Assembly (NCBI GenBank): GCA_001004345.1
Contig: LCQW01000002.1
Coordinates: 1 to 44,920 of the forward strand
Direction of reading: 5' to 3'
Length of the DNA: 44,920 nucleotides
DNA from: Candidatus Kaiserbacteria bacterium GW2011_GWA2_52_12
Lineage (GTDB): Bacteria; Patescibacteriota; Minisyncoccia; Phycocordibacterales; UBA2100
How positions within the stretch are numbered: position 1 is the stretch's first letter; each line of letters opens with the position of its first letter. Below are positions 1 through 44,920 of the stretch, piece after piece. The notes under the pieces were generated by a model that was not told where the DNA came from, did not search any database, and saw only the letters and a list, made by a program, of their open reading frames with translations. Made by a program: the position numbers and the translations under genes.

Positions 1-93
1 AAAGTTATTGCTGAAAAGAATCAACGTGCTACAGTTTCTACATTAGCAACAGTCATTTTTAACAAAAATGGGTGTTCTACTTGAGGGGTTTTT

Positions 94-1902
94 GTGGGGG
101 AGATAATTGCGTTCATTAATAAAACGCGGGCGCTCGGCAAGAAGCTCGTTGTACTTCCAGAACTCTGCACGTGTGACTATATGCTCGGGGACAGGTGGGA
201 AGTCGAGGCGTTTCTTCGCGATATCGAAGTTGCAAACGAAGAGATTCGCAAAGCGACCATCGGGATCATCGCGATCTGGGGTTCTGTCCGTGTGGATTGG
301 GACCGTGTCGGCGAAGACGAACGTGTTCGCAAATACAATGCTGCGATGATCGCTTGCAATGGCGAGTGGGTTAAGACAGCACATCTCTTTGGCTGGATTC
401 CGAAGACAAATTTGCCGAAGTACGGTATCTTCGACGACGCGCGTCATTTCTATCCGGCCTCGAGTCTGGCAGCAGAACTTGGCATACCACTCGAAGAGTT
501 ATTGCAGCCATTCCAGGTTAGGATCAATGGAAAGATCATTCGCCTCGCGCTGACGATCTGCGAAGATCTCTGGGAAGATGGTTACAGTACCAAGGTCTCA
601 AAGATCTATCGCGATCAGGATGTCGATCTCATTATCGATATTTCGCAATCGCCGTGGACGACGCATAAATTGCAGGCGCGAGAAAAGATGCTGCGAAAGC
701 GTACGCTTGACTCGGACTGCCCCATCTTGTACGTCAACGTTGTCGGACTGCAGAACAATGCAAAAAACCTGGTCTGGTTCGACGGTACCTCATGTCTGAT
801 GGGAGCGGACGGCGTCGTTAAATGGCGTGCACCGCGCCATAAGGCCGGACTCTTTTCCCCCAGTGATTTTTCGTTGATCGGACACGGTAATCATTCGCCC
901 AGCTTCGTTAATGGATATCAGTCGATCATTGAGGATAGTCACACCGCGACCATCGAGGCGATGCGCGATTTTTATCGCGACTACTCGCGAATAGTTATTG
1001 GTCTCTCAGGTGGCATCGACTCGGCGATATCACTTGCGATGCACGTGGAGGCGCTCGGCGCTTCACGCGTGGTTGCGATCAACATGCCGACACAGTTCAA
1101 TTCGCAGACTACGCGGTCACTGGCCGCGCTCTGTGCGGAGAACTTCCGCGTCGAGTATAAAATCGTGCCAATCCAGCAGCTCTACGAAGCCGAACTCAAG
1201 CTGTATGCGGAATCGGGAGATCCGAACCCGAGCTCGTTCGACCGGGAAAACTTTCAGGCTCGTCTGCGCGGTCATGTACTTGCAGCGCAGGCGGCAATGC
1301 AGGCCACAAAGCTCGGCGGTCGCACCGGATTTACCTGCAATGGTAACAAGACGGAGGTTGCACTCAATTACTTCACGCTTTACGGTGATGGCGCGGGATG
1401 CTCAGCATTCTTCGCCGATTATTGGAAGGGCGAGATGTACGCTCTTGCACGCCTGATCAACGGGCGCGCCGGGCGGGACATTGTGCCGCAGGGCATCATC
1501 GACATCGTCCCATCGGCCGAGCTTTCGTCGGCGCAGAACGTTGACGAAGGCAAAGGTGATCCGATCTTCTATCCGTATCACGACAGACTACTTGCGATGT
1601 GGCTGGAAGGTCGCATGGATCCGACTGCCATCATGAGATGGACGCTCGCTGGTACACTCGAACGTGAATTGGGGTGTGCCGATGGGATCGTCGCAAAATA
1701 TTTCAGGACGCGCGCTGCGTTCGTGAAGAATCTTGAGTGGGCATGGCGACAGTATTCGTATGAAGGAAAGCGGCATATGTTGCCGCCGGGTCTCATCCGA
1801 ACGCGCGCATTTGGATTCGATCGCCGCGAGACGATTGCCGATGCGTATTTCACACGCGAGTATAAAACGCTCCGCGATGAGTATCTGCGACAAACACCTT
1901 GA
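94..1902 (+). CDS. nadE: Glutamine-dependent NAD+ synthetase, N-terminus incomplete
   Basis: Makes NAD+ from deamido-NAD+ (NaAD), ATP and glutamine in the cytoplasm, the last step of the nicotinate route. The first ~270 residues are a nitrilase-type glutaminase: Glu in PELCTCDY (~residue 22), Lys in LPKYGIFDD (~109) and Cys in LTICEDLWEDG (~156) form the expected Glu-Lys-Cys triad. The synthetase half has the PP-loop SGGIDSA (~306-312). The only in-frame start is GTG 94. It omits the first beta strand and the conserved GN segment that normally precede the PEL motif. Upstream, this frame is open from base 1 but is broken by TGA at 82-84, and the first ~60 bases are only about one third G+C. 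So the true 5' end is missing, frame-broken or misassembled. Together with pncB and the nadM-like gene it completes NAD salvage from nicotinate. Product identity is firm; the start is not. Confidence 0.9.
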   Translation: MGEIIAFINKTRALGKKLVVLPELCTCDYMLGDRWEVEAFLRDIEVANEEIRKATIGIIAIWGSVRVDWDRVGEDERVRKYNAAMIACNGEWVKTAHLFGWIPKTNLPKYGIFDDARHFYPASSLAAELGIPLEELLQPFQVRINGKIIRLALTICEDLWEDGYSTKVSKIYRDQDVDLIIDISQSPWTTHKLQAREKMLRKRTLDSDCPILYVNVVGLQNNAKNLVWFDGTSCLMGADGVVKWRAPRHKAGLFSPSDFSLIGHGNHSPSFVNGYQSIIEDSHTATIEAMRDFYRDYSRIVIGLSGGIDSAISLAMHVEALGASRVVAINMPTQFNSQTTRSLAALCAENFRVEYKIVPIQQLYEAELKLYAESGDPNPSSFDRENFQARLRGHVLAAQAAMQATKLGGRTGFTCNGNKTEVALNYFTLYGDGAGCSAFFADYWKGEMYALARLINGRAGRDIVPQGIIDIVPSAELSSAQNVDEGKGDPIFYPYHDRLLAMWLEGRMDPTAIMRWTLAGTLERELGCADGIVAKYFRTRAAFVKNLEWAWRQYSYEGKRHMLPPGLIRTRAFGFDRRETIADAYFTREYKTLRDEYLRQTP

Positions 1903-2074
1903 GTCCCTTCTTTACGGAGTGGTGCTTTGCATCCACCACTTCGTGTCTTTATAAGACACCTGACATGATTGATTTCGTAAATCAATCATTGAGTCGGATG
2001 TCTTAAAAGAAAAGTCCTGCCTGCCGGCAGGCATGGTCTTTCACACACACTAACGCGCACAGAAGGAGGATACG
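1903..2074. repeat. Intergenic run of nested palindromes between nadE and pncB
   Basis: Four stem-loops sit in 172 bases: AGTGGTG/CACCACT (1918-1940), GTGTCTT/AAGACAC (1943-1959), the 25-nt ATGATTGATTT/AAATCAATCAT element (1965-1989), and TGCCTGCC/GGCAGGCA (2018-2033). The AAGACA before and TGTCTT after the 25-nt element also pair, making a larger imperfect cruciform. None has a convincing U-tract on the plus strand, so none is a clear terminator. Confidence 0.7.
1965..1989. repeat. 25-nt palindrome, family A copy 1
   Basis: Arms ATGATTGATTT and AAATCAATCAT with a CGT loop. The same sequence, with loop ACG or CGT, recurs at 16147-16171, inside lysS at 29635-29659, and as part of a double palindrome inside uvrA at 37187-37236. 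Confidence 0.9.
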
Positions 2075-3373
2075 ATGCGTCCACATGAGCTCGTCGATTA
2101 TCTGCGTATGACGGCGGTCGATTTCAGCCCGCCTGTGCGCTCACTGATCGATACCGACTTCTATAAATTGTTGATGTTGCAGGTCATACAGGCGAAATAT
2201 CCGGACGTTAAAGTGGCGTTCGAATTGATCGTACGGGATAAAACGATCCCGGTCGGCGACATGATCAACATCACCGAGCTTTCGAAGTATTTCGATCATG
2301 TACACGGTCTGCGGTTCGAAAAAAGCGATCTCTACTACATCCGTGGACAAGATCTACATGGCCTCAATATGTTCAAGGAGCCGTTCCTTCAGTATCTGAA
2401 GAACGATTTTCGCCTGTCGCCGTACACGTTGCAGCGGCGAGACGGACAATTGCGGCTGCGTTTCGAAGGCACGTGGTCGCAAGCGACCATGTGGGAAATT
2501 TACGGACTTGCGACAATCTCTGAATGTTACTACCGCTCGGTGCTGCGCAATGTTCCAAAGGACGATCTGGAAAAAATGTACCGGAGAGCGATGGAACGCA
2601 TGGACCGGAAGATCGAGAAGTTGCAGACCGAGCCGGGGTTGCGCATCGCGGAATTCGGTACTCGCCGTCGCCATAGTTTCTTGTGGCAGGAATACATCGT
2701 GAAGCAGTTCAAGAAAAATCTCGGCGCAAGCTTCACCGGCACGTCGAATCTCTGGCTCGCGATCAAGTACCACGTAGATGCGATCGGTACCAATGCGCAC
2801 GAATTGCCGATGGTGCTCGTCGCACTCGCCGACAGTGCGGAAGCGATGGTCGATGCCCAATACCAAGTACTACGTGACTGGGAGTCGATGTATGTAAAAA
2901 GTTTGCGCATCATGCTCCCTGATACGTACGGCACCGAGCAATTCTTCAAGAATGCGCCGGCATGGGTATCGGAGTGGACCGGATTTCGGCAGGATTCAGG
3001 CGATCCTATGACCAGGGGCGAAGCGTATCTTGAATGGAACAAATCGAGAAACGTAGATGCGCGCACGAAGCTGTCACTGTTTACCGATGGTCTCGATGTG
3101 GATCCCATACTGAAGATCTACGACCGCTTCCACAAACGCACCAAGGTGGGTTTTGGTTGGGGTACGAGAGCGACCAACGATTTCGAGGGCTTGCTCCCGA
3201 TCCCGCACCTCCGTCCATTCTCGATGGTCTGTAAGGTCGTCGAGGCCAATGGGCGCCCGTGTGTCAAACTCTCCGATAATGTCAACAAATACACAGGTCC
3301 GAAGGAGGAGCTTCCGCGCTACTTAAAAACATTTGGTGGTGCAGGACGCACCGACGATAAAGTGTTCGTGTAA
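2075..3373 (+). CDS. pncB: Nicotinate phosphoribosyltransferase
   Basis: Converts nicotinate and PRPP (with ATP) to nicotinate mononucleotide, the entry step of the Preiss-Handler pathway. The 432-aa protein matches the PncB family throughout: SLIDTDFYKLLMLQ near the N-terminus, FGTRRRHS, FTGTSN, GTNAHELP (its His, ~241, corresponds to the phosphorylated His of the family), FRQDSGDP, and the late VKLSDN motif. The start ATG is fixed by a strong ribosome site AAGGAGGA 4 nt upstream. It is followed by its own terminator and converges with the nadM-like gene. Nicotinamide phosphoribosyltransferase is the alternative, but the FGTRRR/GTNAHE motifs favour the nicotinate enzyme. Confidence 0.92.
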   Translation: MRPHELVDYLRMTAVDFSPPVRSLIDTDFYKLLMLQVIQAKYPDVKVAFELIVRDKTIPVGDMINITELSKYFDHVHGLRFEKSDLYYIRGQDLHGLNMFKEPFLQYLKNDFRLSPYTLQRRDGQLRLRFEGTWSQATMWEIYGLATISECYYRSVLRNVPKDDLEKMYRRAMERMDRKIEKLQTEPGLRIAEFGTRRRHSFLWQEYIVKQFKKNLGASFTGTSNLWLAIKYHVDAIGTNAHELPMVLVALADSAEAMVDAQYQVLRDWESMYVKSLRIMLPDTYGTEQFFKNAPAWVSEWTGFRQDSGDPMTRGEAYLEWNKSRNVDARTKLSLFTDGLDVDPILKIYDRFHKRTKVGFGWGTRATNDFEGLLPIPHLRPFSMVCKVVEANGRPCVKLSDNVNKYTGPKEELPRYLKTFGGAGRTDDKVFV

Positions 3374-3381
3374 AGAATCGA

Positions 3382-3416
3382 AAGCCCCGGTCCGAATGGA
3401 CCGGGGCTTCTATCTT
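3382..3416 (+). terminator. Rho-independent terminator of pncB
   Basis: A 12-bp perfect stem AAGCCCCGGTCC / GGACCGGGGCTT with a GAAT loop is followed by a T-rich run, 8 bases after the pncB stop codon. Confidence 0.85.
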
Positions 3417-3426
3417 TGTAAAGAAG

Positions 3427-3463
3427 TAAAAAATGCGCCCCGAAGCTATCGCTTCCGGGCGCA
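3427..3463 (-). terminator. Rho-independent terminator of the nadM-like gene
   Basis: On the minus strand a 13-bp stem with one mismatch (arms 3434-3446 and 3451-3463, loop of 4) is followed by TTTTTT (3428-3433), just after the minus-strand stop at 3469. Confidence 0.85.
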
Positions 3464-3468
3464 AACAT

Positions 3469-4377
3469 TCAGCGGTCCCACCAGTGTTTCTGGAGAGTCT
3501 CGCCGAGTATGTGGTGCCACGGCACCAAAACGTCGAGCAGTTTTTCGACAGGTACCCACTCGGCGTGATCGGCGTCATCGCCAGGGATGAGATTGCCACT
3601 CTCGTAGTTGGTCCGGAAGAATGTAGTTCGGATTCGATCCTTTCCCTTGCGGTAGCGCGGATCGTCGATCGGGTACGAACCGAGGTAGACGATCTGCCCG
3701 GCACTCACATTCGGCAGTTCCTCGTTCTTCTCGCGAAGAACATCCGCTTCATCGGACGCGCCGTCAACTTCGGCAAAGCCGCCGAGAAATGAAAGAAGGC
3801 CCGCATGTTTATTTTTTCCGATCAGGATCACTTCGCCGCGATTTCTACTGATGATCGCAATATCAACGGTGCGATACAGCTTCGGTTTTCGGTGCTGGTG
3901 CTCATAAATAAGCATTTCACGCGCATCTGCCGAGCGCGGACGCAGTAGTTTGTTTCGGATCACAGTGCCGCTCGACGGATTAATTAGTGGAACAGCGACG
4001 GTCGGGTACGTCTTTGTCGTGTATTCGGCGATAAAGCTTTCCTGTGCACCGCCGTAGAGCGTGATCGGCGAATCGCCGTACTGTGTTCTCAAAAGCGCGT
4101 CCAGATTTTCCGACCAGCGCTCATGCGATATCGGGTCATCTTCGAGCGGCTTGATATCGATCGTATCATCTGGATACATTTCCCGGACCATTTCTTCCCG
4201 CATTTCGAAGGGAAGGGGATCGTGGTCTGTCGGATATCCGCCGGTCTCGCCGAGAATGATAGCGAGCCGGTCATGGCGCGCCTTGGCGAAATCTATCAAA
4301 TATCGATGCCCCGAATGGAGCTCCGGCACTTGGAGCCGGGCGACAATGCCGCCTACGGAGTTTGCCTCGTTTTGCAT
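3469..4377 (-). CDS. Bifunctional nucleotidyltransferase-Nudix protein (NadM-like)
   Basis: Expected to adenylylate NMN or NaMN to the dinucleotide (N-terminal half) and to hydrolyse a nucleoside diphosphate derivative such as ADP-ribose (C-terminal half). The N-terminal ~160 residues begin with a strand-turn carrying HSGH, the HxGH signature of HIGH-type nucleotidyltransferases. A PSSGTVIRNKL segment resembles the ISGTxIR signature near the end of such domains. The C-terminal half is a Nudix domain with GGFAEVDG and the metal-binding core REKNEE, but the spacing and first Glu of the consensus Nudix box are altered. The longest reading frame starts at TTG 4404; I prefer ATG 4377 because GAGGT sits 5 nt before it. 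Its promoter is overlapped by the NrtR-type operator, and nrtR lies just upstream on the same strand. No other NaMN adenylyltransferase is visible here. Confidence 0.85.
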   Translation of the reverse strand: MQNEANSVGGIVARLQVPELHSGHRYLIDFAKARHDRLAIILGETGGYPTDHDPLPFEMREEMVREMYPDDTIDIKPLEDDPISHERWSENLDALLRTQYGDSPITLYGGAQESFIAEYTTKTYPTVAVPLINPSSGTVIRNKLLRPRSADAREMLIYEHQHRKPKLYRTVDIAIISRNRGEVILIGKNKHAGLLSFLGGFAEVDGASDEADVLREKNEELPNVSAGQIVYLGSYPIDDPRYRKGKDRIRTTFFRTNYESGNLIPGDDADHAEWVPVEKLLDVLVPWHHILGETLQKHWWDR

Positions 4378-4450
4378 GTCTGACCTCGTGGTTTCAAAGG
4401 ACAAAAAACTATGCGGAACAGTATCACGCTACAGAAAGCGCGCCTATTTC

Positions 4451-4473
4451 CTTAGTGTAGTTTATACACTAAG
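4451..4473. promoter_or_regulatory. Perfect 23-bp operator palindrome, probable NrtR site
   Basis: CTTAGTGTA-N5-TACACTAAG covers the spacer and -10 region of the nadM-like promoter. The same palindrome with one changed base occurs at 9390-9412 before the VWA gene. Its position next to nrtR and over an NAD gene promoter makes NrtR the likely ligand; binding itself is inferred. Confidence 0.75.
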
Positions 4474-4486
4474 AGATTCTTGTCAA
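4459..4486 (-). promoter_or_regulatory. Promoter of the nadM-like gene
   Basis: Minus strand: TTGACA (4486-4481), 16-bp spacer, TAAACT (4464-4459). The palindromic operator lies over the spacer and -10 box, the arrangement expected for repression by steric block. Confidence 0.65.
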
Positions 4487-4509
4487 TGAATCCATCGTCT
4501 GTTCGCGGA

Positions 4510-4549
4510 TATGACGCTAGCTTGTACGGCCGTACAAGCTAGCGTCATA
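4510..4549. repeat. 40-bp perfect palindrome, family D copy 1
   Basis: The left arm begins TATGACGCTAGC and the centre is GTACGGCCGTAC; all 20 pairs match. A diverged copy (34 of 40 bases identical) lies at 30915-30954. It sits between nrtR and the nadM-like gene, 22 bases after the nrtR stop. There is no U-tract, so it is not a standard terminator. Confidence 0.85.
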
Positions 4550-4570
4550 CCTATAAATGTCACATTAAAA

Positions 4571-5266
4571 TTAGAGTACCTCGATATCCGAGACGGCAGG
4601 GGAGGCAAAGGAGTACAGTTTTGCCGGGCGGGACCGACCACTGCTTTTCTTTTTGGGGAGTTCTTTTAAGATGCCGAGCTTTAATATCTTCTTGCGAAAA
4701 TTGCGCTTATCAAGGTTTGCTTCGAGGATACTTTCGTATATTTGCTCGAGTTCCGTGAGTGTGAATTCTTTGGGCATCAGTTTTGAAATGAGCGTCGTGT
4801 AGTGCACGCGCGATCGGAGACGCGCGATTGCCATCCGGAGCATCTCATCGTGGTCATAGGCGAGGTTCTTGAGCGTGTGTGCGGGTTCCCACCAGACCTC
4901 TTTCGTGTCCATTCGCTCTTTGTTGGATAGTGCATTCCATGGAACGAATGCGCAGTAAGCGACGGCCACCACGCGGCCGCGCGGATCGCGGTTCACCTCG
5001 CTGAACGTATAGAGCTGTTCGAGATATATGTGAGAGTTGTCGATCAATCCCTTGTCCGCGATCAGCCTATGAGTGGCTTTTTCCGCCGTCTCTTCCGGGC
5101 GAAGCACCCCGCCGGGGAACGCCTTCGCATTCTTGTAGTGGGGAGGGCGATGTACGGGAATGACGCGCACATACAATGTGCCACCCTTGACCATGAAGAT
5201 CACGGCGTCGCTCGCAACGACGGCAAAGCGAAGATGGGCGGGAGCGGATCGGGACAATTTTTTCAT
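4571..5266 (-). CDS. nrtR: NrtR-type Nudix-related transcriptional regulator of NAD metabolism
   Basis: Predicted repressor that senses ADP-ribose or a related NAD metabolite and controls NAD genes. Residues ~10-145 form a Nudix-like fold with FPGGVLRPEETAEKATHRL, but the catalytic RExxEE is lost (ATHRLIADKG), as expected for a ligand-sensing rather than catalytic domain. Residues ~155-225 form the winged helix typical of the family: FTLTELEQIYESIL, then NFRKKILKLGIL and a basic wing ending RPAKLYSF. It sits directly beside NAD salvage genes, and a suitable palindromic operator covers the neighbouring promoter. The ATG follows a TTGACA-N17-TATACT promoter by only 6 nt, so the message is probably leaderless. 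No operator copy is evident at its own promoter. Confidence 0.9.
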   Translation of the reverse strand: MKKLSRSAPAHLRFAVVASDAVIFMVKGGTLYVRVIPVHRPPHYKNAKAFPGGVLRPEETAEKATHRLIADKGLIDNSHIYLEQLYTFSEVNRDPRGRVVAVAYCAFVPWNALSNKERMDTKEVWWEPAHTLKNLAYDHDEMLRMAIARLRSRVHYTTLISKLMPKEFTLTELEQIYESILEANLDKRNFRKKILKLGILKELPKKKSSGRSRPAKLYSFASPAVSDIEVL

Positions 5267-5272
5267 TGGAAA

Positions 5273-5301
5273 AGTATACTCAATGATTTAGTTATTGTCA
5301 A
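5273..5301 (-). promoter_or_regulatory. Promoter of nrtR, leaderless start
   Basis: Minus strand: TTGACA (5301-5296), 17-bp spacer, TATACT (5278-5273), then 6 nt to the ATG. The predicted transcription start falls on the start codon. Confidence 0.8.
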
Positions 5302-5430
5302 TCGTACACTTGCTGTCGGGGGTTTCCAAAATGTTGAACCATTGCGGGCGATTTACACCAATGCATTTTTGTGGTAGAGAGTAGACAGCTTCTTTGACAA
5401 CGTAATAAGTGAAAGAAAGGGTGGTCTCAT

Positions 5431-6117
5431 ATGCCATGCAATATCGGCTTCAAAAGCTATGCGAAAATCGAGATCCCGGTACCAGAGCCCCAGGTATTCA
5501 GCGTTAAATCGGAGGCGCCGGACATCGACGCCGAGCTTCTCAAAAAGCTTGGCATCGAGGATCCTGTATTTCTGAAATGGGCCATCAACGACCTGGATGT
5601 GAAACCACTTCTGCAAGAAGCGCTCAAGCGCGCGCTTGCCGCGGTGGATACAGGAGGCCTCTATTTCACGATCGACGCGAATGGAATGCTCGAAGCGAAA
5701 GGCCGTTTTGCGACCCCCCGTGAAAAAAAGCTCTTGAGCGAAAAAGCCTTGGCCGTTTCTGATCGCTGGCAATTCGAGATCCTCGGCATCGTCGCCGAGA
5801 TCTTGAACTACAGCGTGACCATCTCGCAAAGAGGCGATGAGATGAAACTCGAAGCAGAGGAAGCCGGAAAATCGCACCCGTGTGATTACATCAAAGTCAC
5901 GCGGCGCGGCGGTGTTTCCGAGATTACCTTCGAGCATTTCAAGTCGCGTACAACGCTTGATCTCGCAACGGCGAAGTTTCTCGCGCTTGCGCACGCCCTT
6001 GGCGTAAAGATCGCACTCGGGAACCACGAGGTCTCGGAAGGAGATCCGTTCCCGGGAGAAGAGATGCATAGTCACCGACACGGCCATCATCATGGTGGCC
6101 ATGATAACGAACACTGA
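5431..6117 (+). CDS. Unknown protein with histidine-rich tail
   Basis: A 228-aa soluble protein that I do not recognise. Residues ~25-205 look like a mixed alpha/beta domain; the last ~18 residues are a dense His tail (HSHRHGHHHGGHDNEH), of the kind seen in Ni/Zn-handling proteins such as HypB or SlyD. It lies 13 bases upstream of the AAA+ ATPase gene on the same strand, so the two are probably co-transcribed. In cyanobacteria and plastids the Ycf46-type AAA protein is accompanied by a small partner (Ycf35-like), and this protein occupies the analogous position, though I see no clear sequence link. A metal-binding or metal-delivery role is inferred from the tail only. AAAGGGTGG about 8 nt upstream supports the start at 5431. 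Confidence 0.8.
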   Translation: MPCNIGFKSYAKIEIPVPEPQVFSVKSEAPDIDAELLKKLGIEDPVFLKWAINDLDVKPLLQEALKRALAAVDTGGLYFTIDANGMLEAKGRFATPREKKLLSEKALAVSDRWQFEILGIVAEILNYSVTISQRGDEMKLEAEEAGKSHPCDYIKVTRRGGVSEITFEHFKSRTTLDLATAKFLALAHALGVKIALGNHEVSEGDPFPGEEMHSHRHGHHHGGHDNEH

Positions 6118-6130
6118 GAGGATATCTCCA

Positions 6131-8083
6131 ATGACAGTCAAAACTGAAACCGCCCCGGCAATCCTGCCGGGATGGTTCACCGACGGCGTGGTGAATCGGT
6201 TGAAGGCAGAAATCTCTTCTGTGTTCATTCTGCACGGAGACGTCACATGCTTGGTGCCGAATCCAAACGCGGATGACGAGCCGCGGTGGCCCTACATTCC
6301 GCTGCACGCGCTTTTCGAGCGGGTGTTCGACAAGCGCGAGATGGTGATCTTCTACAATATCGCCACCGGTATGCGCTTTCTTAATTCCGATATGGAGAAG
6401 GAATTCCGAAAAGTCGCGGAGATCGCAGGTGACGAGGATGCCGATCCAAAGGATCCCGTCGCCATCGCGAAAGCGGAACTTGCCGCGAAGCGGCAGCTGC
6501 CCCGTGAACCGGAACTCTGCCTACCGCTCATCGAAAAAGCGCTCAAGAAGATGGACAGGGTCGCCATCATCATCGAATCGGCGCATTTCATTGCGCCCGA
6601 GTCGACCGGTACGGGACTCCTGCTGAACGAGCGTACGCACATCGCGCGGCTGCGCACATGGGCGCAAGATTCGCGCGTGAAGAAGCGTAGCAATATCGTA
6701 CTGCTTCTTACGGACCTCGCCTCCAAAATATCGGGAGAGTTGCGGCAATCCTCGAGCCGTATTGGGAGCGTCTTTATCCCGAAGCCGTCGCCCGATGAGC
6801 GCAAGTTCTATATCGAGCGCCAAGCGTTCGGTATGTCGCAGGAACAGGAGGTCGAAAAACAACTTGCGGCGCTTCAAAAGAAGCGTGCGCGCGCTAAAGG
6901 CGAATCGGAAGAAGAGATCCAAGGTGAGATTGAAGAGCTTGAGGAACAGCTGAAGCAGTTCCCCATGCACTTCGAAGTTCCAAAGGATTTCGAAATAGAC
7001 ATTTTCGTGAATGCAACGCAAGGTATGAGCCTGCGGCAGATCCTCGAGATCTTCCGCGCTGCGGCTCAAGCGAAGCGCTCCGTAGATATCTCCTTCGTGA
7101 AAGCGAAGAAGAAGGAGATTCTCAATGCAGAATACGGCGACGTGATGGAAATTGCCGATCCGCAATGGAGCCTGGAGGAGATCGGCGGCCTCGCCAAGCA
7201 AAAAGCATATTTCGTTTCGGTGATGGAATCGATACGCACCGGTGAGATCCGGCTTATTCCGCAAGGCATCACCGTCATGGGCCCTCCCGGCACGGGCAAG
7301 ACCGCACTGATCGAGGCCTTGGCCAAAGGTGCGAGTTACAATTTCGTCAAAATGAAGAACGCGCGGTCCATGTGGGTCGGCATGTCCGAAGAGAGGACCG
7401 AACGCCAGATCCAAGGCCTGTGGGCGCTCGCTCCCGTCATCGTCATGAACGACGAAGCCGACTTGGGCGAAGCGAATCGCGACGCACCCAAGGGCGACTC
7501 GGGAGTTTCCGAACGCATCATGCAGGCGTGGATGCGATTCCTCTCGGAGCCCCGTATTCGCGGACGGGTGGTGATGGTCAATTGCACCAACCGACCGGAT
7601 CGTATGGACGCAGCCATGAAGCGAAGCGGTCGCAGCGACGACCGTATTGCGATCCTCATGCCTACTGAAGAAGAAGGGAAGGCGATCTTTGGGGTGATGT
7701 TCCGTCGGTACAACATTCCGACCGATATCACCGACTTTGCGCCGTTTGCCGGAATGGCGAAAGGACTTTCCGGAGCGGACATAGAAAGCATCACACTGAA
7801 ATCGTTCCGCTTCGCCGGTGAAATGGGCAAAAAGAAAGTTGACGACGAAGCGCTCCGTGAGGCGATCGCCGATTTTATTCCCTCAGCAAGTCAAGCGGAT
7901 ATCGATCTCATGACGCTTCTCGCGATCTCTGAGTCGTCTTCCCGGAGACTTCTTCCGGCAAATACGAGGGAGATCATCGAAGAGATCAAGAAGCGCAATC
8001 TTGTTCAAGGTGGAGCGGATCTCATTGCTCAAATCGAGGCACGCAACATCGTGAAGCTCGATGAGGCAACATCTGCCGACTAA
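6131..8083 (+). CDS. AAA+ ATPase, tandem-domain Ycf46-like
   Basis: A 650-aa ATPase. The N-terminal ~250 residues look like a degenerate first ATPase module: no Walker A, a Walker-B-like RVAIIIESAHF and a sensor-like NIVLLLTDL. A charged coiled coil follows (~235-275). The second module is an intact AAA+ domain: Walker A GPPGTGKT (~384), Walker B VIVMNDEAD (~436), sensor 1 MVNCTNRPD, and an arginine-finger region SGRSDDR. This architecture matches Ycf46-type proteins, whose function is poorly known. It is downstream of the His-tailed protein and in the same island as a VWA/MIDAS protein. AAA+/VWA pairs elsewhere form chelatase- or MoxR-type remodelling machines. The start is ATG 6131, preceded by GAGAGGA; in-frame upstream codons overlap the previous gene. 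Confidence 0.9.
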   Translation: MTVKTETAPAILPGWFTDGVVNRLKAEISSVFILHGDVTCLVPNPNADDEPRWPYIPLHALFERVFDKREMVIFYNIATGMRFLNSDMEKEFRKVAEIAGDEDADPKDPVAIAKAELAAKRQLPREPELCLPLIEKALKKMDRVAIIIESAHFIAPESTGTGLLLNERTHIARLRTWAQDSRVKKRSNIVLLLTDLASKISGELRQSSSRIGSVFIPKPSPDERKFYIERQAFGMSQEQEVEKQLAALQKKRARAKGESEEEIQGEIEELEEQLKQFPMHFEVPKDFEIDIFVNATQGMSLRQILEIFRAAAQAKRSVDISFVKAKKKEILNAEYGDVMEIADPQWSLEEIGGLAKQKAYFVSVMESIRTGEIRLIPQGITVMGPPGTGKTALIEALAKGASYNFVKMKNARSMWVGMSEERTERQIQGLWALAPVIVMNDEADLGEANRDAPKGDSGVSERIMQAWMRFLSEPRIRGRVVMVNCTNRPDRMDAAMKRSGRSDDRIAILMPTEEEGKAIFGVMFRRYNIPTDITDFAPFAGMAKGLSGADIESITLKSFRFAGEMGKKKVDDEALREAIADFIPSASQADIDLMTLLAISESSSRRLLPANTREIIEEIKKRNLVQGGADLIAQIEARNIVKLDEATSAD

Positions 8084-8112
8084 TGTTCTGTCCAACGAGG
8101 GTCTTTGAACCT

Positions 8113-8132
8113 CCTTCGCTAAGCTGCGAAGG
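8113..8132 (+). other. Hairpin after the AAA+ gene
   Basis: CCTTCGC / GCGAAGG with a 6-nt loop, immediately before the ribosome site of the small ORF at 8151. No U-tract follows, so it may be an RNA-end stabiliser or translation element rather than a terminator. Confidence 0.5.
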
Positions 8133-8150
8133 TCAAGAAGGAGAACTAAC

Positions 8151-8267
8151 ATGGGTGAAGGATACGAGCTGGAAAGTCTGAACTCAGCAGATGTACGAAC
8201 TTCAACCGCCCTCGAGCCTATCGAAGGGCGGTTTTTTTATGTATCGAAACCATTGCGCTGTCATTGA
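8151..8267 (+). CDS. Possible 38-aa small protein overlapping a terminator
   Basis: ATG is preceded by a strong ribosome site (AAGAAGGAGA, 5 nt spacing). The peptide begins MGEGYELESLNSADVR and ends YVSKPLRCH. Its coding sequence runs through the terminator at 8205-8238, which is odd for a real gene. It may be a short translated leader, a decayed gene, or a chance site. The tiny ORFs at 24056 and 32781 share the pattern of a strong ribosome site followed closely by a terminator-like hairpin. No function can be assigned. Confidence 0.35.
   Translation: MGEGYELESLNSADVRTSTALEPIEGRFFYVSKPLRCH
8205..8238 (+). terminator. Rho-independent terminator after the AAA+ operon
   Basis: Stem ACCGCCCT / AGGGCGGT, extendable by an imperfect CGA/TCG, followed by seven T. 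Confidence 0.85.
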
Positions 8268-8278
8268 CGAACGCAAAA

Positions 8279-8284
8279 TATAAT
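8279..8284 (+). promoter_or_regulatory. -10 box of the pyruvate-kinase-like gene
   Basis: A consensus TATAAT lies 58 nt upstream of the chosen ATG; the -35 is weak (TTGCGC at 8253 is 20 nt away). It rules out ATG 8283 as the start. Confidence 0.5.
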
Positions 8285-8342
8285 GGTACGGTTCTGCCAG
8301 AAATTCATTCCGAAATACGTGATAAAAAAGGAAAAATCGGCC

Positions 8343-9290
8343 ATGTTTATCTCCAGTTTGCCGCCGGTGCATCTAGAGGAACTGCTGAAATCGATCATCG
8401 AGCACCCGATAGTGGATGCGGTGCGGTACAACACGGGTGTGCGTTCTGCGTACAATCCGTATGAGACGATCTCGCGGATTCTTGCGCTCACGGTCCCGCT
8501 CAATAAGCCGCTGTACATCGATCTGAAGGGAAAGCAGCTGCGTGCCATCGAGTGGGGCATCGTGCCCGACTCGCCTGTCATCCTCAACCACAAGATAACG
8601 GTCGAGCTGCCGGCGGAAATTCACATGCGTGGAGACGCGCGCGGCATCGTTCGCAAGATCAATAATGGTAATGAACTCTATGTTGATTGCAAAGAAGGAC
8701 TGGTCGGCAAAGGGCAATCGATCAATATCCTCGGCAAGAATCTAAAAATCGAGGGCGGCTTGCTCGATCTCGACCACCAATACATTAGGGCGATGCTTGA
8801 CCTGGGGCTAATGCGATTCATGCTTTCGTTTGTCGAAAATAAAGATGATGTGCGTGAACTTCAGGAGGCGATCGTTCGACATTCTCGAGGCACCGTTTCC
8901 GTGGATGAATGCGAAATCGTATTCAAGATCGAGTCACAAGCCGGTATGGACTTCGTGCGCAACGAACTCACCGAGAAACATTTTTCCGAGGGCAGTGCAT
9001 ATCGCCTCATGGCTGCGCGCGACGATCTCCAGATTCACATTGGTGTCGATCAGATGCCGGCAGCAACACGAGATATCGTTCGTAAAGATCCAAGATCCAT
9101 TTGCGCTTCACGGTTGCTTATGGGTCTTGAAGATGGGGGTGTCACAGAAGCCGACAAGTCGGACGTCGAGCACATGCGCACGCTCGGCTACAAGCACTTT
9201 ATGCTCTCCGACGGCATCTCGCGGGAACATTCAGTGGAGGCGCTCAAATTCTGGCAGGAGTACTGTGCCTCGAGGCCGTTTGAGAAGTGA
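8343..9290 (+). CDS. Pyruvate-kinase-like protein without C-terminal domain
   Basis: A 315-aa protein that follows pyruvate kinase along its length. RYN (~28-30) corresponds to the Arg/Asn of the substrate loop, IDLKGKQLR to DTKGPEIR, and a B-domain-like segment (~80-140) ends with GKGQSINILG. VFKIES (Lys ~195) matches the catalytic Lys-Ile-Glu. ARDDLQIHIG matches ARGDLGVEIP, and a CASRLL..SDVEH..MLSDG stretch matches the last A-domain helices. It stops there: the allosteric C domain is absent and the usual length is ~470. Catalytic side chains are partly kept, so a phosphotransfer from phosphoenolpyruvate or a related compound is possible but unproven. ATG 8343 has AAGGAAAA 6 nt before it; the longer frame's ATG at 8283 lies inside a TATAAT box (8279-8284). 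It is monocistronic with its own terminator, within the AAA/VWA cassette. Confidence 0.8.
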   Translation: MFISSLPPVHLEELLKSIIEHPIVDAVRYNTGVRSAYNPYETISRILALTVPLNKPLYIDLKGKQLRAIEWGIVPDSPVILNHKITVELPAEIHMRGDARGIVRKINNGNELYVDCKEGLVGKGQSINILGKNLKIEGGLLDLDHQYIRAMLDLGLMRFMLSFVENKDDVRELQEAIVRHSRGTVSVDECEIVFKIESQAGMDFVRNELTEKHFSEGSAYRLMAARDDLQIHIGVDQMPAATRDIVRKDPRSICASRLLMGLEDGGVTEADKSDVEHMRTLGYKHFMLSDGISREHSVEALKFWQEYCASRPFEK

Positions 9291-9305
9291 AGGTGTGAAC
9301 AACTG

Positions 9306-9333
9306 ACCCGGACATATCGTCCGGGTTTTTTTT
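9306..9333 (+). terminator. Rho-independent terminator of the pyruvate-kinase-like gene
   Basis: ACCCGGAC / GTCCGGGT stem, 5-nt loop, then eight T. Confidence 0.9.
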
Positions 9334-9334
9334 C

Positions 9335-9402
9335 TTGACCAACGCATTCAATTATTGTACAGTGGTCACTCGACTTGTGCGGATAGCTACTTAGTGTACT
9401 AT
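9335..9402 (+). promoter_or_regulatory. Promoter region of the VWA gene
   Basis: Two candidates. One is TTGACC (9335-9340), 17-bp spacer, TACAGT (9358-9363), with the operator downstream of its start. The other is TTGTGC (9375-9380), 16-bp spacer, TACTAT (9397-9402), with the operator right on the -10. The second mirrors the geometry at the nadM-like gene. Confidence 0.5.
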
Positions 9403-9412
9403 CTACACTAGT
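9390..9412 (+). promoter_or_regulatory. Second probable NrtR operator
   Basis: CTTAGTGTA-N5-TACACTAGT: both halves match the 4451-4473 site except one base in the right arm. It lies 32 bases upstream of the VWA gene start and overlaps a candidate -10 box. This places the VWA gene under the same regulator as the nadM-like gene. Confidence 0.7.
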
Positions 9413-9443
9413 TCAACGGTCTTTGAAAAGGAAGGACAAGACA

Positions 9444-10607
9444 ATGAGAGAGAAAGGCTACGCGTCAAAAACTGAGTATGCATCCATAGCCAAAAGAGTG
9501 GCGACCGAAGGCAAGGGTGTCGCTACATACCTTGGCGAAGAGAGAGCCCGTCAGGGCAAGGGCCTCGACCCACTCGTCGATCCAAAGGGGCTCGAGAAGT
9601 ACGGCCCCGTGCGCGGATCGAACAATCTACTCGTCCCCGAGGGCGACCAGTTCGTCCTCGAGTACGGCGTGGCGATGCCGGTCCAAACCGATTGCGATCT
9701 CACGGGCTCAATGGGCGGCAACGTGGACGTGTTCTTCAAGATTCAGCCCGACGTGCAGGATCTGCTCATACAGGGCAAGGGTGCCGTGCTGAAGCGTTAC
9801 CAAGCGCAGATGTGCACCGGCGCCGTGCAGGATGTCGTGGATCAATTCCCGTACCAACGATCCCAGTTCGAGCCCGACAACGAAGTCGAGCGACAGATGG
9901 GACTTTTGGTCCCGGAAAGGAGTGGCGGCGATAACACCGAAGATTACCAGATCGGACTATTCGCGGCGGCGTATCTCACCGATGCCAGCATCACGAAGTA
10001 CGGCCTGCGCGGCTATTATTTCGCGGTCGGCGATGAGATCGGGCGCGACACACTCGATCCATATGGACAGCTGTTGAAAAAGACATTCGGGTCGAAAACC
10101 GACGAGGTCGAAAAAGTGCTTGGCAATACGAGCGCGCGATCGCTTCGGACTGTCAACATCGGGAAGATATTGCTCCGGAATTGGCATGGCTTTTTCCTGC
10201 AGGTCGGCAGGAACCGGTATACCACAGACTGGTGGAGCGACACTCTCGGCAAGGAACGAGTCGTCCAATTGCCGCGCACCGAAGACCTCGCCGAAGTACA
10301 GGCTGTGATTATCGGCCTCACCGAAGGCGTGCTCGACCTGCAGAGCGCCGTCGACTTCCTGAAGGAGTCGAAAGTGTCGGCTACCGAGGCCAAGCGTATT
10401 GTAGAGGCGTGCTCGGGCATTCCGATCGGACTCCAGACGACCTTCGCCAACTTCGACAAAATCCCGATGGCGGGTGCGCGGTTCGCAAGCCGCGACGACA
10501 TCTGGCCGATCGGGACGGACGTTCCTTCGGGCGCCAAATCCAAAAAGGCGAAGAAGTCCGCGCCTAAGGAAGAAAAGAAGGAAAAGAAAGAAGACTGGAA
10601 ACTCTGA
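9444..10607 (+). CDS. VWA/MIDAS-domain protein
   Basis: A 387-aa soluble protein with a von Willebrand A-like fold. The MIDAS metal site is visible as DLTGSM (~84), a GGDNTED segment (~153-159) supplying the Thr/Asp region, and FAVGDE at the third position. The C-terminus (~360-387) is a Lys/Glu-rich tail. VWA proteins often work with AAA+ ATPases as metal-dependent adaptors (magnesium chelatase D/I, MoxR/CoxE, CbbQ/CbbO). Here the partner candidate is the ATPase at 6131. ATG 9444 is selected by AAGGAAGG 6 nt upstream; an earlier in-frame codon at 9423 lacks this. An operator palindrome of the NrtR type precedes it, followed by its own strong terminator. The MIDAS assignment is from motifs only. 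Confidence 0.8.
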   Translation: MREKGYASKTEYASIAKRVATEGKGVATYLGEERARQGKGLDPLVDPKGLEKYGPVRGSNNLLVPEGDQFVLEYGVAMPVQTDCDLTGSMGGNVDVFFKIQPDVQDLLIQGKGAVLKRYQAQMCTGAVQDVVDQFPYQRSQFEPDNEVERQMGLLVPERSGGDNTEDYQIGLFAAAYLTDASITKYGLRGYYFAVGDEIGRDTLDPYGQLLKKTFGSKTDEVEKVLGNTSARSLRTVNIGKILLRNWHGFFLQVGRNRYTTDWWSDTLGKERVVQLPRTEDLAEVQAVIIGLTEGVLDLQSAVDFLKESKVSATEAKRIVEACSGIPIGLQTTFANFDKIPMAGARFASRDDIWPIGTDVPSGAKSKKAKKSAPKEEKKEKKEDWKL

Positions 10608-10620
10608 CGTTTCCACACCG

Positions 10621-10655
10621 GGGCGGCCCTGCATGGGCCGCCCTTTACTTTTTTC
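10621..10655 (+). terminator. Rho-independent terminator of the VWA gene
   Basis: GGGCGGCCC / GGGCCGCCC stem with a 5-nt loop, then TTTACTTTTTT. Confidence 0.9.
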
Positions 10656-10698
10656 GACTTTACGGCATAGTGCTGCCAGATTATAAGGGAGAAGGGCT

Positions 10699-12087
10699 AT
10701 GAAAAAAGCCTTTATAGTGACGGGACTAGGGTATGGAGATGAAGGCAAGGGCAGTGTGACGCACTGGTTGTCATGTCAGCACAAAGCGCACACGGTGATC
10801 CGCACCGGCGGACCGCAAGCGCTTCACCACGTGGTCTGCAAAGACGACACGAGCCATGTGTTTTCGCAATTCGGCTCGGGTACGCTTCGTGGATCGGCGA
10901 CGCATCTCTCGAAGAATATGGTCATCGACCCGCATGCGATTCTCGCGGAGGGCGAAATTCTCAAGTACGAGCACGGTATTCGCGGCATCTTCGACATGAT
11001 GACGATCCACGAAGATGCACTCGTTATCACGCCGTTTTCAGCCATCGCCGGACGCGTGCGCGAACTATTGCGCGGCAAAAACCGCCGCGGCTCTGTTGGT
11101 ATCGGTGTCGGCGAGACCATTCTCGACTCGGAAATCATCGGAGAAGCTGCTATCAGAGCGAAAGATCTCTCGAAACCATACCTACGCGAAAAGCTGGAAA
11201 TCATTCAGCGTCGCAAATGGGCAGAGTTTGAAATATTCGCGGATCGCGCGAGCGAGCTTCCGTCCAATGTCAAAGAACGCGTTACCTCGGAACTCGCGCA
11301 AATGAACGATTCCGACACGGTGCAATGGATGATCGAGCGTTGTGCGGAGCTCGTGAAGCACGTTTGCGTCGTCGACACGGAGTTCGTTGCAAAGCGGATA
11401 CTTGGTGCCGAAGGCACAGTCGTGTTCGAAGGTTCTCAAGGAGTGCTTCTCGACCGATATTATGGATTCCATCCGTATACGACAAAAGTGCGGGCGACTC
11501 CTCTCACCGCGAAAGAGATTCTGCGCGAATGCGAATACGATGGCAATGTGCAAAGCCTCGGCATTCTGCGCGCATACCATACACGGCATGGCGCGGGTCC
11601 ATTCGTAAGTGAATCTGCGGGGCTCATGGCACAATTACCGGACGAGACGAACAAAGAACATCCGTGGCAGGGCAGCTTTCGGGTCGGGCATTTCGACCTA
11701 TTGCTGGCCAGGTATGCGCTGGAGGTGTGTCGAGGCGCTATCGACGGCCTTGTCATTACCTGCATCGACCGTGTGTTGCCGCTCGGCAGATGGGGCATGT
11801 GTCTCGCCTACGACATCAAGAATTCTTTAGGCACCGACATAATGAGGGACCTTCCGGTGTATAGAAAGGAGCCTGCGGATCAGCTAAAAATGCAGGAAAT
11901 GCTCAGTCGGTCGTTCAGTCAATGCACGCCTCGGTTGGACATGTACGAGTTCTCGGAGCGAGAAGCACCGGAGAAACACATCACGACGCTCACCTCGGTG
12001 CTTAGAGACTCTCTCAACATTCCGATTGTCGCCGTATCAGTCGGACCGACGGAAGCGGACAAGATAGAAATGGAAAACGGGCAGTGA
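10699..12087 (+). CDS. Divergent adenylosuccinate synthetase (PurA) family protein
   Basis: A 462-aa member of the PurA family: GTP-dependent ligation of aspartate to a 6-oxopurine nucleotide in standard members. The P-loop is GYGDEGKGS (Asp ~14, normally WGDEGKGK). The RTGGPQALHH segment replaces RxxGGxNAGHT but keeps the second catalytic His. FEGSQGVLLD replaces FEGAQGTLLD. GILRAYHTRHGAGPF matches the usual GVxKAYTTRVGxGPF, and QGSFRVGHFD sits where TTGRPRRCGWFD is expected. The changes cluster around the nucleotide and base pockets, so the substrate may not be IMP. Phage PurZ shows that the family can switch base specificity, but this protein is longer and not obviously PurZ. Ribosome site AAGGGAGAAGG. 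It sits at the end of the AAA/VWA cassette with no other purine genes adjacent. Confidence 0.85.
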   Translation: MKKAFIVTGLGYGDEGKGSVTHWLSCQHKAHTVIRTGGPQALHHVVCKDDTSHVFSQFGSGTLRGSATHLSKNMVIDPHAILAEGEILKYEHGIRGIFDMMTIHEDALVITPFSAIAGRVRELLRGKNRRGSVGIGVGETILDSEIIGEAAIRAKDLSKPYLREKLEIIQRRKWAEFEIFADRASELPSNVKERVTSELAQMNDSDTVQWMIERCAELVKHVCVVDTEFVAKRILGAEGTVVFEGSQGVLLDRYYGFHPYTTKVRATPLTAKEILRECEYDGNVQSLGILRAYHTRHGAGPFVSESAGLMAQLPDETNKEHPWQGSFRVGHFDLLLARYALEVCRGAIDGLVITCIDRVLPLGRWGMCLAYDIKNSLGTDIMRDLPVYRKEPADQLKMQEMLSRSFSQCTPRLDMYEFSEREAPEKHITTLTSVLRDSLNIPIVAVSVGPTEADKIEMENGQ

Positions 12088-12110
12088 TGATTCACTGCCC
12101 GTTCTTTTTT
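12076..12110. terminator. Bidirectional terminator, PurA-like and nucleotidyltransferase-fold genes
   Basis: Perfect 12-bp stem AACGGGCAGTGA / TCACTGCCCGTT with a TGAT loop, then CTTTTTT on plus; it overlaps the PurA-like stop codon. On the minus strand it follows the stop at 12112. Confidence 0.9.
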
Positions 12111-12111
12111 G

Positions 12112-13953
12112 TTATTTCAGCTGCGGAAGAAATACGCGGCTGATAAAGAGCTTTGTCGCGAGTCGCCGGTATCCAGAGTCCCAGAACACGCTTGCGGGAT
12201 CGAGCCCTTTTGCTCCCGCGTCGATCCCACCTTGAGGCGGGAAGAACCGCCGGTATCCTTTGTGCATGAGCCGATACTGCAGGACTTCTCGTTCCATCTC
12301 TTCGAGACAGAGCGTCCGGACATCACGACCCTCGAACGTTTTGCCCGCAGAGTAGAGGAACCCGGGAAGAAGTTTCGTGTATAGCTCTTCGAGCATTTCT
12401 TCTTGTCCAAGCCATACACTGCTGAGCAGTAGGTGGACCCACGTGCTGTCGGCGAGGAACACATCAGGATCCGGAAAGTCACGTACTCGGAGCTTTTCCC
12501 CTTCCGCTTCAAGCCAGAACTCAACGACTTTTCCGCCGACGTTCTTACTTGAAAATAGTTGAGCAAGAATGTGACGAATTTTTGCCCGTTCTTTTTCCGG
12601 AACGCCCGGTCGCACGAAGATGGCCGCATCCAGATCAGCGTTTCGCTTGGCATAATTTTTCAGCCGGGAGCCGAAGAAGATTGCCGCGGGGTAAAGAAGC
12701 CGTGAAAGTTCCGGATTTTGCGCGATAGACTCTATCGCACCCTTGAATTCCGCAATTTCCATTACAAGCGGACCGGTTTTTGAAAATTCAGCATCGAGTT
12801 TTGGAATCTCGAAACCAAACCGCAGGAAGTCTGCTTCAGCGATAATTCCGAGATGGATCCAGTATGAGAGAACAGTTTCGAGTTCATCCCATATCTGGAG
12901 ATCATCCCTCCAATTTTTTTGGATGCACAACATGAAGTTTACACATACGTGCCGCGCTTTCGCCAGATCACTCCCCGTGAGTTTCTCGACTGCCATTCGA
13001 ACGCCGCGTATTACAGCAAGCCGTGTGATTGTCGGCGAATTATCATACAATAACGGCGGAAGGTTTTTCCATTGGGATTGCTCCGCAATAATCGTCTCAG
13101 CAATACGTTCCGCATACACACCAATGAGTACGTCCTCGTTGTTGCGCCTCTCCCAAGTGATTCGTGCCGGCGGCATGTTGCGGGAGATGTCCAGCGCCTC
13201 GCGCATATCTAGCTTTTTCAACTCGAATGCGATTTCTTTGGGTAGATTTTTCAACCAATCGCGCCCGAATTCTTTTTTCGCCTCACATACTATTTTTGCA
13301 GTCGTAGGTGTGAGCGTCGCCAGAGCGTTGGCGATACTGTCTTTCAGGACGTCGCTTGTGGCACCATCCATGAGCGCAGTCACTTCAGCCACTGATACGA
13401 GCCCTTTTTTCACAAGCTGCGGAATGAGGTGCGCCGCTTTCCGGACCAGAGGTTGCCCGTACGGAGCGAGTTCTTTCTCGAGGATATTGCCGTCCGCGAA
13501 ATTGGCTCGCACATCGGTTTCTCCAAGAAGTTCTCTCCAGTGCTTCATGTATGAGCGCACGAAGCGATCCGACGAAATTCGCAGTTTCTCAAATGGGGGC
13601 CGCCACTTCTTCGACGGGATTAATTCAAACGGAAGATACAAGACGAGCCGTCGGTGATGCGGATCGACATCGAGAAATGCAGTCAGCAGATCATAGAGTT
13701 CCGCAATCGATCTCGGTCGGACTTCTCCCATATGAACTGCCACAGTGACTTCTGTCACCGGATCTGACATTTGCTGAAACAGCGTATTCAGTTTCGCATG
13801 CAACTTCTGTCGCATCTCCGCTTGTACGATTAGATCAGGATCATCCAGGATCTCTAGCGGCCACAACGATTCCTTGCTTCTCGCAAAGAGCGTTTCCATG
13901 GCCGGCTCGATCAGTACGACGCTAGAGGTTTTTTCCGACATCGGAGGCCCCAT
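12112..13953 (-). CDS. Unknown protein with C-terminal nucleotidyltransferase fold
   Basis: 613 aa. The first ~390 residues are helical with no motif I recognise. Around 410-440, FFGSRLKNYAKRNADLDAAI fits the GS...DxD signature of the polymerase-beta-type nucleotidyltransferase fold, with hydrophobic strands on both sides. The ~170 residues after it are again helical. The fold includes nucleotidyl-transferring toxins, tRNA-modifying enzymes and pseudo-enzymes; context does not decide. The gene converges on the PurA-like gene and shares its terminator. TTTACA-N16-TATAAC on the minus strand (14007-13980) is a plausible promoter, giving a ~20-nt leader. ATG 13953 is the longest start; ATG 13941 (MSEK) is an alternative. 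Confidence 0.75.
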   Translation of the reverse strand: MGPPMSEKTSSVVLIEPAMETLFARSKESLWPLEILDDPDLIVQAEMRQKLHAKLNTLFQQMSDPVTEVTVAVHMGEVRPRSIAELYDLLTAFLDVDPHHRRLVLYLPFELIPSKKWRPPFEKLRISSDRFVRSYMKHWRELLGETDVRANFADGNILEKELAPYGQPLVRKAAHLIPQLVKKGLVSVAEVTALMDGATSDVLKDSIANALATLTPTTAKIVCEAKKEFGRDWLKNLPKEIAFELKKLDMREALDISRNMPPARITWERRNNEDVLIGVYAERIAETIIAEQSQWKNLPPLLYDNSPTITRLAVIRGVRMAVEKLTGSDLAKARHVCVNFMLCIQKNWRDDLQIWDELETVLSYWIHLGIIAEADFLRFGFEIPKLDAEFSKTGPLVMEIAEFKGAIESIAQNPELSRLLYPAAIFFGSRLKNYAKRNADLDAAIFVRPGVPEKERAKIRHILAQLFSSKNVGGKVVEFWLEAEGEKLRVRDFPDPDVFLADSTWVHLLLSSVWLGQEEMLEELYTKLLPGFLYSAGKTFEGRDVRTLCLEEMEREVLQYRLMHKGYRRFFPPQGGIDAGAKGLDPASVFWDSGYRRLATKLFISRVFLPQLK

Positions 13954-14025
13954 CCCTAGACTTTGTGTGATGTCAAAGAAGTCGACTTACGTTATATCAC
14001 ATTTTATTGCTTTGTAAATAAGTGG

Positions 14026-14031
14026 TAGCAT
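14026..14031 (+). promoter_or_regulatory. -10 box of obg, leaderless start
   Basis: TAGCAT, then 7 nt to ATG 14039. The upstream in-frame ATG 14030 overlaps this box. Confidence 0.55.
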
Positions 14032-14038
14032 GGCATAT

Positions 14039-15001
14039 ATGTTAGTCGATGACGTAACGATATTGCTGGTGGCCGGCCACGGCGGGCGCGGCGCCGTTGC
14101 GTTCAATAGAGTACGACTCGCGCGCGGCCCGACGGGCGGCGACGGCGGGCGCGGCGCCTCGATATATTTCGAGGGGGTGTCCGATGTGAATGCGCTCGCG
14201 TACTATTCCAACAAAAAAGAGATCCATGCCCAAGGCGGCGAAAATGGCCGCGCGCAATTCGTCGATGGTTCCGGTGGAAAAGATCTTGTTCTGAAGATCC
14301 CGACAGGTACGACCATCACGAATGTCGCGACCGGTTTGACCAAGGAAATAAACAAAGTCGGTGAGCGGGTCTTGGTCGCGGGCGGCGGCGAAGGAGGCCG
14401 CGGCAATTTTAAATTCCGCTCGGCGACCAATACGACGCCAAAAGAATTCGAGCCTGGTCTCGAAGGCGATGCCATCAACTACCATTTGGAACTACGTCTC
14501 ATCGCCGATGTCGGACTTATCGGCTTGCCCAATGCCGGCAAATCGAGTTTGCTCAATGAGCTCACTGCCGCAAAAAGCAGAGTGGCCAATTACGCTTTTA
14601 CGACGCTCGAGCCGCACCTCGGCTCCTACTACGGATTGATACTCGCCGACATTCCCGGACTTATCGAGGGCGCCGCGGAAGGGAAGGGGCTCGGCGTAAA
14701 ATTTTTGAAACACGTGGAGCGCACCAAGACGCTTTTCCATCTCATATCGGCCGAATCGGACGATCCGGTGCACGATTACAAAGTCGTACGCAACGAACTG
14801 CGCGCATACAGTGGTGCTCTCGATAAGAAAGACGAACACGTCTTTCTCACCAAAAGCGATATGGTTTCCCCGAAAGAATTGAAAGCAAAGCTCGCCGCGC
14901 TCAAAAAAGCGGGCGTGAAAGCTACTCCCATATCGCTCCTTGAACCGGGGAGTCTCGACGAAGTGAAAAAAATCTTAAATACGATCAAAGATGGGAAATG
15001 A
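14039..15001 (+). CDS. obg: Obg family GTPase
   Basis: Ribosome-associated GTPase involved in late 50S assembly and stress control. From ATG 14039 the protein opens MLVDDVTILLVAG, the canonical Obg N-terminus. The glycine-rich Obg fold (~1-155) contains GHGGRG, GGDGGRG and GGGEGGRGN. The G domain has G1 GLPNAGKSS (~162-170), G3 DIPGLIEGA and G4 TKSD (instead of NKxD). At 320 aa it ends after the G domain and lacks the optional OCT domain. The in-frame ATG at 14030 lies inside the -10 box TAGCAT, so 14039 is preferred. Confidence 0.95.
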   Translation: MLVDDVTILLVAGHGGRGAVAFNRVRLARGPTGGDGGRGASIYFEGVSDVNALAYYSNKKEIHAQGGENGRAQFVDGSGGKDLVLKIPTGTTITNVATGLTKEINKVGERVLVAGGGEGGRGNFKFRSATNTTPKEFEPGLEGDAINYHLELRLIADVGLIGLPNAGKSSLLNELTAAKSRVANYAFTTLEPHLGSYYGLILADIPGLIEGAAEGKGLGVKFLKHVERTKTLFHLISAESDDPVHDYKVVRNELRAYSGALDKKDEHVFLTKSDMVSPKELKAKLAALKKAGVKATPISLLEPGSLDEVKKILNTIKDGK

Positions 15002-15061
15002 CTTTTGGAATGAGGTTAAACTTCATTTCCGTGGCTGAGAAGAGCCATAATTTATGCACTT

Positions 15062-16105
15062 CTACTGATATCGCGGATTCAGTTGCTGGGTGACGCGGAT
15101 GAAGGTGGTGCGTTTCGGCAGTTCCTTGAGGTGCTGCGCTCCCACATATGTGCATGCGGAGCGTAAGCCGCCGAGGATTTCTTGCAGGGTGCGCTCGACG
15201 GAGCCTTTGTACGGCACCTCGACGCTCTTGCCCTCGCTGGCGCGATAATGCGGTATTTTTCCGCTGTGTTTGAGCATTGCATCTTCTGAAGAGGAGCCGT
15301 AGTAGGTAATATATTTTTCGCCGCCTTTTTGGAACGGTTTCATTTCTGATTCGGTGTGACCTGAAAGCATGCTGCCGATCATGACAAAATCGCCGCCGGC
15401 GCCGAATGCTTTCGCAACATCGCCGGGCACCTGGCAGCCGCCGTCGGCGCATATCCGCACGCCGATGCCGTGTGCGGCATCGGCACATTCTATGACAGCG
15501 GAGAGCTGCGGATAGCCCACACCAGTCATCTTTCGGGTCGTGCATACCGAACCGGGTCCGATTCCCACCTTGATGATGTCGATGCCCGCAAGCGCGAGTT
15601 CTTCCACTATTTCACCCGTAACGACATTGCCGGCCATAAGAATTTTAGAAGGGAAGCGGTCGCGCATACGTTTTGCAAATTCGACGAATCGCTCGGTGTA
15701 GCCGTTGGCGACATCGATGCAAATACCGGCGATCTTTTTCTCGTCAACGATTTTTAGCAGTGCGGTCAATCGTTCGACGTCGGTGTCTTTGATACCCATT
15801 GTATAAAAAACGTACGGCGCCTGCTCATGCGTAAGCGATTCAAAAAATTTCTTCAATACTTTCAATTCATAGTGTTTGTGAAGTGCCACGAGCATTTTAT
15901 GTGGCAAAAATGCGCGCGCCATGGCAATCGTACCGACGCCGTCCATATTGGCGGCGATGATAGGCACACTGGTGATCGTTTGCCCCGAGTCCTTGAACGA
16001 AAACGCACGAGTGATGTCTACTTCGGATCTACTCGTGAGGGTAGAGCGCTTGGGCCGTATCAGTACGTCCTTGTAATCGAGCTTGATCTCATTTTCGATG
16101 CGCAT
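15062..16105 (-). CDS. guaC: GMP reductase
   Basis: NADPH-dependent deamination of GMP to IMP, purine interconversion in the cytosol. The 347-aa protein is collinear with E. coli GuaC: KLDYKDVLIRPKRSTL near the start, VPIIAANMDGVGT, CIDVANGYTERFV, the catalytic Cys in GPGSVCTTR (~186), then GVGYPQLSAVIECADAA, DGGCQVPGDVAKAFG and GGLRSACTYVG. There are no CBS domains, which together with the SVCTTR context separates it from IMP dehydrogenase. The longer start at 16117 is unlikely because its ATG overlaps an extended -10 box (TGCTAGCAT) on the minus strand; ATG 16105 gives the standard MRIE start and E. coli length. This gene and the nearby PurA-like protein are the only purine genes in the window. 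Confidence 0.92.
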   Translation of the reverse strand: MRIENEIKLDYKDVLIRPKRSTLTSRSEVDITRAFSFKDSGQTITSVPIIAANMDGVGTIAMARAFLPHKMLVALHKHYELKVLKKFFESLTHEQAPYVFYTMGIKDTDVERLTALLKIVDEKKIAGICIDVANGYTERFVEFAKRMRDRFPSKILMAGNVVTGEIVEELALAGIDIIKVGIGPGSVCTTRKMTGVGYPQLSAVIECADAAHGIGVRICADGGCQVPGDVAKAFGAGGDFVMIGSMLSGHTESEMKPFQKGGEKYITYYGSSSEDAMLKHSGKIPHYRASEGKSVEVPYKGSVERTLQEILGGLRSACTYVGAQHLKELPKRTTFIRVTQQLNPRYQ

Positions 16106-16115
16106 GACATAGCGC

Positions 16116-16124
16116 ATGCTAGCA
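16116..16124 (-). promoter_or_regulatory. Extended -10 box of guaC
   Basis: Minus strand TGC TAGCAT, 10 nt before ATG 16105; it overlaps the upstream in-frame ATG at 16117. Confidence 0.5.
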
Positions 16125-16143
16125 CGGTTTTAGTGGGCAAATA

Positions 16144-16174
16144 TCGATGATTGATTTACGAAATCAATCATCGA
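16144..16174. repeat. Family A palindrome copy 2, extended
   Basis: Arms TCGATGATTGATTT and AAATCAATCATCGA (14 bp, perfect) around ACG. It lies between divergent guaC and the zinc-finger gene and ends 3 bases before the TTGACA box of the latter, so it could influence either promoter. Confidence 0.9.
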
Positions 16175-16177
16175 AGC

Positions 16178-16206
16178 TTGACAGGTAGATATCGAAGTGG
16201 TATCAT
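16178..16206 (+). promoter_or_regulatory. Promoter of the zinc-finger gene
   Basis: TTGACA, 17-bp spacer ending TGG, TATCAT; the ATG is 9 nt further on, leaving a leader of about 2 nt. Confidence 0.85.
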
Positions 16207-16215
16207 GGTTTATCT

Positions 16216-16644
16216 ATGAAAAATTCAAATGCACCGATTTCTGGAGGTCAGATTAATGGTGCGAAAATTATACGTCAGATGTATCCCGCTACCTGTAGCC
16301 AATGCGGCAAGGCATGCGAAGTACCGTTTATTCCAAGTCCCGATAAACCGACATATTGCAAAGAATGTTTTGAAAAAAGAAAATTGGCCACGAAAGCGCA
16401 GATAGCTGCGAAGCAGTATGCCGGATTCGACAGGCTCACCGCAAGCAATAATCCGAAGCAGGGAAACGGAGCCGGTGATATTAAACAGCAATTGAGCACG
16501 ATCAACAGCAAGCTCGATCGGCTTATCCAAATGCTCGGAACAAAAGAATCTGCGCCCGTGAAAACCGATGAGACAGCGGCATCTGTCAAAAAAATTGCAA
16601 AAAAAGTCCTTGCAAAGAAAAAAGCGGTTTCAAAGAAGAAATAA
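16216..16644 (+). CDS. Small zinc-finger protein with basic tail
   Basis: 142 aa. Residues ~24-55 carry CSQCGKACEVPF...YCKECFEKR, a CxxC-x(n)-CxxC zinc site. Residues ~85-105 form a short coiled coil (SKLDRLIQMLG). The last ~30 residues are Lys-rich (KKIAKKVLAKKKAVSKKK), suggesting nucleic-acid contact. Proteins with this zinc motif are common and uncharacterised in CPR genomes. It has an isolated promoter with an almost leaderless message and a strong terminator, so it is monocistronic. I cannot assign a function. Confidence 0.85.
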   Translation: MKNSNAPISGGQINGAKIIRQMYPATCSQCGKACEVPFIPSPDKPTYCKECFEKRKLATKAQIAAKQYAGFDRLTASNNPKQGNGAGDIKQQLSTINSKLDRLIQMLGTKESAPVKTDETAASVKKIAKKVLAKKKAVSKKK

Positions 16645-16668
16645 CAGTACATAATCTTTCTGCTCCTA

Positions 16669-16712
16669 GAAAGAAACCCGCGAGGCATCGCCTCGCGGGT
16701 TTCTTTCATTTG
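16669..16712 (+). terminator. Strong hairpin terminator after the zinc-finger gene
   Basis: 18-bp perfect stem GAAAGAAACCCGCGAGGC / GCCTCGCGGGTTTCTTTC with a 3-nt loop. The T-rich 3' arm supplies the slippery run; it could work in both directions. Confidence 0.85.
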
Positions 16713-16755
16713 AGGTCACCGTTGACGGGTGCATGGACTAGACTTGTACACATGG

Positions 16756-16784
16756 TTGACATAGGGGCTGTACTATGCTATCTT
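16756..16784 (+). promoter_or_regulatory. Promoter of the DEAD-box gene
   Basis: TTGACA (16756-16761), 17-bp spacer, TATCTT (16779-16784). It lies ~148 nt upstream of the start codon, in contrast to the leaderless genes around it. Confidence 0.8.
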
Positions 16785-16790
16785 TAAAGG

Positions 16791-16931
16791 GTCAAACATT
16801 CTCTATTGGTTTTCGTCTTGGGAGATACCAAGACAGCCCCAGTTTGTAGATACGGGCTAATCTCTCGAGACTGTGCGACACAATTTTAGTCCCGCTCTAG
16901 CGGGAAAAGCCAGTTAACTCTGGCATATACT
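16791..16931 (+). promoter_or_regulatory. Long structured 5' leader of the DEAD-box gene
   Basis: Four consecutive hairpins fit within ~110 nt: GTCTTGG/CCAAGAC (16815-16834), AGCCC/GGGCT (16835-16858), TCCCGC/GCGGGA (16890-16905) and GCCAG/CTGGC (16909-16924). There is no Shine-Dalgarno site before the ATG. Long structured leaders are typical of cold-shock helicase genes such as csdA; a temperature-responsive role is inferred. Confidence 0.6.
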
Positions 16932-18200
16932 ATGAACACTCGTTCTCATTCTCGTTTTGGTGGAGCCCGTCCGATCGGATCGTCCGGGCGGCCCGCCCGC
17001 TCCACGTCGCGTCGACCATCCTTCGGTCGACGCCCTTCGGGTGGTGGCCGAGGGTTTGGCCGTCCGCAAGGACGACGCCCACAAGGCAATTGTCAGCAGA
17101 ATATCCATTTTTCAAAATTCATCAATAAAGGATCTATCGGACAGAAGCTGCAGGTTGTTGAAATTAAGCACGCATTTGCAGATTTCGACGTCGATCAGCG
17201 CATCAAGCAGAACGTTGCACAAAAGGGATACACGACGCCGACGCCGATCCAGGATCAGGCGATTCCGTACATTCTGCAAGGGCGCGACATTGTTGGTATT
17301 GCAAATACAGGCACGGGAAAAACGGGCGCTTTTCTTATTCCGCTGCTCAACAAAGTGGTCAATGATCGCACGCAGCGTGTGCTCATCATCGTGCCGACGC
17401 GCGAGCTCGCGGTGCAGATCGAAGAAGAGTATCAAGGATTTTCCAAAGGTTCTGGTTTCAAGTCCGTGTGCGCGGTCGGCGGCATGAACATAAATCCGCA
17501 GATACGCGGCATGCAAAGCAATCCGTATTTCGTTATCGGGACACCGGGTCGCTTGAAAGATCTCATGGATCGCAAGGCGCTCGACCTTTCAAAATTTCGC
17601 ACCGTCGTTCTCGATGAGGCCGACCGCATGCTCGACATGGGATTCATCGCCGATATGCGATTCATTCTCTCGCACATGCCGAAAGCGCGCCATACACTGT
17701 GCTTCTCCGCCACGCTTCCGCCGGAGATAGAGAGACTCATCGGCGAATTTCTCCATGATGCCATCCGTATTTCCGTGAAAACGCGGGATACTGCACAAGA
17801 CGTGGAGCAAGACGTCATCCGCATTGCGGCCGGAAAAACGAAGCTCGACCATTTGCAAGCGCTGCTCGTGCAGCCTGAATTTCGCAAGGTGCTCGTCTTC
17901 GGCCGCACCAAACACGGCGTCGAGAAGCTTGCGAAAACACTGCGCACCCTCGGTTTTTCTGCGGAATCCATTCACGGCAACAAAACACATGCCAACCGGC
18001 AGCGAGCACTCAAACTGTTCAAGGAAGAAAAGGTCAGCATCCTCGTCGCAACCGACGTCGCCGCGCGCGGCCTCGATATTCCGAAAGTCTCGCACGTCAT
18101 CAATTACGACGTCCCCAACACATACGAGGATTACGTGCACCGCATCGGCCGCACTGGCCGGGCGGGCGAGACGGGCAAGGCGCTTACGTTTGTCGAATAA
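16932..18200 (+). CDS. DEAD-box RNA helicase (RhlE/CsdA-like)
   Basis: ATP-dependent RNA unwinding, probably in ribosome assembly or mRNA turnover. After an Arg/Gly/Ser-rich disordered N-terminus (~1-56) come all core motifs: Q-motif PTPIQDQ, motif I ANTGTGKT, Ia PTRELAVQI, Ib GTPGRL, II LDEADRMLD, III SAT, V ATDVAARGLD and VI HRIGRTGRAG. At 422 aa it ends right after motif VI (KALTFVE), so the RG-rich RNA-binding extension is at the N-terminus instead of the usual C-terminus. The region coding that tail contains GCGTCGACC/GGTCGACGC and CGGGCGG/CCGCCCG inverted repeats. It has its own promoter and a long structured leader. Confidence 0.95.
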   Translation: MNTRSHSRFGGARPIGSSGRPARSTSRRPSFGRRPSGGGRGFGRPQGRRPQGNCQQNIHFSKFINKGSIGQKLQVVEIKHAFADFDVDQRIKQNVAQKGYTTPTPIQDQAIPYILQGRDIVGIANTGTGKTGAFLIPLLNKVVNDRTQRVLIIVPTRELAVQIEEEYQGFSKGSGFKSVCAVGGMNINPQIRGMQSNPYFVIGTPGRLKDLMDRKALDLSKFRTVVLDEADRMLDMGFIADMRFILSHMPKARHTLCFSATLPPEIERLIGEFLHDAIRISVKTRDTAQDVEQDVIRIAAGKTKLDHLQALLVQPEFRKVLVFGRTKHGVEKLAKTLRTLGFSAESIHGNKTHANRQRALKLFKEEKVSILVATDVAARGLDIPKVSHVINYDVPNTYEDYVHRIGRTGRAGETGKALTFVE

Positions 18201-18213
18201 TTCACACATCATT

Positions 18214-18357
18214 ATGTCAAAAAATTTCATGCAGAATGGCAAATGGATCAACAATCCGAACAAGACGGTCGTTGTTGTTTGCGAATGCGGCAATAAATAC
18301 ATCAAAACGAGGGTCGGACAGACCGCTTGTTTGCGCTGCACGGCGAATGTGAAGTAA
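18214..18357 (+). CDS. 47-aa zinc-ribbon protein
   Basis: Begins MSKNFMQNGKW and carries VCECGNKY...ACLRCTANVK, i.e. CxC and CxxC pairs 17 residues apart, suggesting a single zinc ribbon. It starts 13 bases after the helicase stop and is probably co-transcribed with it. No clear Shine-Dalgarno is seen. Function unknown; small ribbons like this often bind RNA or ribosomes. Confidence 0.7.
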   Translation: MSKNFMQNGKWINNPNKTVVVVCECGNKYIKTRVGQTACLRCTANVK

Positions 18358-18467
18358 TTATTGAACATGATGCACCCGCCGCCTTCTGGCGCAGGGCACA
18401 TATTCGACCTACTGGTCTCAATATTTCCTCACTCGATATTTAGTCGCTACACTCGCCTCCGCTCGCT

Positions 18468-18476
18468 TGCTATACT
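18468..18476 (+). promoter_or_regulatory. Extended -10 of the dgkA-like gene, leaderless start
   Basis: TGC TATACT followed by 6 nt and ATG 18483. The ~120 bases upstream (18361-18470) show no gene. Confidence 0.75.
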
Positions 18477-18482
18477 ATTTGC

Positions 18483-18881
18483 ATGCCGTCATCAGATAAG
18501 GACAGACAGGTTCAATTCTCGCTCGTCAAGCGCGCGAAAAGCTTTGCGCATGCCGGCCGCGGGATTGCGGTATTCATCAAGACAACCCACAACGCATGGA
18601 TACACATTGTGATACTTATCGGTGTCATCTTCGCGGGGATCTACTTTTCGATCTCATACATCGATTGGATGTTCCTCACACTCGCATCTGGCATGGTTGT
18701 GACTGCCGAAGCATTCAATACCGCGATAGAGATCGATATCGACCTTACTTCGCCGACATATCACCCCTATGCGCGCGACACAAAAGACGTCGCCGCTGGT
18801 GCGGTCCTTATTTCCTCGATCACTGCCGCGATTATTGGGATTGGAATCTTCGGTCACTATTTTTTAAATTTGCTACAATAG
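18483..18881 (+). CDS. dgkA: Diacylglycerol/undecaprenol kinase family membrane protein
   Basis: Phosphorylates a membrane lipid alcohol (undecaprenol in Gram-positives, diacylglycerol in Proteobacteria). 132 aa with a cytoplasmic amphipathic N-terminus (AKSFAHAGRGIAVF) and three membrane helices (~38-58, 62-80, 105-128). The signature EAFNTAIEIDIDL follows helix 2, with KDVAAGAVL before helix 3. It precedes the histidine kinase gene, whose own -10 box overlaps the dgkA end. Confidence 0.9.
   Translation: MPSSDKDRQVQFSLVKRAKSFAHAGRGIAVFIKTTHNAWIHIVILIGVIFAGIYFSISYIDWMFLTLASGMVVTAEAFNTAIEIDIDLTSPTYHPYARDTKDVAAGAVLISSITAAIIGIGIFGHYFLNLLQ
18871..18879 (+). promoter_or_regulatory. Extended -10 of the histidine kinase gene, leaderless start
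   Basis: TGC TACAAT inside the last codons of dgkA, then 6 nt to GTG 18886. Confidence 0.65.
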
Positions 18882-18885
18882 GGTG

Positions 18886-20169
18886 GTGGAACAAGTGCTC
18901 CAAGTCGTGGCACAGTCGTATCAGCAAGTTCAAACCATTGCTGCTTTTCCGCTTTTGATCGCGGGTGTATTTGTATTGATCGTCGTTGCGCTCGGTGTAT
19001 ACGTCGCGATTGTGGCGCGTGTACGGGCCGATGCGCGTGTCGCGCACCTGGTGAAGGCATACGATACAGTGACAAAAGAGTTGCGAGAAGCACAGAAGAT
19101 AGGTCATTTCGGAAGTTTCGTTTTTGATTTCAGAGATTTGGAACTATCTTCATGGTCGGAAGAAATGTATCGCCTCTACGGGCTCATGCCGCGAGAAAAG
19201 ACTCCCGACATACATACGTTTTTACGATTGGCGCATCCGCAAGATGAATCTGTTGTACGGGAAATGTGGACGCATGTGTGCACAACGCCCGGACCGTTTG
19301 CATTCTCCTACCGGATAGTCTTGCCGACCAAGCAAGTTCGCTACGTTCACGTCGAAGGTAACACGCTGATGGACGTCGAGACGAAGCAGTTGCGCATTGA
19401 AGGAGTCGTGCACGATATCACGAAAGAGATGGAGATCGACCGTGCGAAATCCGAATTCGTGTCGCTCGCTTCACACCAATTGAAAACGCCGATAACGTCC
19501 ATCAAATGGCTTTCGGAAGTGTTGCTGCGAAAAGGTTCGGAGCCAGTTACACAGGTGCAAGAAAAGTACATCAGCAACATTCACGATTCGAGCCAGCACA
19601 TGATCGAGATGATCAACGATCTCCTCAATGTGTCCCGTATCGAACTTGGGACGCTTTCAATGAAGATCGATGAATTCGACGTCAAAGAACTCATAGAGAA
19701 CATCCGTGAGGAGCAGTGGCATGCTGCGGAAGAAAAGCACCTCACGCTGAACATAACGTACGATGATGGTCTGCCGCACCTTGTGGCGGACCGCAATCTG
19801 TTCCGCATGGTCATCCAAAATCTCATTTCGAATGCGATCAGGTACACGCCGGCGAACGGGACCATTGAATGTGCCGTTTCGCGCGCACAGACGGACAAGG
19901 AATTTTTATTTGTGCGAGTAACGGATTCGGGCATCGGCATTCCAAAAGAGGAGCGCAAGCATATATTCGAAAAATTGTATCGGGCGCCGAATGCTCAAAC
20001 GCTCGTGCCCGATGGTACTGGCCTGGGACTCTATGTAGTCAAGACGGTCATCGAGCGCGCGCATGGCGGGATTTCGTTCGAATCAGAGGAGGGCAAGGGG
20101 ACGACATTCTACGTGTCCGTACCTTTCGTGTGGCACGATACTGCGGGTGTGGAAAAGGCACATAGCTAA
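18886..20169 (+). CDS. Membrane-anchored PAS histidine kinase
   Basis: Sensor kinase, ~427 aa. One membrane helix (~17-42) is followed by a short linker. A PAS domain (~75-180) has the PAC-like ending GVVHDITKEME. The dimerisation/phosphoacceptor domain carries the H-box FVSLASHQLKTPITS (His ~197). The ATPase domain has N-box IQNLISNAIRYTP, G1 DSGIGIP and G2 GTGLGLY. There is almost no periplasmic part, so the PAS domain probably senses a cytoplasmic or membrane cue. The cognate response regulator follows 29 bases downstream. GTG 18886 is chosen because TGC-TACAAT sits 6 nt before it; GTG 18883 is the alternative. Confidence 0.92.
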   Translation: MEQVLQVVAQSYQQVQTIAAFPLLIAGVFVLIVVALGVYVAIVARVRADARVAHLVKAYDTVTKELREAQKIGHFGSFVFDFRDLELSSWSEEMYRLYGLMPREKTPDIHTFLRLAHPQDESVVREMWTHVCTTPGPFAFSYRIVLPTKQVRYVHVEGNTLMDVETKQLRIEGVVHDITKEMEIDRAKSEFVSLASHQLKTPITSIKWLSEVLLRKGSEPVTQVQEKYISNIHDSSQHMIEMINDLLNVSRIELGTLSMKIDEFDVKELIENIREEQWHAAEEKHLTLNITYDDGLPHLVADRNLFRMVIQNLISNAIRYTPANGTIECAVSRAQTDKEFLFVRVTDSGIGIPKEERKHIFEKLYRAPNAQTLVPDGTGLGLYVVKTVIERAHGGISFESEEGKGTTFYVSVPFVWHDTAGVEKAHS

Positions 20170-20184
20170 CATACCAATGTGGTT

Positions 20185-20190
20185 TATACT
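20185..20190 (+). promoter_or_regulatory. -10 box of the response regulator gene
   Basis: TATACT with 8 nt to ATG 20199, giving a leader of at most 1-2 nt. Confidence 0.55.
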
Positions 20191-20198
20191 GACTCCAT

Positions 20199-20588
20199 AT
20201 GACTGATACAAAGAAACACACCGTGTTAGTAGTCGAGGACGAAATGGCGACGGCGCTTGCAATGGGCTCGGCGCTTGAGCAGGAGGGGTACGAAGTTTTG
20301 CGGGCGGCGGACGGAGAAGAGGGTCTTCGTGTCGCGCTCGAAAAACATCCGGAAGTCCTGCTCGTGGATTTGAAGCTGCCGAAAATGAGCGGTATGGATA
20401 TGATTCATGCGCTCCGCGAAGACGCATGGGGAAAGACAGCGCGCGTTGTCATTCTGACAAACGTCTCGGACATGGGAAGCTTGCAAGCGGCTATGATGAA
20501 CGACACCTTCTACTACCTCATCAAGAGCGATTCGAGTGTTGCCGATGTTATACGGGCGGTTGCCACTCAATTGGCACCTTCGGCGTGA
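20199..20588 (+). CDS. Single-domain response regulator
   Basis: 129-aa CheY-like receiver with no output domain. VLVVEDEMA contains the acidic pair, Asp ~56 in LLVDLKLP is the phospho-acceptor, VILTN supplies the Thr and YYLIKSD the conserved Lys. It follows the histidine kinase and overlaps the next gene by 4 nt (GTGA), so the regulator and the polyamine-synthase-like membrane protein are translationally coupled. It probably signals by protein contact. Confidence 0.92.
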   Translation: MTDTKKHTVLVVEDEMATALAMGSALEQEGYEVLRAADGEEGLRVALEKHPEVLLVDLKLPKMSGMDMIHALREDAWGKTARVVILTNVSDMGSLQAAMMNDTFYYLIKSDSSVADVIRAVATQLAPSA

Positions 20589-22660
20589 TAAAAAATTCTT
20601 ACGGTCTCCATGCGCTCGTAATTTTTTTGAGCGCTTTTTTGCTATTTGTAGTCGAACCAGTCGCGGCAAAACATCTGCTCCCATATTTTGGCGGCGGATC
20701 TTCAGTATGGGCGGTGAGCCTTCTCTTTTTTACCGGCGTGCTCTATCTGGGATATCTCTATGTCTTATTTCTGACGCGTTTGCCCAAGAAGCGGCAAGTG
20801 GTCGTACATGTGTCGATCATCTCGCTTGTTTCGTGCGTCGCACTCCTTGCGCTCGTCGCATGGCACTCCATTTATCCACCGCTTGAGTGGACGCTCGGGA
20901 CTGATTGGCCTGTATTCACTGTTCTCGTAGCGCTCATCGTATCTATCGGTGCGCCATTTTTCTTGCTTTCGACGACGAGTCCACTGATTCAATATTGGTG
21001 GGGAGTGTCATCACAAAAAGAACCATATCGTCTGTACGCGCTTTCGAATGCAGGCTCGTTGTTGGCGCTTGCGAGTTATCCGTTCGTCATCGAACCCATC
21101 ATGGCGCAGCAAAGCGCGGAAGGTCTTTGGCTCGCGGTTTTCTTCTTGTACACGCTCATGTATGCGCTTCTCGCAAAACATTTTCCAAGTGCAAATTTCG
21201 AAAGAAAGGATATTCGTGCAGACGCGGGAGAAAAAGGGGCGAGTACATCTCAAAAATGGGCGTGGATTGCACTCGCGGCGCTGCCTTCCGCATTGCTCGT
21301 CGGTGTGACTTCGCAGATCACTGATGTCATAGCACCGGTGCCACTCCTATGGGTTGTGCCGCTCGCTACCTACTTGGTGACGTTAATAATCGCTTTTGAA
21401 GGATATGGCACTTCCGGTTTTATGGCGCTCGCCCTTCTTGTACTCGGCGTTATGTATTTCGAGCCGCCGGCATTTCTGCAAAATATATTTTTTCAAGTGC
21501 TGTCGTATCTGGCGCTCTTGTTCTTTGCCGGATTAGTTTGCCACGCCAAGCTCTACGCGCTGCGGCCGAAAACCGTCGCGCTCCCCCTGTACTATCATTT
21601 CGTATCGCTTGGCGGAATGCTTGGGGTATTTTGTATGAGCATTATCGCCCCGCTGCTTTTCAATGATTTTTGGGAATTTCCCATCGTCATTGCACTTGCC
21701 GCTGCTCTCGCCGCGCTCATGATACCGAAAAAATGGTTCTTTCGTTTCAAACCGCGATATGTGTGGGCGGCAAAAGTCATTCTCATATTTTTTATCGCGG
21801 GGATCTTTGCGAATTTCGTCAAGGAAGACCGCCTGGATCCCCTCGGGAGGGGATATACGCTTATTTCGAGCACGCGCAATTTTTACGGCGTAGCAAAGGT
21901 GCAGTCGGAAGAGGGAACAACGCGTACACTTGTGCATGGCAGGACAGTGCATGGAATGCAATTTGAAAGTCCCGATAGAAAATTATTGCCCACGCTCTAC
22001 TATACGCCGACGAGCGGTGTAGGAAGGGCGCTCATGTATGCGCAGAAAAGCCACAGCGACCATCTTCGCATCGGCGTCTTGGGGCTCGGCACGGCCACCA
22101 TAGCAAGTTATTGCCGGCCAAACGATGCATACGTCTTTTATGAAATTGATCCGCGTATCGTCGATATTGCAAAGACGCAATTTTCGTATCTTGCTTCATG
22201 CAAGGGCGCTGAAGTCCGCATCGGTGATGCACGAATGCTTCTGGAGAAGGAATTGCTCGCCGGCGAGGCGGGGAAATACGATGTCCTTGCCGTCGATGCA
22301 TTCAGCGACGATTCGGTGCCGGTGCATTTGCTCACCGTGCAGGCGCTCGCGCTGTACGAGAAGCATTTGCGCGGGAGCGGAAGCATTATTGCGATTCACA
22401 CGTCCAACCGATACCTTTCTCTTGCGCCGGTCGTCATGCGACTCGCAGCCGCACGCGGCTTGAACGCGATGATAGTAGACGATACAGGGGATGGTGATCC
22501 GAGCTGGAGTCCTTCACAGTGGGTCATCGTAACGAACGATACCGAAGTGTTCCATGCAACCGCCTTTGCCAACGTCAACTCATGGATTCCCGAAAAACAA
22601 GGACCGCTATGGACCGACGATTATTCAAGTTTATTGCCCATCCTGAACGTTCCATTGTAA
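20585..22660 (+). CDS. Multi-pass membrane protein fused to a spermidine-synthase-like domain
   Basis: 691 aa. Residues ~1-400 hold about 11-12 hydrophobic segments. The C-terminal ~210 residues form a Rossmann-fold aminopropyltransferase-like domain: VLGLGTATIASY (nucleotide loop), YEIDPRIVDIA (acidic ribose-binding position), and YDVLAVDAFSDDSVP (catalytic Asp region). Such fusions are widespread in bacteria, and real spermidine synthase activity is unproven for them. The start GTG 20585 overlaps the response-regulator stop by 4 nt. Its C-terminal part contains an 18-bp palindrome ATCCCCTC-GG-GAGGGGAT (21837-21854). Kinase, regulator and this protein look like one signalling unit. Confidence 0.85.
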   Translation: MIKNSYGLHALVIFLSAFLLFVVEPVAAKHLLPYFGGGSSVWAVSLLFFTGVLYLGYLYVLFLTRLPKKRQVVVHVSIISLVSCVALLALVAWHSIYPPLEWTLGTDWPVFTVLVALIVSIGAPFFLLSTTSPLIQYWWGVSSQKEPYRLYALSNAGSLLALASYPFVIEPIMAQQSAEGLWLAVFFLYTLMYALLAKHFPSANFERKDIRADAGEKGASTSQKWAWIALAALPSALLVGVTSQITDVIAPVPLLWVVPLATYLVTLIIAFEGYGTSGFMALALLVLGVMYFEPPAFLQNIFFQVLSYLALLFFAGLVCHAKLYALRPKTVALPLYYHFVSLGGMLGVFCMSIIAPLLFNDFWEFPIVIALAAALAALMIPKKWFFRFKPRYVWAAKVILIFFIAGIFANFVKEDRLDPLGRGYTLISSTRNFYGVAKVQSEEGTTRTLVHGRTVHGMQFESPDRKLLPTLYYTPTSGVGRALMYAQKSHSDHLRIGVLGLGTATIASYCRPNDAYVFYEIDPRIVDIAKTQFSYLASCKGAEVRIGDARMLLEKELLAGEAGKYDVLAVDAFSDDSVPVHLLTVQALALYEKHLRGSGSIIAIHTSNRYLSLAPVVMRLAAARGLNAMIVDDTGDGDPSWSPSQWVIVTNDTEVFHATAFANVNSWIPEKQGPLWTDDYSSLLPILNVPL

Positions 22661-22686
22661 AACGATGAGATGATATCTCATCGTTT
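22660..22686. repeat. Palindrome with 12-bp stem and 3-nt loop
   Basis: AAACGATGAGAT-GAT-ATCTCATCGTTT directly after the stop of the membrane-synthase gene. There is no U-tract. It has the same 3-nt-loop geometry as the family A and B elements, though the arm sequence differs, and may act as a weak terminator. Confidence 0.6.
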
Positions 22687-22716
22687 AGAAAAGATGCAAA
22701 TAAGGAGTCGACGAGT

Positions 22717-22722
22717 TAGTAT
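22717..22722 (+). promoter_or_regulatory. -10 box of the glutamate dehydrogenase gene, leaderless start
   Basis: TAGTAT, then 6 nt to ATG 22729. Confidence 0.6.
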
Positions 22723-22728
22723 GACACC

Positions 22729-23997
22729 ATGAATGACAATCCGTGGACACGGGCGCTCGCGCAGCTTCATGCCGCTGCGGATGCACTAAAGCTTGATCCG
22801 CTGGAACTTGCACGGCTGGAGAATCCCGATCGCGTCGTCGAAGTGTCCGTCCCAATATGCATGGATGACGGCAGTGCGCGCGTATTTCAGGGATTCCGCG
22901 TACAACACAACAACATCCGCGGCCCGTACAAAGGCGGATTCCGGTATCATCCGAAGGTGGACATGGACGAGGTGAAGGCGCTCGCTTTTTGGATGACCAT
23001 GAAGAATGCACTCGTCGATGTGCCCTTTGGCGGCGGCAAAGGCGGTATTGTCGTCGACCCGAAAAAATTGTCGGAAAAAGAGCTCGAGCGTCTGACGCGG
23101 GGATTTGCGAAGGCGCTTGCGCCGGTCGTCGGACCGTACGTCGACGTGCCCGCACCCGACGTGAATACGAATGCGAAGATAATGGCGTGGTTTCGCGATG
23201 CATATGAAAAAGAAATAGGAAAAAAGGCGCCAGCCGTCGTGACGGGGAAGCCTATTGAATCGGGAGGTTCGCAAGGCCGCACCGAAGCGACAGGGTTAGG
23301 CGGACATTATGCGCTCGAAGCCATTCTTGAAAAGTTGGGGAGGAATCCTGAAGGACTATCAGTGGCCATACAGGGCTTCGGCAATGTCGGCAGTTACCTC
23401 GCACGCTATCTCCAAAAAGCGGGCATGAAGATTGTCGCACTTTCCGATTCCAAAGGCGGCATATATATTCCGGATGGCATTCAGGATCTTGACGCCGTCG
23501 AGCAGTGCAAGAAAAAGAGCGGACATATAGCTGGCTGCTACTGCATCGGTTCGGTCTGCGACCTTTCCAACATGGAGAAATTGGGCGGTCACGACATTTC
23601 GCCCGATGAAGCGCTCACGCTGCCTGTCGATATCATCGTTCCTGCCGCGCTCGAAAATGCCATCACGGAAAAAAACGCCGGCGATATCAAAGCGAGCATC
23701 GTGCTTGAAATGGCCAACGGCCCGACGACGGAAGCGGCGGACGCGATATTGAAACAAAAAGGAATCGTGGTAGTACCGGACATTCTCGCCAATGCGGGAG
23801 GCGTCGCCGTGAGTTATTTCGAATGGTATCAAAACATCGAGAAGAAGAAATGGAAAAAAGACGAAGTTTTTGTCAAACTCAAGCGCAAAATGCGCACCGC
23901 TGCCAAAGCAGTGTATGACGTCTCAAAAGCCCAAAAGATCACGCTCCGTGAAGCGGCCTACATCGTCGCCCTCAAACGACTTAGTAAAAATAGTTGA
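22729..23997 (+). CDS. gdhA: Glutamate dehydrogenase
   Basis: Interconverts glutamate and 2-oxoglutarate plus ammonia with NAD(P)H. 422 aa, hexameric-type GDH. The substrate domain has the Lys-rich motif RGPYKGGFRYHP, FGGGKGGI, and VGPYVDVPAPDVNT. The dinucleotide domain has IQGFGNVGSYLARYL followed by a strand ending in SDS, an acid-free end that is compatible with NADP or dual use. ANAGGVAVSYFEWYQN is the usual C-terminal signature. The -10 box TAGTAT is 6 nt before the ATG, so the message is probably leaderless. Its ammonia link fits the glutamine-using NadE only loosely. Confidence 0.95.
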   Translation: MNDNPWTRALAQLHAAADALKLDPLELARLENPDRVVEVSVPICMDDGSARVFQGFRVQHNNIRGPYKGGFRYHPKVDMDEVKALAFWMTMKNALVDVPFGGGKGGIVVDPKKLSEKELERLTRGFAKALAPVVGPYVDVPAPDVNTNAKIMAWFRDAYEKEIGKKAPAVVTGKPIESGGSQGRTEATGLGGHYALEAILEKLGRNPEGLSVAIQGFGNVGSYLARYLQKAGMKIVALSDSKGGIYIPDGIQDLDAVEQCKKKSGHIAGCYCIGSVCDLSNMEKLGGHDISPDEALTLPVDIIVPAALENAITEKNAGDIKASIVLEMANGPTTEAADAILKQKGIVVVPDILANAGGVAVSYFEWYQNIEKKKWKKDEVFVKLKRKMRTAAKAVYDVSKAQKITLREAAYIVALKRLSKNS

Positions 23998-24055
23998 TTT
24001 GACAAAAGGACGCGGATGTAATTTACTGCATCACTGCAACCAGAAGGAGATGTCA

Positions 24056-24208
24056 ATGGCGAAAAAGAGTGCGAAGCCAGTCCAAATGCCCATGAGGTCG
24101 TGGGAAGATCTCGACGAAAACCAGCGCAAACTGTGGCTCGAAACCGAGTCAGAATTTGCGCAAAAACAAAAGCGCCGGCTTGCGTACCGTGACGACAAGA
24201 GCCCATAG
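24056..24208 (+). CDS. 50-aa basic small protein
   Basis: ATG follows AGAAGGAGA, a strong ribosome site. The peptide (MAKKSAKPVQMPMRSWEDLD...) is charged, mostly helical, with no Cys and no membrane segment. It lies between gdhA and the terminator-like hairpin at 24226. No homologue is recognised; the ribosome site and clean context make it a plausible real gene. Confidence 0.6.
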   Translation: MAKKSAKPVQMPMRSWEDLDENQRKLWLETESEFAQKQKRRLAYRDDKSP

Positions 24209-24225
24209 CGTTTTTTGCGATGAGA

Positions 24226-24253
24226 GCCCCGCGCCATAGAGCGCGGGGCATTT
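24226..24253 (+). terminator. Hairpin terminator after the 50-aa gene
   Basis: GCCCCGCGC / GCGCGGGGC stem with a 6-nt loop, then only ATTT; a weak U-tract. Confidence 0.6.
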
Positions 24254-24266
24254 GTATACATTGCTG

Positions 24267-24275
24267 TGGTAAAAT
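24267..24275 (+). promoter_or_regulatory. Extended -10 of the DoxX-like gene
   Basis: TGG TAAAAT, then 9 nt to ATG 24285. Confidence 0.55.
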
Positions 24276-24284
24276 TCTTTTGTT

Positions 24285-24641
24285 ATGTATTTGAATCGAA
24301 TGGCAGATTTGATTCTTCGTGCCGGGGTGGCATTTGCGTTTCTCTACCCGCCTTTTGATGCGCTTTCAAATCCCGATATGTGGCTCGGATATTTTCCGGC
24401 GTTTATGCACGGCTATATGCCCGATCTGGTGCTTCTGCATGCGTTCGGAGTTGTTGAAGGAGTAATCGCACTCTGGATACTTTCTGGTTGGCGCATCTTC
24501 TGGCCGGCAAGTATTGCAACTCTCATGCTTCTCGCCATAGTCACTTTCCATTTCAAAGAATTTGAAATTTTGTTCCGCGACCTTTCGATAGCGGCGGCGG
24601 CGCTCTACCTCGCGCTGACCAATCTCCCTGTACGTACCTAA
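24285..24641 (+). CDS. DoxX-like four-helix membrane protein
   Basis: 118 aa with four hydrophobic segments (~8-26, 45-65, 68-88, 97-115). An Arg in the first helix (LILRAGVAFAFLY) and FRDLSIAAAALYLA in the last are typical of the DoxX/DoxD-like family. The role of these proteins is uncertain (quinone-linked redox or membrane integrity). It is monocistronic, with an almost leaderless promoter. An inverted repeat (TTCCATAC/GTATGGAA, 24673-24703) follows it. Confidence 0.65.
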   Translation: MYLNRMADLILRAGVAFAFLYPPFDALSNPDMWLGYFPAFMHGYMPDLVLLHAFGVVEGVIALWILSGWRIFWPASIATLMLLAIVTFHFKEFEILFRDLSIAAAALYLALTNLPVRT

Positions 24642-24729
24642 AAAAACATTGTCAACAGGAAAGAAGACACCATTCCATACGTCATTCATGGTAGGGTATG
24701 GAAGTACGATTATTATTTATTTTTAAATT

Positions 24730-25023
24730 ATGTTTTCGACTATGAAATCACTATTCGGGTTGGTGGGTGTTGTCGTGGTTATCGTGGCGATCTGGTACAT
24801 CGGAAAGCAAACGTCGAGCCCATCTGCGGTCGCGTCGCAGCCGATGCAGCAACAAGTGCAGACGCAAAGTACTGCACAGATCGGTGGTGGGCTTTCTACG
24901 ACAGGTTCATCGGATGCAGAATTAAATCAGGATTTGACGGAGATCGATGGGCAAATACAAGCGGCGGCGCAAGCGTCGGCCACAGCGAGCCAAACTGATC
25001 AACCAATTAACCAAACTGAATAA
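24730..25023 (+). CDS. Small single-helix exported protein
   Basis: 97 aa. One N-terminal helix (~8-25, LFGLVGVVVVIVAIWYIG) is followed by a Gln/Ser/Thr/Ala-rich low-complexity tail facing outward, without Cys. In-frame ATGs at 24730 and 24742 are both possible. This composition is common in CPR envelope proteins. The hairpin CCCCGT/ACGGGG (25032-25051) follows. No function can be assigned. Confidence 0.6.
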   Translation: MFSTMKSLFGLVGVVVVIVAIWYIGKQTSSPSAVASQPMQQQVQTQSTAQIGGGLSTTGSSDAELNQDLTEIDGQIQAAAQASATASQTDQPINQTE

Positions 25024-25081
25024 AATATGAACCCCGTTAGAAGTGACGGGGGAATCACTTTAACAGTTTTTAGCAACATAA

Positions 25082-25087
25082 TATAAA
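25082..25087 (+). promoter_or_regulatory. -10 box of the secreted helical protein gene
   Basis: TATAAA, then 7 nt to ATG 25095, in an A/T-rich stretch. Confidence 0.45.
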
Positions 25088-25094
25088 ATATCAT

Positions 25095-25937
25095 ATGATT
25101 TCTAACGGAGTGAACATCATCATAAAATCTATAAGCATGGTACTTGCGACACTGCTGTTCGCGACGCCCGCACTTGCGCTCGAAGTGGGCGGTTCTGTCG
25201 GCGCAACAGCACAAACATCTGTCGGCGGGGGCAAGGCGACTGCGACGATCGATGCAAAATTACAGGTGCGCATTGATACTGCAAAAAATCACGCGGATCA
25301 GGAGATCGATCGTAGAGTAAATAGGCTCAATGATCTGGGTACGCGCGTCCAGGCGATGGTGCGTGTTTCTGCTGCCGAGAAAGCTTCCATTGCGGCTGAT
25401 GTGGCGAGTCAGGCTTCTGCGCTTTTGGCACTCAAAACGAAGATCGACGCCGATGACGACATTGCGACACTGAAGACAGACATCAAATCCATCGCGGGAA
25501 GTTACCGCATCTTCCTTCTTATCATCCCACGCGGTCACATTATGGTGGCTGCCGACAAGGTGGGGACGACGGGCGATCTTTTTACGGCGTTTGCTGGCAA
25601 ATTACAAACACGCATCGCTGATGCGCAAGCAAAAGGTAAAGACACAGCGACGCTCTCCGCGAGCCTCTCTGACATGACCACGAAGATCGCAGACGCGAAT
25701 ACGCAGGCGGATGCAGCCGTATCACTCGTCGCCTCACTCACACCGGACAACGGCGATCAGGCAAAATTGAAAGCCAACGAGCAGGCGCTCAAAGACGCGC
25801 GCGCAAAGATAAAAGCGGCGCTCGACGATCTGAAAGTCGCGCGACAGGATGCGCATGGCATCGTGCAGGCGCTCCATAAGATGGGACTCGAAGCGAACGC
25901 GAGCGCAAGTTCGACCGCGACCGGAACTGCACGATAA
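25095..25937 (+). CDS. Secreted, Ala-rich helical protein
   Basis: 280 aa. An N-terminal signal peptide (hydrophobic ~9-24, with ATPALALE as probable cleavage region) precedes a Gly/Ala linker. Long amphipathic helices rich in Ala, Asp and Lys follow (~50-265, e.g. QEIDRRVNRLNDLGTRV). A short hydrophobic stretch near ~140 (FLLIIPRGHIMVAAD) interrupts them. The tail is Ser/Thr/Ala-rich. Proteins of this build are frequent in Parcubacteria and uncharacterised. Expected location is the cell surface or outside. Confidence 0.75.
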   Translation: MISNGVNIIIKSISMVLATLLFATPALALEVGGSVGATAQTSVGGGKATATIDAKLQVRIDTAKNHADQEIDRRVNRLNDLGTRVQAMVRVSAAEKASIAADVASQASALLALKTKIDADDDIATLKTDIKSIAGSYRIFLLIIPRGHIMVAADKVGTTGDLFTAFAGKLQTRIADAQAKGKDTATLSASLSDMTTKIADANTQADAAVSLVASLTPDNGDQAKLKANEQALKDARAKIKAALDDLKVARQDAHGIVQALHKMGLEANASASSTATGTAR

Positions 25938-25953
25938 ATTAACTTCTAATCAA

Positions 25954-25983
25954 CAAAACACTTCGCCATGGCGGAGCGTTTTG
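25954..25983. terminator. Convergent-gene palindrome, probable bidirectional terminator
   Basis: A 30-nt near-perfect palindrome (CAAAAC...GTTTTG ends, CGCCATGGCG core) lies between two convergent genes. Confidence 0.65.
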
Positions 25984-25987
25984 ATTG

Positions 25988-26467
25988 TTATTGGTACGGA
26001 CGAAACGAAACTCTCGATGGCAACCTCATTACTGTCGCGTCCACGTTTCCCTGAACACACATGAAATCGTGTGACTCACCCCAATATGGAAGAGGATTAC
26101 TTTTTGATGCAGATGCCGACTCTCGGGGATATACAGTACCAACTGACTCTCCGTCGATCCAATAATACGTTGAGGTGCTATCAACAAAGTAGCGATAATA
26201 TGATACGATCACTCCTTGTTGGATATTGATCTCGACGTATGCTTTTCCGTCTGCCACGTATAATTTTCCCTTACTAAGTCCTTCGAAGTAATTGAAAGTC
26301 CCGGAGCACGTAAGAGAGCGTCCAGTTTTCATAAGTACATCGACGGATGCTGTAACTTTCTCAGCAGATATGTTTATCACGCCAGTCCGAACGAGGATTG
26401 CATCTCCCACTACAAAAAGTACAACGATACATATGAGGATTACAATTCCGTTCAAGATATATTTCAT
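25988..26467 (-). CDS. Single-helix exported protein, C-x(n)-C family
   Basis: 159 aa. An N-terminal membrane helix (~6-25) is followed by an extracytoplasmic beta-rich domain with CSGTFNYFEG, GKLYVADGKAYVE, YYWIDGE and a late FMCV. The motif order (early Cys, dipped Gly-x-hydrophobic strand, aromatic-Trp pair, late Cys) is also seen in the protein at 42120, so I take them as distant relatives. The track's first codon would be TTG; ATG 26467 is preferred. A TATACT box on the minus strand (26491-26486) lies ~19 nt upstream. A disulfide between the two Cys is likely but inferred. Confidence 0.65.
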   Translation of the reverse strand: MKYILNGIVILICIVVLFVVGDAILVRTGVINISAEKVTASVDVLMKTGRSLTCSGTFNYFEGLSKGKLYVADGKAYVEINIQQGVIVSYYRYFVDSTSTYYWIDGESVGTVYPRESASASKSNPLPYWGESHDFMCVQGNVDATVMRLPSRVSFRPYQ

Positions 26468-26540
26468 CAAATTTGTGTAACTGTTAGTATATCAATGTAT
26501 TCACTCACGCATACCTTTTATTATTGGCTACAAGGGATAC

Positions 26541-26569
26541 TCGACAATTTCAAACGATGGCTGTAAGGT
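26541..26569 (+). promoter_or_regulatory. Promoter of the M29 aminopeptidase gene, leaderless start
   Basis: TCGACA (26541-26546), 17-bp spacer, TAAGGT (26564-26569), then 6 nt to ATG 26576. Confidence 0.7.
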
Positions 26570-26575
26570 AGTCCA

Positions 26576-27814
26576 ATGTCATACAAACCAAGCAATACAG
26601 TATTAAAAAAATATGCCGACGTGCTGGTCAATTTTGCTCTCGGCGGCGGGAAGGGGATCAAGAAAGGCGACGTGGTGCGCGTCTCCGCGTCAGAATCTGC
26701 CAAGCCGCTGTTTACTGCCGTATGCAATGCGATAGTGGATGCGGGCGGACACGTACTTTCCAATTACGGTCCCGATGACGAGCAGGGCGACAAACGACGC
26801 AATGAATCCTTCACGCGGTATTTTTACGAACACGCGAAGCCGCACCAACTCGACTTTTTCCCGGCCAAATACTTGAAAGGGCTTGTCGACCAAATGGATC
26901 ATTCTGTCTTTATCCTCGCAGAGGCTGACCCGCATGCGCTGAAAGGAATTGATCCCAAAAGTATCATGCGTCGCGGTGTGGCGCTGAAACCGTTCATGGA
27001 CTGGCGACACGAGAAGGAGTGGAAGAATAAATTTACCTGGACCATCGGCCTTTTTGGCACGCCGGCGATGGCGCGCGAAGCGGGGCTTTCGGAAAAGGAA
27101 TATTGGAACCAGATAATCAAGGCGTGTTTCCTTGATGAGAAAAATCCGATCGCAAAATGGAAGCGAGTTTATCGTGAGATAGACGGCTACCGGACCAAAC
27201 TCAACAAACTATCACCGAAGATAGATCATCTGCATGCCGTCGGTCCCGACATGGACTTGAAAATCCGTCTTGGTGAAAAAAGGAATTGGCTCGCCGGAAG
27301 CGGCCGCAACATTCCGAGTTTTGAGATATTCACCTCGCCCGATTGGCGCGGCACGGAGGGCTGGATACGTTTCAACCAGCCGCTCTATCGCTATAGCAAC
27401 AAGATTACCGGCATTCAACTATGGTTCAAGAATGGCCGCGTTGTGAAATCGAGCGCAAAGACCAATGAGAAATTACTGAAAGAAATGATTGCGACCAAAG
27501 GCGCGGACAAAGTCGGCGAATACTCGCTGACCGACAGCCGTCATTCGCGCATTACCAAATTCATGGCCGAAACGCTGTTCGACGAGAACAGGGGCGGTCC
27601 CTTCGGTAACACGCACATCGCGCTCGGCATGTCGTATCGCGACACCTACCGCGGCAACGTCGCGAAATTGACTACAAAACAGGCGGAGGCGATCGGGTTC
27701 AACGATTCATCGGTGCACACCGACATCATCTCCACGACGCGCCGCACCGTGACCGCGCACCTCAAAGACGGCTCAAAAAAAGTGATCTACAAAGACGGCC
27801 GATTTGTATTGTGA
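26576..27814 (+). CDS. M29 family metallo-aminopeptidase
   Basis: Cytosolic aminopeptidase of the thermophilic-aminopeptidase (AmpS/PepS) family using a two-metal site. 412 aa, close to the family norm. Family regions visible: IPSFEIFTSPDWRGTEGW (metal-binding Glu), GEYSLTDSRHSRI (Glu), TLFDENRGG...NTHIALG (His) and NDSSVHTDI (His and Asp). The N-terminal domain (VRVSASESAKPLFTAV) is also typical. The leaderless promoter is the best formed -35/-10 pair of its class here. It is followed 18 bases later by the histidine phosphatase gene, which has its own -10. Confidence 0.9.
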   Translation: MSYKPSNTVLKKYADVLVNFALGGGKGIKKGDVVRVSASESAKPLFTAVCNAIVDAGGHVLSNYGPDDEQGDKRRNESFTRYFYEHAKPHQLDFFPAKYLKGLVDQMDHSVFILAEADPHALKGIDPKSIMRRGVALKPFMDWRHEKEWKNKFTWTIGLFGTPAMAREAGLSEKEYWNQIIKACFLDEKNPIAKWKRVYREIDGYRTKLNKLSPKIDHLHAVGPDMDLKIRLGEKRNWLAGSGRNIPSFEIFTSPDWRGTEGWIRFNQPLYRYSNKITGIQLWFKNGRVVKSSAKTNEKLLKEMIATKGADKVGEYSLTDSRHSRITKFMAETLFDENRGGPFGNTHIALGMSYRDTYRGNVAKLTTKQAEAIGFNDSSVHTDIISTTRRTVTAHLKDGSKKVIYKDGRFVL

Positions 27815-27817
27815 AAA

Positions 27818-27826
27818 TGCTAGAAT
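27818..27826 (+). promoter_or_regulatory. Extended -10 of the histidine phosphatase gene, leaderless start
   Basis: TGC TAGAAT, then 6 nt to ATG 27833. Confidence 0.7.
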
Positions 27827-27832
27827 GGAGCA

Positions 27833-28456
27833 ATGAAGACGATTTACTTCGTCCGGCACGGGGAGAGCGATGCCAATGTGGGGGAGCGATTTTCCGATGA
27901 TGAAACAGTGTCTTTGACGCAGCGTGGCCGCTCGCAAGCGGAGGCACTTGCCAAGCGGTGTGCGAAATTACCCATTGACGCGATCATTTCGAGCACGATG
28001 CCACGAGCCTCTGAGACCGCGGCGATCATTTCGGAAGCTATTGGAATGCCATTTGAGTTGTCCGCGGAATTCACGGAGCGGCCGTTGCCAATTTCGATGC
28101 ACGGTCGTTTACGAACGGACGAGGCTGCGCGGCGTATTCTTGAAGGGTGGGGGAAGAAAACCACAGAAGAAGGAGATGAGTTCGAGAGACTTAAAGATCG
28201 GGCCGGGCGCGCGCTCACACTTCTTGCTGACCGGCCAGAGTCGCATATTCTCGTCGTGTCACACGGCTTTTTCATGCGCATGGTGCTCGCGAGGGTTATT
28301 TTTGGTGAGGAATTTACTTCCGATGAGCTTGGTCATATTTTGCGTGCCATCCCTTCTACCGAAAAATCGCACATATCCGTCTTTCGGTATCATGAGGACG
28401 GCCGGGAAGACCCATGGAAATTGTGGGTCTGGAATGATCATGCGCACCTCGGATGA
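27833..28456 (+). CDS. Histidine phosphatase (phosphoglycerate-mutase-like)
   Basis: 207 aa. The phospho-histidine motif is at the N-terminus, IYFVRHGESDAN (His ~9). Conserved SSTMPRASETA carries the second Arg, and HILVVSHGFFMRM the second catalytic His. Length and motif spacing fit branch-1 histidine phosphatases; whether the substrate is a sugar phosphate, nucleotide or protein cannot be told. A second, longer family member is at 39809. Confidence 0.88.
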   Translation: MKTIYFVRHGESDANVGERFSDDETVSLTQRGRSQAEALAKRCAKLPIDAIISSTMPRASETAAIISEAIGMPFELSAEFTERPLPISMHGRLRTDEAARRILEGWGKKTTEEGDEFERLKDRAGRALTLLADRPESHILVVSHGFFMRMVLARVIFGEEFTSDELGHILRAIPSTEKSHISVFRYHEDGREDPWKLWVWNDHAHLG

Positions 28457-28518
28457 TTCATCGCTAATTCAGAACAATAGTACAATAGTTACGTGGTAGA
28501 CCATATTTTTCGTGCGGT

Positions 28519-29037
28519 TCAGAAAAAAACTATGGCGAGCGTGAGAAATATCGCACCGATGAAGTAGCCGAGCAGCACGTCGCTCGTATGATGCACACGC
28601 AGATAGACGCGGCTGAAACCTATCGCGAGGACAAGAAGCGCGAGGAGAATGACGATAAAAAACGAGAGCGGAGATGGCCAGAGTTTCATCAATAGGTAAC
28701 TGCAGTAGCCGTAGAATGCGAACGAACAGGCGGCATGACCGCTGGGCAGCGCGTGGCCATTTTCCCTGATGAGCGGATCAGTCGGCCGTTCGCGCATGAA
28801 AACTCGCTTGAGTGATAGAGCAACGAGCATCGAGCCGCCGAGCGCCACAATAAACCCGAGCGCGAAGGTATACGAACCGTTGACGGCAAAGTAGAGAACG
28901 CTGCAGACACCGGCTATCGAAATGAAATATATGCCCGCGAGGTGCGTGAGTTGGGCGAAAAGAAAGCGGAGCGTAGGACTGTGCGGCGCGAGGCGGGTGG
29001 CGACGAGATTGTCCAGTGCCTGAAAGAATGAAAGCAT
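28519..29037 (-). CDS. PAP2-family membrane phosphatase
   Basis: 172 aa with about five membrane helices. The lipid-phosphatase signature is complete: KRVFMRERP (KxxxxxxRP), PSGHA and SRVYLRVHHTSDV. Likely substrates are undecaprenyl pyrophosphate or phosphatidic acid derivatives, acting at the outer face of the membrane. It links to the DgkA-like kinase and MurB/Ddl as a lipid-carrier recycling candidate. The frame is open further upstream, but ATG 29037 follows a minus-strand TATTAT by exactly 6 nt, and longer starts would run into the divergent gene at 29107. Confidence 0.88.
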   Translation of the reverse strand: MLSFFQALDNLVATRLAPHSPTLRFLFAQLTHLAGIYFISIAGVCSVLYFAVNGSYTFALGFIVALGGSMLVALSLKRVFMRERPTDPLIRENGHALPSGHAACSFAFYGYCSYLLMKLWPSPLSFFIVILLALLVLAIGFSRVYLRVHHTSDVLLGYFIGAIFLTLAIVFF

Positions 29038-29043
29038 CGCTGC

Positions 29044-29049
29044 ATAATA
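29044..29049 (-). promoter_or_regulatory. -10 box of the PAP2 gene, leaderless start
   Basis: Minus strand TATTAT, then 6 nt to ATG 29037. Confidence 0.6.
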
Positions 29050-29091
29050 ATACATTATTATGAGCGCTGCATGGCGCGCTGCGCGGCGAGC

Positions 29092-29100
29092 TGCTACGAT
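29092..29100 (+). promoter_or_regulatory. Extended -10 of the small membrane protein gene
   Basis: TGC TACGAT, then 6 nt to ATG 29107. This favours ATG 29107 over ATG 29101. Confidence 0.65.
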
Positions 29101-29106
29101 ATGGCA

Positions 29107-29316
29107 ATGCATGATGGCGATCCTCTCGTACGGATAGACCGTATACGCTCGTTTGCCACGGATGTGTGGCACGACATAATGGAATCGAACAGACGGGCCA
29201 ACATACTGATCATCCTCATGGTCGCCCTCGCATGGATAGGACTCTTACGGGTTTCATACCTTGCGGTGCATCCGTCGTATTTCACCACGCAGGTCGCCGC
29301 AGCGGGACAGGAATAA
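29107..29316 (+). CDS. 69-aa single-helix membrane protein
   Basis: Begins MHDGDPLVRIDRIRSF, then one membrane helix (~33-52, ILIILMVALAWIGLLRVSYL) and a short outer tail. It is divergent from the PAP2 gene with a ~70-base shared promoter region. No family recognised; the promoter and initiation geometry support it as real. Confidence 0.6.
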   Translation: MHDGDPLVRIDRIRSFATDVWHDIMESNRRANILIILMVALAWIGLLRVSYLAVHPSYFTTQVAAAGQE

Positions 29317-29357
29317 TTTACAATTTTCCATCTGGTCGGGCGATTTTTATTTTTCAA

Positions 29358-29366
29358 TGGTATTAT
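29358..29366 (+). promoter_or_regulatory. Extended -10 of lysS, leaderless start
   Basis: TGG TATTAT, then 7 nt to ATG 29374. Confidence 0.7.
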
Positions 29367-29373
29367 TCTCCGC

Positions 29374-30843
29374 ATGAGTGAACAAGATCTTCGCGACGAG
29401 CGATTGAAGAAGCTCGCACTGCTGAAAGCGGCGGGGATGGAAGCATATCCGGCTCAAGCGGCACGCGACACCTCGAACGCCGATTTTCTCGCACAGTTCG
29501 TCGACAGAGAAAGCAGTGGTCGCTCGTGCACGCTCGCGGGGCGCGTGATGTCGCTTCGCGGCCAGGGTGGAATCATTTTCGGGGATCTTTTTGACGGTAC
29601 CGGTCGCACACAAATTGTTCTCCAACAAAACGAAATGATTGATTTACGAAATCAATCATTATTCGACCTATTTGTAAACGCAGTTGATGTCGGAGATTTC
29701 ATCGAGGCGACGGGCGTTGCATTCAAGACGCAGCGCGGTCAGCAGTCGCTGAAAGTCGCCGCGTGGCGCATGCTCGCCAAATCGCTCTTACCGATGCCGA
29801 CCGAGCACTTCGGGATAAAGGATGAGGAATTGCGCCTGCGCGAGAGATATCTCGACATACTATTAAATCCGGAAACGCGCGCGATGTTCGAGCGGAGGGC
29901 GCGATTTTGGTTTGAAGTGCGTGCGTTCATGATCACGCGCGGATTCCTAGAAGTGGAAACGCCGATTCTGGAAACATCTCCGGGGGGCGCTGATGCGCGA
30001 CCGTTCATCACGCATCACAACGCACTCGATATCGACGTGTACCTGCGTATTTCGGCGGGTGAGCTGTGGCAGAAGAAACTTCTCATTGCCGGATTCCCGA
30101 AGGTATTTGAAATAGGCCGCATCTTCCGCAACGAGGGTCAGTCGCGCGAACACCTGCAAGATTACACGCAACTCGAAAGTTATGAGGCATTCAGCGATGT
30201 GGAAAAGGGGATGCAATTCGTGCAGGAACTGTACCGGCACATCGTGAAAGAGGTGTATGGAAAATATACGTTTGAGATCAATGGTCATACCGTCGACTTT
30301 GCAGAGGAGTGGCCGGTTATCGATTTCGGCGACTTGATAAAAGCAAAATTCGGCATTGATCCGCTTTCGTGCAGCGAAAAAGATGTTATCCAAGCCGTGC
30401 GCGATGCGCAGATTCAAGTGGGAGAGGAATTGAACAGACCGCGTGCGATTGATCATCTCTGGAAATCGCTTCGCAAAGGTATTTCGGGCCCCGCGTTTCT
30501 CGTCGGCATTCCCACGTATCTTGAACCGCTCGCGAAGCGCTCGTCGAAAAATCCCGATACCGTCGAACGTTTACAAGTCATTCTTGCAGGCAGCGAAATG
30601 GGCAAGGGGTACAGTGAGCTCAATGATCCCCAAGATCAGCGTGCACGATTCGAAGAGCAGCAAAAAATGCGCGACGCGGGCGATGACGAGGCACAGCGGC
30701 TCGATGAGGAATATGTCCGCGCGATGGAATACGGCATGCCACCGGCATTCGGCTTCGGCGTCTCGGAGCGCCTTTTCGCATTTCTCGAAAACAAACCCGC
30801 CCACGAAACGCAGCTGTTCCCGCTTTTACGGCCGAAGCAGTAA
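29374..30843 (+). CDS. lysS: Lysyl-tRNA synthetase, class II
   Basis: Charges tRNA-Lys. 489 aa, normal length. The OB-fold anticodon domain (~45-150) is followed by the class II core: motif 1 FLEVETPILETSPGGADARPF, motif 2 GRIFRNEGQSREHLQDYTQLE, motif 3 GFGVSERLFAFL. Within the OB domain, between FGDLFDGTGRTQIVL and VDVGDFIE, lies a family A palindrome (29634-29660) coding EMIDLRNQSL. The loop here is about four to five residues longer than in the E. coli or B. subtilis enzymes. The same MIDLRN peptide, in the same reading frame, is encoded by the uvrA copy. Confidence 0.95.
   Translation: MSEQDLRDERLKKLALLKAAGMEAYPAQAARDTSNADFLAQFVDRESSGRSCTLAGRVMSLRGQGGIIFGDLFDGTGRTQIVLQQNEMIDLRNQSLFDLFVNAVDVGDFIEATGVAFKTQRGQQSLKVAAWRMLAKSLLPMPTEHFGIKDEELRLRERYLDILLNPETRAMFERRARFWFEVRAFMITRGFLEVETPILETSPGGADARPFITHHNALDIDVYLRISAGELWQKKLLIAGFPKVFEIGRIFRNEGQSREHLQDYTQLESYEAFSDVEKGMQFVQELYRHIVKEVYGKYTFEINGHTVDFAEEWPVIDFGDLIKAKFGIDPLSCSEKDVIQAVRDAQIQVGEELNRPRAIDHLWKSLRKGISGPAFLVGIPTYLEPLAKRSSKNPDTVERLQVILAGSEMGKGYSELNDPQDQRARFEEQQKMRDAGDDEAQRLDEEYVRAMEYGMPPAFGFGVSERLFAFLENKPAHETQLFPLLRPKQ
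29634..29660. repeat. Family A palindrome copy 3, in frame inside lysS
   Basis: Arms AATGATTGATTT / AAATCAATCATT around ACG, perfect. It encodes MIDLRNQSL at residues ~88-96 of LysRS in a surface loop of the anticodon domain. Confidence 0.9.
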
Positions 30844-30914
30844 ACGTAGACGAAAGTGACGAGACCATCAAAGCCGCGGCGAGCAATTCGTCGTGGCCGA
30901 ACGATTAATTGAGA

Positions 30915-30954
30915 TATGACGCTGGCAAGTACAGCCGTACAAGCTAGAGTTATA
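30915..30954. repeat. Family D palindrome copy 2 (imperfect)
   Basis: 34 of 40 bases match the perfect palindrome at 4510-4549; the right half is the better preserved. It lies between lysS and the metallopeptidase gene, 22 bases upstream of the latter's -10 box. Confidence 0.8.
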
Positions 30955-30975
30955 CCCTTCAGTTTCCCTTCTTTT

Positions 30976-30984
30976 TGCTATAGT
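30976..30984 (+). promoter_or_regulatory. Extended -10 of the metallopeptidase gene, leaderless start
   Basis: TGC TATAGT, then 6 nt to ATG 30991. Confidence 0.75.
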
Positions 30985-30990
30985 TTGAAA

Positions 30991-31380
30991 ATGAAGAAAG
31001 ACGATTTTGAAAAACTGGTTGCGGAAGGATACGAGCGGCTGCCAACATGGGTGCGGAAGAAAATTTCCAATGTGGCGATTTTGATAGAAGACTTGCCTAG
31101 AGACGAGACGAGAAAAGAAGAAGGACTTGAAGACGACGAGACGTTGCTCGGCCTCTACCATGGCATCCCACTTTCGGCACGCGGCGAAATGTACGGTGTT
31201 GGAGGCACACTGCCCGACACGATAACGCTCTACCAATTACCGATCGAGGAAGCGGCAGAGGAAGACGTCATGGATGTGCGGGACGTCGTCGCCGAGACTA
31301 TTTGGCACGAATTCGCCCACCACTTCGGTATGGAAGAGGGGGAGGTGAGAGATCGAGAACAGGAGCGGAAACATTTTTAG
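30991..31380 (+). CDS. Small zincin-type metallopeptidase family protein
   Basis: 129 aa. The C-terminal WHEFAHHFGMEEGEV holds an HExxH-type zinc site (HEFAH) with a following His/Glu, as in the widespread 'metallopeptidase family' of ~120-130 aa proteins. The front part (FEKLVAEGYERLPTWVRKKI, and IPLSARG, ITLYQLPIEE) also fits that family. The true substrate is unknown. Its last 26 bases form the left arm of a 28-bp inverted repeat whose right arm is at 31438-31465. The ATG is set by a TGC-TATAGT box 6 nt upstream. Confidence 0.85.
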   Translation: MKKDDFEKLVAEGYERLPTWVRKKISNVAILIEDLPRDETRKEEGLEDDETLLGLYHGIPLSARGEMYGVGGTLPDTITLYQLPIEEAAEEDVMDVRDVVAETIWHEFAHHFGMEEGEVRDREQERKHF

Positions 31381-31465
31381 AGTACGGATTTTTCCTGGTG
31401 GAAAAATCCTCGAATCCTCGCCCGTCGGCTGCGGGGCCTCTAAAAATGTTTCCGCTCCTGTTCTC
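31355..31465. repeat. 28-bp perfect inverted repeat at the end of the metallopeptidase gene
   Basis: Arms 31355-31382 (starts GAGAACAGGAGCGG) and 31438-31465 are exact reverse complements. Between them is a second hairpin GGATTTTTCC-TGGT-GGAAAAATCC (31386-31409) and a G+C-rich stem. The left arm is coding. The right arm ends 5 bases before the tyrS extended -10 box. Confidence 0.9.
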
Positions 31466-31470
31466 TCCCG

Positions 31471-31479
31471 TGGTATAAA
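31471..31479 (+). promoter_or_regulatory. Extended -10 of tyrS, leaderless start
   Basis: TGG TATAAA, then 6 nt to ATG 31486. Confidence 0.7.
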
Positions 31480-31485
31480 TGTGGT

Positions 31486-32739
31486 ATGGGAAAACTTTCG
31501 GAAATATTGAAGGAACGCGGGTACGTCAATCAGTATTCATCGAAGACGCTCGAAGAAATTACCGACGGACAAAAGCGTACGCTCTATCTCGGCATCGATC
31601 CCTCGGCCGATTCTCTGCAAATGGGTCAACTCATGGGTTTTTTGATATTGCGCCGATTTCTCGAAGATGGCCACAAAGTGATCCTTGTCATTGGCGGCGG
31701 CACGGGCATGATCGGCGATCCTGGCGGCAAGAGCACGGAACGTCCGCTTCTCGATGCCGAGATGGTGAAGCATAATGCCGAGAAAATCGCGGAACAAACG
31801 AAACACCTTCTCGGTTCCTCAAATTTCACGGTGGTAAACAACACTGAGTGGCTTGAACCACTGCGGACAATCGATTTTCTCCGCAATGTCGGTAAACATT
31901 TCACGGTCAACACGATGCTGCAACGCGATTTCGTGAAAGATCGCGTCAAAAATGCCGACGAAGGAATTTCGTACACTGAATTTTCATATGCACTTTTGCA
32001 ATCGTACGATTATCTGCACTTGCACCTAGAATATGGGTGCGATCTGCAGGTGGGTGGCTCTGATCAGTGGGGCAACATCGTCTCGGGTGTCGATTTCATC
32101 CGCCGGAAAACCGGTGATACCGTGTATGCGCTTACGTGGCCGCTGCTCGTCAATAAGGCGACTGGAAAAAAATTCGGCAAAAGCGAATCCGGCACGGTCT
32201 GGCTCGACTCATCAAAAACGTCGCCGTTCCAGTTCTATCAATTCTGGATCAATGTCGCCGATGATGATGTCGAGGATTATCTGCTCAAAATGACGGCCCT
32301 TTCAAAGATCGAGATCGGCGCGGCGCTCGAATTGTCGCGACGTGATAAAAAGGAACGAACCGCGCAGCAGATACTCGCGCGGGAGGTGACGACGCTTGTG
32401 CACGGCGAACGCGCGGCGAATACGGCAAAAGCGGTATCGGAAATTTTATTCGGTGCGCGGAACATTACCGAACTTGATGCGGATACACTTGCAATGTTGC
32501 AAAACGACGCACCTTCATGCGAGGTTCAGCGGGGAGAGAGTATTCTTGAAGTCCTTGTGCGCTCTAATCTCGCAACCTCGAAGCGGGAGGCGCGTCAGCT
32601 TCTTACCAGTAGGGCGATCCTACTCAATAGCGAAACCATCGACGAGCCGGAGCGCGCGTTGGTAGAAGGTGATTTTATACGCGACATAGCGATATTGCGG
32701 CGCGCCAGACGGAATGTTTGCGTTCTCACTTTAGGTTGA
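31486..32739 (+). CDS. tyrS: Tyrosyl-tRNA synthetase with altered HIGH motif
   Basis: Charges tRNA-Tyr. 417 aa, class I. GIDPSADSLQMGQLMGFL aligns with the HIGH region (E. coli FDPTADSLHLGHL), but both His are Gln (QMGQ, ~44-47). The rest is normal: GGGTGMIGDPGGKSTER, YDYLHLHLEYGCDLQVGGSDQWGN for tyrosine binding, and KFGKSESGTVWLD as KMSKS loop. An S4-type RNA-binding domain is at the C-terminus (SNLATSKREARQLL). Other tyrS candidates are not visible here, so this appears to be the working enzyme. Confidence 0.93.
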   Translation: MGKLSEILKERGYVNQYSSKTLEEITDGQKRTLYLGIDPSADSLQMGQLMGFLILRRFLEDGHKVILVIGGGTGMIGDPGGKSTERPLLDAEMVKHNAEKIAEQTKHLLGSSNFTVVNNTEWLEPLRTIDFLRNVGKHFTVNTMLQRDFVKDRVKNADEGISYTEFSYALLQSYDYLHLHLEYGCDLQVGGSDQWGNIVSGVDFIRRKTGDTVYALTWPLLVNKATGKKFGKSESGTVWLDSSKTSPFQFYQFWINVADDDVEDYLLKMTALSKIEIGAALELSRRDKKERTAQQILAREVTTLVHGERAANTAKAVSEILFGARNITELDADTLAMLQNDAPSCEVQRGESILEVLVRSNLATSKREARQLLTSRAILLNSETIDEPERALVEGDFIRDIAILRRARRNVCVLTLG

Positions 32740-32780
32740 TAGTATAACAGAAGCTCAAAAAACATAGGAAGGAGTCCGAG

Positions 32781-32987
32781 ATGAGTAGGAAACACGCATG
32801 GGGCTTTAAACCAGAGCCGGGGGAATTTCCGCAAGGAGCGACTCATTGCGATGGACCGAATTGTTGCGTGTCGCGGAGCACCCAAAAACCGGGCAGCGGT
32901 ATTGAGGTTGCTCGTGAAGAGAATGACCCCCAGGGCACGCACCGATGGTTCTGTTCGGTCGAATGCCAGAGTCAGAGGGGGCCATAG
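32781..32987 (+). CDS. 68-aa Cys-rich, probable zinc-binding protein
   Basis: Starts after AGGAAGGAG with good spacing. THCDGPNCC and WFCSVECQSQ provide four to five Cys arranged as a treble-clef-like site, resembling short zinc fingers of the YacG type. It is followed at once by a terminator (33000-33032). One of three small zinc-site proteins in the window. Function unknown. Confidence 0.7.
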   Translation: MSRKHAWGFKPEPGEFPQGATHCDGPNCCVSRSTQKPGSGIEVAREENDPQGTHRWFCSVECQSQRGP

Positions 32988-32999
32988 AAATGAAAAGGG

Positions 33000-33032
33000 A
33001 TCACCGGTAGGTCTGCCTATCGGTGATTTTTT
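33000..33032 (+). terminator. Rho-independent terminator after the 68-aa gene
   Basis: ATCACCGGTAGG / CCTATCGGTGAT stem (one G-T pair), loop TCTG, then TTTTT. Confidence 0.88.
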
Positions 33033-33066
33033 GCTATAGCGCAGTGTTTTCATACCTTTGTCAATC

Positions 33067-33075
33067 TGGTAGGAT
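33067..33075 (+). promoter_or_regulatory. Extended -10 of uvrB, leaderless start
   Basis: TGG TAGGAT, then 6 nt to ATG 33082. Confidence 0.65.
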
Positions 33076-33081
33076 GCTTGG

Positions 33082-35166
33082 ATGGCGAAATTCAAGATCA
33101 AATCAGACTATGGCCCCGCAGGAGATCAACCGAAGGCCATAGAAGCGCTCTGCAAAGGTCTCACATCGGGCGCACGTGATCAGACATTGCTCGGTGTGAC
33201 GGGCTCTGGCAAGACGTTTACGGTTGCGAACGTTATCGAGAAGGTGCAGCGGCCCACGCTCGTTATTGCGCACAACAAAACACTGGCGGCGCAGCTTGCG
33301 AGTGAGTACCGCGAATTTTTTCCCGACAACGCCGTGCATTATTTTGTTTCCTACTATGACTACTATCAACCGGAAGCCTACGTGCCGATAACCGATACGT
33401 ATATAGAAAAAGAAGCGCAGATCAATGAAGACATCGAACGTTTACGGCACGCAGCGACGCAGGCGCTGCTGACGCGCAACGACGTCATTGTCGTCGCGTC
33501 AGTTTCGTGCATTTACGGCTTGGGTAGTCCTGTCGAATATCAAAAGGTAAATCTGAAACTCACGAAAGGCGAGGCGATGACACGCGCGACACTGACGCGC
33601 AAACTCATCTCTATCTATTTTGAACGAGTCGCCGGCGACCTTTCACCCGGCACATTCCGCGCGCTCGGCGCATCGCTCGAGATTATGCCGGCGAGCGAGC
33701 GCGTCATCTATCGAATTGATTTGACCGGCGGGGAAATAACAAAGATAGAGGAGATAGATGCCATAACGCGCGAGATAGACGCACGGCACGATGCGGTTTT
33801 TATCTTTCCGGCGCGCCAGTACGTGACACCGAAGGAAGTGCAAGACGCAGCGCTTGCCGACATAGAGCTCGAGCTTGCGACGCAACTCAAACAATTCAAT
33901 GCGGCTGGGAAAATACTGGAAGCGGAGCGGCTGAAAAGGCGCACACGGCAGGATGTCGCCATGATACGCGAATTCGGTTTTTGTCACGGCATCGAGAATT
34001 ATTCGCGGCATTTCGATCGCCGAAAGCCGGGTGAACCACCCTACACACTGCTCGATTATTTCAAATCCCGAGGTGACGCCCTGAGATCCCCAAAGGCATC
34101 CTCTCGGGATTTCCTGACGGTCATCGATGAGTCGCATGTAACCATTCCGCAGATCGGCGCCATGTATGCGGGTGACCGTGCGCGGAAGAACACGCTCGTC
34201 GAGCACGGATTCCGCCTGCCGAGCGCGGTGGACAATCGTCCGCTCACCTTTGATGAATTTCAGGCGCGCACCGGCCAGACCCTGTACACGTCCGCGACAC
34301 CGGCACAATTCGAACTGCAGCGTAGCGGCGCGCCAGTGCAGCAAGTCATTCGTCCCACGGGACTCATCGATCCGAAGATCATCGTCCGTCCGATCGTTTC
34401 CGGCGGCGGTGTTTCCGAGGTGTCTCCTCACGTATCTTCGGGAGGTGACTCCTCGGGAACATATGAGGGTCAAGTCAAAGACTTCATCGCGGAAGCCGAA
34501 GCGGTGACGAAAGGCGGTGCTCGTTCTATGGTAACGGTGCTTACGAAAAAGATGGCGGAGGATCTCACACAATTCCTGACCGAGCGCGGTATCAAAGCGC
34601 GGTATGTCCATAGCGACGTGCTGACGGTCGAACGCATCGAGATATTGCGGGATTTCCGCAAAGGAGTATTCGACGTTCTTGTGGGAGTAAATCTATTGCG
34701 CGAAGGACTCGACTTGCCGGAAGTGGAGCTGGTCGGTATTCTCGATGCGGACAAAGAAGGTTTTTTGCGCAGCGAAACATCGCTCATTCAGACCATCGGT
34801 CGCGCCGCGCGCAATGTGAATGGCCGCGTGATTCTGTATGCCGATACCATAACGGGCTCGATGGAGCGTGCCATCGGCGAGACGAACCGCCGTCGCGAGA
34901 TACAGATGGCCTACAATAAAAAGCACAAAATAACACCAAAGACGATACAGAAACGAATTCACGATATCGTCGGAGATATCGAACGAACGCGTAAGCGCGC
35001 CGTCTCCGAACTTGCCGAGCTCGACGTTGCGGCATTCGGTGGCGATAAAAAGAAGCTTATCGTCGCCAAGCGAAAACAAATGCACGATGCCGCAGACCAG
35101 CTGGATTTTGAAACAGCGGCGTTGATACGTGATGAAATTCAAGCACTCGAAAAAGAGCTAAAATGA
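33082..35166 (+). CDS. uvrB: Excinuclease ABC subunit B
   Basis: Damage-verifying helicase of nucleotide excision repair. 694 aa against ~670 usual. Walker A LLGVTGSGKTF, beta-hairpin YYDYYQPEAYVP, motif II VIDESHVT, motif V/VI region EGLDLPEVELVG and QTIGRAARN, and a C-terminal UVR motif for UvrC contact. Two extra segments coincide with 50-nt palindromes: ~residues 328-343 (KSRGDALRSPKASSRD) just before motif II, and ~444-460 (VSEVSPHVSSGGDSSGT) where most UvrBs go straight from VRP to the QV.D helix. Both are in frame. It overlaps murB by 4 nt (ATGA). Confidence 0.95.
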   Translation: MAKFKIKSDYGPAGDQPKAIEALCKGLTSGARDQTLLGVTGSGKTFTVANVIEKVQRPTLVIAHNKTLAAQLASEYREFFPDNAVHYFVSYYDYYQPEAYVPITDTYIEKEAQINEDIERLRHAATQALLTRNDVIVVASVSCIYGLGSPVEYQKVNLKLTKGEAMTRATLTRKLISIYFERVAGDLSPGTFRALGASLEIMPASERVIYRIDLTGGEITKIEEIDAITREIDARHDAVFIFPARQYVTPKEVQDAALADIELELATQLKQFNAAGKILEAERLKRRTRQDVAMIREFGFCHGIENYSRHFDRRKPGEPPYTLLDYFKSRGDALRSPKASSRDFLTVIDESHVTIPQIGAMYAGDRARKNTLVEHGFRLPSAVDNRPLTFDEFQARTGQTLYTSATPAQFELQRSGAPVQQVIRPTGLIDPKIIVRPIVSGGGVSEVSPHVSSGGDSSGTYEGQVKDFIAEAEAVTKGGARSMVTVLTKKMAEDLTQFLTERGIKARYVHSDVLTVERIEILRDFRKGVFDVLVGVNLLREGLDLPEVELVGILDADKEGFLRSETSLIQTIGRAARNVNGRVILYADTITGSMERAIGETNRRREIQMAYNKKHKITPKTIQKRIHDIVGDIERTRKRAVSELAELDVAAFGGDKKKLIVAKRKQMHDAADQLDFETAALIRDEIQALEKELK
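34063..34112. repeat. 50-nt imperfect palindrome inside uvrB, family C copy 1
   Basis: Perfect outer arms AAATCCCGAG / CTCGGGATTT and a partly paired interior. It encodes a ~13-residue extension before the DESH motif. Confidence 0.8.
34411..34460. repeat. 50-nt palindrome inside uvrB, family C copy 2
   Basis: About 20 of 25 positions pair (outer arms GTTTCCGAGG / CCTCGGGAAC). It shares the CCGAGGTG and GAGGTGAC blocks with copy 1. It encodes a Ser/Gly-rich loop absent from E. coli UvrB. Confidence 0.8.
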
Positions 35167-36092
35167 GGCACATGCTCGCCGTGAAAGAGAGTGTTGCGCT
35201 TGCGCCCCTGACCACGTTCCGAATAGGCGGGGAGGCTCGGTATTTTGTGGAGGTAAAAACGGAAGACCAGCTTCGTGAAGCTGTTGCGTGGGCAAAGGAG
35301 AAGAATGTTCGATCTGTCATTCTCGCCGGCGGGAGCAATGTGCTTGTGCCCGATGAGGGTATAGACGGACTAGTTATTCGCGTCGCACTCATCGATCATT
35401 CCTTCGCCGGCAATGAACTTGCCGCCGATGCAGGATGTAATCTACTCGGTCTTATTCGCGAGTCGGCAGAAAGGAACTGGGGCGGATGGGAAAAACTTGC
35501 CGGTATTCCGGGCACTATCGGGGGAGCGGCTCGCGGCAACGCGGGTGCTTTTGGATCAGAGATTAGGGACATCATCACCAAAGTGCGCGCATTTGATACG
35601 GAAACAGGGGAGATGCGTGAATTCGAAAATATCGTATGCGATTTTTCGTATCGCCATAGTTTTTTCAAAGACAATCCGGAATGGGTCATCACGCGCGCGA
35701 TAATTGAGCTTAAACCAAGCCAATATGATATATCATACGCACTCATCGAGGAGACGATCAAAGAAAGAGAAAAACGGCATCTGCAGAATGTGAAAGCGGC
35801 CGGCAGTTTCTTTATGAATCCCGTTGCGCCGCAGGCTATCGTCGACATGTTCGAGAAAGAAAAGGGGGTGAAATCGCGCGAAAGCCGTGTCCCTGCCGGA
35901 TGGCTGATAGAAAAAGCCGGCATGAAGGGCGCACAGGTCGGCGGCGCCATCGCGAGTTTACAGCATCCGAACTACATCGTGAATACGGGCACCGCGACCG
36001 CAAATGATGTGCGAACGCTTGCCGACAAGATAAAGGATGAGGTCAAAAAACAATTTCACATCACGCTTCAAGAAGAAGCGACGATAATCTAA
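35163..36092 (+). CDS. murB: UDP-N-acetylenolpyruvoylglucosamine reductase
   Basis: NADPH/FAD reductase making UDP-MurNAc for peptidoglycan. 309 aa. FAD domain: TTFRIGGEARYF, ILAGGSNVLVPD and GIPGTIGGAARGNAGAFG. Substrate domain: YRHSFFKDN, KAAGSFFMNPV and PAGWLIEKAGMKG. The Ser of GSFF is the expected proton donor. It starts within the uvrB stop codon (4-nt overlap), so it is translated by coupling. A small palindrome TATGATATATCATA (35723-35736) occurs inside it. Confidence 0.95.
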   Translation: MRHMLAVKESVALAPLTTFRIGGEARYFVEVKTEDQLREAVAWAKEKNVRSVILAGGSNVLVPDEGIDGLVIRVALIDHSFAGNELAADAGCNLLGLIRESAERNWGGWEKLAGIPGTIGGAARGNAGAFGSEIRDIITKVRAFDTETGEMREFENIVCDFSYRHSFFKDNPEWVITRAIIELKPSQYDISYALIEETIKEREKRHLQNVKAAGSFFMNPVAPQAIVDMFEKEKGVKSRESRVPAGWLIEKAGMKGAQVGGAIASLQHPNYIVNTGTATANDVRTLADKIKDEVKKQFHITLQEEATII

Positions 36093-36095
36093 CTG

Positions 36096-36104
36096 TGGTA
36101 TAGT
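36096..36104 (+). promoter_or_regulatory. Extended -10 of uvrA
   Basis: TGG TATAGT, ~42 nt before ATG 36146. The leader holds a hairpin (CCAACCCC / GGGGTCGG) and GGAG just before the ATG, unlike the leaderless neighbours. Confidence 0.55.
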
Positions 36105-36145
36105 GCCCGTGCCAACCCCTAGCGCACAGCGGGGGTCGGAGTTGT

Positions 36146-38818
36146 ATGGATAAAAAAGAAGACCCCTCGACGTTGCTCGGGGCAGGTAAAATCATCATAA
36201 AAGGGGCACGAACGCATAATCTGAAAAACATTTCAGTTGAGATGCCGCGCAATAAAATGATCGTTTTCACCGGTTTGTCCGGTTCGGGCAAGTCGTCTTT
36301 GGCATTCGATACCATCTTCGCCGAGGGGCAGCGCAAGTATGTGGAGTCTCTCTCGGCATACGCACGACAATTTTTGCGGCAAATGCAAAAGCCGGATGTC
36401 GATGAGATATCAGGCCTCTCGCCGGCAATTTCAATAGACCAGAAAAGTCGCTCAAATAATCCACGCTCGACGGTCGCGACCATTACCGAAATTTACGACT
36501 ATCTCCGTGTCTTGTACGCTCGTATCGGGCACCCACATTGTCCGGAGTGCGGCAGGGAAGTGCGGCGGCTCTCGAATGAAGAAATATTGGAATCCGTGCT
36601 GCATATGGTCGACGATGCCCGGTCACATGTTCGACCTACGAGGTCGAACATATTAACAAAGGGTGTCAGCGCAGCAAAAATCCGTATTTCATCACCGGTC
36701 GTGGTGGGGCGCAAGGGCGAATACTACCAGCTTTTGTACGACTTGCTCAACAAAGGATTTGAGAAAGTAGTGATTGATGATGAAGAAAAATCGCTTCGTG
36801 AGCGTATCGAGCTCCGGAAACATTTTAAGCACTCCATCGACGTTGTCGTGGACGAGATCTTCGTATCGGAATTTACCGATGACCCGAAGGCTGCCCGCGA
36901 GCGTGCATCGGAGGCGATAGAGCGGGCACTCGCTGAATCGGAAGGATTGGTCAAGGTCACCAACGCTGCGGGCGTATCCAAAGTCGCTTCTGCAAAATTC
37001 ATGTGCGCGTACGACGGATTTTCTTTTCCCGAGATAGAGCCGCGGTTGTTCTCGTTTAATTCACCGTATGGAGCGTGTCCAGAATGCAAAGGACTTGGGT
37101 CAAAGTATTTCTTTGGCGATGAACCGTGCGACGTATGCCACGGCGCGCGCCTCAGGCCCGAGTCGCTCAATGTTTTTTTGGGAACAAATGATGGATTTCG
37201 TAAATCAATCATGATTGATTTACGAAATCCATCATTGCCGGGATTGAACATCGTTGAGATCTCCTCACTCTCTATTCAAAGTGCGATGGATTTTTTCAGC
37301 AAGCTCAAGCTTACAAAAAAAGAGGAGGAGATATCGCGCGTGGTCATCAAAGAGATCACTAATCGTCTGAAGTTCATGCTCGACGTGGGTATCGAGTACC
37401 TCACACTCGACAGAAAGGCCAATACACTCTCGGGCGGCGAAGCGCAACGCATCCGCCTTGCTTCACAACTCGGAAGCGGGCTCGTGGGCGCTCTTTACGT
37501 GCTCGATGAGCCGACGATCGGCCTCCACCAGCGCGATAACGACAAACTCATCGAGACTCTGAAGCGTCTACGTGACCTTGGTAATACGGTGCTAATCGTC
37601 GAGCACGATGAAGATACGATCTTTGCATCCGATTACCTCGTCGATCTCGGCCCCGGAGCTGGCACTCATGGCGGCAACATCGTCGTCTCTGGCTGGCTCG
37701 ATGATCTCTTGACCGCAAAAACAAATAAGTCTGGCTCTCGCACACTCGCGTATTTGCGCGAAGAGACGACTATTGAAATGCCGGACAAACGACGTACCGC
37801 CGATCGCGGCAAGCTCAAGATTCGCGGCGGCAATAAATTTAATCTTAAGAACATCAACGTCGATATTCCACTCGCAAAGCTTGTCGCCGTCACGGGTGTC
37901 TCCGGTTCCGGCAAATCGACGTTCCTCTACGAGCTGTTGCACCGCAATTTACTAGCCCGTTTCGACAAGCGTTTCCGCAGTGCACAGATCTACAATGTCA
38001 AAGAATTCACTGGCACCGAGTATCTCGGCCGCTCCATTCTCATCGACCAATCGCCCATCGGACGCACGCCGCGGTCGAATCCGGCCACGTACACGGGCGC
38101 GTGGACGCACATTCGCGATATGTTCGCGATGAGCGAAGAGGCGCGTGCGCGCGGCTGGGGGCCGGGCAGATTCTCATTCAACGTAAAAGGTGGGCGCTGC
38201 GAGGCCTGCCAGGGTAACGGCCTCGTCGCGGTCGAAATGCACTTCTTGCCGACTGTGTATGTGACATGCGACGTGTGCAATGGAAAGCGATTTATGAAAG
38301 AAACGATTGAAGTGAAATATAAAAAACGAAACATCCACGATATTCTCTCGATGACGGTCGAGGAGGCGCACGTATTTTTTGAGGACATTCCGGCAATATC
38401 CGACAGATTGCGTTCGCTGCTCGACGTGGGCCTCGGGTATCTGGAACTTGGCCAGAGCGCGACGACGCTCTCCGGTGGCGAAGCGCAGCGTGTAAAGATC
38501 GCCTCCGAGCTCTATCGTCCACTCATGACGAAGACCGTCTACTTGCTCGACGAGCCGACGGTCGGACTCCACTACGACGATGTACAAAAACTCGTCGATA
38601 TCCTACAGAAGCTCGTTGATCGCGGCAATACGGTCATCGTCATAGAGCACAATCTCGACGTTCTTAAATGCGCCGATCACATTATCGATCTCGGACCGGA
38701 AGGTGGCGATGGCGGCGGAAAGATCATCGCGCACGGTACGCCAGAGGAGGTCTCAAAGACCGACGGCTCGCACACGGGCCACTACCTCAAACGCGTACTT
38801 AAAAAAGTGAAAAAATAG
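36146..38818 (+). CDS. uvrA: Excinuclease ABC subunit A
   Basis: DNA-damage recognition ATPase of nucleotide excision repair. 890 aa. Two ABC modules: Walker A GLSGSGKSS (~47) and GVSGSGKST (~586), two signatures LSGGEAQR, Walker B VLDEPTIGLH and LLDEPTVGLH. Zinc sites are CPECKGLG...CDVCHG and CEACQGNG...CDVCNG. Two insertions coincide with palindromes: ~residues 158-170 (SHVRPTRSNILT), in a loop where E. coli UvrA is about 12 residues shorter, and ~348-365 (NDGFRKSIMIDLRNPSLP), about 17-19 residues longer than E. coli before the ISxLSI helix. The second is coded by a perfect 50-bp palindrome. With uvrB and uvrC also here, the full Uvr(A)BC set lies within 9 kb. Confidence 0.96.
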   Translation: MDKKEDPSTLLGAGKIIIKGARTHNLKNISVEMPRNKMIVFTGLSGSGKSSLAFDTIFAEGQRKYVESLSAYARQFLRQMQKPDVDEISGLSPAISIDQKSRSNNPRSTVATITEIYDYLRVLYARIGHPHCPECGREVRRLSNEEILESVLHMVDDARSHVRPTRSNILTKGVSAAKIRISSPVVVGRKGEYYQLLYDLLNKGFEKVVIDDEEKSLRERIELRKHFKHSIDVVVDEIFVSEFTDDPKAARERASEAIERALAESEGLVKVTNAAGVSKVASAKFMCAYDGFSFPEIEPRLFSFNSPYGACPECKGLGSKYFFGDEPCDVCHGARLRPESLNVFLGTNDGFRKSIMIDLRNPSLPGLNIVEISSLSIQSAMDFFSKLKLTKKEEEISRVVIKEITNRLKFMLDVGIEYLTLDRKANTLSGGEAQRIRLASQLGSGLVGALYVLDEPTIGLHQRDNDKLIETLKRLRDLGNTVLIVEHDEDTIFASDYLVDLGPGAGTHGGNIVVSGWLDDLLTAKTNKSGSRTLAYLREETTIEMPDKRRTADRGKLKIRGGNKFNLKNINVDIPLAKLVAVTGVSGSGKSTFLYELLHRNLLARFDKRFRSAQIYNVKEFTGTEYLGRSILIDQSPIGRTPRSNPATYTGAWTHIRDMFAMSEEARARGWGPGRFSFNVKGGRCEACQGNGLVAVEMHFLPTVYVTCDVCNGKRFMKETIEVKYKKRNIHDILSMTVEEAHVFFEDIPAISDRLRSLLDVGLGYLELGQSATTLSGGEAQRVKIASELYRPLMTKTVYLLDEPTVGLHYDDVQKLVDILQKLVDRGNTVIVIEHNLDVLKCADHIIDLGPEGGDGGGKIIAHGTPEEVSKTDGSHTGHYLKRVLKKVKK
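36627..36651. repeat. 25-nt palindrome inside uvrA, family B
   Basis: Arms ATGTTCGACCT / AGGTCGAACAT around ACG. It has the same 11-3-11 geometry, ATG...CAT ends and ACG loop as family A, but a different arm sequence. In frame. Confidence 0.88.
37187..37236. repeat. Perfect 50-bp palindrome inside uvrA, double family A element
   Basis: All 25 pairs match. Each half is a family A unit with one changed arm base (ATGGATTTCGTAAATCAATC and its complement) joined head to head at CATG. The right half is read as MIDLRNPSL, in the same frame as the lysS copy. Confidence 0.95.
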
Positions 38819-38819
38819 A

Positions 38820-38847
38820 TTGCTTTTCTTGTTTTTTCGTGTACACT
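38820..38847 (+). promoter_or_regulatory. Promoter of the 118-aa gene
   Basis: TTGCTT (38820-38825), 16-bp spacer, TACACT (38842-38847). The ~55-nt leader contains an AGATCT/AGATCT hairpin (38868-38889) and AAAAGAGG before the ATG. Confidence 0.5.
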
Positions 38848-38908
38848 CATATTTTTAGAGACTCCTTAGATCTGCTGATGGGTAGATCTTCAACGAAAAG
38901 AGGCATAC

Positions 38909-39265
38909 ATGCTGCGTGTAAAGCACAGGTTTGACGGGCGACGGTGGGATACCGAAGATATCTTTCAGGCGCTCTCACAATACTTTGGAATCATGACCGT
39001 ACGAGAGCAGCTTGGTGTCATTCCCATGCGGTATCCGCGGTCATGGCGGATACGAGCATTCATTGCCGGTTATCGGCATGAGTACACTGCGCATCCGTGG
39101 GGCATGGGGTATGGGCCTGATTGGAAGTATCGAATCAAGAACGAAATCGTGGAACACCAGGAGCTGGGACGATTGCCGTACTATCTCCTCAGAATCGGCA
39201 CGGCGCAGATCCGACAGGCTGAAATGATAGAGTGGGCTCTTATACGCACACAGGCTTTGAAGTAA
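38909..39265 (+). CDS. Unknown 118-aa basic protein
   Basis: No recognised family. A soluble, Arg/Tyr/Trp-rich protein (YPRSWRIRAFIAGYRHEYTAHPWGMGYG in the middle, broken here as YPRSWRIRAF and HPWGMGYG). A ribosome site AAAAGAGG and a terminator at 39270 support it as a real gene. It is convergent with the unknown gene at 39282 on the other strand. Confidence 0.65.
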   Translation: MLRVKHRFDGRRWDTEDIFQALSQYFGIMTVREQLGVIPMRYPRSWRIRAFIAGYRHEYTAHPWGMGYGPDWKYRIKNEIVEHQELGRLPYYLLRIGTAQIRQAEMIEWALIRTQALK

Positions 39266-39269
39266 AACG

Positions 39270-39306
39270 AGGGCCAATCATTCATGATTGGCCCTTTCCT
39301 TTTTTA
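39270..39306. terminator. Terminator between two convergent unknown genes
   Basis: Stem AGGGCCAATCA / TGATTGGCCCT with TTCA loop, then TTCCTTTTTT on plus; on minus it is followed by CGTTTTACTT. It overlaps the last codons of the minus-strand gene. Confidence 0.85.
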
Positions 39307-39665
39307 AGAAATTTCTTTGGTCGAGCCTGAACGAGGCTGTTGAGGACAGTTCGTTGTTCTTTCCACCCGTGCGGAGTAAGACGATAGAACAAGTTCAAAG
39401 GTTCTCTGCCGAGCGGGTCCTCTCCGTGCAGCTCGCCGACGCGAATGAACAGATTTTTATTTTTCTGCAGCACTACCCATGGTTCGAGCAGAAAGTCCTG
39501 CTCTACCATAGAAAACAAGATCTTTGACAGGTCGTCTTTATCAAGGATTCGAAAATCTTTACGTGATCTCCGAAATCTTTCAACGCGCAGCTTGAGCTCG
39601 GTGGCATGCAGGTGACCCTCGTAATCAACGACTACGAGAATCTCGTCTCGTAGCGCCAGTTCCAT
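39282..39665 (-). CDS. Unknown 127-aa protein
   Basis: Begins MELALRDEILVVVDYEG; AAGGGAG 6 nt upstream on the minus strand picks ATG 39665 over the longer frame start at 39701. The C-terminal part (LFYRLTPHGWKEQRTVLNSL) looks like a helix-turn region, followed by a basic end (KKFLKKGKGQS). A TGGACG-N16-TACAGT promoter fits at 39718-39691. No function assigned. Confidence 0.55.
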   Translation of the reverse strand: MELALRDEILVVVDYEGHLHATELKLRVERFRRSRKDFRILDKDDLSKILFSMVEQDFLLEPWVVLQKNKNLFIRVGELHGEDPLGREPLNLFYRLTPHGWKEQRTVLNSLVQARPKKFLKKGKGQS

Positions 39666-39808
39666 AAGGCACTCCCTTCCTCTGCTTAAACTGTACGGCA
39701 CAGGAACGATTCGTCCAGTCCGTAAGATGTATCTGGAAATTTGACACCAGCGTGTTCATGGATAGAGTGGGGTCAGAGCAAAAGTGAAACCAGAGAAAGG
39801 AATGGTAT

Positions 39809-40663
39809 ATGACGATGCCGGTCACGACTACATGGATACGCCATGGAAAATCCGAAAGCAACGAGACTACGTCCTTGGCCAAAAAGGGCACCCCACACCC
39901 GAGAGAAGCGGCTCTCAAGAATGTCCATACGTCAAAGAGGCGACTGACGCTGCTTGGCATCGAGCAGGCGAGACAGGCTGGTATTTGGATCGAACGTGAC
40001 ATGCAACAGCGGGCTGCGGTCCTCGCAGGTCAGACGTTCCAAACGCGATATTTCACGTCACCATACGTTCGCACCATGGAGACCGCACTCGAAACGGGAT
40101 TGCGGGTGAAGTGGCGTCCGGATACGCGACTATGCGAACGGAACTGGGGAATTGTCGACCATCTAACGTACGACAAGCAGATGAGAATCTTTAGAAAAGA
40201 ATTGCGTCGCCGCGAGACGGATGCATTTTTTTGGACGCCTCGTGATGGCGAATCTTTGCTTCAGGTGCAAGGGAGACTGCGGCAGTTTTTAGATATGCTC
40301 AACCGCCAATGCAGCCAGTGTCATGCATACATTTCTTCTCATGGGGAAACGATGTGGGCCGGGCGAAGCCTGCATGAATATTGGATGCCGGAGGAGTTGG
40401 CGCAGCGCATGCTGAACGAAGACAAGGATTTGCAGAACAAGATGCTTAACTGTCGCATTGTTCAATATTCGAGGCAGAAGGATGATGCCTCTGCTGAACT
40501 TGACGATCACATCTGCAGGGTACGTCTCATAAATCCGATGCGACCCGATGATTCAACAACCAATCTCGATTGGCAACCGGTTAGACGAAGAGAATTCGAT
40601 CCGGAGGAACTCCGGGCGTATGTAAATCAATTTAAGCACTATCTACGAGATGATACGGTGTGA
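39809..40663 (+). CDS. Large histidine phosphatase family protein
   Basis: 284 aa. TTTWIRHGKSESN carries the RHG catalytic motif at residue ~12. SPYVRTMETALETG matches the second Arg helix, CERNWGIVDHL the acidic donor loop, and YISSHGETMWAG the second His. It is longer than the paralogue at 27833, with an extra ~75-residue C-terminal region (NLDWQPVRRREFDPEELRAY). An internal CSQCHAY is not an obvious zinc site. Substrate unknown. Confidence 0.82.
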   Translation: MTMPVTTTWIRHGKSESNETTSLAKKGTPHPREAALKNVHTSKRRLTLLGIEQARQAGIWIERDMQQRAAVLAGQTFQTRYFTSPYVRTMETALETGLRVKWRPDTRLCERNWGIVDHLTYDKQMRIFRKELRRRETDAFFWTPRDGESLLQVQGRLRQFLDMLNRQCSQCHAYISSHGETMWAGRSLHEYWMPEELAQRMLNEDKDLQNKMLNCRIVQYSRQKDDASAELDDHICRVRLINPMRPDDSTTNLDWQPVRRREFDPEELRAYVNQFKHYLRDDTV

Positions 40664-40672
40664 AATCTGTGT

Positions 40673-40706
40673 CGCGGCCGGTGAACTGGCCGCGGCTTCT
40701 TTTTTT
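40673..40706 (+). terminator. Rho-independent terminator of the large histidine phosphatase gene
   Basis: CGCGGCC / GGCCGCG stem, 8-nt loop, then CTTCTTTTTTT. Confidence 0.88.
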
Positions 40707-40709
40707 GGG

Positions 40710-40715
40710 TAGTGT
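40710..40715 (+). promoter_or_regulatory. -10 box of uvrC, leaderless start
   Basis: TAGTGT, then 6 nt to ATG 40722; it lies just after the preceding terminator. Confidence 0.5.
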
Positions 40716-40721
40716 ACAAGC

Positions 40722-41981
40722 ATGCAGCGACCCGAACTAAAAAAATTCAAACTTCCCGACAACCCGGGGGTTTATTTCTTTAAAAAGGGAAGGGAGATAC
40801 TCTATATCGGCAAGGCAGCTTCTCTACGCGACCGCGTGCGGAGCTATTTTTCATCCGATCTCGAGAGTGGACGCGGACCCGCGATCGTGAAAATGGTGAC
40901 TGATGCAACAAAAATTTCATGGCTCTCGACGGATTCGGTGCTCGAAGCTTTGATACTCGAGGCCAACATGATAAAGCGGTACCAGCCGCCTGCCAATGTT
41001 GATGAGAAAGATAATAAGAGTTTCAACTATCTCGTTATCACAAAAGAGAATTTTCCGCGCGTACTTGTTGTGCGCGGGCGAGAACTTTTTCAAAAATGGA
41101 ACAACAAAGACAGTAAACACGTGTTCGGGCCATTCCCCGGCGGGCTGGCACTGCGGGATGCGATCAAAATTGTCCGCAAAATATTTCCATTCAGAGATTC
41201 GAAATGCGTACCGTGTGGCAGCGAAAAAAATAAAGCATGTAGACCTTGCTTCAACCGGCAGATTTGTTTGTGTCCGGGTGTATGTACCGGCGAAGTGACG
41301 AAGGAAGGGTGTGCGCACACGATACGGAATATCCGCGACCTGTTCTCCGGCAATTTTCACGGTCTCAAGCGACGGCTCGCGGCGGAAATGCGCGCCGCTG
41401 CCGCGCAAGAACGTTTCGAGGAGGCGTCGGCACTGCGGCGACAGGTGAATGCACTTGAACACATCCGCGATGTTTCTCTGATAAAACGTGAATCGCGTGT
41501 TTCTGACGGCGGATCTTCGATTTTGTCGAGGACAGGCGCGCGCATCGAGGCATATGATGTCGCGCATACTGGTGGAGATGAGACCGTAGGCGTCATGACC
41601 GTGATCAGTAACGGGGAGATGATAAAAACCGCATATAGAAAATTCAAGATTCAAACCGTTACGAATGATGATGTTGCGGCGTTGTCCGAAATGTTCTCGC
41701 GGCGTCTCGGGCACTCCGAATGGCCGCTTCCACGGGTCTTTGTCGTAGACGGGGGGAAAGCGCACGTGCGGGCGGTCGAGCGCCTTTTGAATACGGTCGG
41801 CATCTCCATTCCCGTCGTCGGCGTGGTAAAAGATGAACATCATAAGCCAAAAGGGCTGATAGGCGATGCGAGGATTATTGCGGTATACGAGAGGGACATT
41901 GTGCTTGCCAACAGCGAAGCCCATAGATTTAGTATCACGTTCCACCGCGCGAGGAGGCGCAGACATTTTTTGGAGCTATAG
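40722..41981 (+). CDS. uvrC: Excinuclease ABC subunit C, C-terminally short
   Basis: Dual-incision nuclease of nucleotide excision repair. 419 aa against ~600 usual. GIY-YIG domain: GVYFFKKGREILYIGKA. A Cys-rich segment (CVPCG...CRPCFNRQICLCPGVC) follows, then the UVR motif (AAEMRAAAAQERFEEASALRR) that binds UvrB. The RNase-H-like domain for 5' incision is present (IEAYDVAHTGGDETVGVM, VFVVDGGKAH, KDEHHKP, EAHRFSITFHR). The C-terminal tandem helix-hairpin-helix DNA-binding region is missing; the stop follows FHRARRRRHFLEL directly. Both nuclease sites seem present, so it should be active with weaker DNA binding. Confidence 0.93.
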   Translation: MQRPELKKFKLPDNPGVYFFKKGREILYIGKAASLRDRVRSYFSSDLESGRGPAIVKMVTDATKISWLSTDSVLEALILEANMIKRYQPPANVDEKDNKSFNYLVITKENFPRVLVVRGRELFQKWNNKDSKHVFGPFPGGLALRDAIKIVRKIFPFRDSKCVPCGSEKNKACRPCFNRQICLCPGVCTGEVTKEGCAHTIRNIRDLFSGNFHGLKRRLAAEMRAAAAQERFEEASALRRQVNALEHIRDVSLIKRESRVSDGGSSILSRTGARIEAYDVAHTGGDETVGVMTVISNGEMIKTAYRKFKIQTVTNDDVAALSEMFSRRLGHSEWPLPRVFVVDGGKAHVRAVERLLNTVGISIPVVGVVKDEHHKPKGLIGDARIIAVYERDIVLANSEAHRFSITFHRARRRRHFLEL

Positions 41982-42026
41982 TCACTGCGCTCCTTTACCC
42001 GTCGCACCACAAGGGCACTTCCATTG

Positions 42027-42051
42027 TTTCTAAGGGCAAAGCCCTAAGAAA
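42027..42051. repeat. 25-nt palindrome after uvrC (11-3-11)
   Basis: TTTCTAAGGGC-AAA-GCCCTAAGAAA with one internal A-A mismatch and no U-tract. A further GTGAAC-AA-GTTCAC lies at 42074-42087. It has the same size and loop length as families A and B. Confidence 0.55.
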
Positions 42052-42107
42052 AATTGGTCGCTCGCTCGGAAATGTGAACAAGTTCACGCTTCACTCGTTC
42101 GCTAAGT

Positions 42108-42113
42108 TATAAT
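42108..42113 (+). promoter_or_regulatory. -10 box of the exported-protein gene, leaderless start
   Basis: TATAAT, then 6 nt to GTG 42120. Confidence 0.65.
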
Positions 42114-42119
42114 TACTGG

Positions 42120-42584
42120 GTGAAACCGTTCAAGTTCATATTCTACCTGTTCCTGGCAGTGATAGGGATCTATTTCGCTATTTTTTATTTTCAAACAACG
42201 AGTCTGCCGAGTGTTCTCCGCATCGCCGACTACGATTCGATAAAAGGCGTGCCACCGGCCAGTTGTCATTTTGCATGGTCGGATGGCAGCAGCAACTCCA
42301 TCAATGGAGATATGCATGTGCTGAATGGCATAATCCGGTTTGACTACACTGTGAAGGTTCCGTGGCTATCGACGCTGGTGCACATGGTCGTGAGTCAGGA
42401 GGGAACGGCATTCGCTTGGAATGAGGGTTCGCATCAGGGAATTCGCGGAAAGTACGAGACTGTCGCGGCGCAGACCGGTCTTTCAAGCATAGAAGCCGTT
42501 CCGTGTAGTCCCTGGTGGGTACCGGACGGCCTGACACTTCTGATACCGCAGGATGTGGCATTCTCTGAAATAAAGGCGAGATAG
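42120..42584 (+). CDS. Single-helix exported protein, related to the one at 25988
   Basis: 154 aa starting at GTG. An N-terminal helix (~6-25, IFYLFLAVIGIYFAIFYF) is followed by an outside domain with CHFAWSDGSSNSINGDMHV, LNGIIRFDYTV, TAFAWNEGS and a late VPCSPW. The order Cys, G-D/K-M/L-hydrophobic-V strand, R/YV-D/E-Y strand, aromatic-Trp pair, late Cys matches the protein at 25988-26467. Function unknown. Confidence 0.68.
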   Translation: MKPFKFIFYLFLAVIGIYFAIFYFQTTSLPSVLRIADYDSIKGVPPASCHFAWSDGSSNSINGDMHVLNGIIRFDYTVKVPWLSTLVHMVVSQEGTAFAWNEGSHQGIRGKYETVAAQTGLSSIEAVPCSPWWVPDGLTLLIPQDVAFSEIKAR

Positions 42585-42588
42585 AGGG

Positions 42589-42597
42589 TGCTATACT
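42589..42597 (+). promoter_or_regulatory. Extended -10 of ddl
   Basis: TGC TATACT, 8 nt before ATG 42606, overlapping the earlier in-frame GTG at 42588. Confidence 0.6.
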
Positions 42598-42605
42598 TTT
42601 TGTAT

Positions 42606-43574
42606 ATGGTACGGACGACTATCGGTGTTCTTCGTGGTGGTACATCGAGTGAATACGATCTCTCGCTGAAAACGGGTGCTGCAATCCTAGCTGCTCTGCC
42701 GGAGGAAAAATATGATATGCGGGATATTTTTGTCGACAAGCGCGGGTATTGGAATACACGCGGCGTTCCCGTCGATCCGGCGCGAGCGCTCTCGCAGATG
42801 GATGTCATTGTGAACGCGCTGCACGGCGGCGTGGGTGAAGACGGTTCGGTGCAGAGAATTCTCGAGCGCGCTGGTGTGCCGTATACCGGCGCGCGGCCGA
42901 TCGCGGTGCATCAATCGCTCAACAAGATTCGTATGCACGAGATCCTAAAAAACGCTAATGTCCGGATGCCCCACACGGTTGCATTTACGCTCCACGATGC
43001 ACTATCGACGGGAGAAATGACGGAAATCGTTTTTGCGGAAATGGGACCGCCATATCTCGTGAAGCCGGCGAGCGAAGGCGCCTCACACGGCATAGCATTT
43101 GCCGCGACCATTGCGGATCTGCCAGACGTGCTCGGCGATGTTCTCGATTCCTTTGGTGCGGCGATCGTGCAGCAATATATGCGGGGTCGCGAGGCCGCGG
43201 TGGGCGTGATCGAAAGCTTCCGTAATGAGGACACGTATACGCTGCCGCCGGCAGAGGTCATCACTCCTGGCGGTGCGCGATTCGTGGAGAGGGCGCATTA
43301 CACGAATGCATCGCTGCAGCATGAAGTGCCGAGCACATTCACCGCCAACGAAAAGAAAGAACTCATGGCACTCGCCAGCCTGGCGCACCACGCGCTTGGC
43401 CTTTCGCATTTTTCTATAGCAGATTTTATCGTTACACCTCATGCCGTTTTCTTACTGGAGGTCAATGCCATTCCCGCGCTCTATCCCGGCGCCGTGTTCC
43501 CGCAGATGCTTGAATCTGTCGGTTCATCGGTGGATGAATTTATCGAGCACTCGATAGGGCTTGCACGCGCATAA
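42606..43574 (+). CDS. ddl: D-alanine--D-alanine ligase family
   Basis: ATP-grasp enzyme joining two D-Ala for peptidoglycan. 322 aa. N-terminal TIGVLRGGTSSEYDLSLKTG and ALHGGVGEDGSVQRILE (conserved HGxxGEDG), then PPYLVKPASEGASHGI as the ATP-binding core, the ADFIVT strand, and FLLEVNAIPAL as the metal-binding Asn/Glu end. The frame is open from GTG 42588, but that codon is part of the -10 box TGC-TATACT; ATG 42606 is 8 nt downstream and gives the standard start. murB is the other wall gene here. Confidence 0.92.
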   Translation: MVRTTIGVLRGGTSSEYDLSLKTGAAILAALPEEKYDMRDIFVDKRGYWNTRGVPVDPARALSQMDVIVNALHGGVGEDGSVQRILERAGVPYTGARPIAVHQSLNKIRMHEILKNANVRMPHTVAFTLHDALSTGEMTEIVFAEMGPPYLVKPASEGASHGIAFAATIADLPDVLGDVLDSFGAAIVQQYMRGREAAVGVIESFRNEDTYTLPPAEVITPGGARFVERAHYTNASLQHEVPSTFTANEKKELMALASLAHHALGLSHFSIADFIVTPHAVFLLEVNAIPALYPGAVFPQMLESVGSSVDEFIEHSIGLARA

Positions 43575-43597
43575 AAAAAGCTCACTATGGGAGCACC

Positions 43598-44812
43598 ATG
43601 AAAAAGCGGCGCTCTTCACCGAAAAACGCTCCGGCTGAAAAGCCCTGGTTTTTGCGGCAAAAAACGCTCGAGATCCACGGAGGGAGCATCGATGGCGACC
43701 GCAACCTGCGGCCGGGGCTCTACCGGACGACCGCCTTCGCACTTGGCTCGTTCGAGCGCGGTCGTCGACTTTTTGCGGGCGAAGAACGCGGATTTATTTA
43801 CACGCGCATCAACAATCCGAGCGTCGATACGCTCGAGCGGCGTCTCGCGACGCTCGAGAAAGGGGAGGCGTGCATTGCCACCTCTTCGGGAATGTCGGCG
43901 GTAACACTCATCGCGCTTCACCTCGCAAGTTCGCGTGGGCACATCGTCGCGTCCAATCGTCTGTATGGCGGCGTATTCCATCTCTTCAGAGAAGAGCTTC
44001 CCAAACTCGGCATTCATGTGACGCTCGTTGAAAAACCGTTCGATCTGCATGCGTGGGAAAAAGCCATCCGGCCGACGACGAAGTTCCTCTACGTCGAAAC
44101 ACCGTCGAATCCGGTCATCGACGTATTTGATATTGCCGCACTCGCGCGTATCGCTCACGAACACCATATCCCGCTCGTCGTCGACAGCACGCTCTCGACG
44201 CCGGCGCTCGAACAACCGCTCACCAAGGGCGCCGACATCGTCGTGCACTCACTTTCCAAATACATGGGCGATGGCGAGGTCATTGGCGGCGCACTGGTGG
44301 GCACGCAGGAGCTCATGGATGCCGTACGTCTCTCATGGTTCCGCGACACCGGACCCTGCATATCGCCCGACAACGCGGTTGTGCTCTGCTATCACATCGA
44401 ATCGCTGTTCGCTAGAATGCACGAACATTGCGAGAACGCGCTCGCCGTCGGAAGGTATTTGTCGCGACATCCAAAGGTGAGAAAAGTATTCTACCCGGCA
44501 TTCGGACCGGATGCACGTAGAAATAAAAAATTGATGCCAGCTGGCTTCGGCGGATTGATGGCATTTGAAGTGTACGGCGGCGCAAAGAAAGCCAAGATCG
44601 TTCTCGAAAATCTCAAACTCTTCTGGCATGCGCCGAATATCGGTGAAGCGCGTTCGCTCATCATCCACCCCGCGACGACGACACACGGTCAGCTGACGCC
44701 GAAAGAATTGCGGCACGCGAACATTCCGGAAGGCATGCTCCGGCTCTCCATCGGTCGCGAAGACCCGAAAGATCTGATATACGACCTCGGTCAAGCCTTG
44801 AGTAAAATATAA
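43598..44812 (+). CDS. Cys/Met metabolism PLP-dependent enzyme
   Basis: Trans-sulfuration family enzyme (cystathionine gamma-synthase/lyase, methionine gamma-lyase or O-acetylhomoserine sulfhydrylase). 404 aa. YTRINNPSVDTLERRLATLE carries the Tyr/Arg pair, SSGMSAVTL the phosphate loop, YVETPSNPVIDV the Asn region, and VHSLSKYMGDG the PLP-binding Lys (~221). LIIHPATTTHGQLTPKEL and LRLSIGRED form the C-terminal domain. The N-terminal ~20 residues are a basic extension. It lies 23 bases after ddl with GGGAG before the ATG, so it may be co-transcribed. Exact substrate cannot be read from the sequence. Confidence 0.9.
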   Translation: MKKRRSSPKNAPAEKPWFLRQKTLEIHGGSIDGDRNLRPGLYRTTAFALGSFERGRRLFAGEERGFIYTRINNPSVDTLERRLATLEKGEACIATSSGMSAVTLIALHLASSRGHIVASNRLYGGVFHLFREELPKLGIHVTLVEKPFDLHAWEKAIRPTTKFLYVETPSNPVIDVFDIAALARIAHEHHIPLVVDSTLSTPALEQPLTKGADIVVHSLSKYMGDGEVIGGALVGTQELMDAVRLSWFRDTGPCISPDNAVVLCYHIESLFARMHEHCENALAVGRYLSRHPKVRKVFYPAFGPDARRNKKLMPAGFGGLMAFEVYGGAKKAKIVLENLKLFWHAPNIGEARSLIIHPATTTHGQLTPKELRHANIPEGMLRLSIGREDPKDLIYDLGQALSKI

Positions 44813-44920
44813 GTACAATATCTTCCGCTATAGATCATAAGTAAGTGTTACCAGCGGCGCGGAAATCATTTTGTCGGTTTCGTCGCTCGATTAACGTTTG
44901 CTAATGCAGTCTTGAGAATA
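44813..44920. other. Window end without recognisable feature
   Basis: 108 bases after the PLP enzyme gene; no terminator, gene or repeat is evident. Confidence 0.5.

Follow-up and report, generated by a model that had tools for sequence, protein, structure and literature searches.

NrtR is a regulator of NAD synthesis, and its regulons were reportedly described by Rodionov et al. in 2008. In the tiny, uncultured Candidatus Kaiserbacteria bacterium GW2011_GWA2_52_12, a palindrome at the nadM-like promoter next to nrtR recurs in front of a gene for a VWA-fold protein, which raises the question of whether NrtR also controls this gene. An earlier note on the DNA analysed here (44,920 nucleotides; the window) had assigned the VWA gene, and with it an AAA/VWA cassette, to the NrtR regulon. 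The features of the locus are as follows.

94..1902, + strand: nadE, NAD synthase, NAD gene context (PF02540, E 5e-33)
2075..3373, + strand: pncB, nicotinate phosphoribosyltransferase (NF003704, above cut-off)
3469..4404, - strand: nadM-like NMN adenylyltransferase-Nudix protein, predicted target of operator 1 (NF003786, E 5e-10; PF00293)
4451..4473, no strand: predicted NrtR operator 1, perfect 9-N5-9 palindrome covering the -10 of the nadM promoter
4571..5266, - strand: nrtR, encoding a Nudix-like sensor joined to an NrtR winged helix (PF21906, E 5e-25; PF00293, E 4e-4)
5291..5313, no strand: weak, doubtful NrtR-like site in the gap separating nrtR from the divergently oriented hyp228/AAA operon
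5431..6117, + strand: hyp228, function unassigned, precedes AAA, conserved in G183 and G297; regulon membership doubtful
6092..8083, + strand: AAA ATPase, Cdc48/PAN-like (PF00004, E 1e-21); regulon membership doubtful
8283..9290, + strand: pyruvate-kinase-barrel-like (PK-like) protein, recurrent cassette neighbour (PF00224, E 5e-9)
9305..9327, + strand: intrinsic terminator-like hairpin 3' of the PK-like gene (hairpin prediction)
9335..9363, + strand: promoter-like TTGACC-17-TACAGT before VWA (9/12 matches; not above shuffle background)
9390..9412, no strand: predicted NrtR operator 2, 31 bases 5' of the VWA start codon
9444..10607, + strand: VWA-fold protein, predicted NrtR target (AlphaFold pLDDT 83.7; DxTxS metal-site motif conserved)
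10699..12087, + strand: diverged PurA-like protein, conserved VWA partner (PF00709, E 6e-49)

The regulator and the two palindromes

By its sequence, the protein encoded at 4571-5266 is an NrtR-family regulator, consisting of an N-terminal Nudix-like domain and a C-terminal NrtR winged helix. It aligns end to end with BtAraR (5bs6, E 4e-26) and SoNrtR (3gz5, E 2e-18). The Nudix domain is degenerate: the catalytic glutamates are gone (GGVLRPEETAEKATHRLIADKG), and the alignment places RLIADK where REUXEE is expected. Among PDB entries, the protein is matched best by BtAraR, which binds arabinose, and ligands vary across the NrtR family, including ADP-ribose, NAD and arabinose. Given the family and the NAD genes that share the motif, a response to NAD or ADP-ribose appears plausible.

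A pattern search of the window located operator 1, CTTAGTGTA-GTTTA-TACACTAAG, at 4451-4473 with 0 mismatches, and operator 2, CTTAGTGTA-CTATC-TACACTAGT, at 9390-9412, both where the earlier note had placed them. The gene context was likewise as claimed, with nadM-Nudix (3469-4404) and the NrtR-family gene (4571-5266) on the - strand and the VWA ATG at 9444 on the + strand. The single change ascribed to the second copy holds for the 21-base core; it is slightly off for the 23-mer, because operator 2 differs from it at two positions in the right arm (AAG to AGT). Across 100 window shuffles, matches at <=3 mismatches averaged 0.00 (23-mer) and 0.03 (21-mer), and none of the shuffles held two of them. 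The genome scan suggested earlier was run with the 21-mer on the organism's own assembly (924,614 bases in 38 contigs, 91% complete), and operators 1 and 2 were its only matches at <=3 mismatches.

Operator 1 overlaps the nadM promoter TTGACA-16-TAAACT (4486..4459, - strand), while pncB, part of the NAD gene context, has no operator in its own genome. The terminator-like hairpin at 9305-9327 implies that VWA is its own transcription unit, and operator 2 starts approximately 26 bases 3' of the -10 of its predicted promoter. A further hairpin with a T-run (10620-10644), again terminator-like, separates VWA from purA-like, and no operator is present 5' of the purA-like gene, which is possibly not co-transcribed with VWA here.

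Conservation of the predicted operator across genomes

The motif model, a matrix, was trained only on NAD-gene sites (n=25). It assigns a score of 31.5 to operator 1, itself a member of the training set, and 24.9 to operator 2, which lies outside this set. The loose pattern TWAGTGT-N7-ACACTWA (2 mismatches) was abandoned, as its signal was not separable from a reversed control, whereas the trained matrix separates the two. Sites scoring >=19 were observed at 86 per Mb versus 0.07 per Mb in shuffles, rates that are inflated because many loci were fetched for holding NrtR, VWA or the motif. In relatives, the same motif is found 5' of nrtR, nadM, NAMPT, pncB and nadE, the conservation expected of an NrtR-family operator, and sites occur in each of the relatives whose nrtR is clear (7/7), most of these sites being close to nrtR, nadM or pncB.

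With this NAD-trained model, a strong site was found before the purA-type cassette in 9/9 NrtR-positive genomes, with scores of 19-24 in G297, G183, G403, G300, G252, G058, G043 and G015. The cassette genomes without NrtR (G125, G206, G225, G180) had best sites of <=8.6, and strong sites in 0/4. In G297, G183, G252 and G058, nrtR and the cassette lie on separate contigs, and the first two, which come from another family, carry the site in the same PK-like/VWA gap as the window. Other arrangements are nrtR-operators-kin-VWA-purA (G403, G300) and nrtR-kin-VWA-purA-geneA (a Wildermuthbacterium), where geneA has no PDB relatives by sequence. NrtR is present in 9/14 cassette genomes versus 17/383 others (p=8e-9), and the VWA of a second, triad-type set occurs with NrtR in 8/9 cases (p=9e-10), Fisher values that overstate independence because the genomes of the order are related.

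The VWA gene thus has a predicted upstream operator of its own, which is conserved at orthologues and absent without the regulator. Because comparative footprinting, co-occurrence statistics and the NrtR-less controls agree, it is very probably an NrtR target, and its proposed place in the regulon is strongly supported. This does not extend to the rest of the AAA/VWA cassette: the AAA and PK-like genes are set apart by the terminator at 9305-9327, and the AAA operon has only the weak upstream site, scoring 10.0 versus 19-31 for most accepted sites, and none in G183 and G297 despite the same gene order. That site sits on the -35 of the nrtR promoter (TTGACA-17-TATACT, 5301..5273) and is similar to the nrtR-promoter sites of L050 and L046; the AAA operon is not clearly under NrtR. 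Nor is every VWA relative a target, since the kin-VWA-PKlike cassettes of G308 and G133 lack an operator despite NrtR. L066, where nrtR adjoins the cassette and no matrix site is found, was rejected as an exception, as the palindrome is present there with a 6-base spacer.

The cassette, its spread and alternative readings

The VWA protein has no Pfam match at E 0.01, but alignment, AlphaFold and Foldseek point to a Rossmann-like VWA fold with a MIDAS-type motif, and its model resembles integrin beta I-like and NorD VWA domains. The PurA-like protein is the sole PF00709 member of its genome and falls well below the curated PurA cut-off (143 versus 402 bits). Compared with adenylosuccinate synthetase, it keeps the P-loop GDEGKG, the His of GGxQAxH, FEGxQGVLLD and AYxTRHGAGPF, whereas the substrate loop TGRxRR has become QGxxR and TKLD has become TxxD (Lys changed). 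Hyp228 has no Pfam, NCBIfam or PDB match and a low-confidence model (pLDDT 67.5).

As in known NrtR regulons (PMC6800001; PMC4666351), a Nudix-winged-helix repressor is combined with palindromic operators at nadM/pncB/nadE-type genes and likely autoregulation; different are the targets, which here include VWA, kinase-like, PurA-like and PP2C genes. The literature searched contained no description of an NrtR-VWA link and no such target in any regulon. A second set, TerY-P-like VWA-PP2C-kinase genes, belongs to regulons of NrtR in Patescibacteria as well as in one cyanobacterium and one Bacteroidales member, the three genes standing together in L054, L059, L078, L100, L124, L204, L208 and L214-L216, several of which match local profiles only, not Pfam. 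The TerY-P triad, in the account of Anantharaman 2012 given in PMC11090510, comprises VWA, PP2C and Ser/Thr kinase. The second set is likened to it by gene content and differs by lying under NrtR operators, mixed with pncA-like, pncB, nadE or ADP-ribosylglycohydrolase genes. The window cassette does not belong to this triad: no PP2C or kinase match was found within 94-13953, and the triad VWA profile has no match in the genome. MoxR-vWA ternary conflict systems (PMC7159879) share adjacent AAA ATPase and VWA genes, but the window AAA is Cdc48/PAN-like, its partners are PurA-like and PK-like, and no VMAP-type third component was recognised. Assignment to a known defence system was rejected, as the only PADLOC matches, to AAA (IetA) and kinase, are weak.

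Plasmids of Rhodococcus, Tsukamurella, Agrobacterium and Acetobacter carry an NrtR-like gene beside kin-VWA-purA, preceded by lineage-specific palindromes. In three Rhodococcus loci the arms are fixed and the spacer is variable; the locus on pRHL1 in Rhodococcus jostii RHA1 has the candidate site GTTTTAGTC-N5-GACTAAAAC. In Abditibacterium (L082), a PurA-like gene lies 2.6 kb from nrtR, and neither VWA nor kinase was recognised in the interval. Phages yielded no VWA homologue. NrtR and VWA likely form a mobile module. Somewhat against the balance of probability, though worth stating, is that NrtR, J-domain/kinase-like, VWA and PurA-like proteins form one mobile NAD-/ADP-ribose-sensing stress or defence module in Patescibacteria, Actinomycetota, Alphaproteobacteria and perhaps archaea, switched on upon NAD breakdown.

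Instead, a mobile VWA/kinase-like/PurA-like system for defence or stress might use NrtR as its dedicated sensor, with NAD-gene control a separate role of this regulator family. The plasmid copies, which have no NAD genes in the stretches read, the patchy cassette distribution and the reported anti-phage activity of TerY-P-like modules (PMC11090510) speak for this, but in most NrtR loci of Patescibacteria the NAD genes stand without the cassette, and PADLOC finds no known system, which leaves it a doubtful proposal. It is compatible with joint control of nadM and VWA by NrtR, and stronger in claim.

That NrtR is limited to NAD genes here, the 9390 palindrome being a decayed or coincidental copy, would fit its two right-arm changes, the site-less purA-like gene and the weak VWA promoter prediction; it is very unlikely given a chance expectation of about zero, the same placement in another family and the restriction of purA-type cassette sites to NrtR-positive genomes. 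G109 has a perfect motif with no NrtR found, so another reader of the motif, e.g. a winged-helix protein, may exist, but that it acts at the VWA site with NrtR merely a neighbour is hardly credible, as the operator tracks NrtR and the cassette stands beside NrtR-family genes in Actinobacteria and Alphaproteobacteria, where the motifs have changed.

Predicted mechanism and meaning

We consider it highly probable that the palindrome is the operator of NrtR (4571-5266), that nadM and VWA are jointly repressed and released by an NAD-derived ligand, and that NrtR and the cassette are old, mobile partners. Motif, regulator, conservation and co-occurrence are computed; binding, ligand, direction of response and the function of the cassette are inferred. 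A repressor dimer would bind at 4451-4473, blocking the nadM promoter, and at 9390-9412, where, should the promoter prediction hold, it would act on the VWA unit as a roadblock at about +20 to +42. A ligand, most likely ADP-ribose or NAD, would fill the inactive Nudix pocket and release NrtR, upon which VWA would be expressed together with the NAD salvage gene, and the PurA-like gene perhaps by read-through. The kinase-like-VWA-PurA cassette would then be an old partner of the NrtR family that moves between phyla and on plasmids, presumably as an NrtR-controlled module with a role in signalling or stress.

The pairing of NrtR and VWA suggests a little-known NAD-sensing signalling module. Cultured carriers, such as Rhodococcus jostii RHA1 and Pseudanabaena sp. 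FACHB-1998, make direct testing possible, and the operator can be used for finding more members. If NrtR drives VWA, kinase-like and PurA-like modules in many phyla, an uncharacterised pathway of signalling or defence would take the level of NAD or ADP-ribose as its input.

The NrtR-family regulator and the palindromes in the window

The regulator of interest aligns end to end with the DNA-binding proteins BtAraR and SoNrtR, and the glutamates needed for catalysis are missing from its Nudix box. The ligands of NrtR relatives are ADP-ribose, NAD or arabinose (PMC4666351). The NAD genes pncB and nadE are located upstream in the window.

Regulator, NadM-Nudix gene and hairpins in the window
3469-4404, minus strand: NadM-Nudix protein
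4571-5266, minus strand: NrtR-family protein with a Nudix-like domain and an NrtR winged helix
9305-9327: terminator-like hairpin after the PK-like gene
10620-10644: hairpin with T-run between the VWA gene and the PurA-like gene

The 23-mer CTTAGTGTA-N5-TACACTAAG is present without mismatch at 4451-4473 (predicted operator 1) and recurs at 9390-9412 (predicted operator 2). An earlier note had located both sites correctly, at the nadM-like promoter and before the VWA gene, but had counted one change in the second copy, which differs by two bases, both in the right arm. No shuffled window contained two matches, and the genome-wide scan proposed in that note returned only these two places in 924,614 bases, allowing up to three mismatches of the 21-base core. 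Operator 1 overlies the -10 element of a good nadM promoter (TTGACA-16-TAAACT). Operator 2 lies between the terminator-like hairpin and the ATG of the VWA gene at 9444, about 26 bases past a modest promoter match. A third site, at 5291-5313, is weak (score 10) and shares bases with the -35 element of the promoter of nrtR itself. Between nrtR and nadM, a perfect 40-bp palindrome (4510-4549; 20-base arms, no spacer, no T-run) is present as a single copy in the genome.

A Pfam search with the VWA gene product gave no match; its AlphaFold model (pLDDT 83.7) resembles integrin beta I-like and NorD VWA domains, and DxTxS is conserved in the alignment. The next gene encodes a diverged PurA-like protein, and because a hairpin with T-run separates the two, their co-transcription should not be assumed. 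Further along, 12112-13953 encodes a nucleotidyltransferase-like protein of 613 amino acids, which recurs near the cassette in the relatives G183, G252 and G125 and in a Wildermuthbacterium.

The motif at NAD genes and at the cassette in relatives

Among 118 relatives, seven besides the organism's own genome have a clear nrtR, and all seven carry the motif. In 20 further regions, chosen for holding NrtR and not for the motif, sites precede nrtR, nadM, NAMPT, pncB and nadE; the motif is also found upstream of nrtR in Omnitrophota, Cyanobacteria, Acidobacteria and others. One perfect copy (G109:C10:67045-67065; L060 8046-8066) occurs in a genome in which no NrtR was found, where another regulator may read the motif or the assembly may be incomplete. 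In genome G043, two divergent genes lacking annotation flank a site of score 27 (L047 3324-3344), a possible further regulon member.

A position matrix trained on 25 sites, all from NAD/nrtR loci, scored 24.9 at the window's VWA site and 19-24 ahead of the cassette in eight other genomes; in four genomes that have the cassette but no NrtR, the score did not exceed 8.6. Sites scoring at least 19 occurred at 86 per Mb in the loci versus 0.07 per Mb in Markov shuffles, a rate that is illustrative because the loci were selected. These scores support the earlier proposal that the VWA gene is a predicted member of the NrtR regulon; the AAA part of the cassette, which had been linked to the NAD genes with it, is not clearly included.

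Gene order was compared as well. G297 and G183 come from a different family and have the genes in the window's order, hyp228-AAA-PKlike-VWA-purA, apart from one additional VWA-like gene ahead of PKlike; the site occupies the same gap, and nrtR is on another contig. In G403 and G300, nrtR is followed by two to three tandem sites and then by kinase-like-VWA-purA. A Wildermuthbacterium has nrtR-kinase-like-VWA-purA-geneA in consecutive order, preceded by a site whose spacer is 6 bases long. The kin-VWA-PKlike sets of G308 and G133 are exceptions, with no site detected by the matrix.

Of 397 genomes examined in the order, 26 have a full-length NrtR (E<1e-40), 14 have the cassette VWA and nine have both (Fisher p=8e-9, or 8e-8 with the organism's own genome left out, shared ancestry being ignored). 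A second, non-orthologous VWA, accompanied by PP2C and kinase genes, is present in nine genomes, eight of which have NrtR (p=9e-10, again ignoring shared ancestry).

The cassette and NrtR beyond the phylum

Plasmids of Rhodococcus (including R. jostii RHA1), Tsukamurella, Agrobacterium/Allorhizobium and Acetobacter carry clustered kinase-like, VWA and PurA-like genes; the adjoining Nudix gene encodes an NrtR winged helix, matched strongly in Agrobacterium and Acetobacter and weakly (E 0.004-0.05) in Rhodococcus and Tsukamurella. For Rhodococcus USK10, a local profile gave no nrtR match in the stretch read. In Rhodovulum, VWA adjoins a clear NrtR. The Acetobacter persici NrtR gene next to the cassette is split into two frames (L231 6827-7539), and on a plasmid of Agrobacterium vitis the kin-VWA-PurA cassette is directly followed by genes for an AAA ATPase, DUF5682 and DUF4132 (L232 9232-14630).

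At three Rhodococcus loci, GTTTTAGTC-N5-GACTAAAAC precedes the first gene with identical arms and differing spacers, a pattern characteristic of a binding site with the same geometry as the window's operator. The alphaproteobacterial gaps contain TTAG-N13-CTAA pairs matching the window's motif in its outer frame. In the cultured cyanobacterium Pseudanabaena sp. FACHB-1998 (L100 2564-9849), nrtR faces a PP2C-ADP-ribosylglycohydrolase-ADP-ribosylglycohydrolase-kinase-pncA-like-VWA run with two sites in between, and the two ADP-ribosylglycohydrolases tie the module to ADP-ribose. A Bacteroidales genome has nrtR followed by pncA-like-VWA-PP2C-kinase. In a Woesearchaeota record, kin-VWA-PKlike is located near nrtR, but the accompanying site, of score 32, comes after PKlike.

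Possible function of the module

The aligned kinase-like proteins lack both the catalytic HRD aspartate and the DFG motif and are therefore probably pseudokinases; several have a J-domain-like stretch at the N-terminus. The P-loop and the catalytic His and Gln regions are retained in the PurA-like protein, but its substrate loop is altered, which makes a GTP-dependent ligase with another substrate plausible. No description of an NrtR-VWA link was found in the open-access literature searched, a body that does not include the founding NrtR paper. Among published ideas, the closest is the TerY-P triad, which has been proposed as a phosphorylation switch connected to defence and stress (PMC11090510). 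In our preferred reading, NrtR would repress both NAD salvage and the module, and a ligand derived from NAD would relieve this as a sign of breakdown or shortage.
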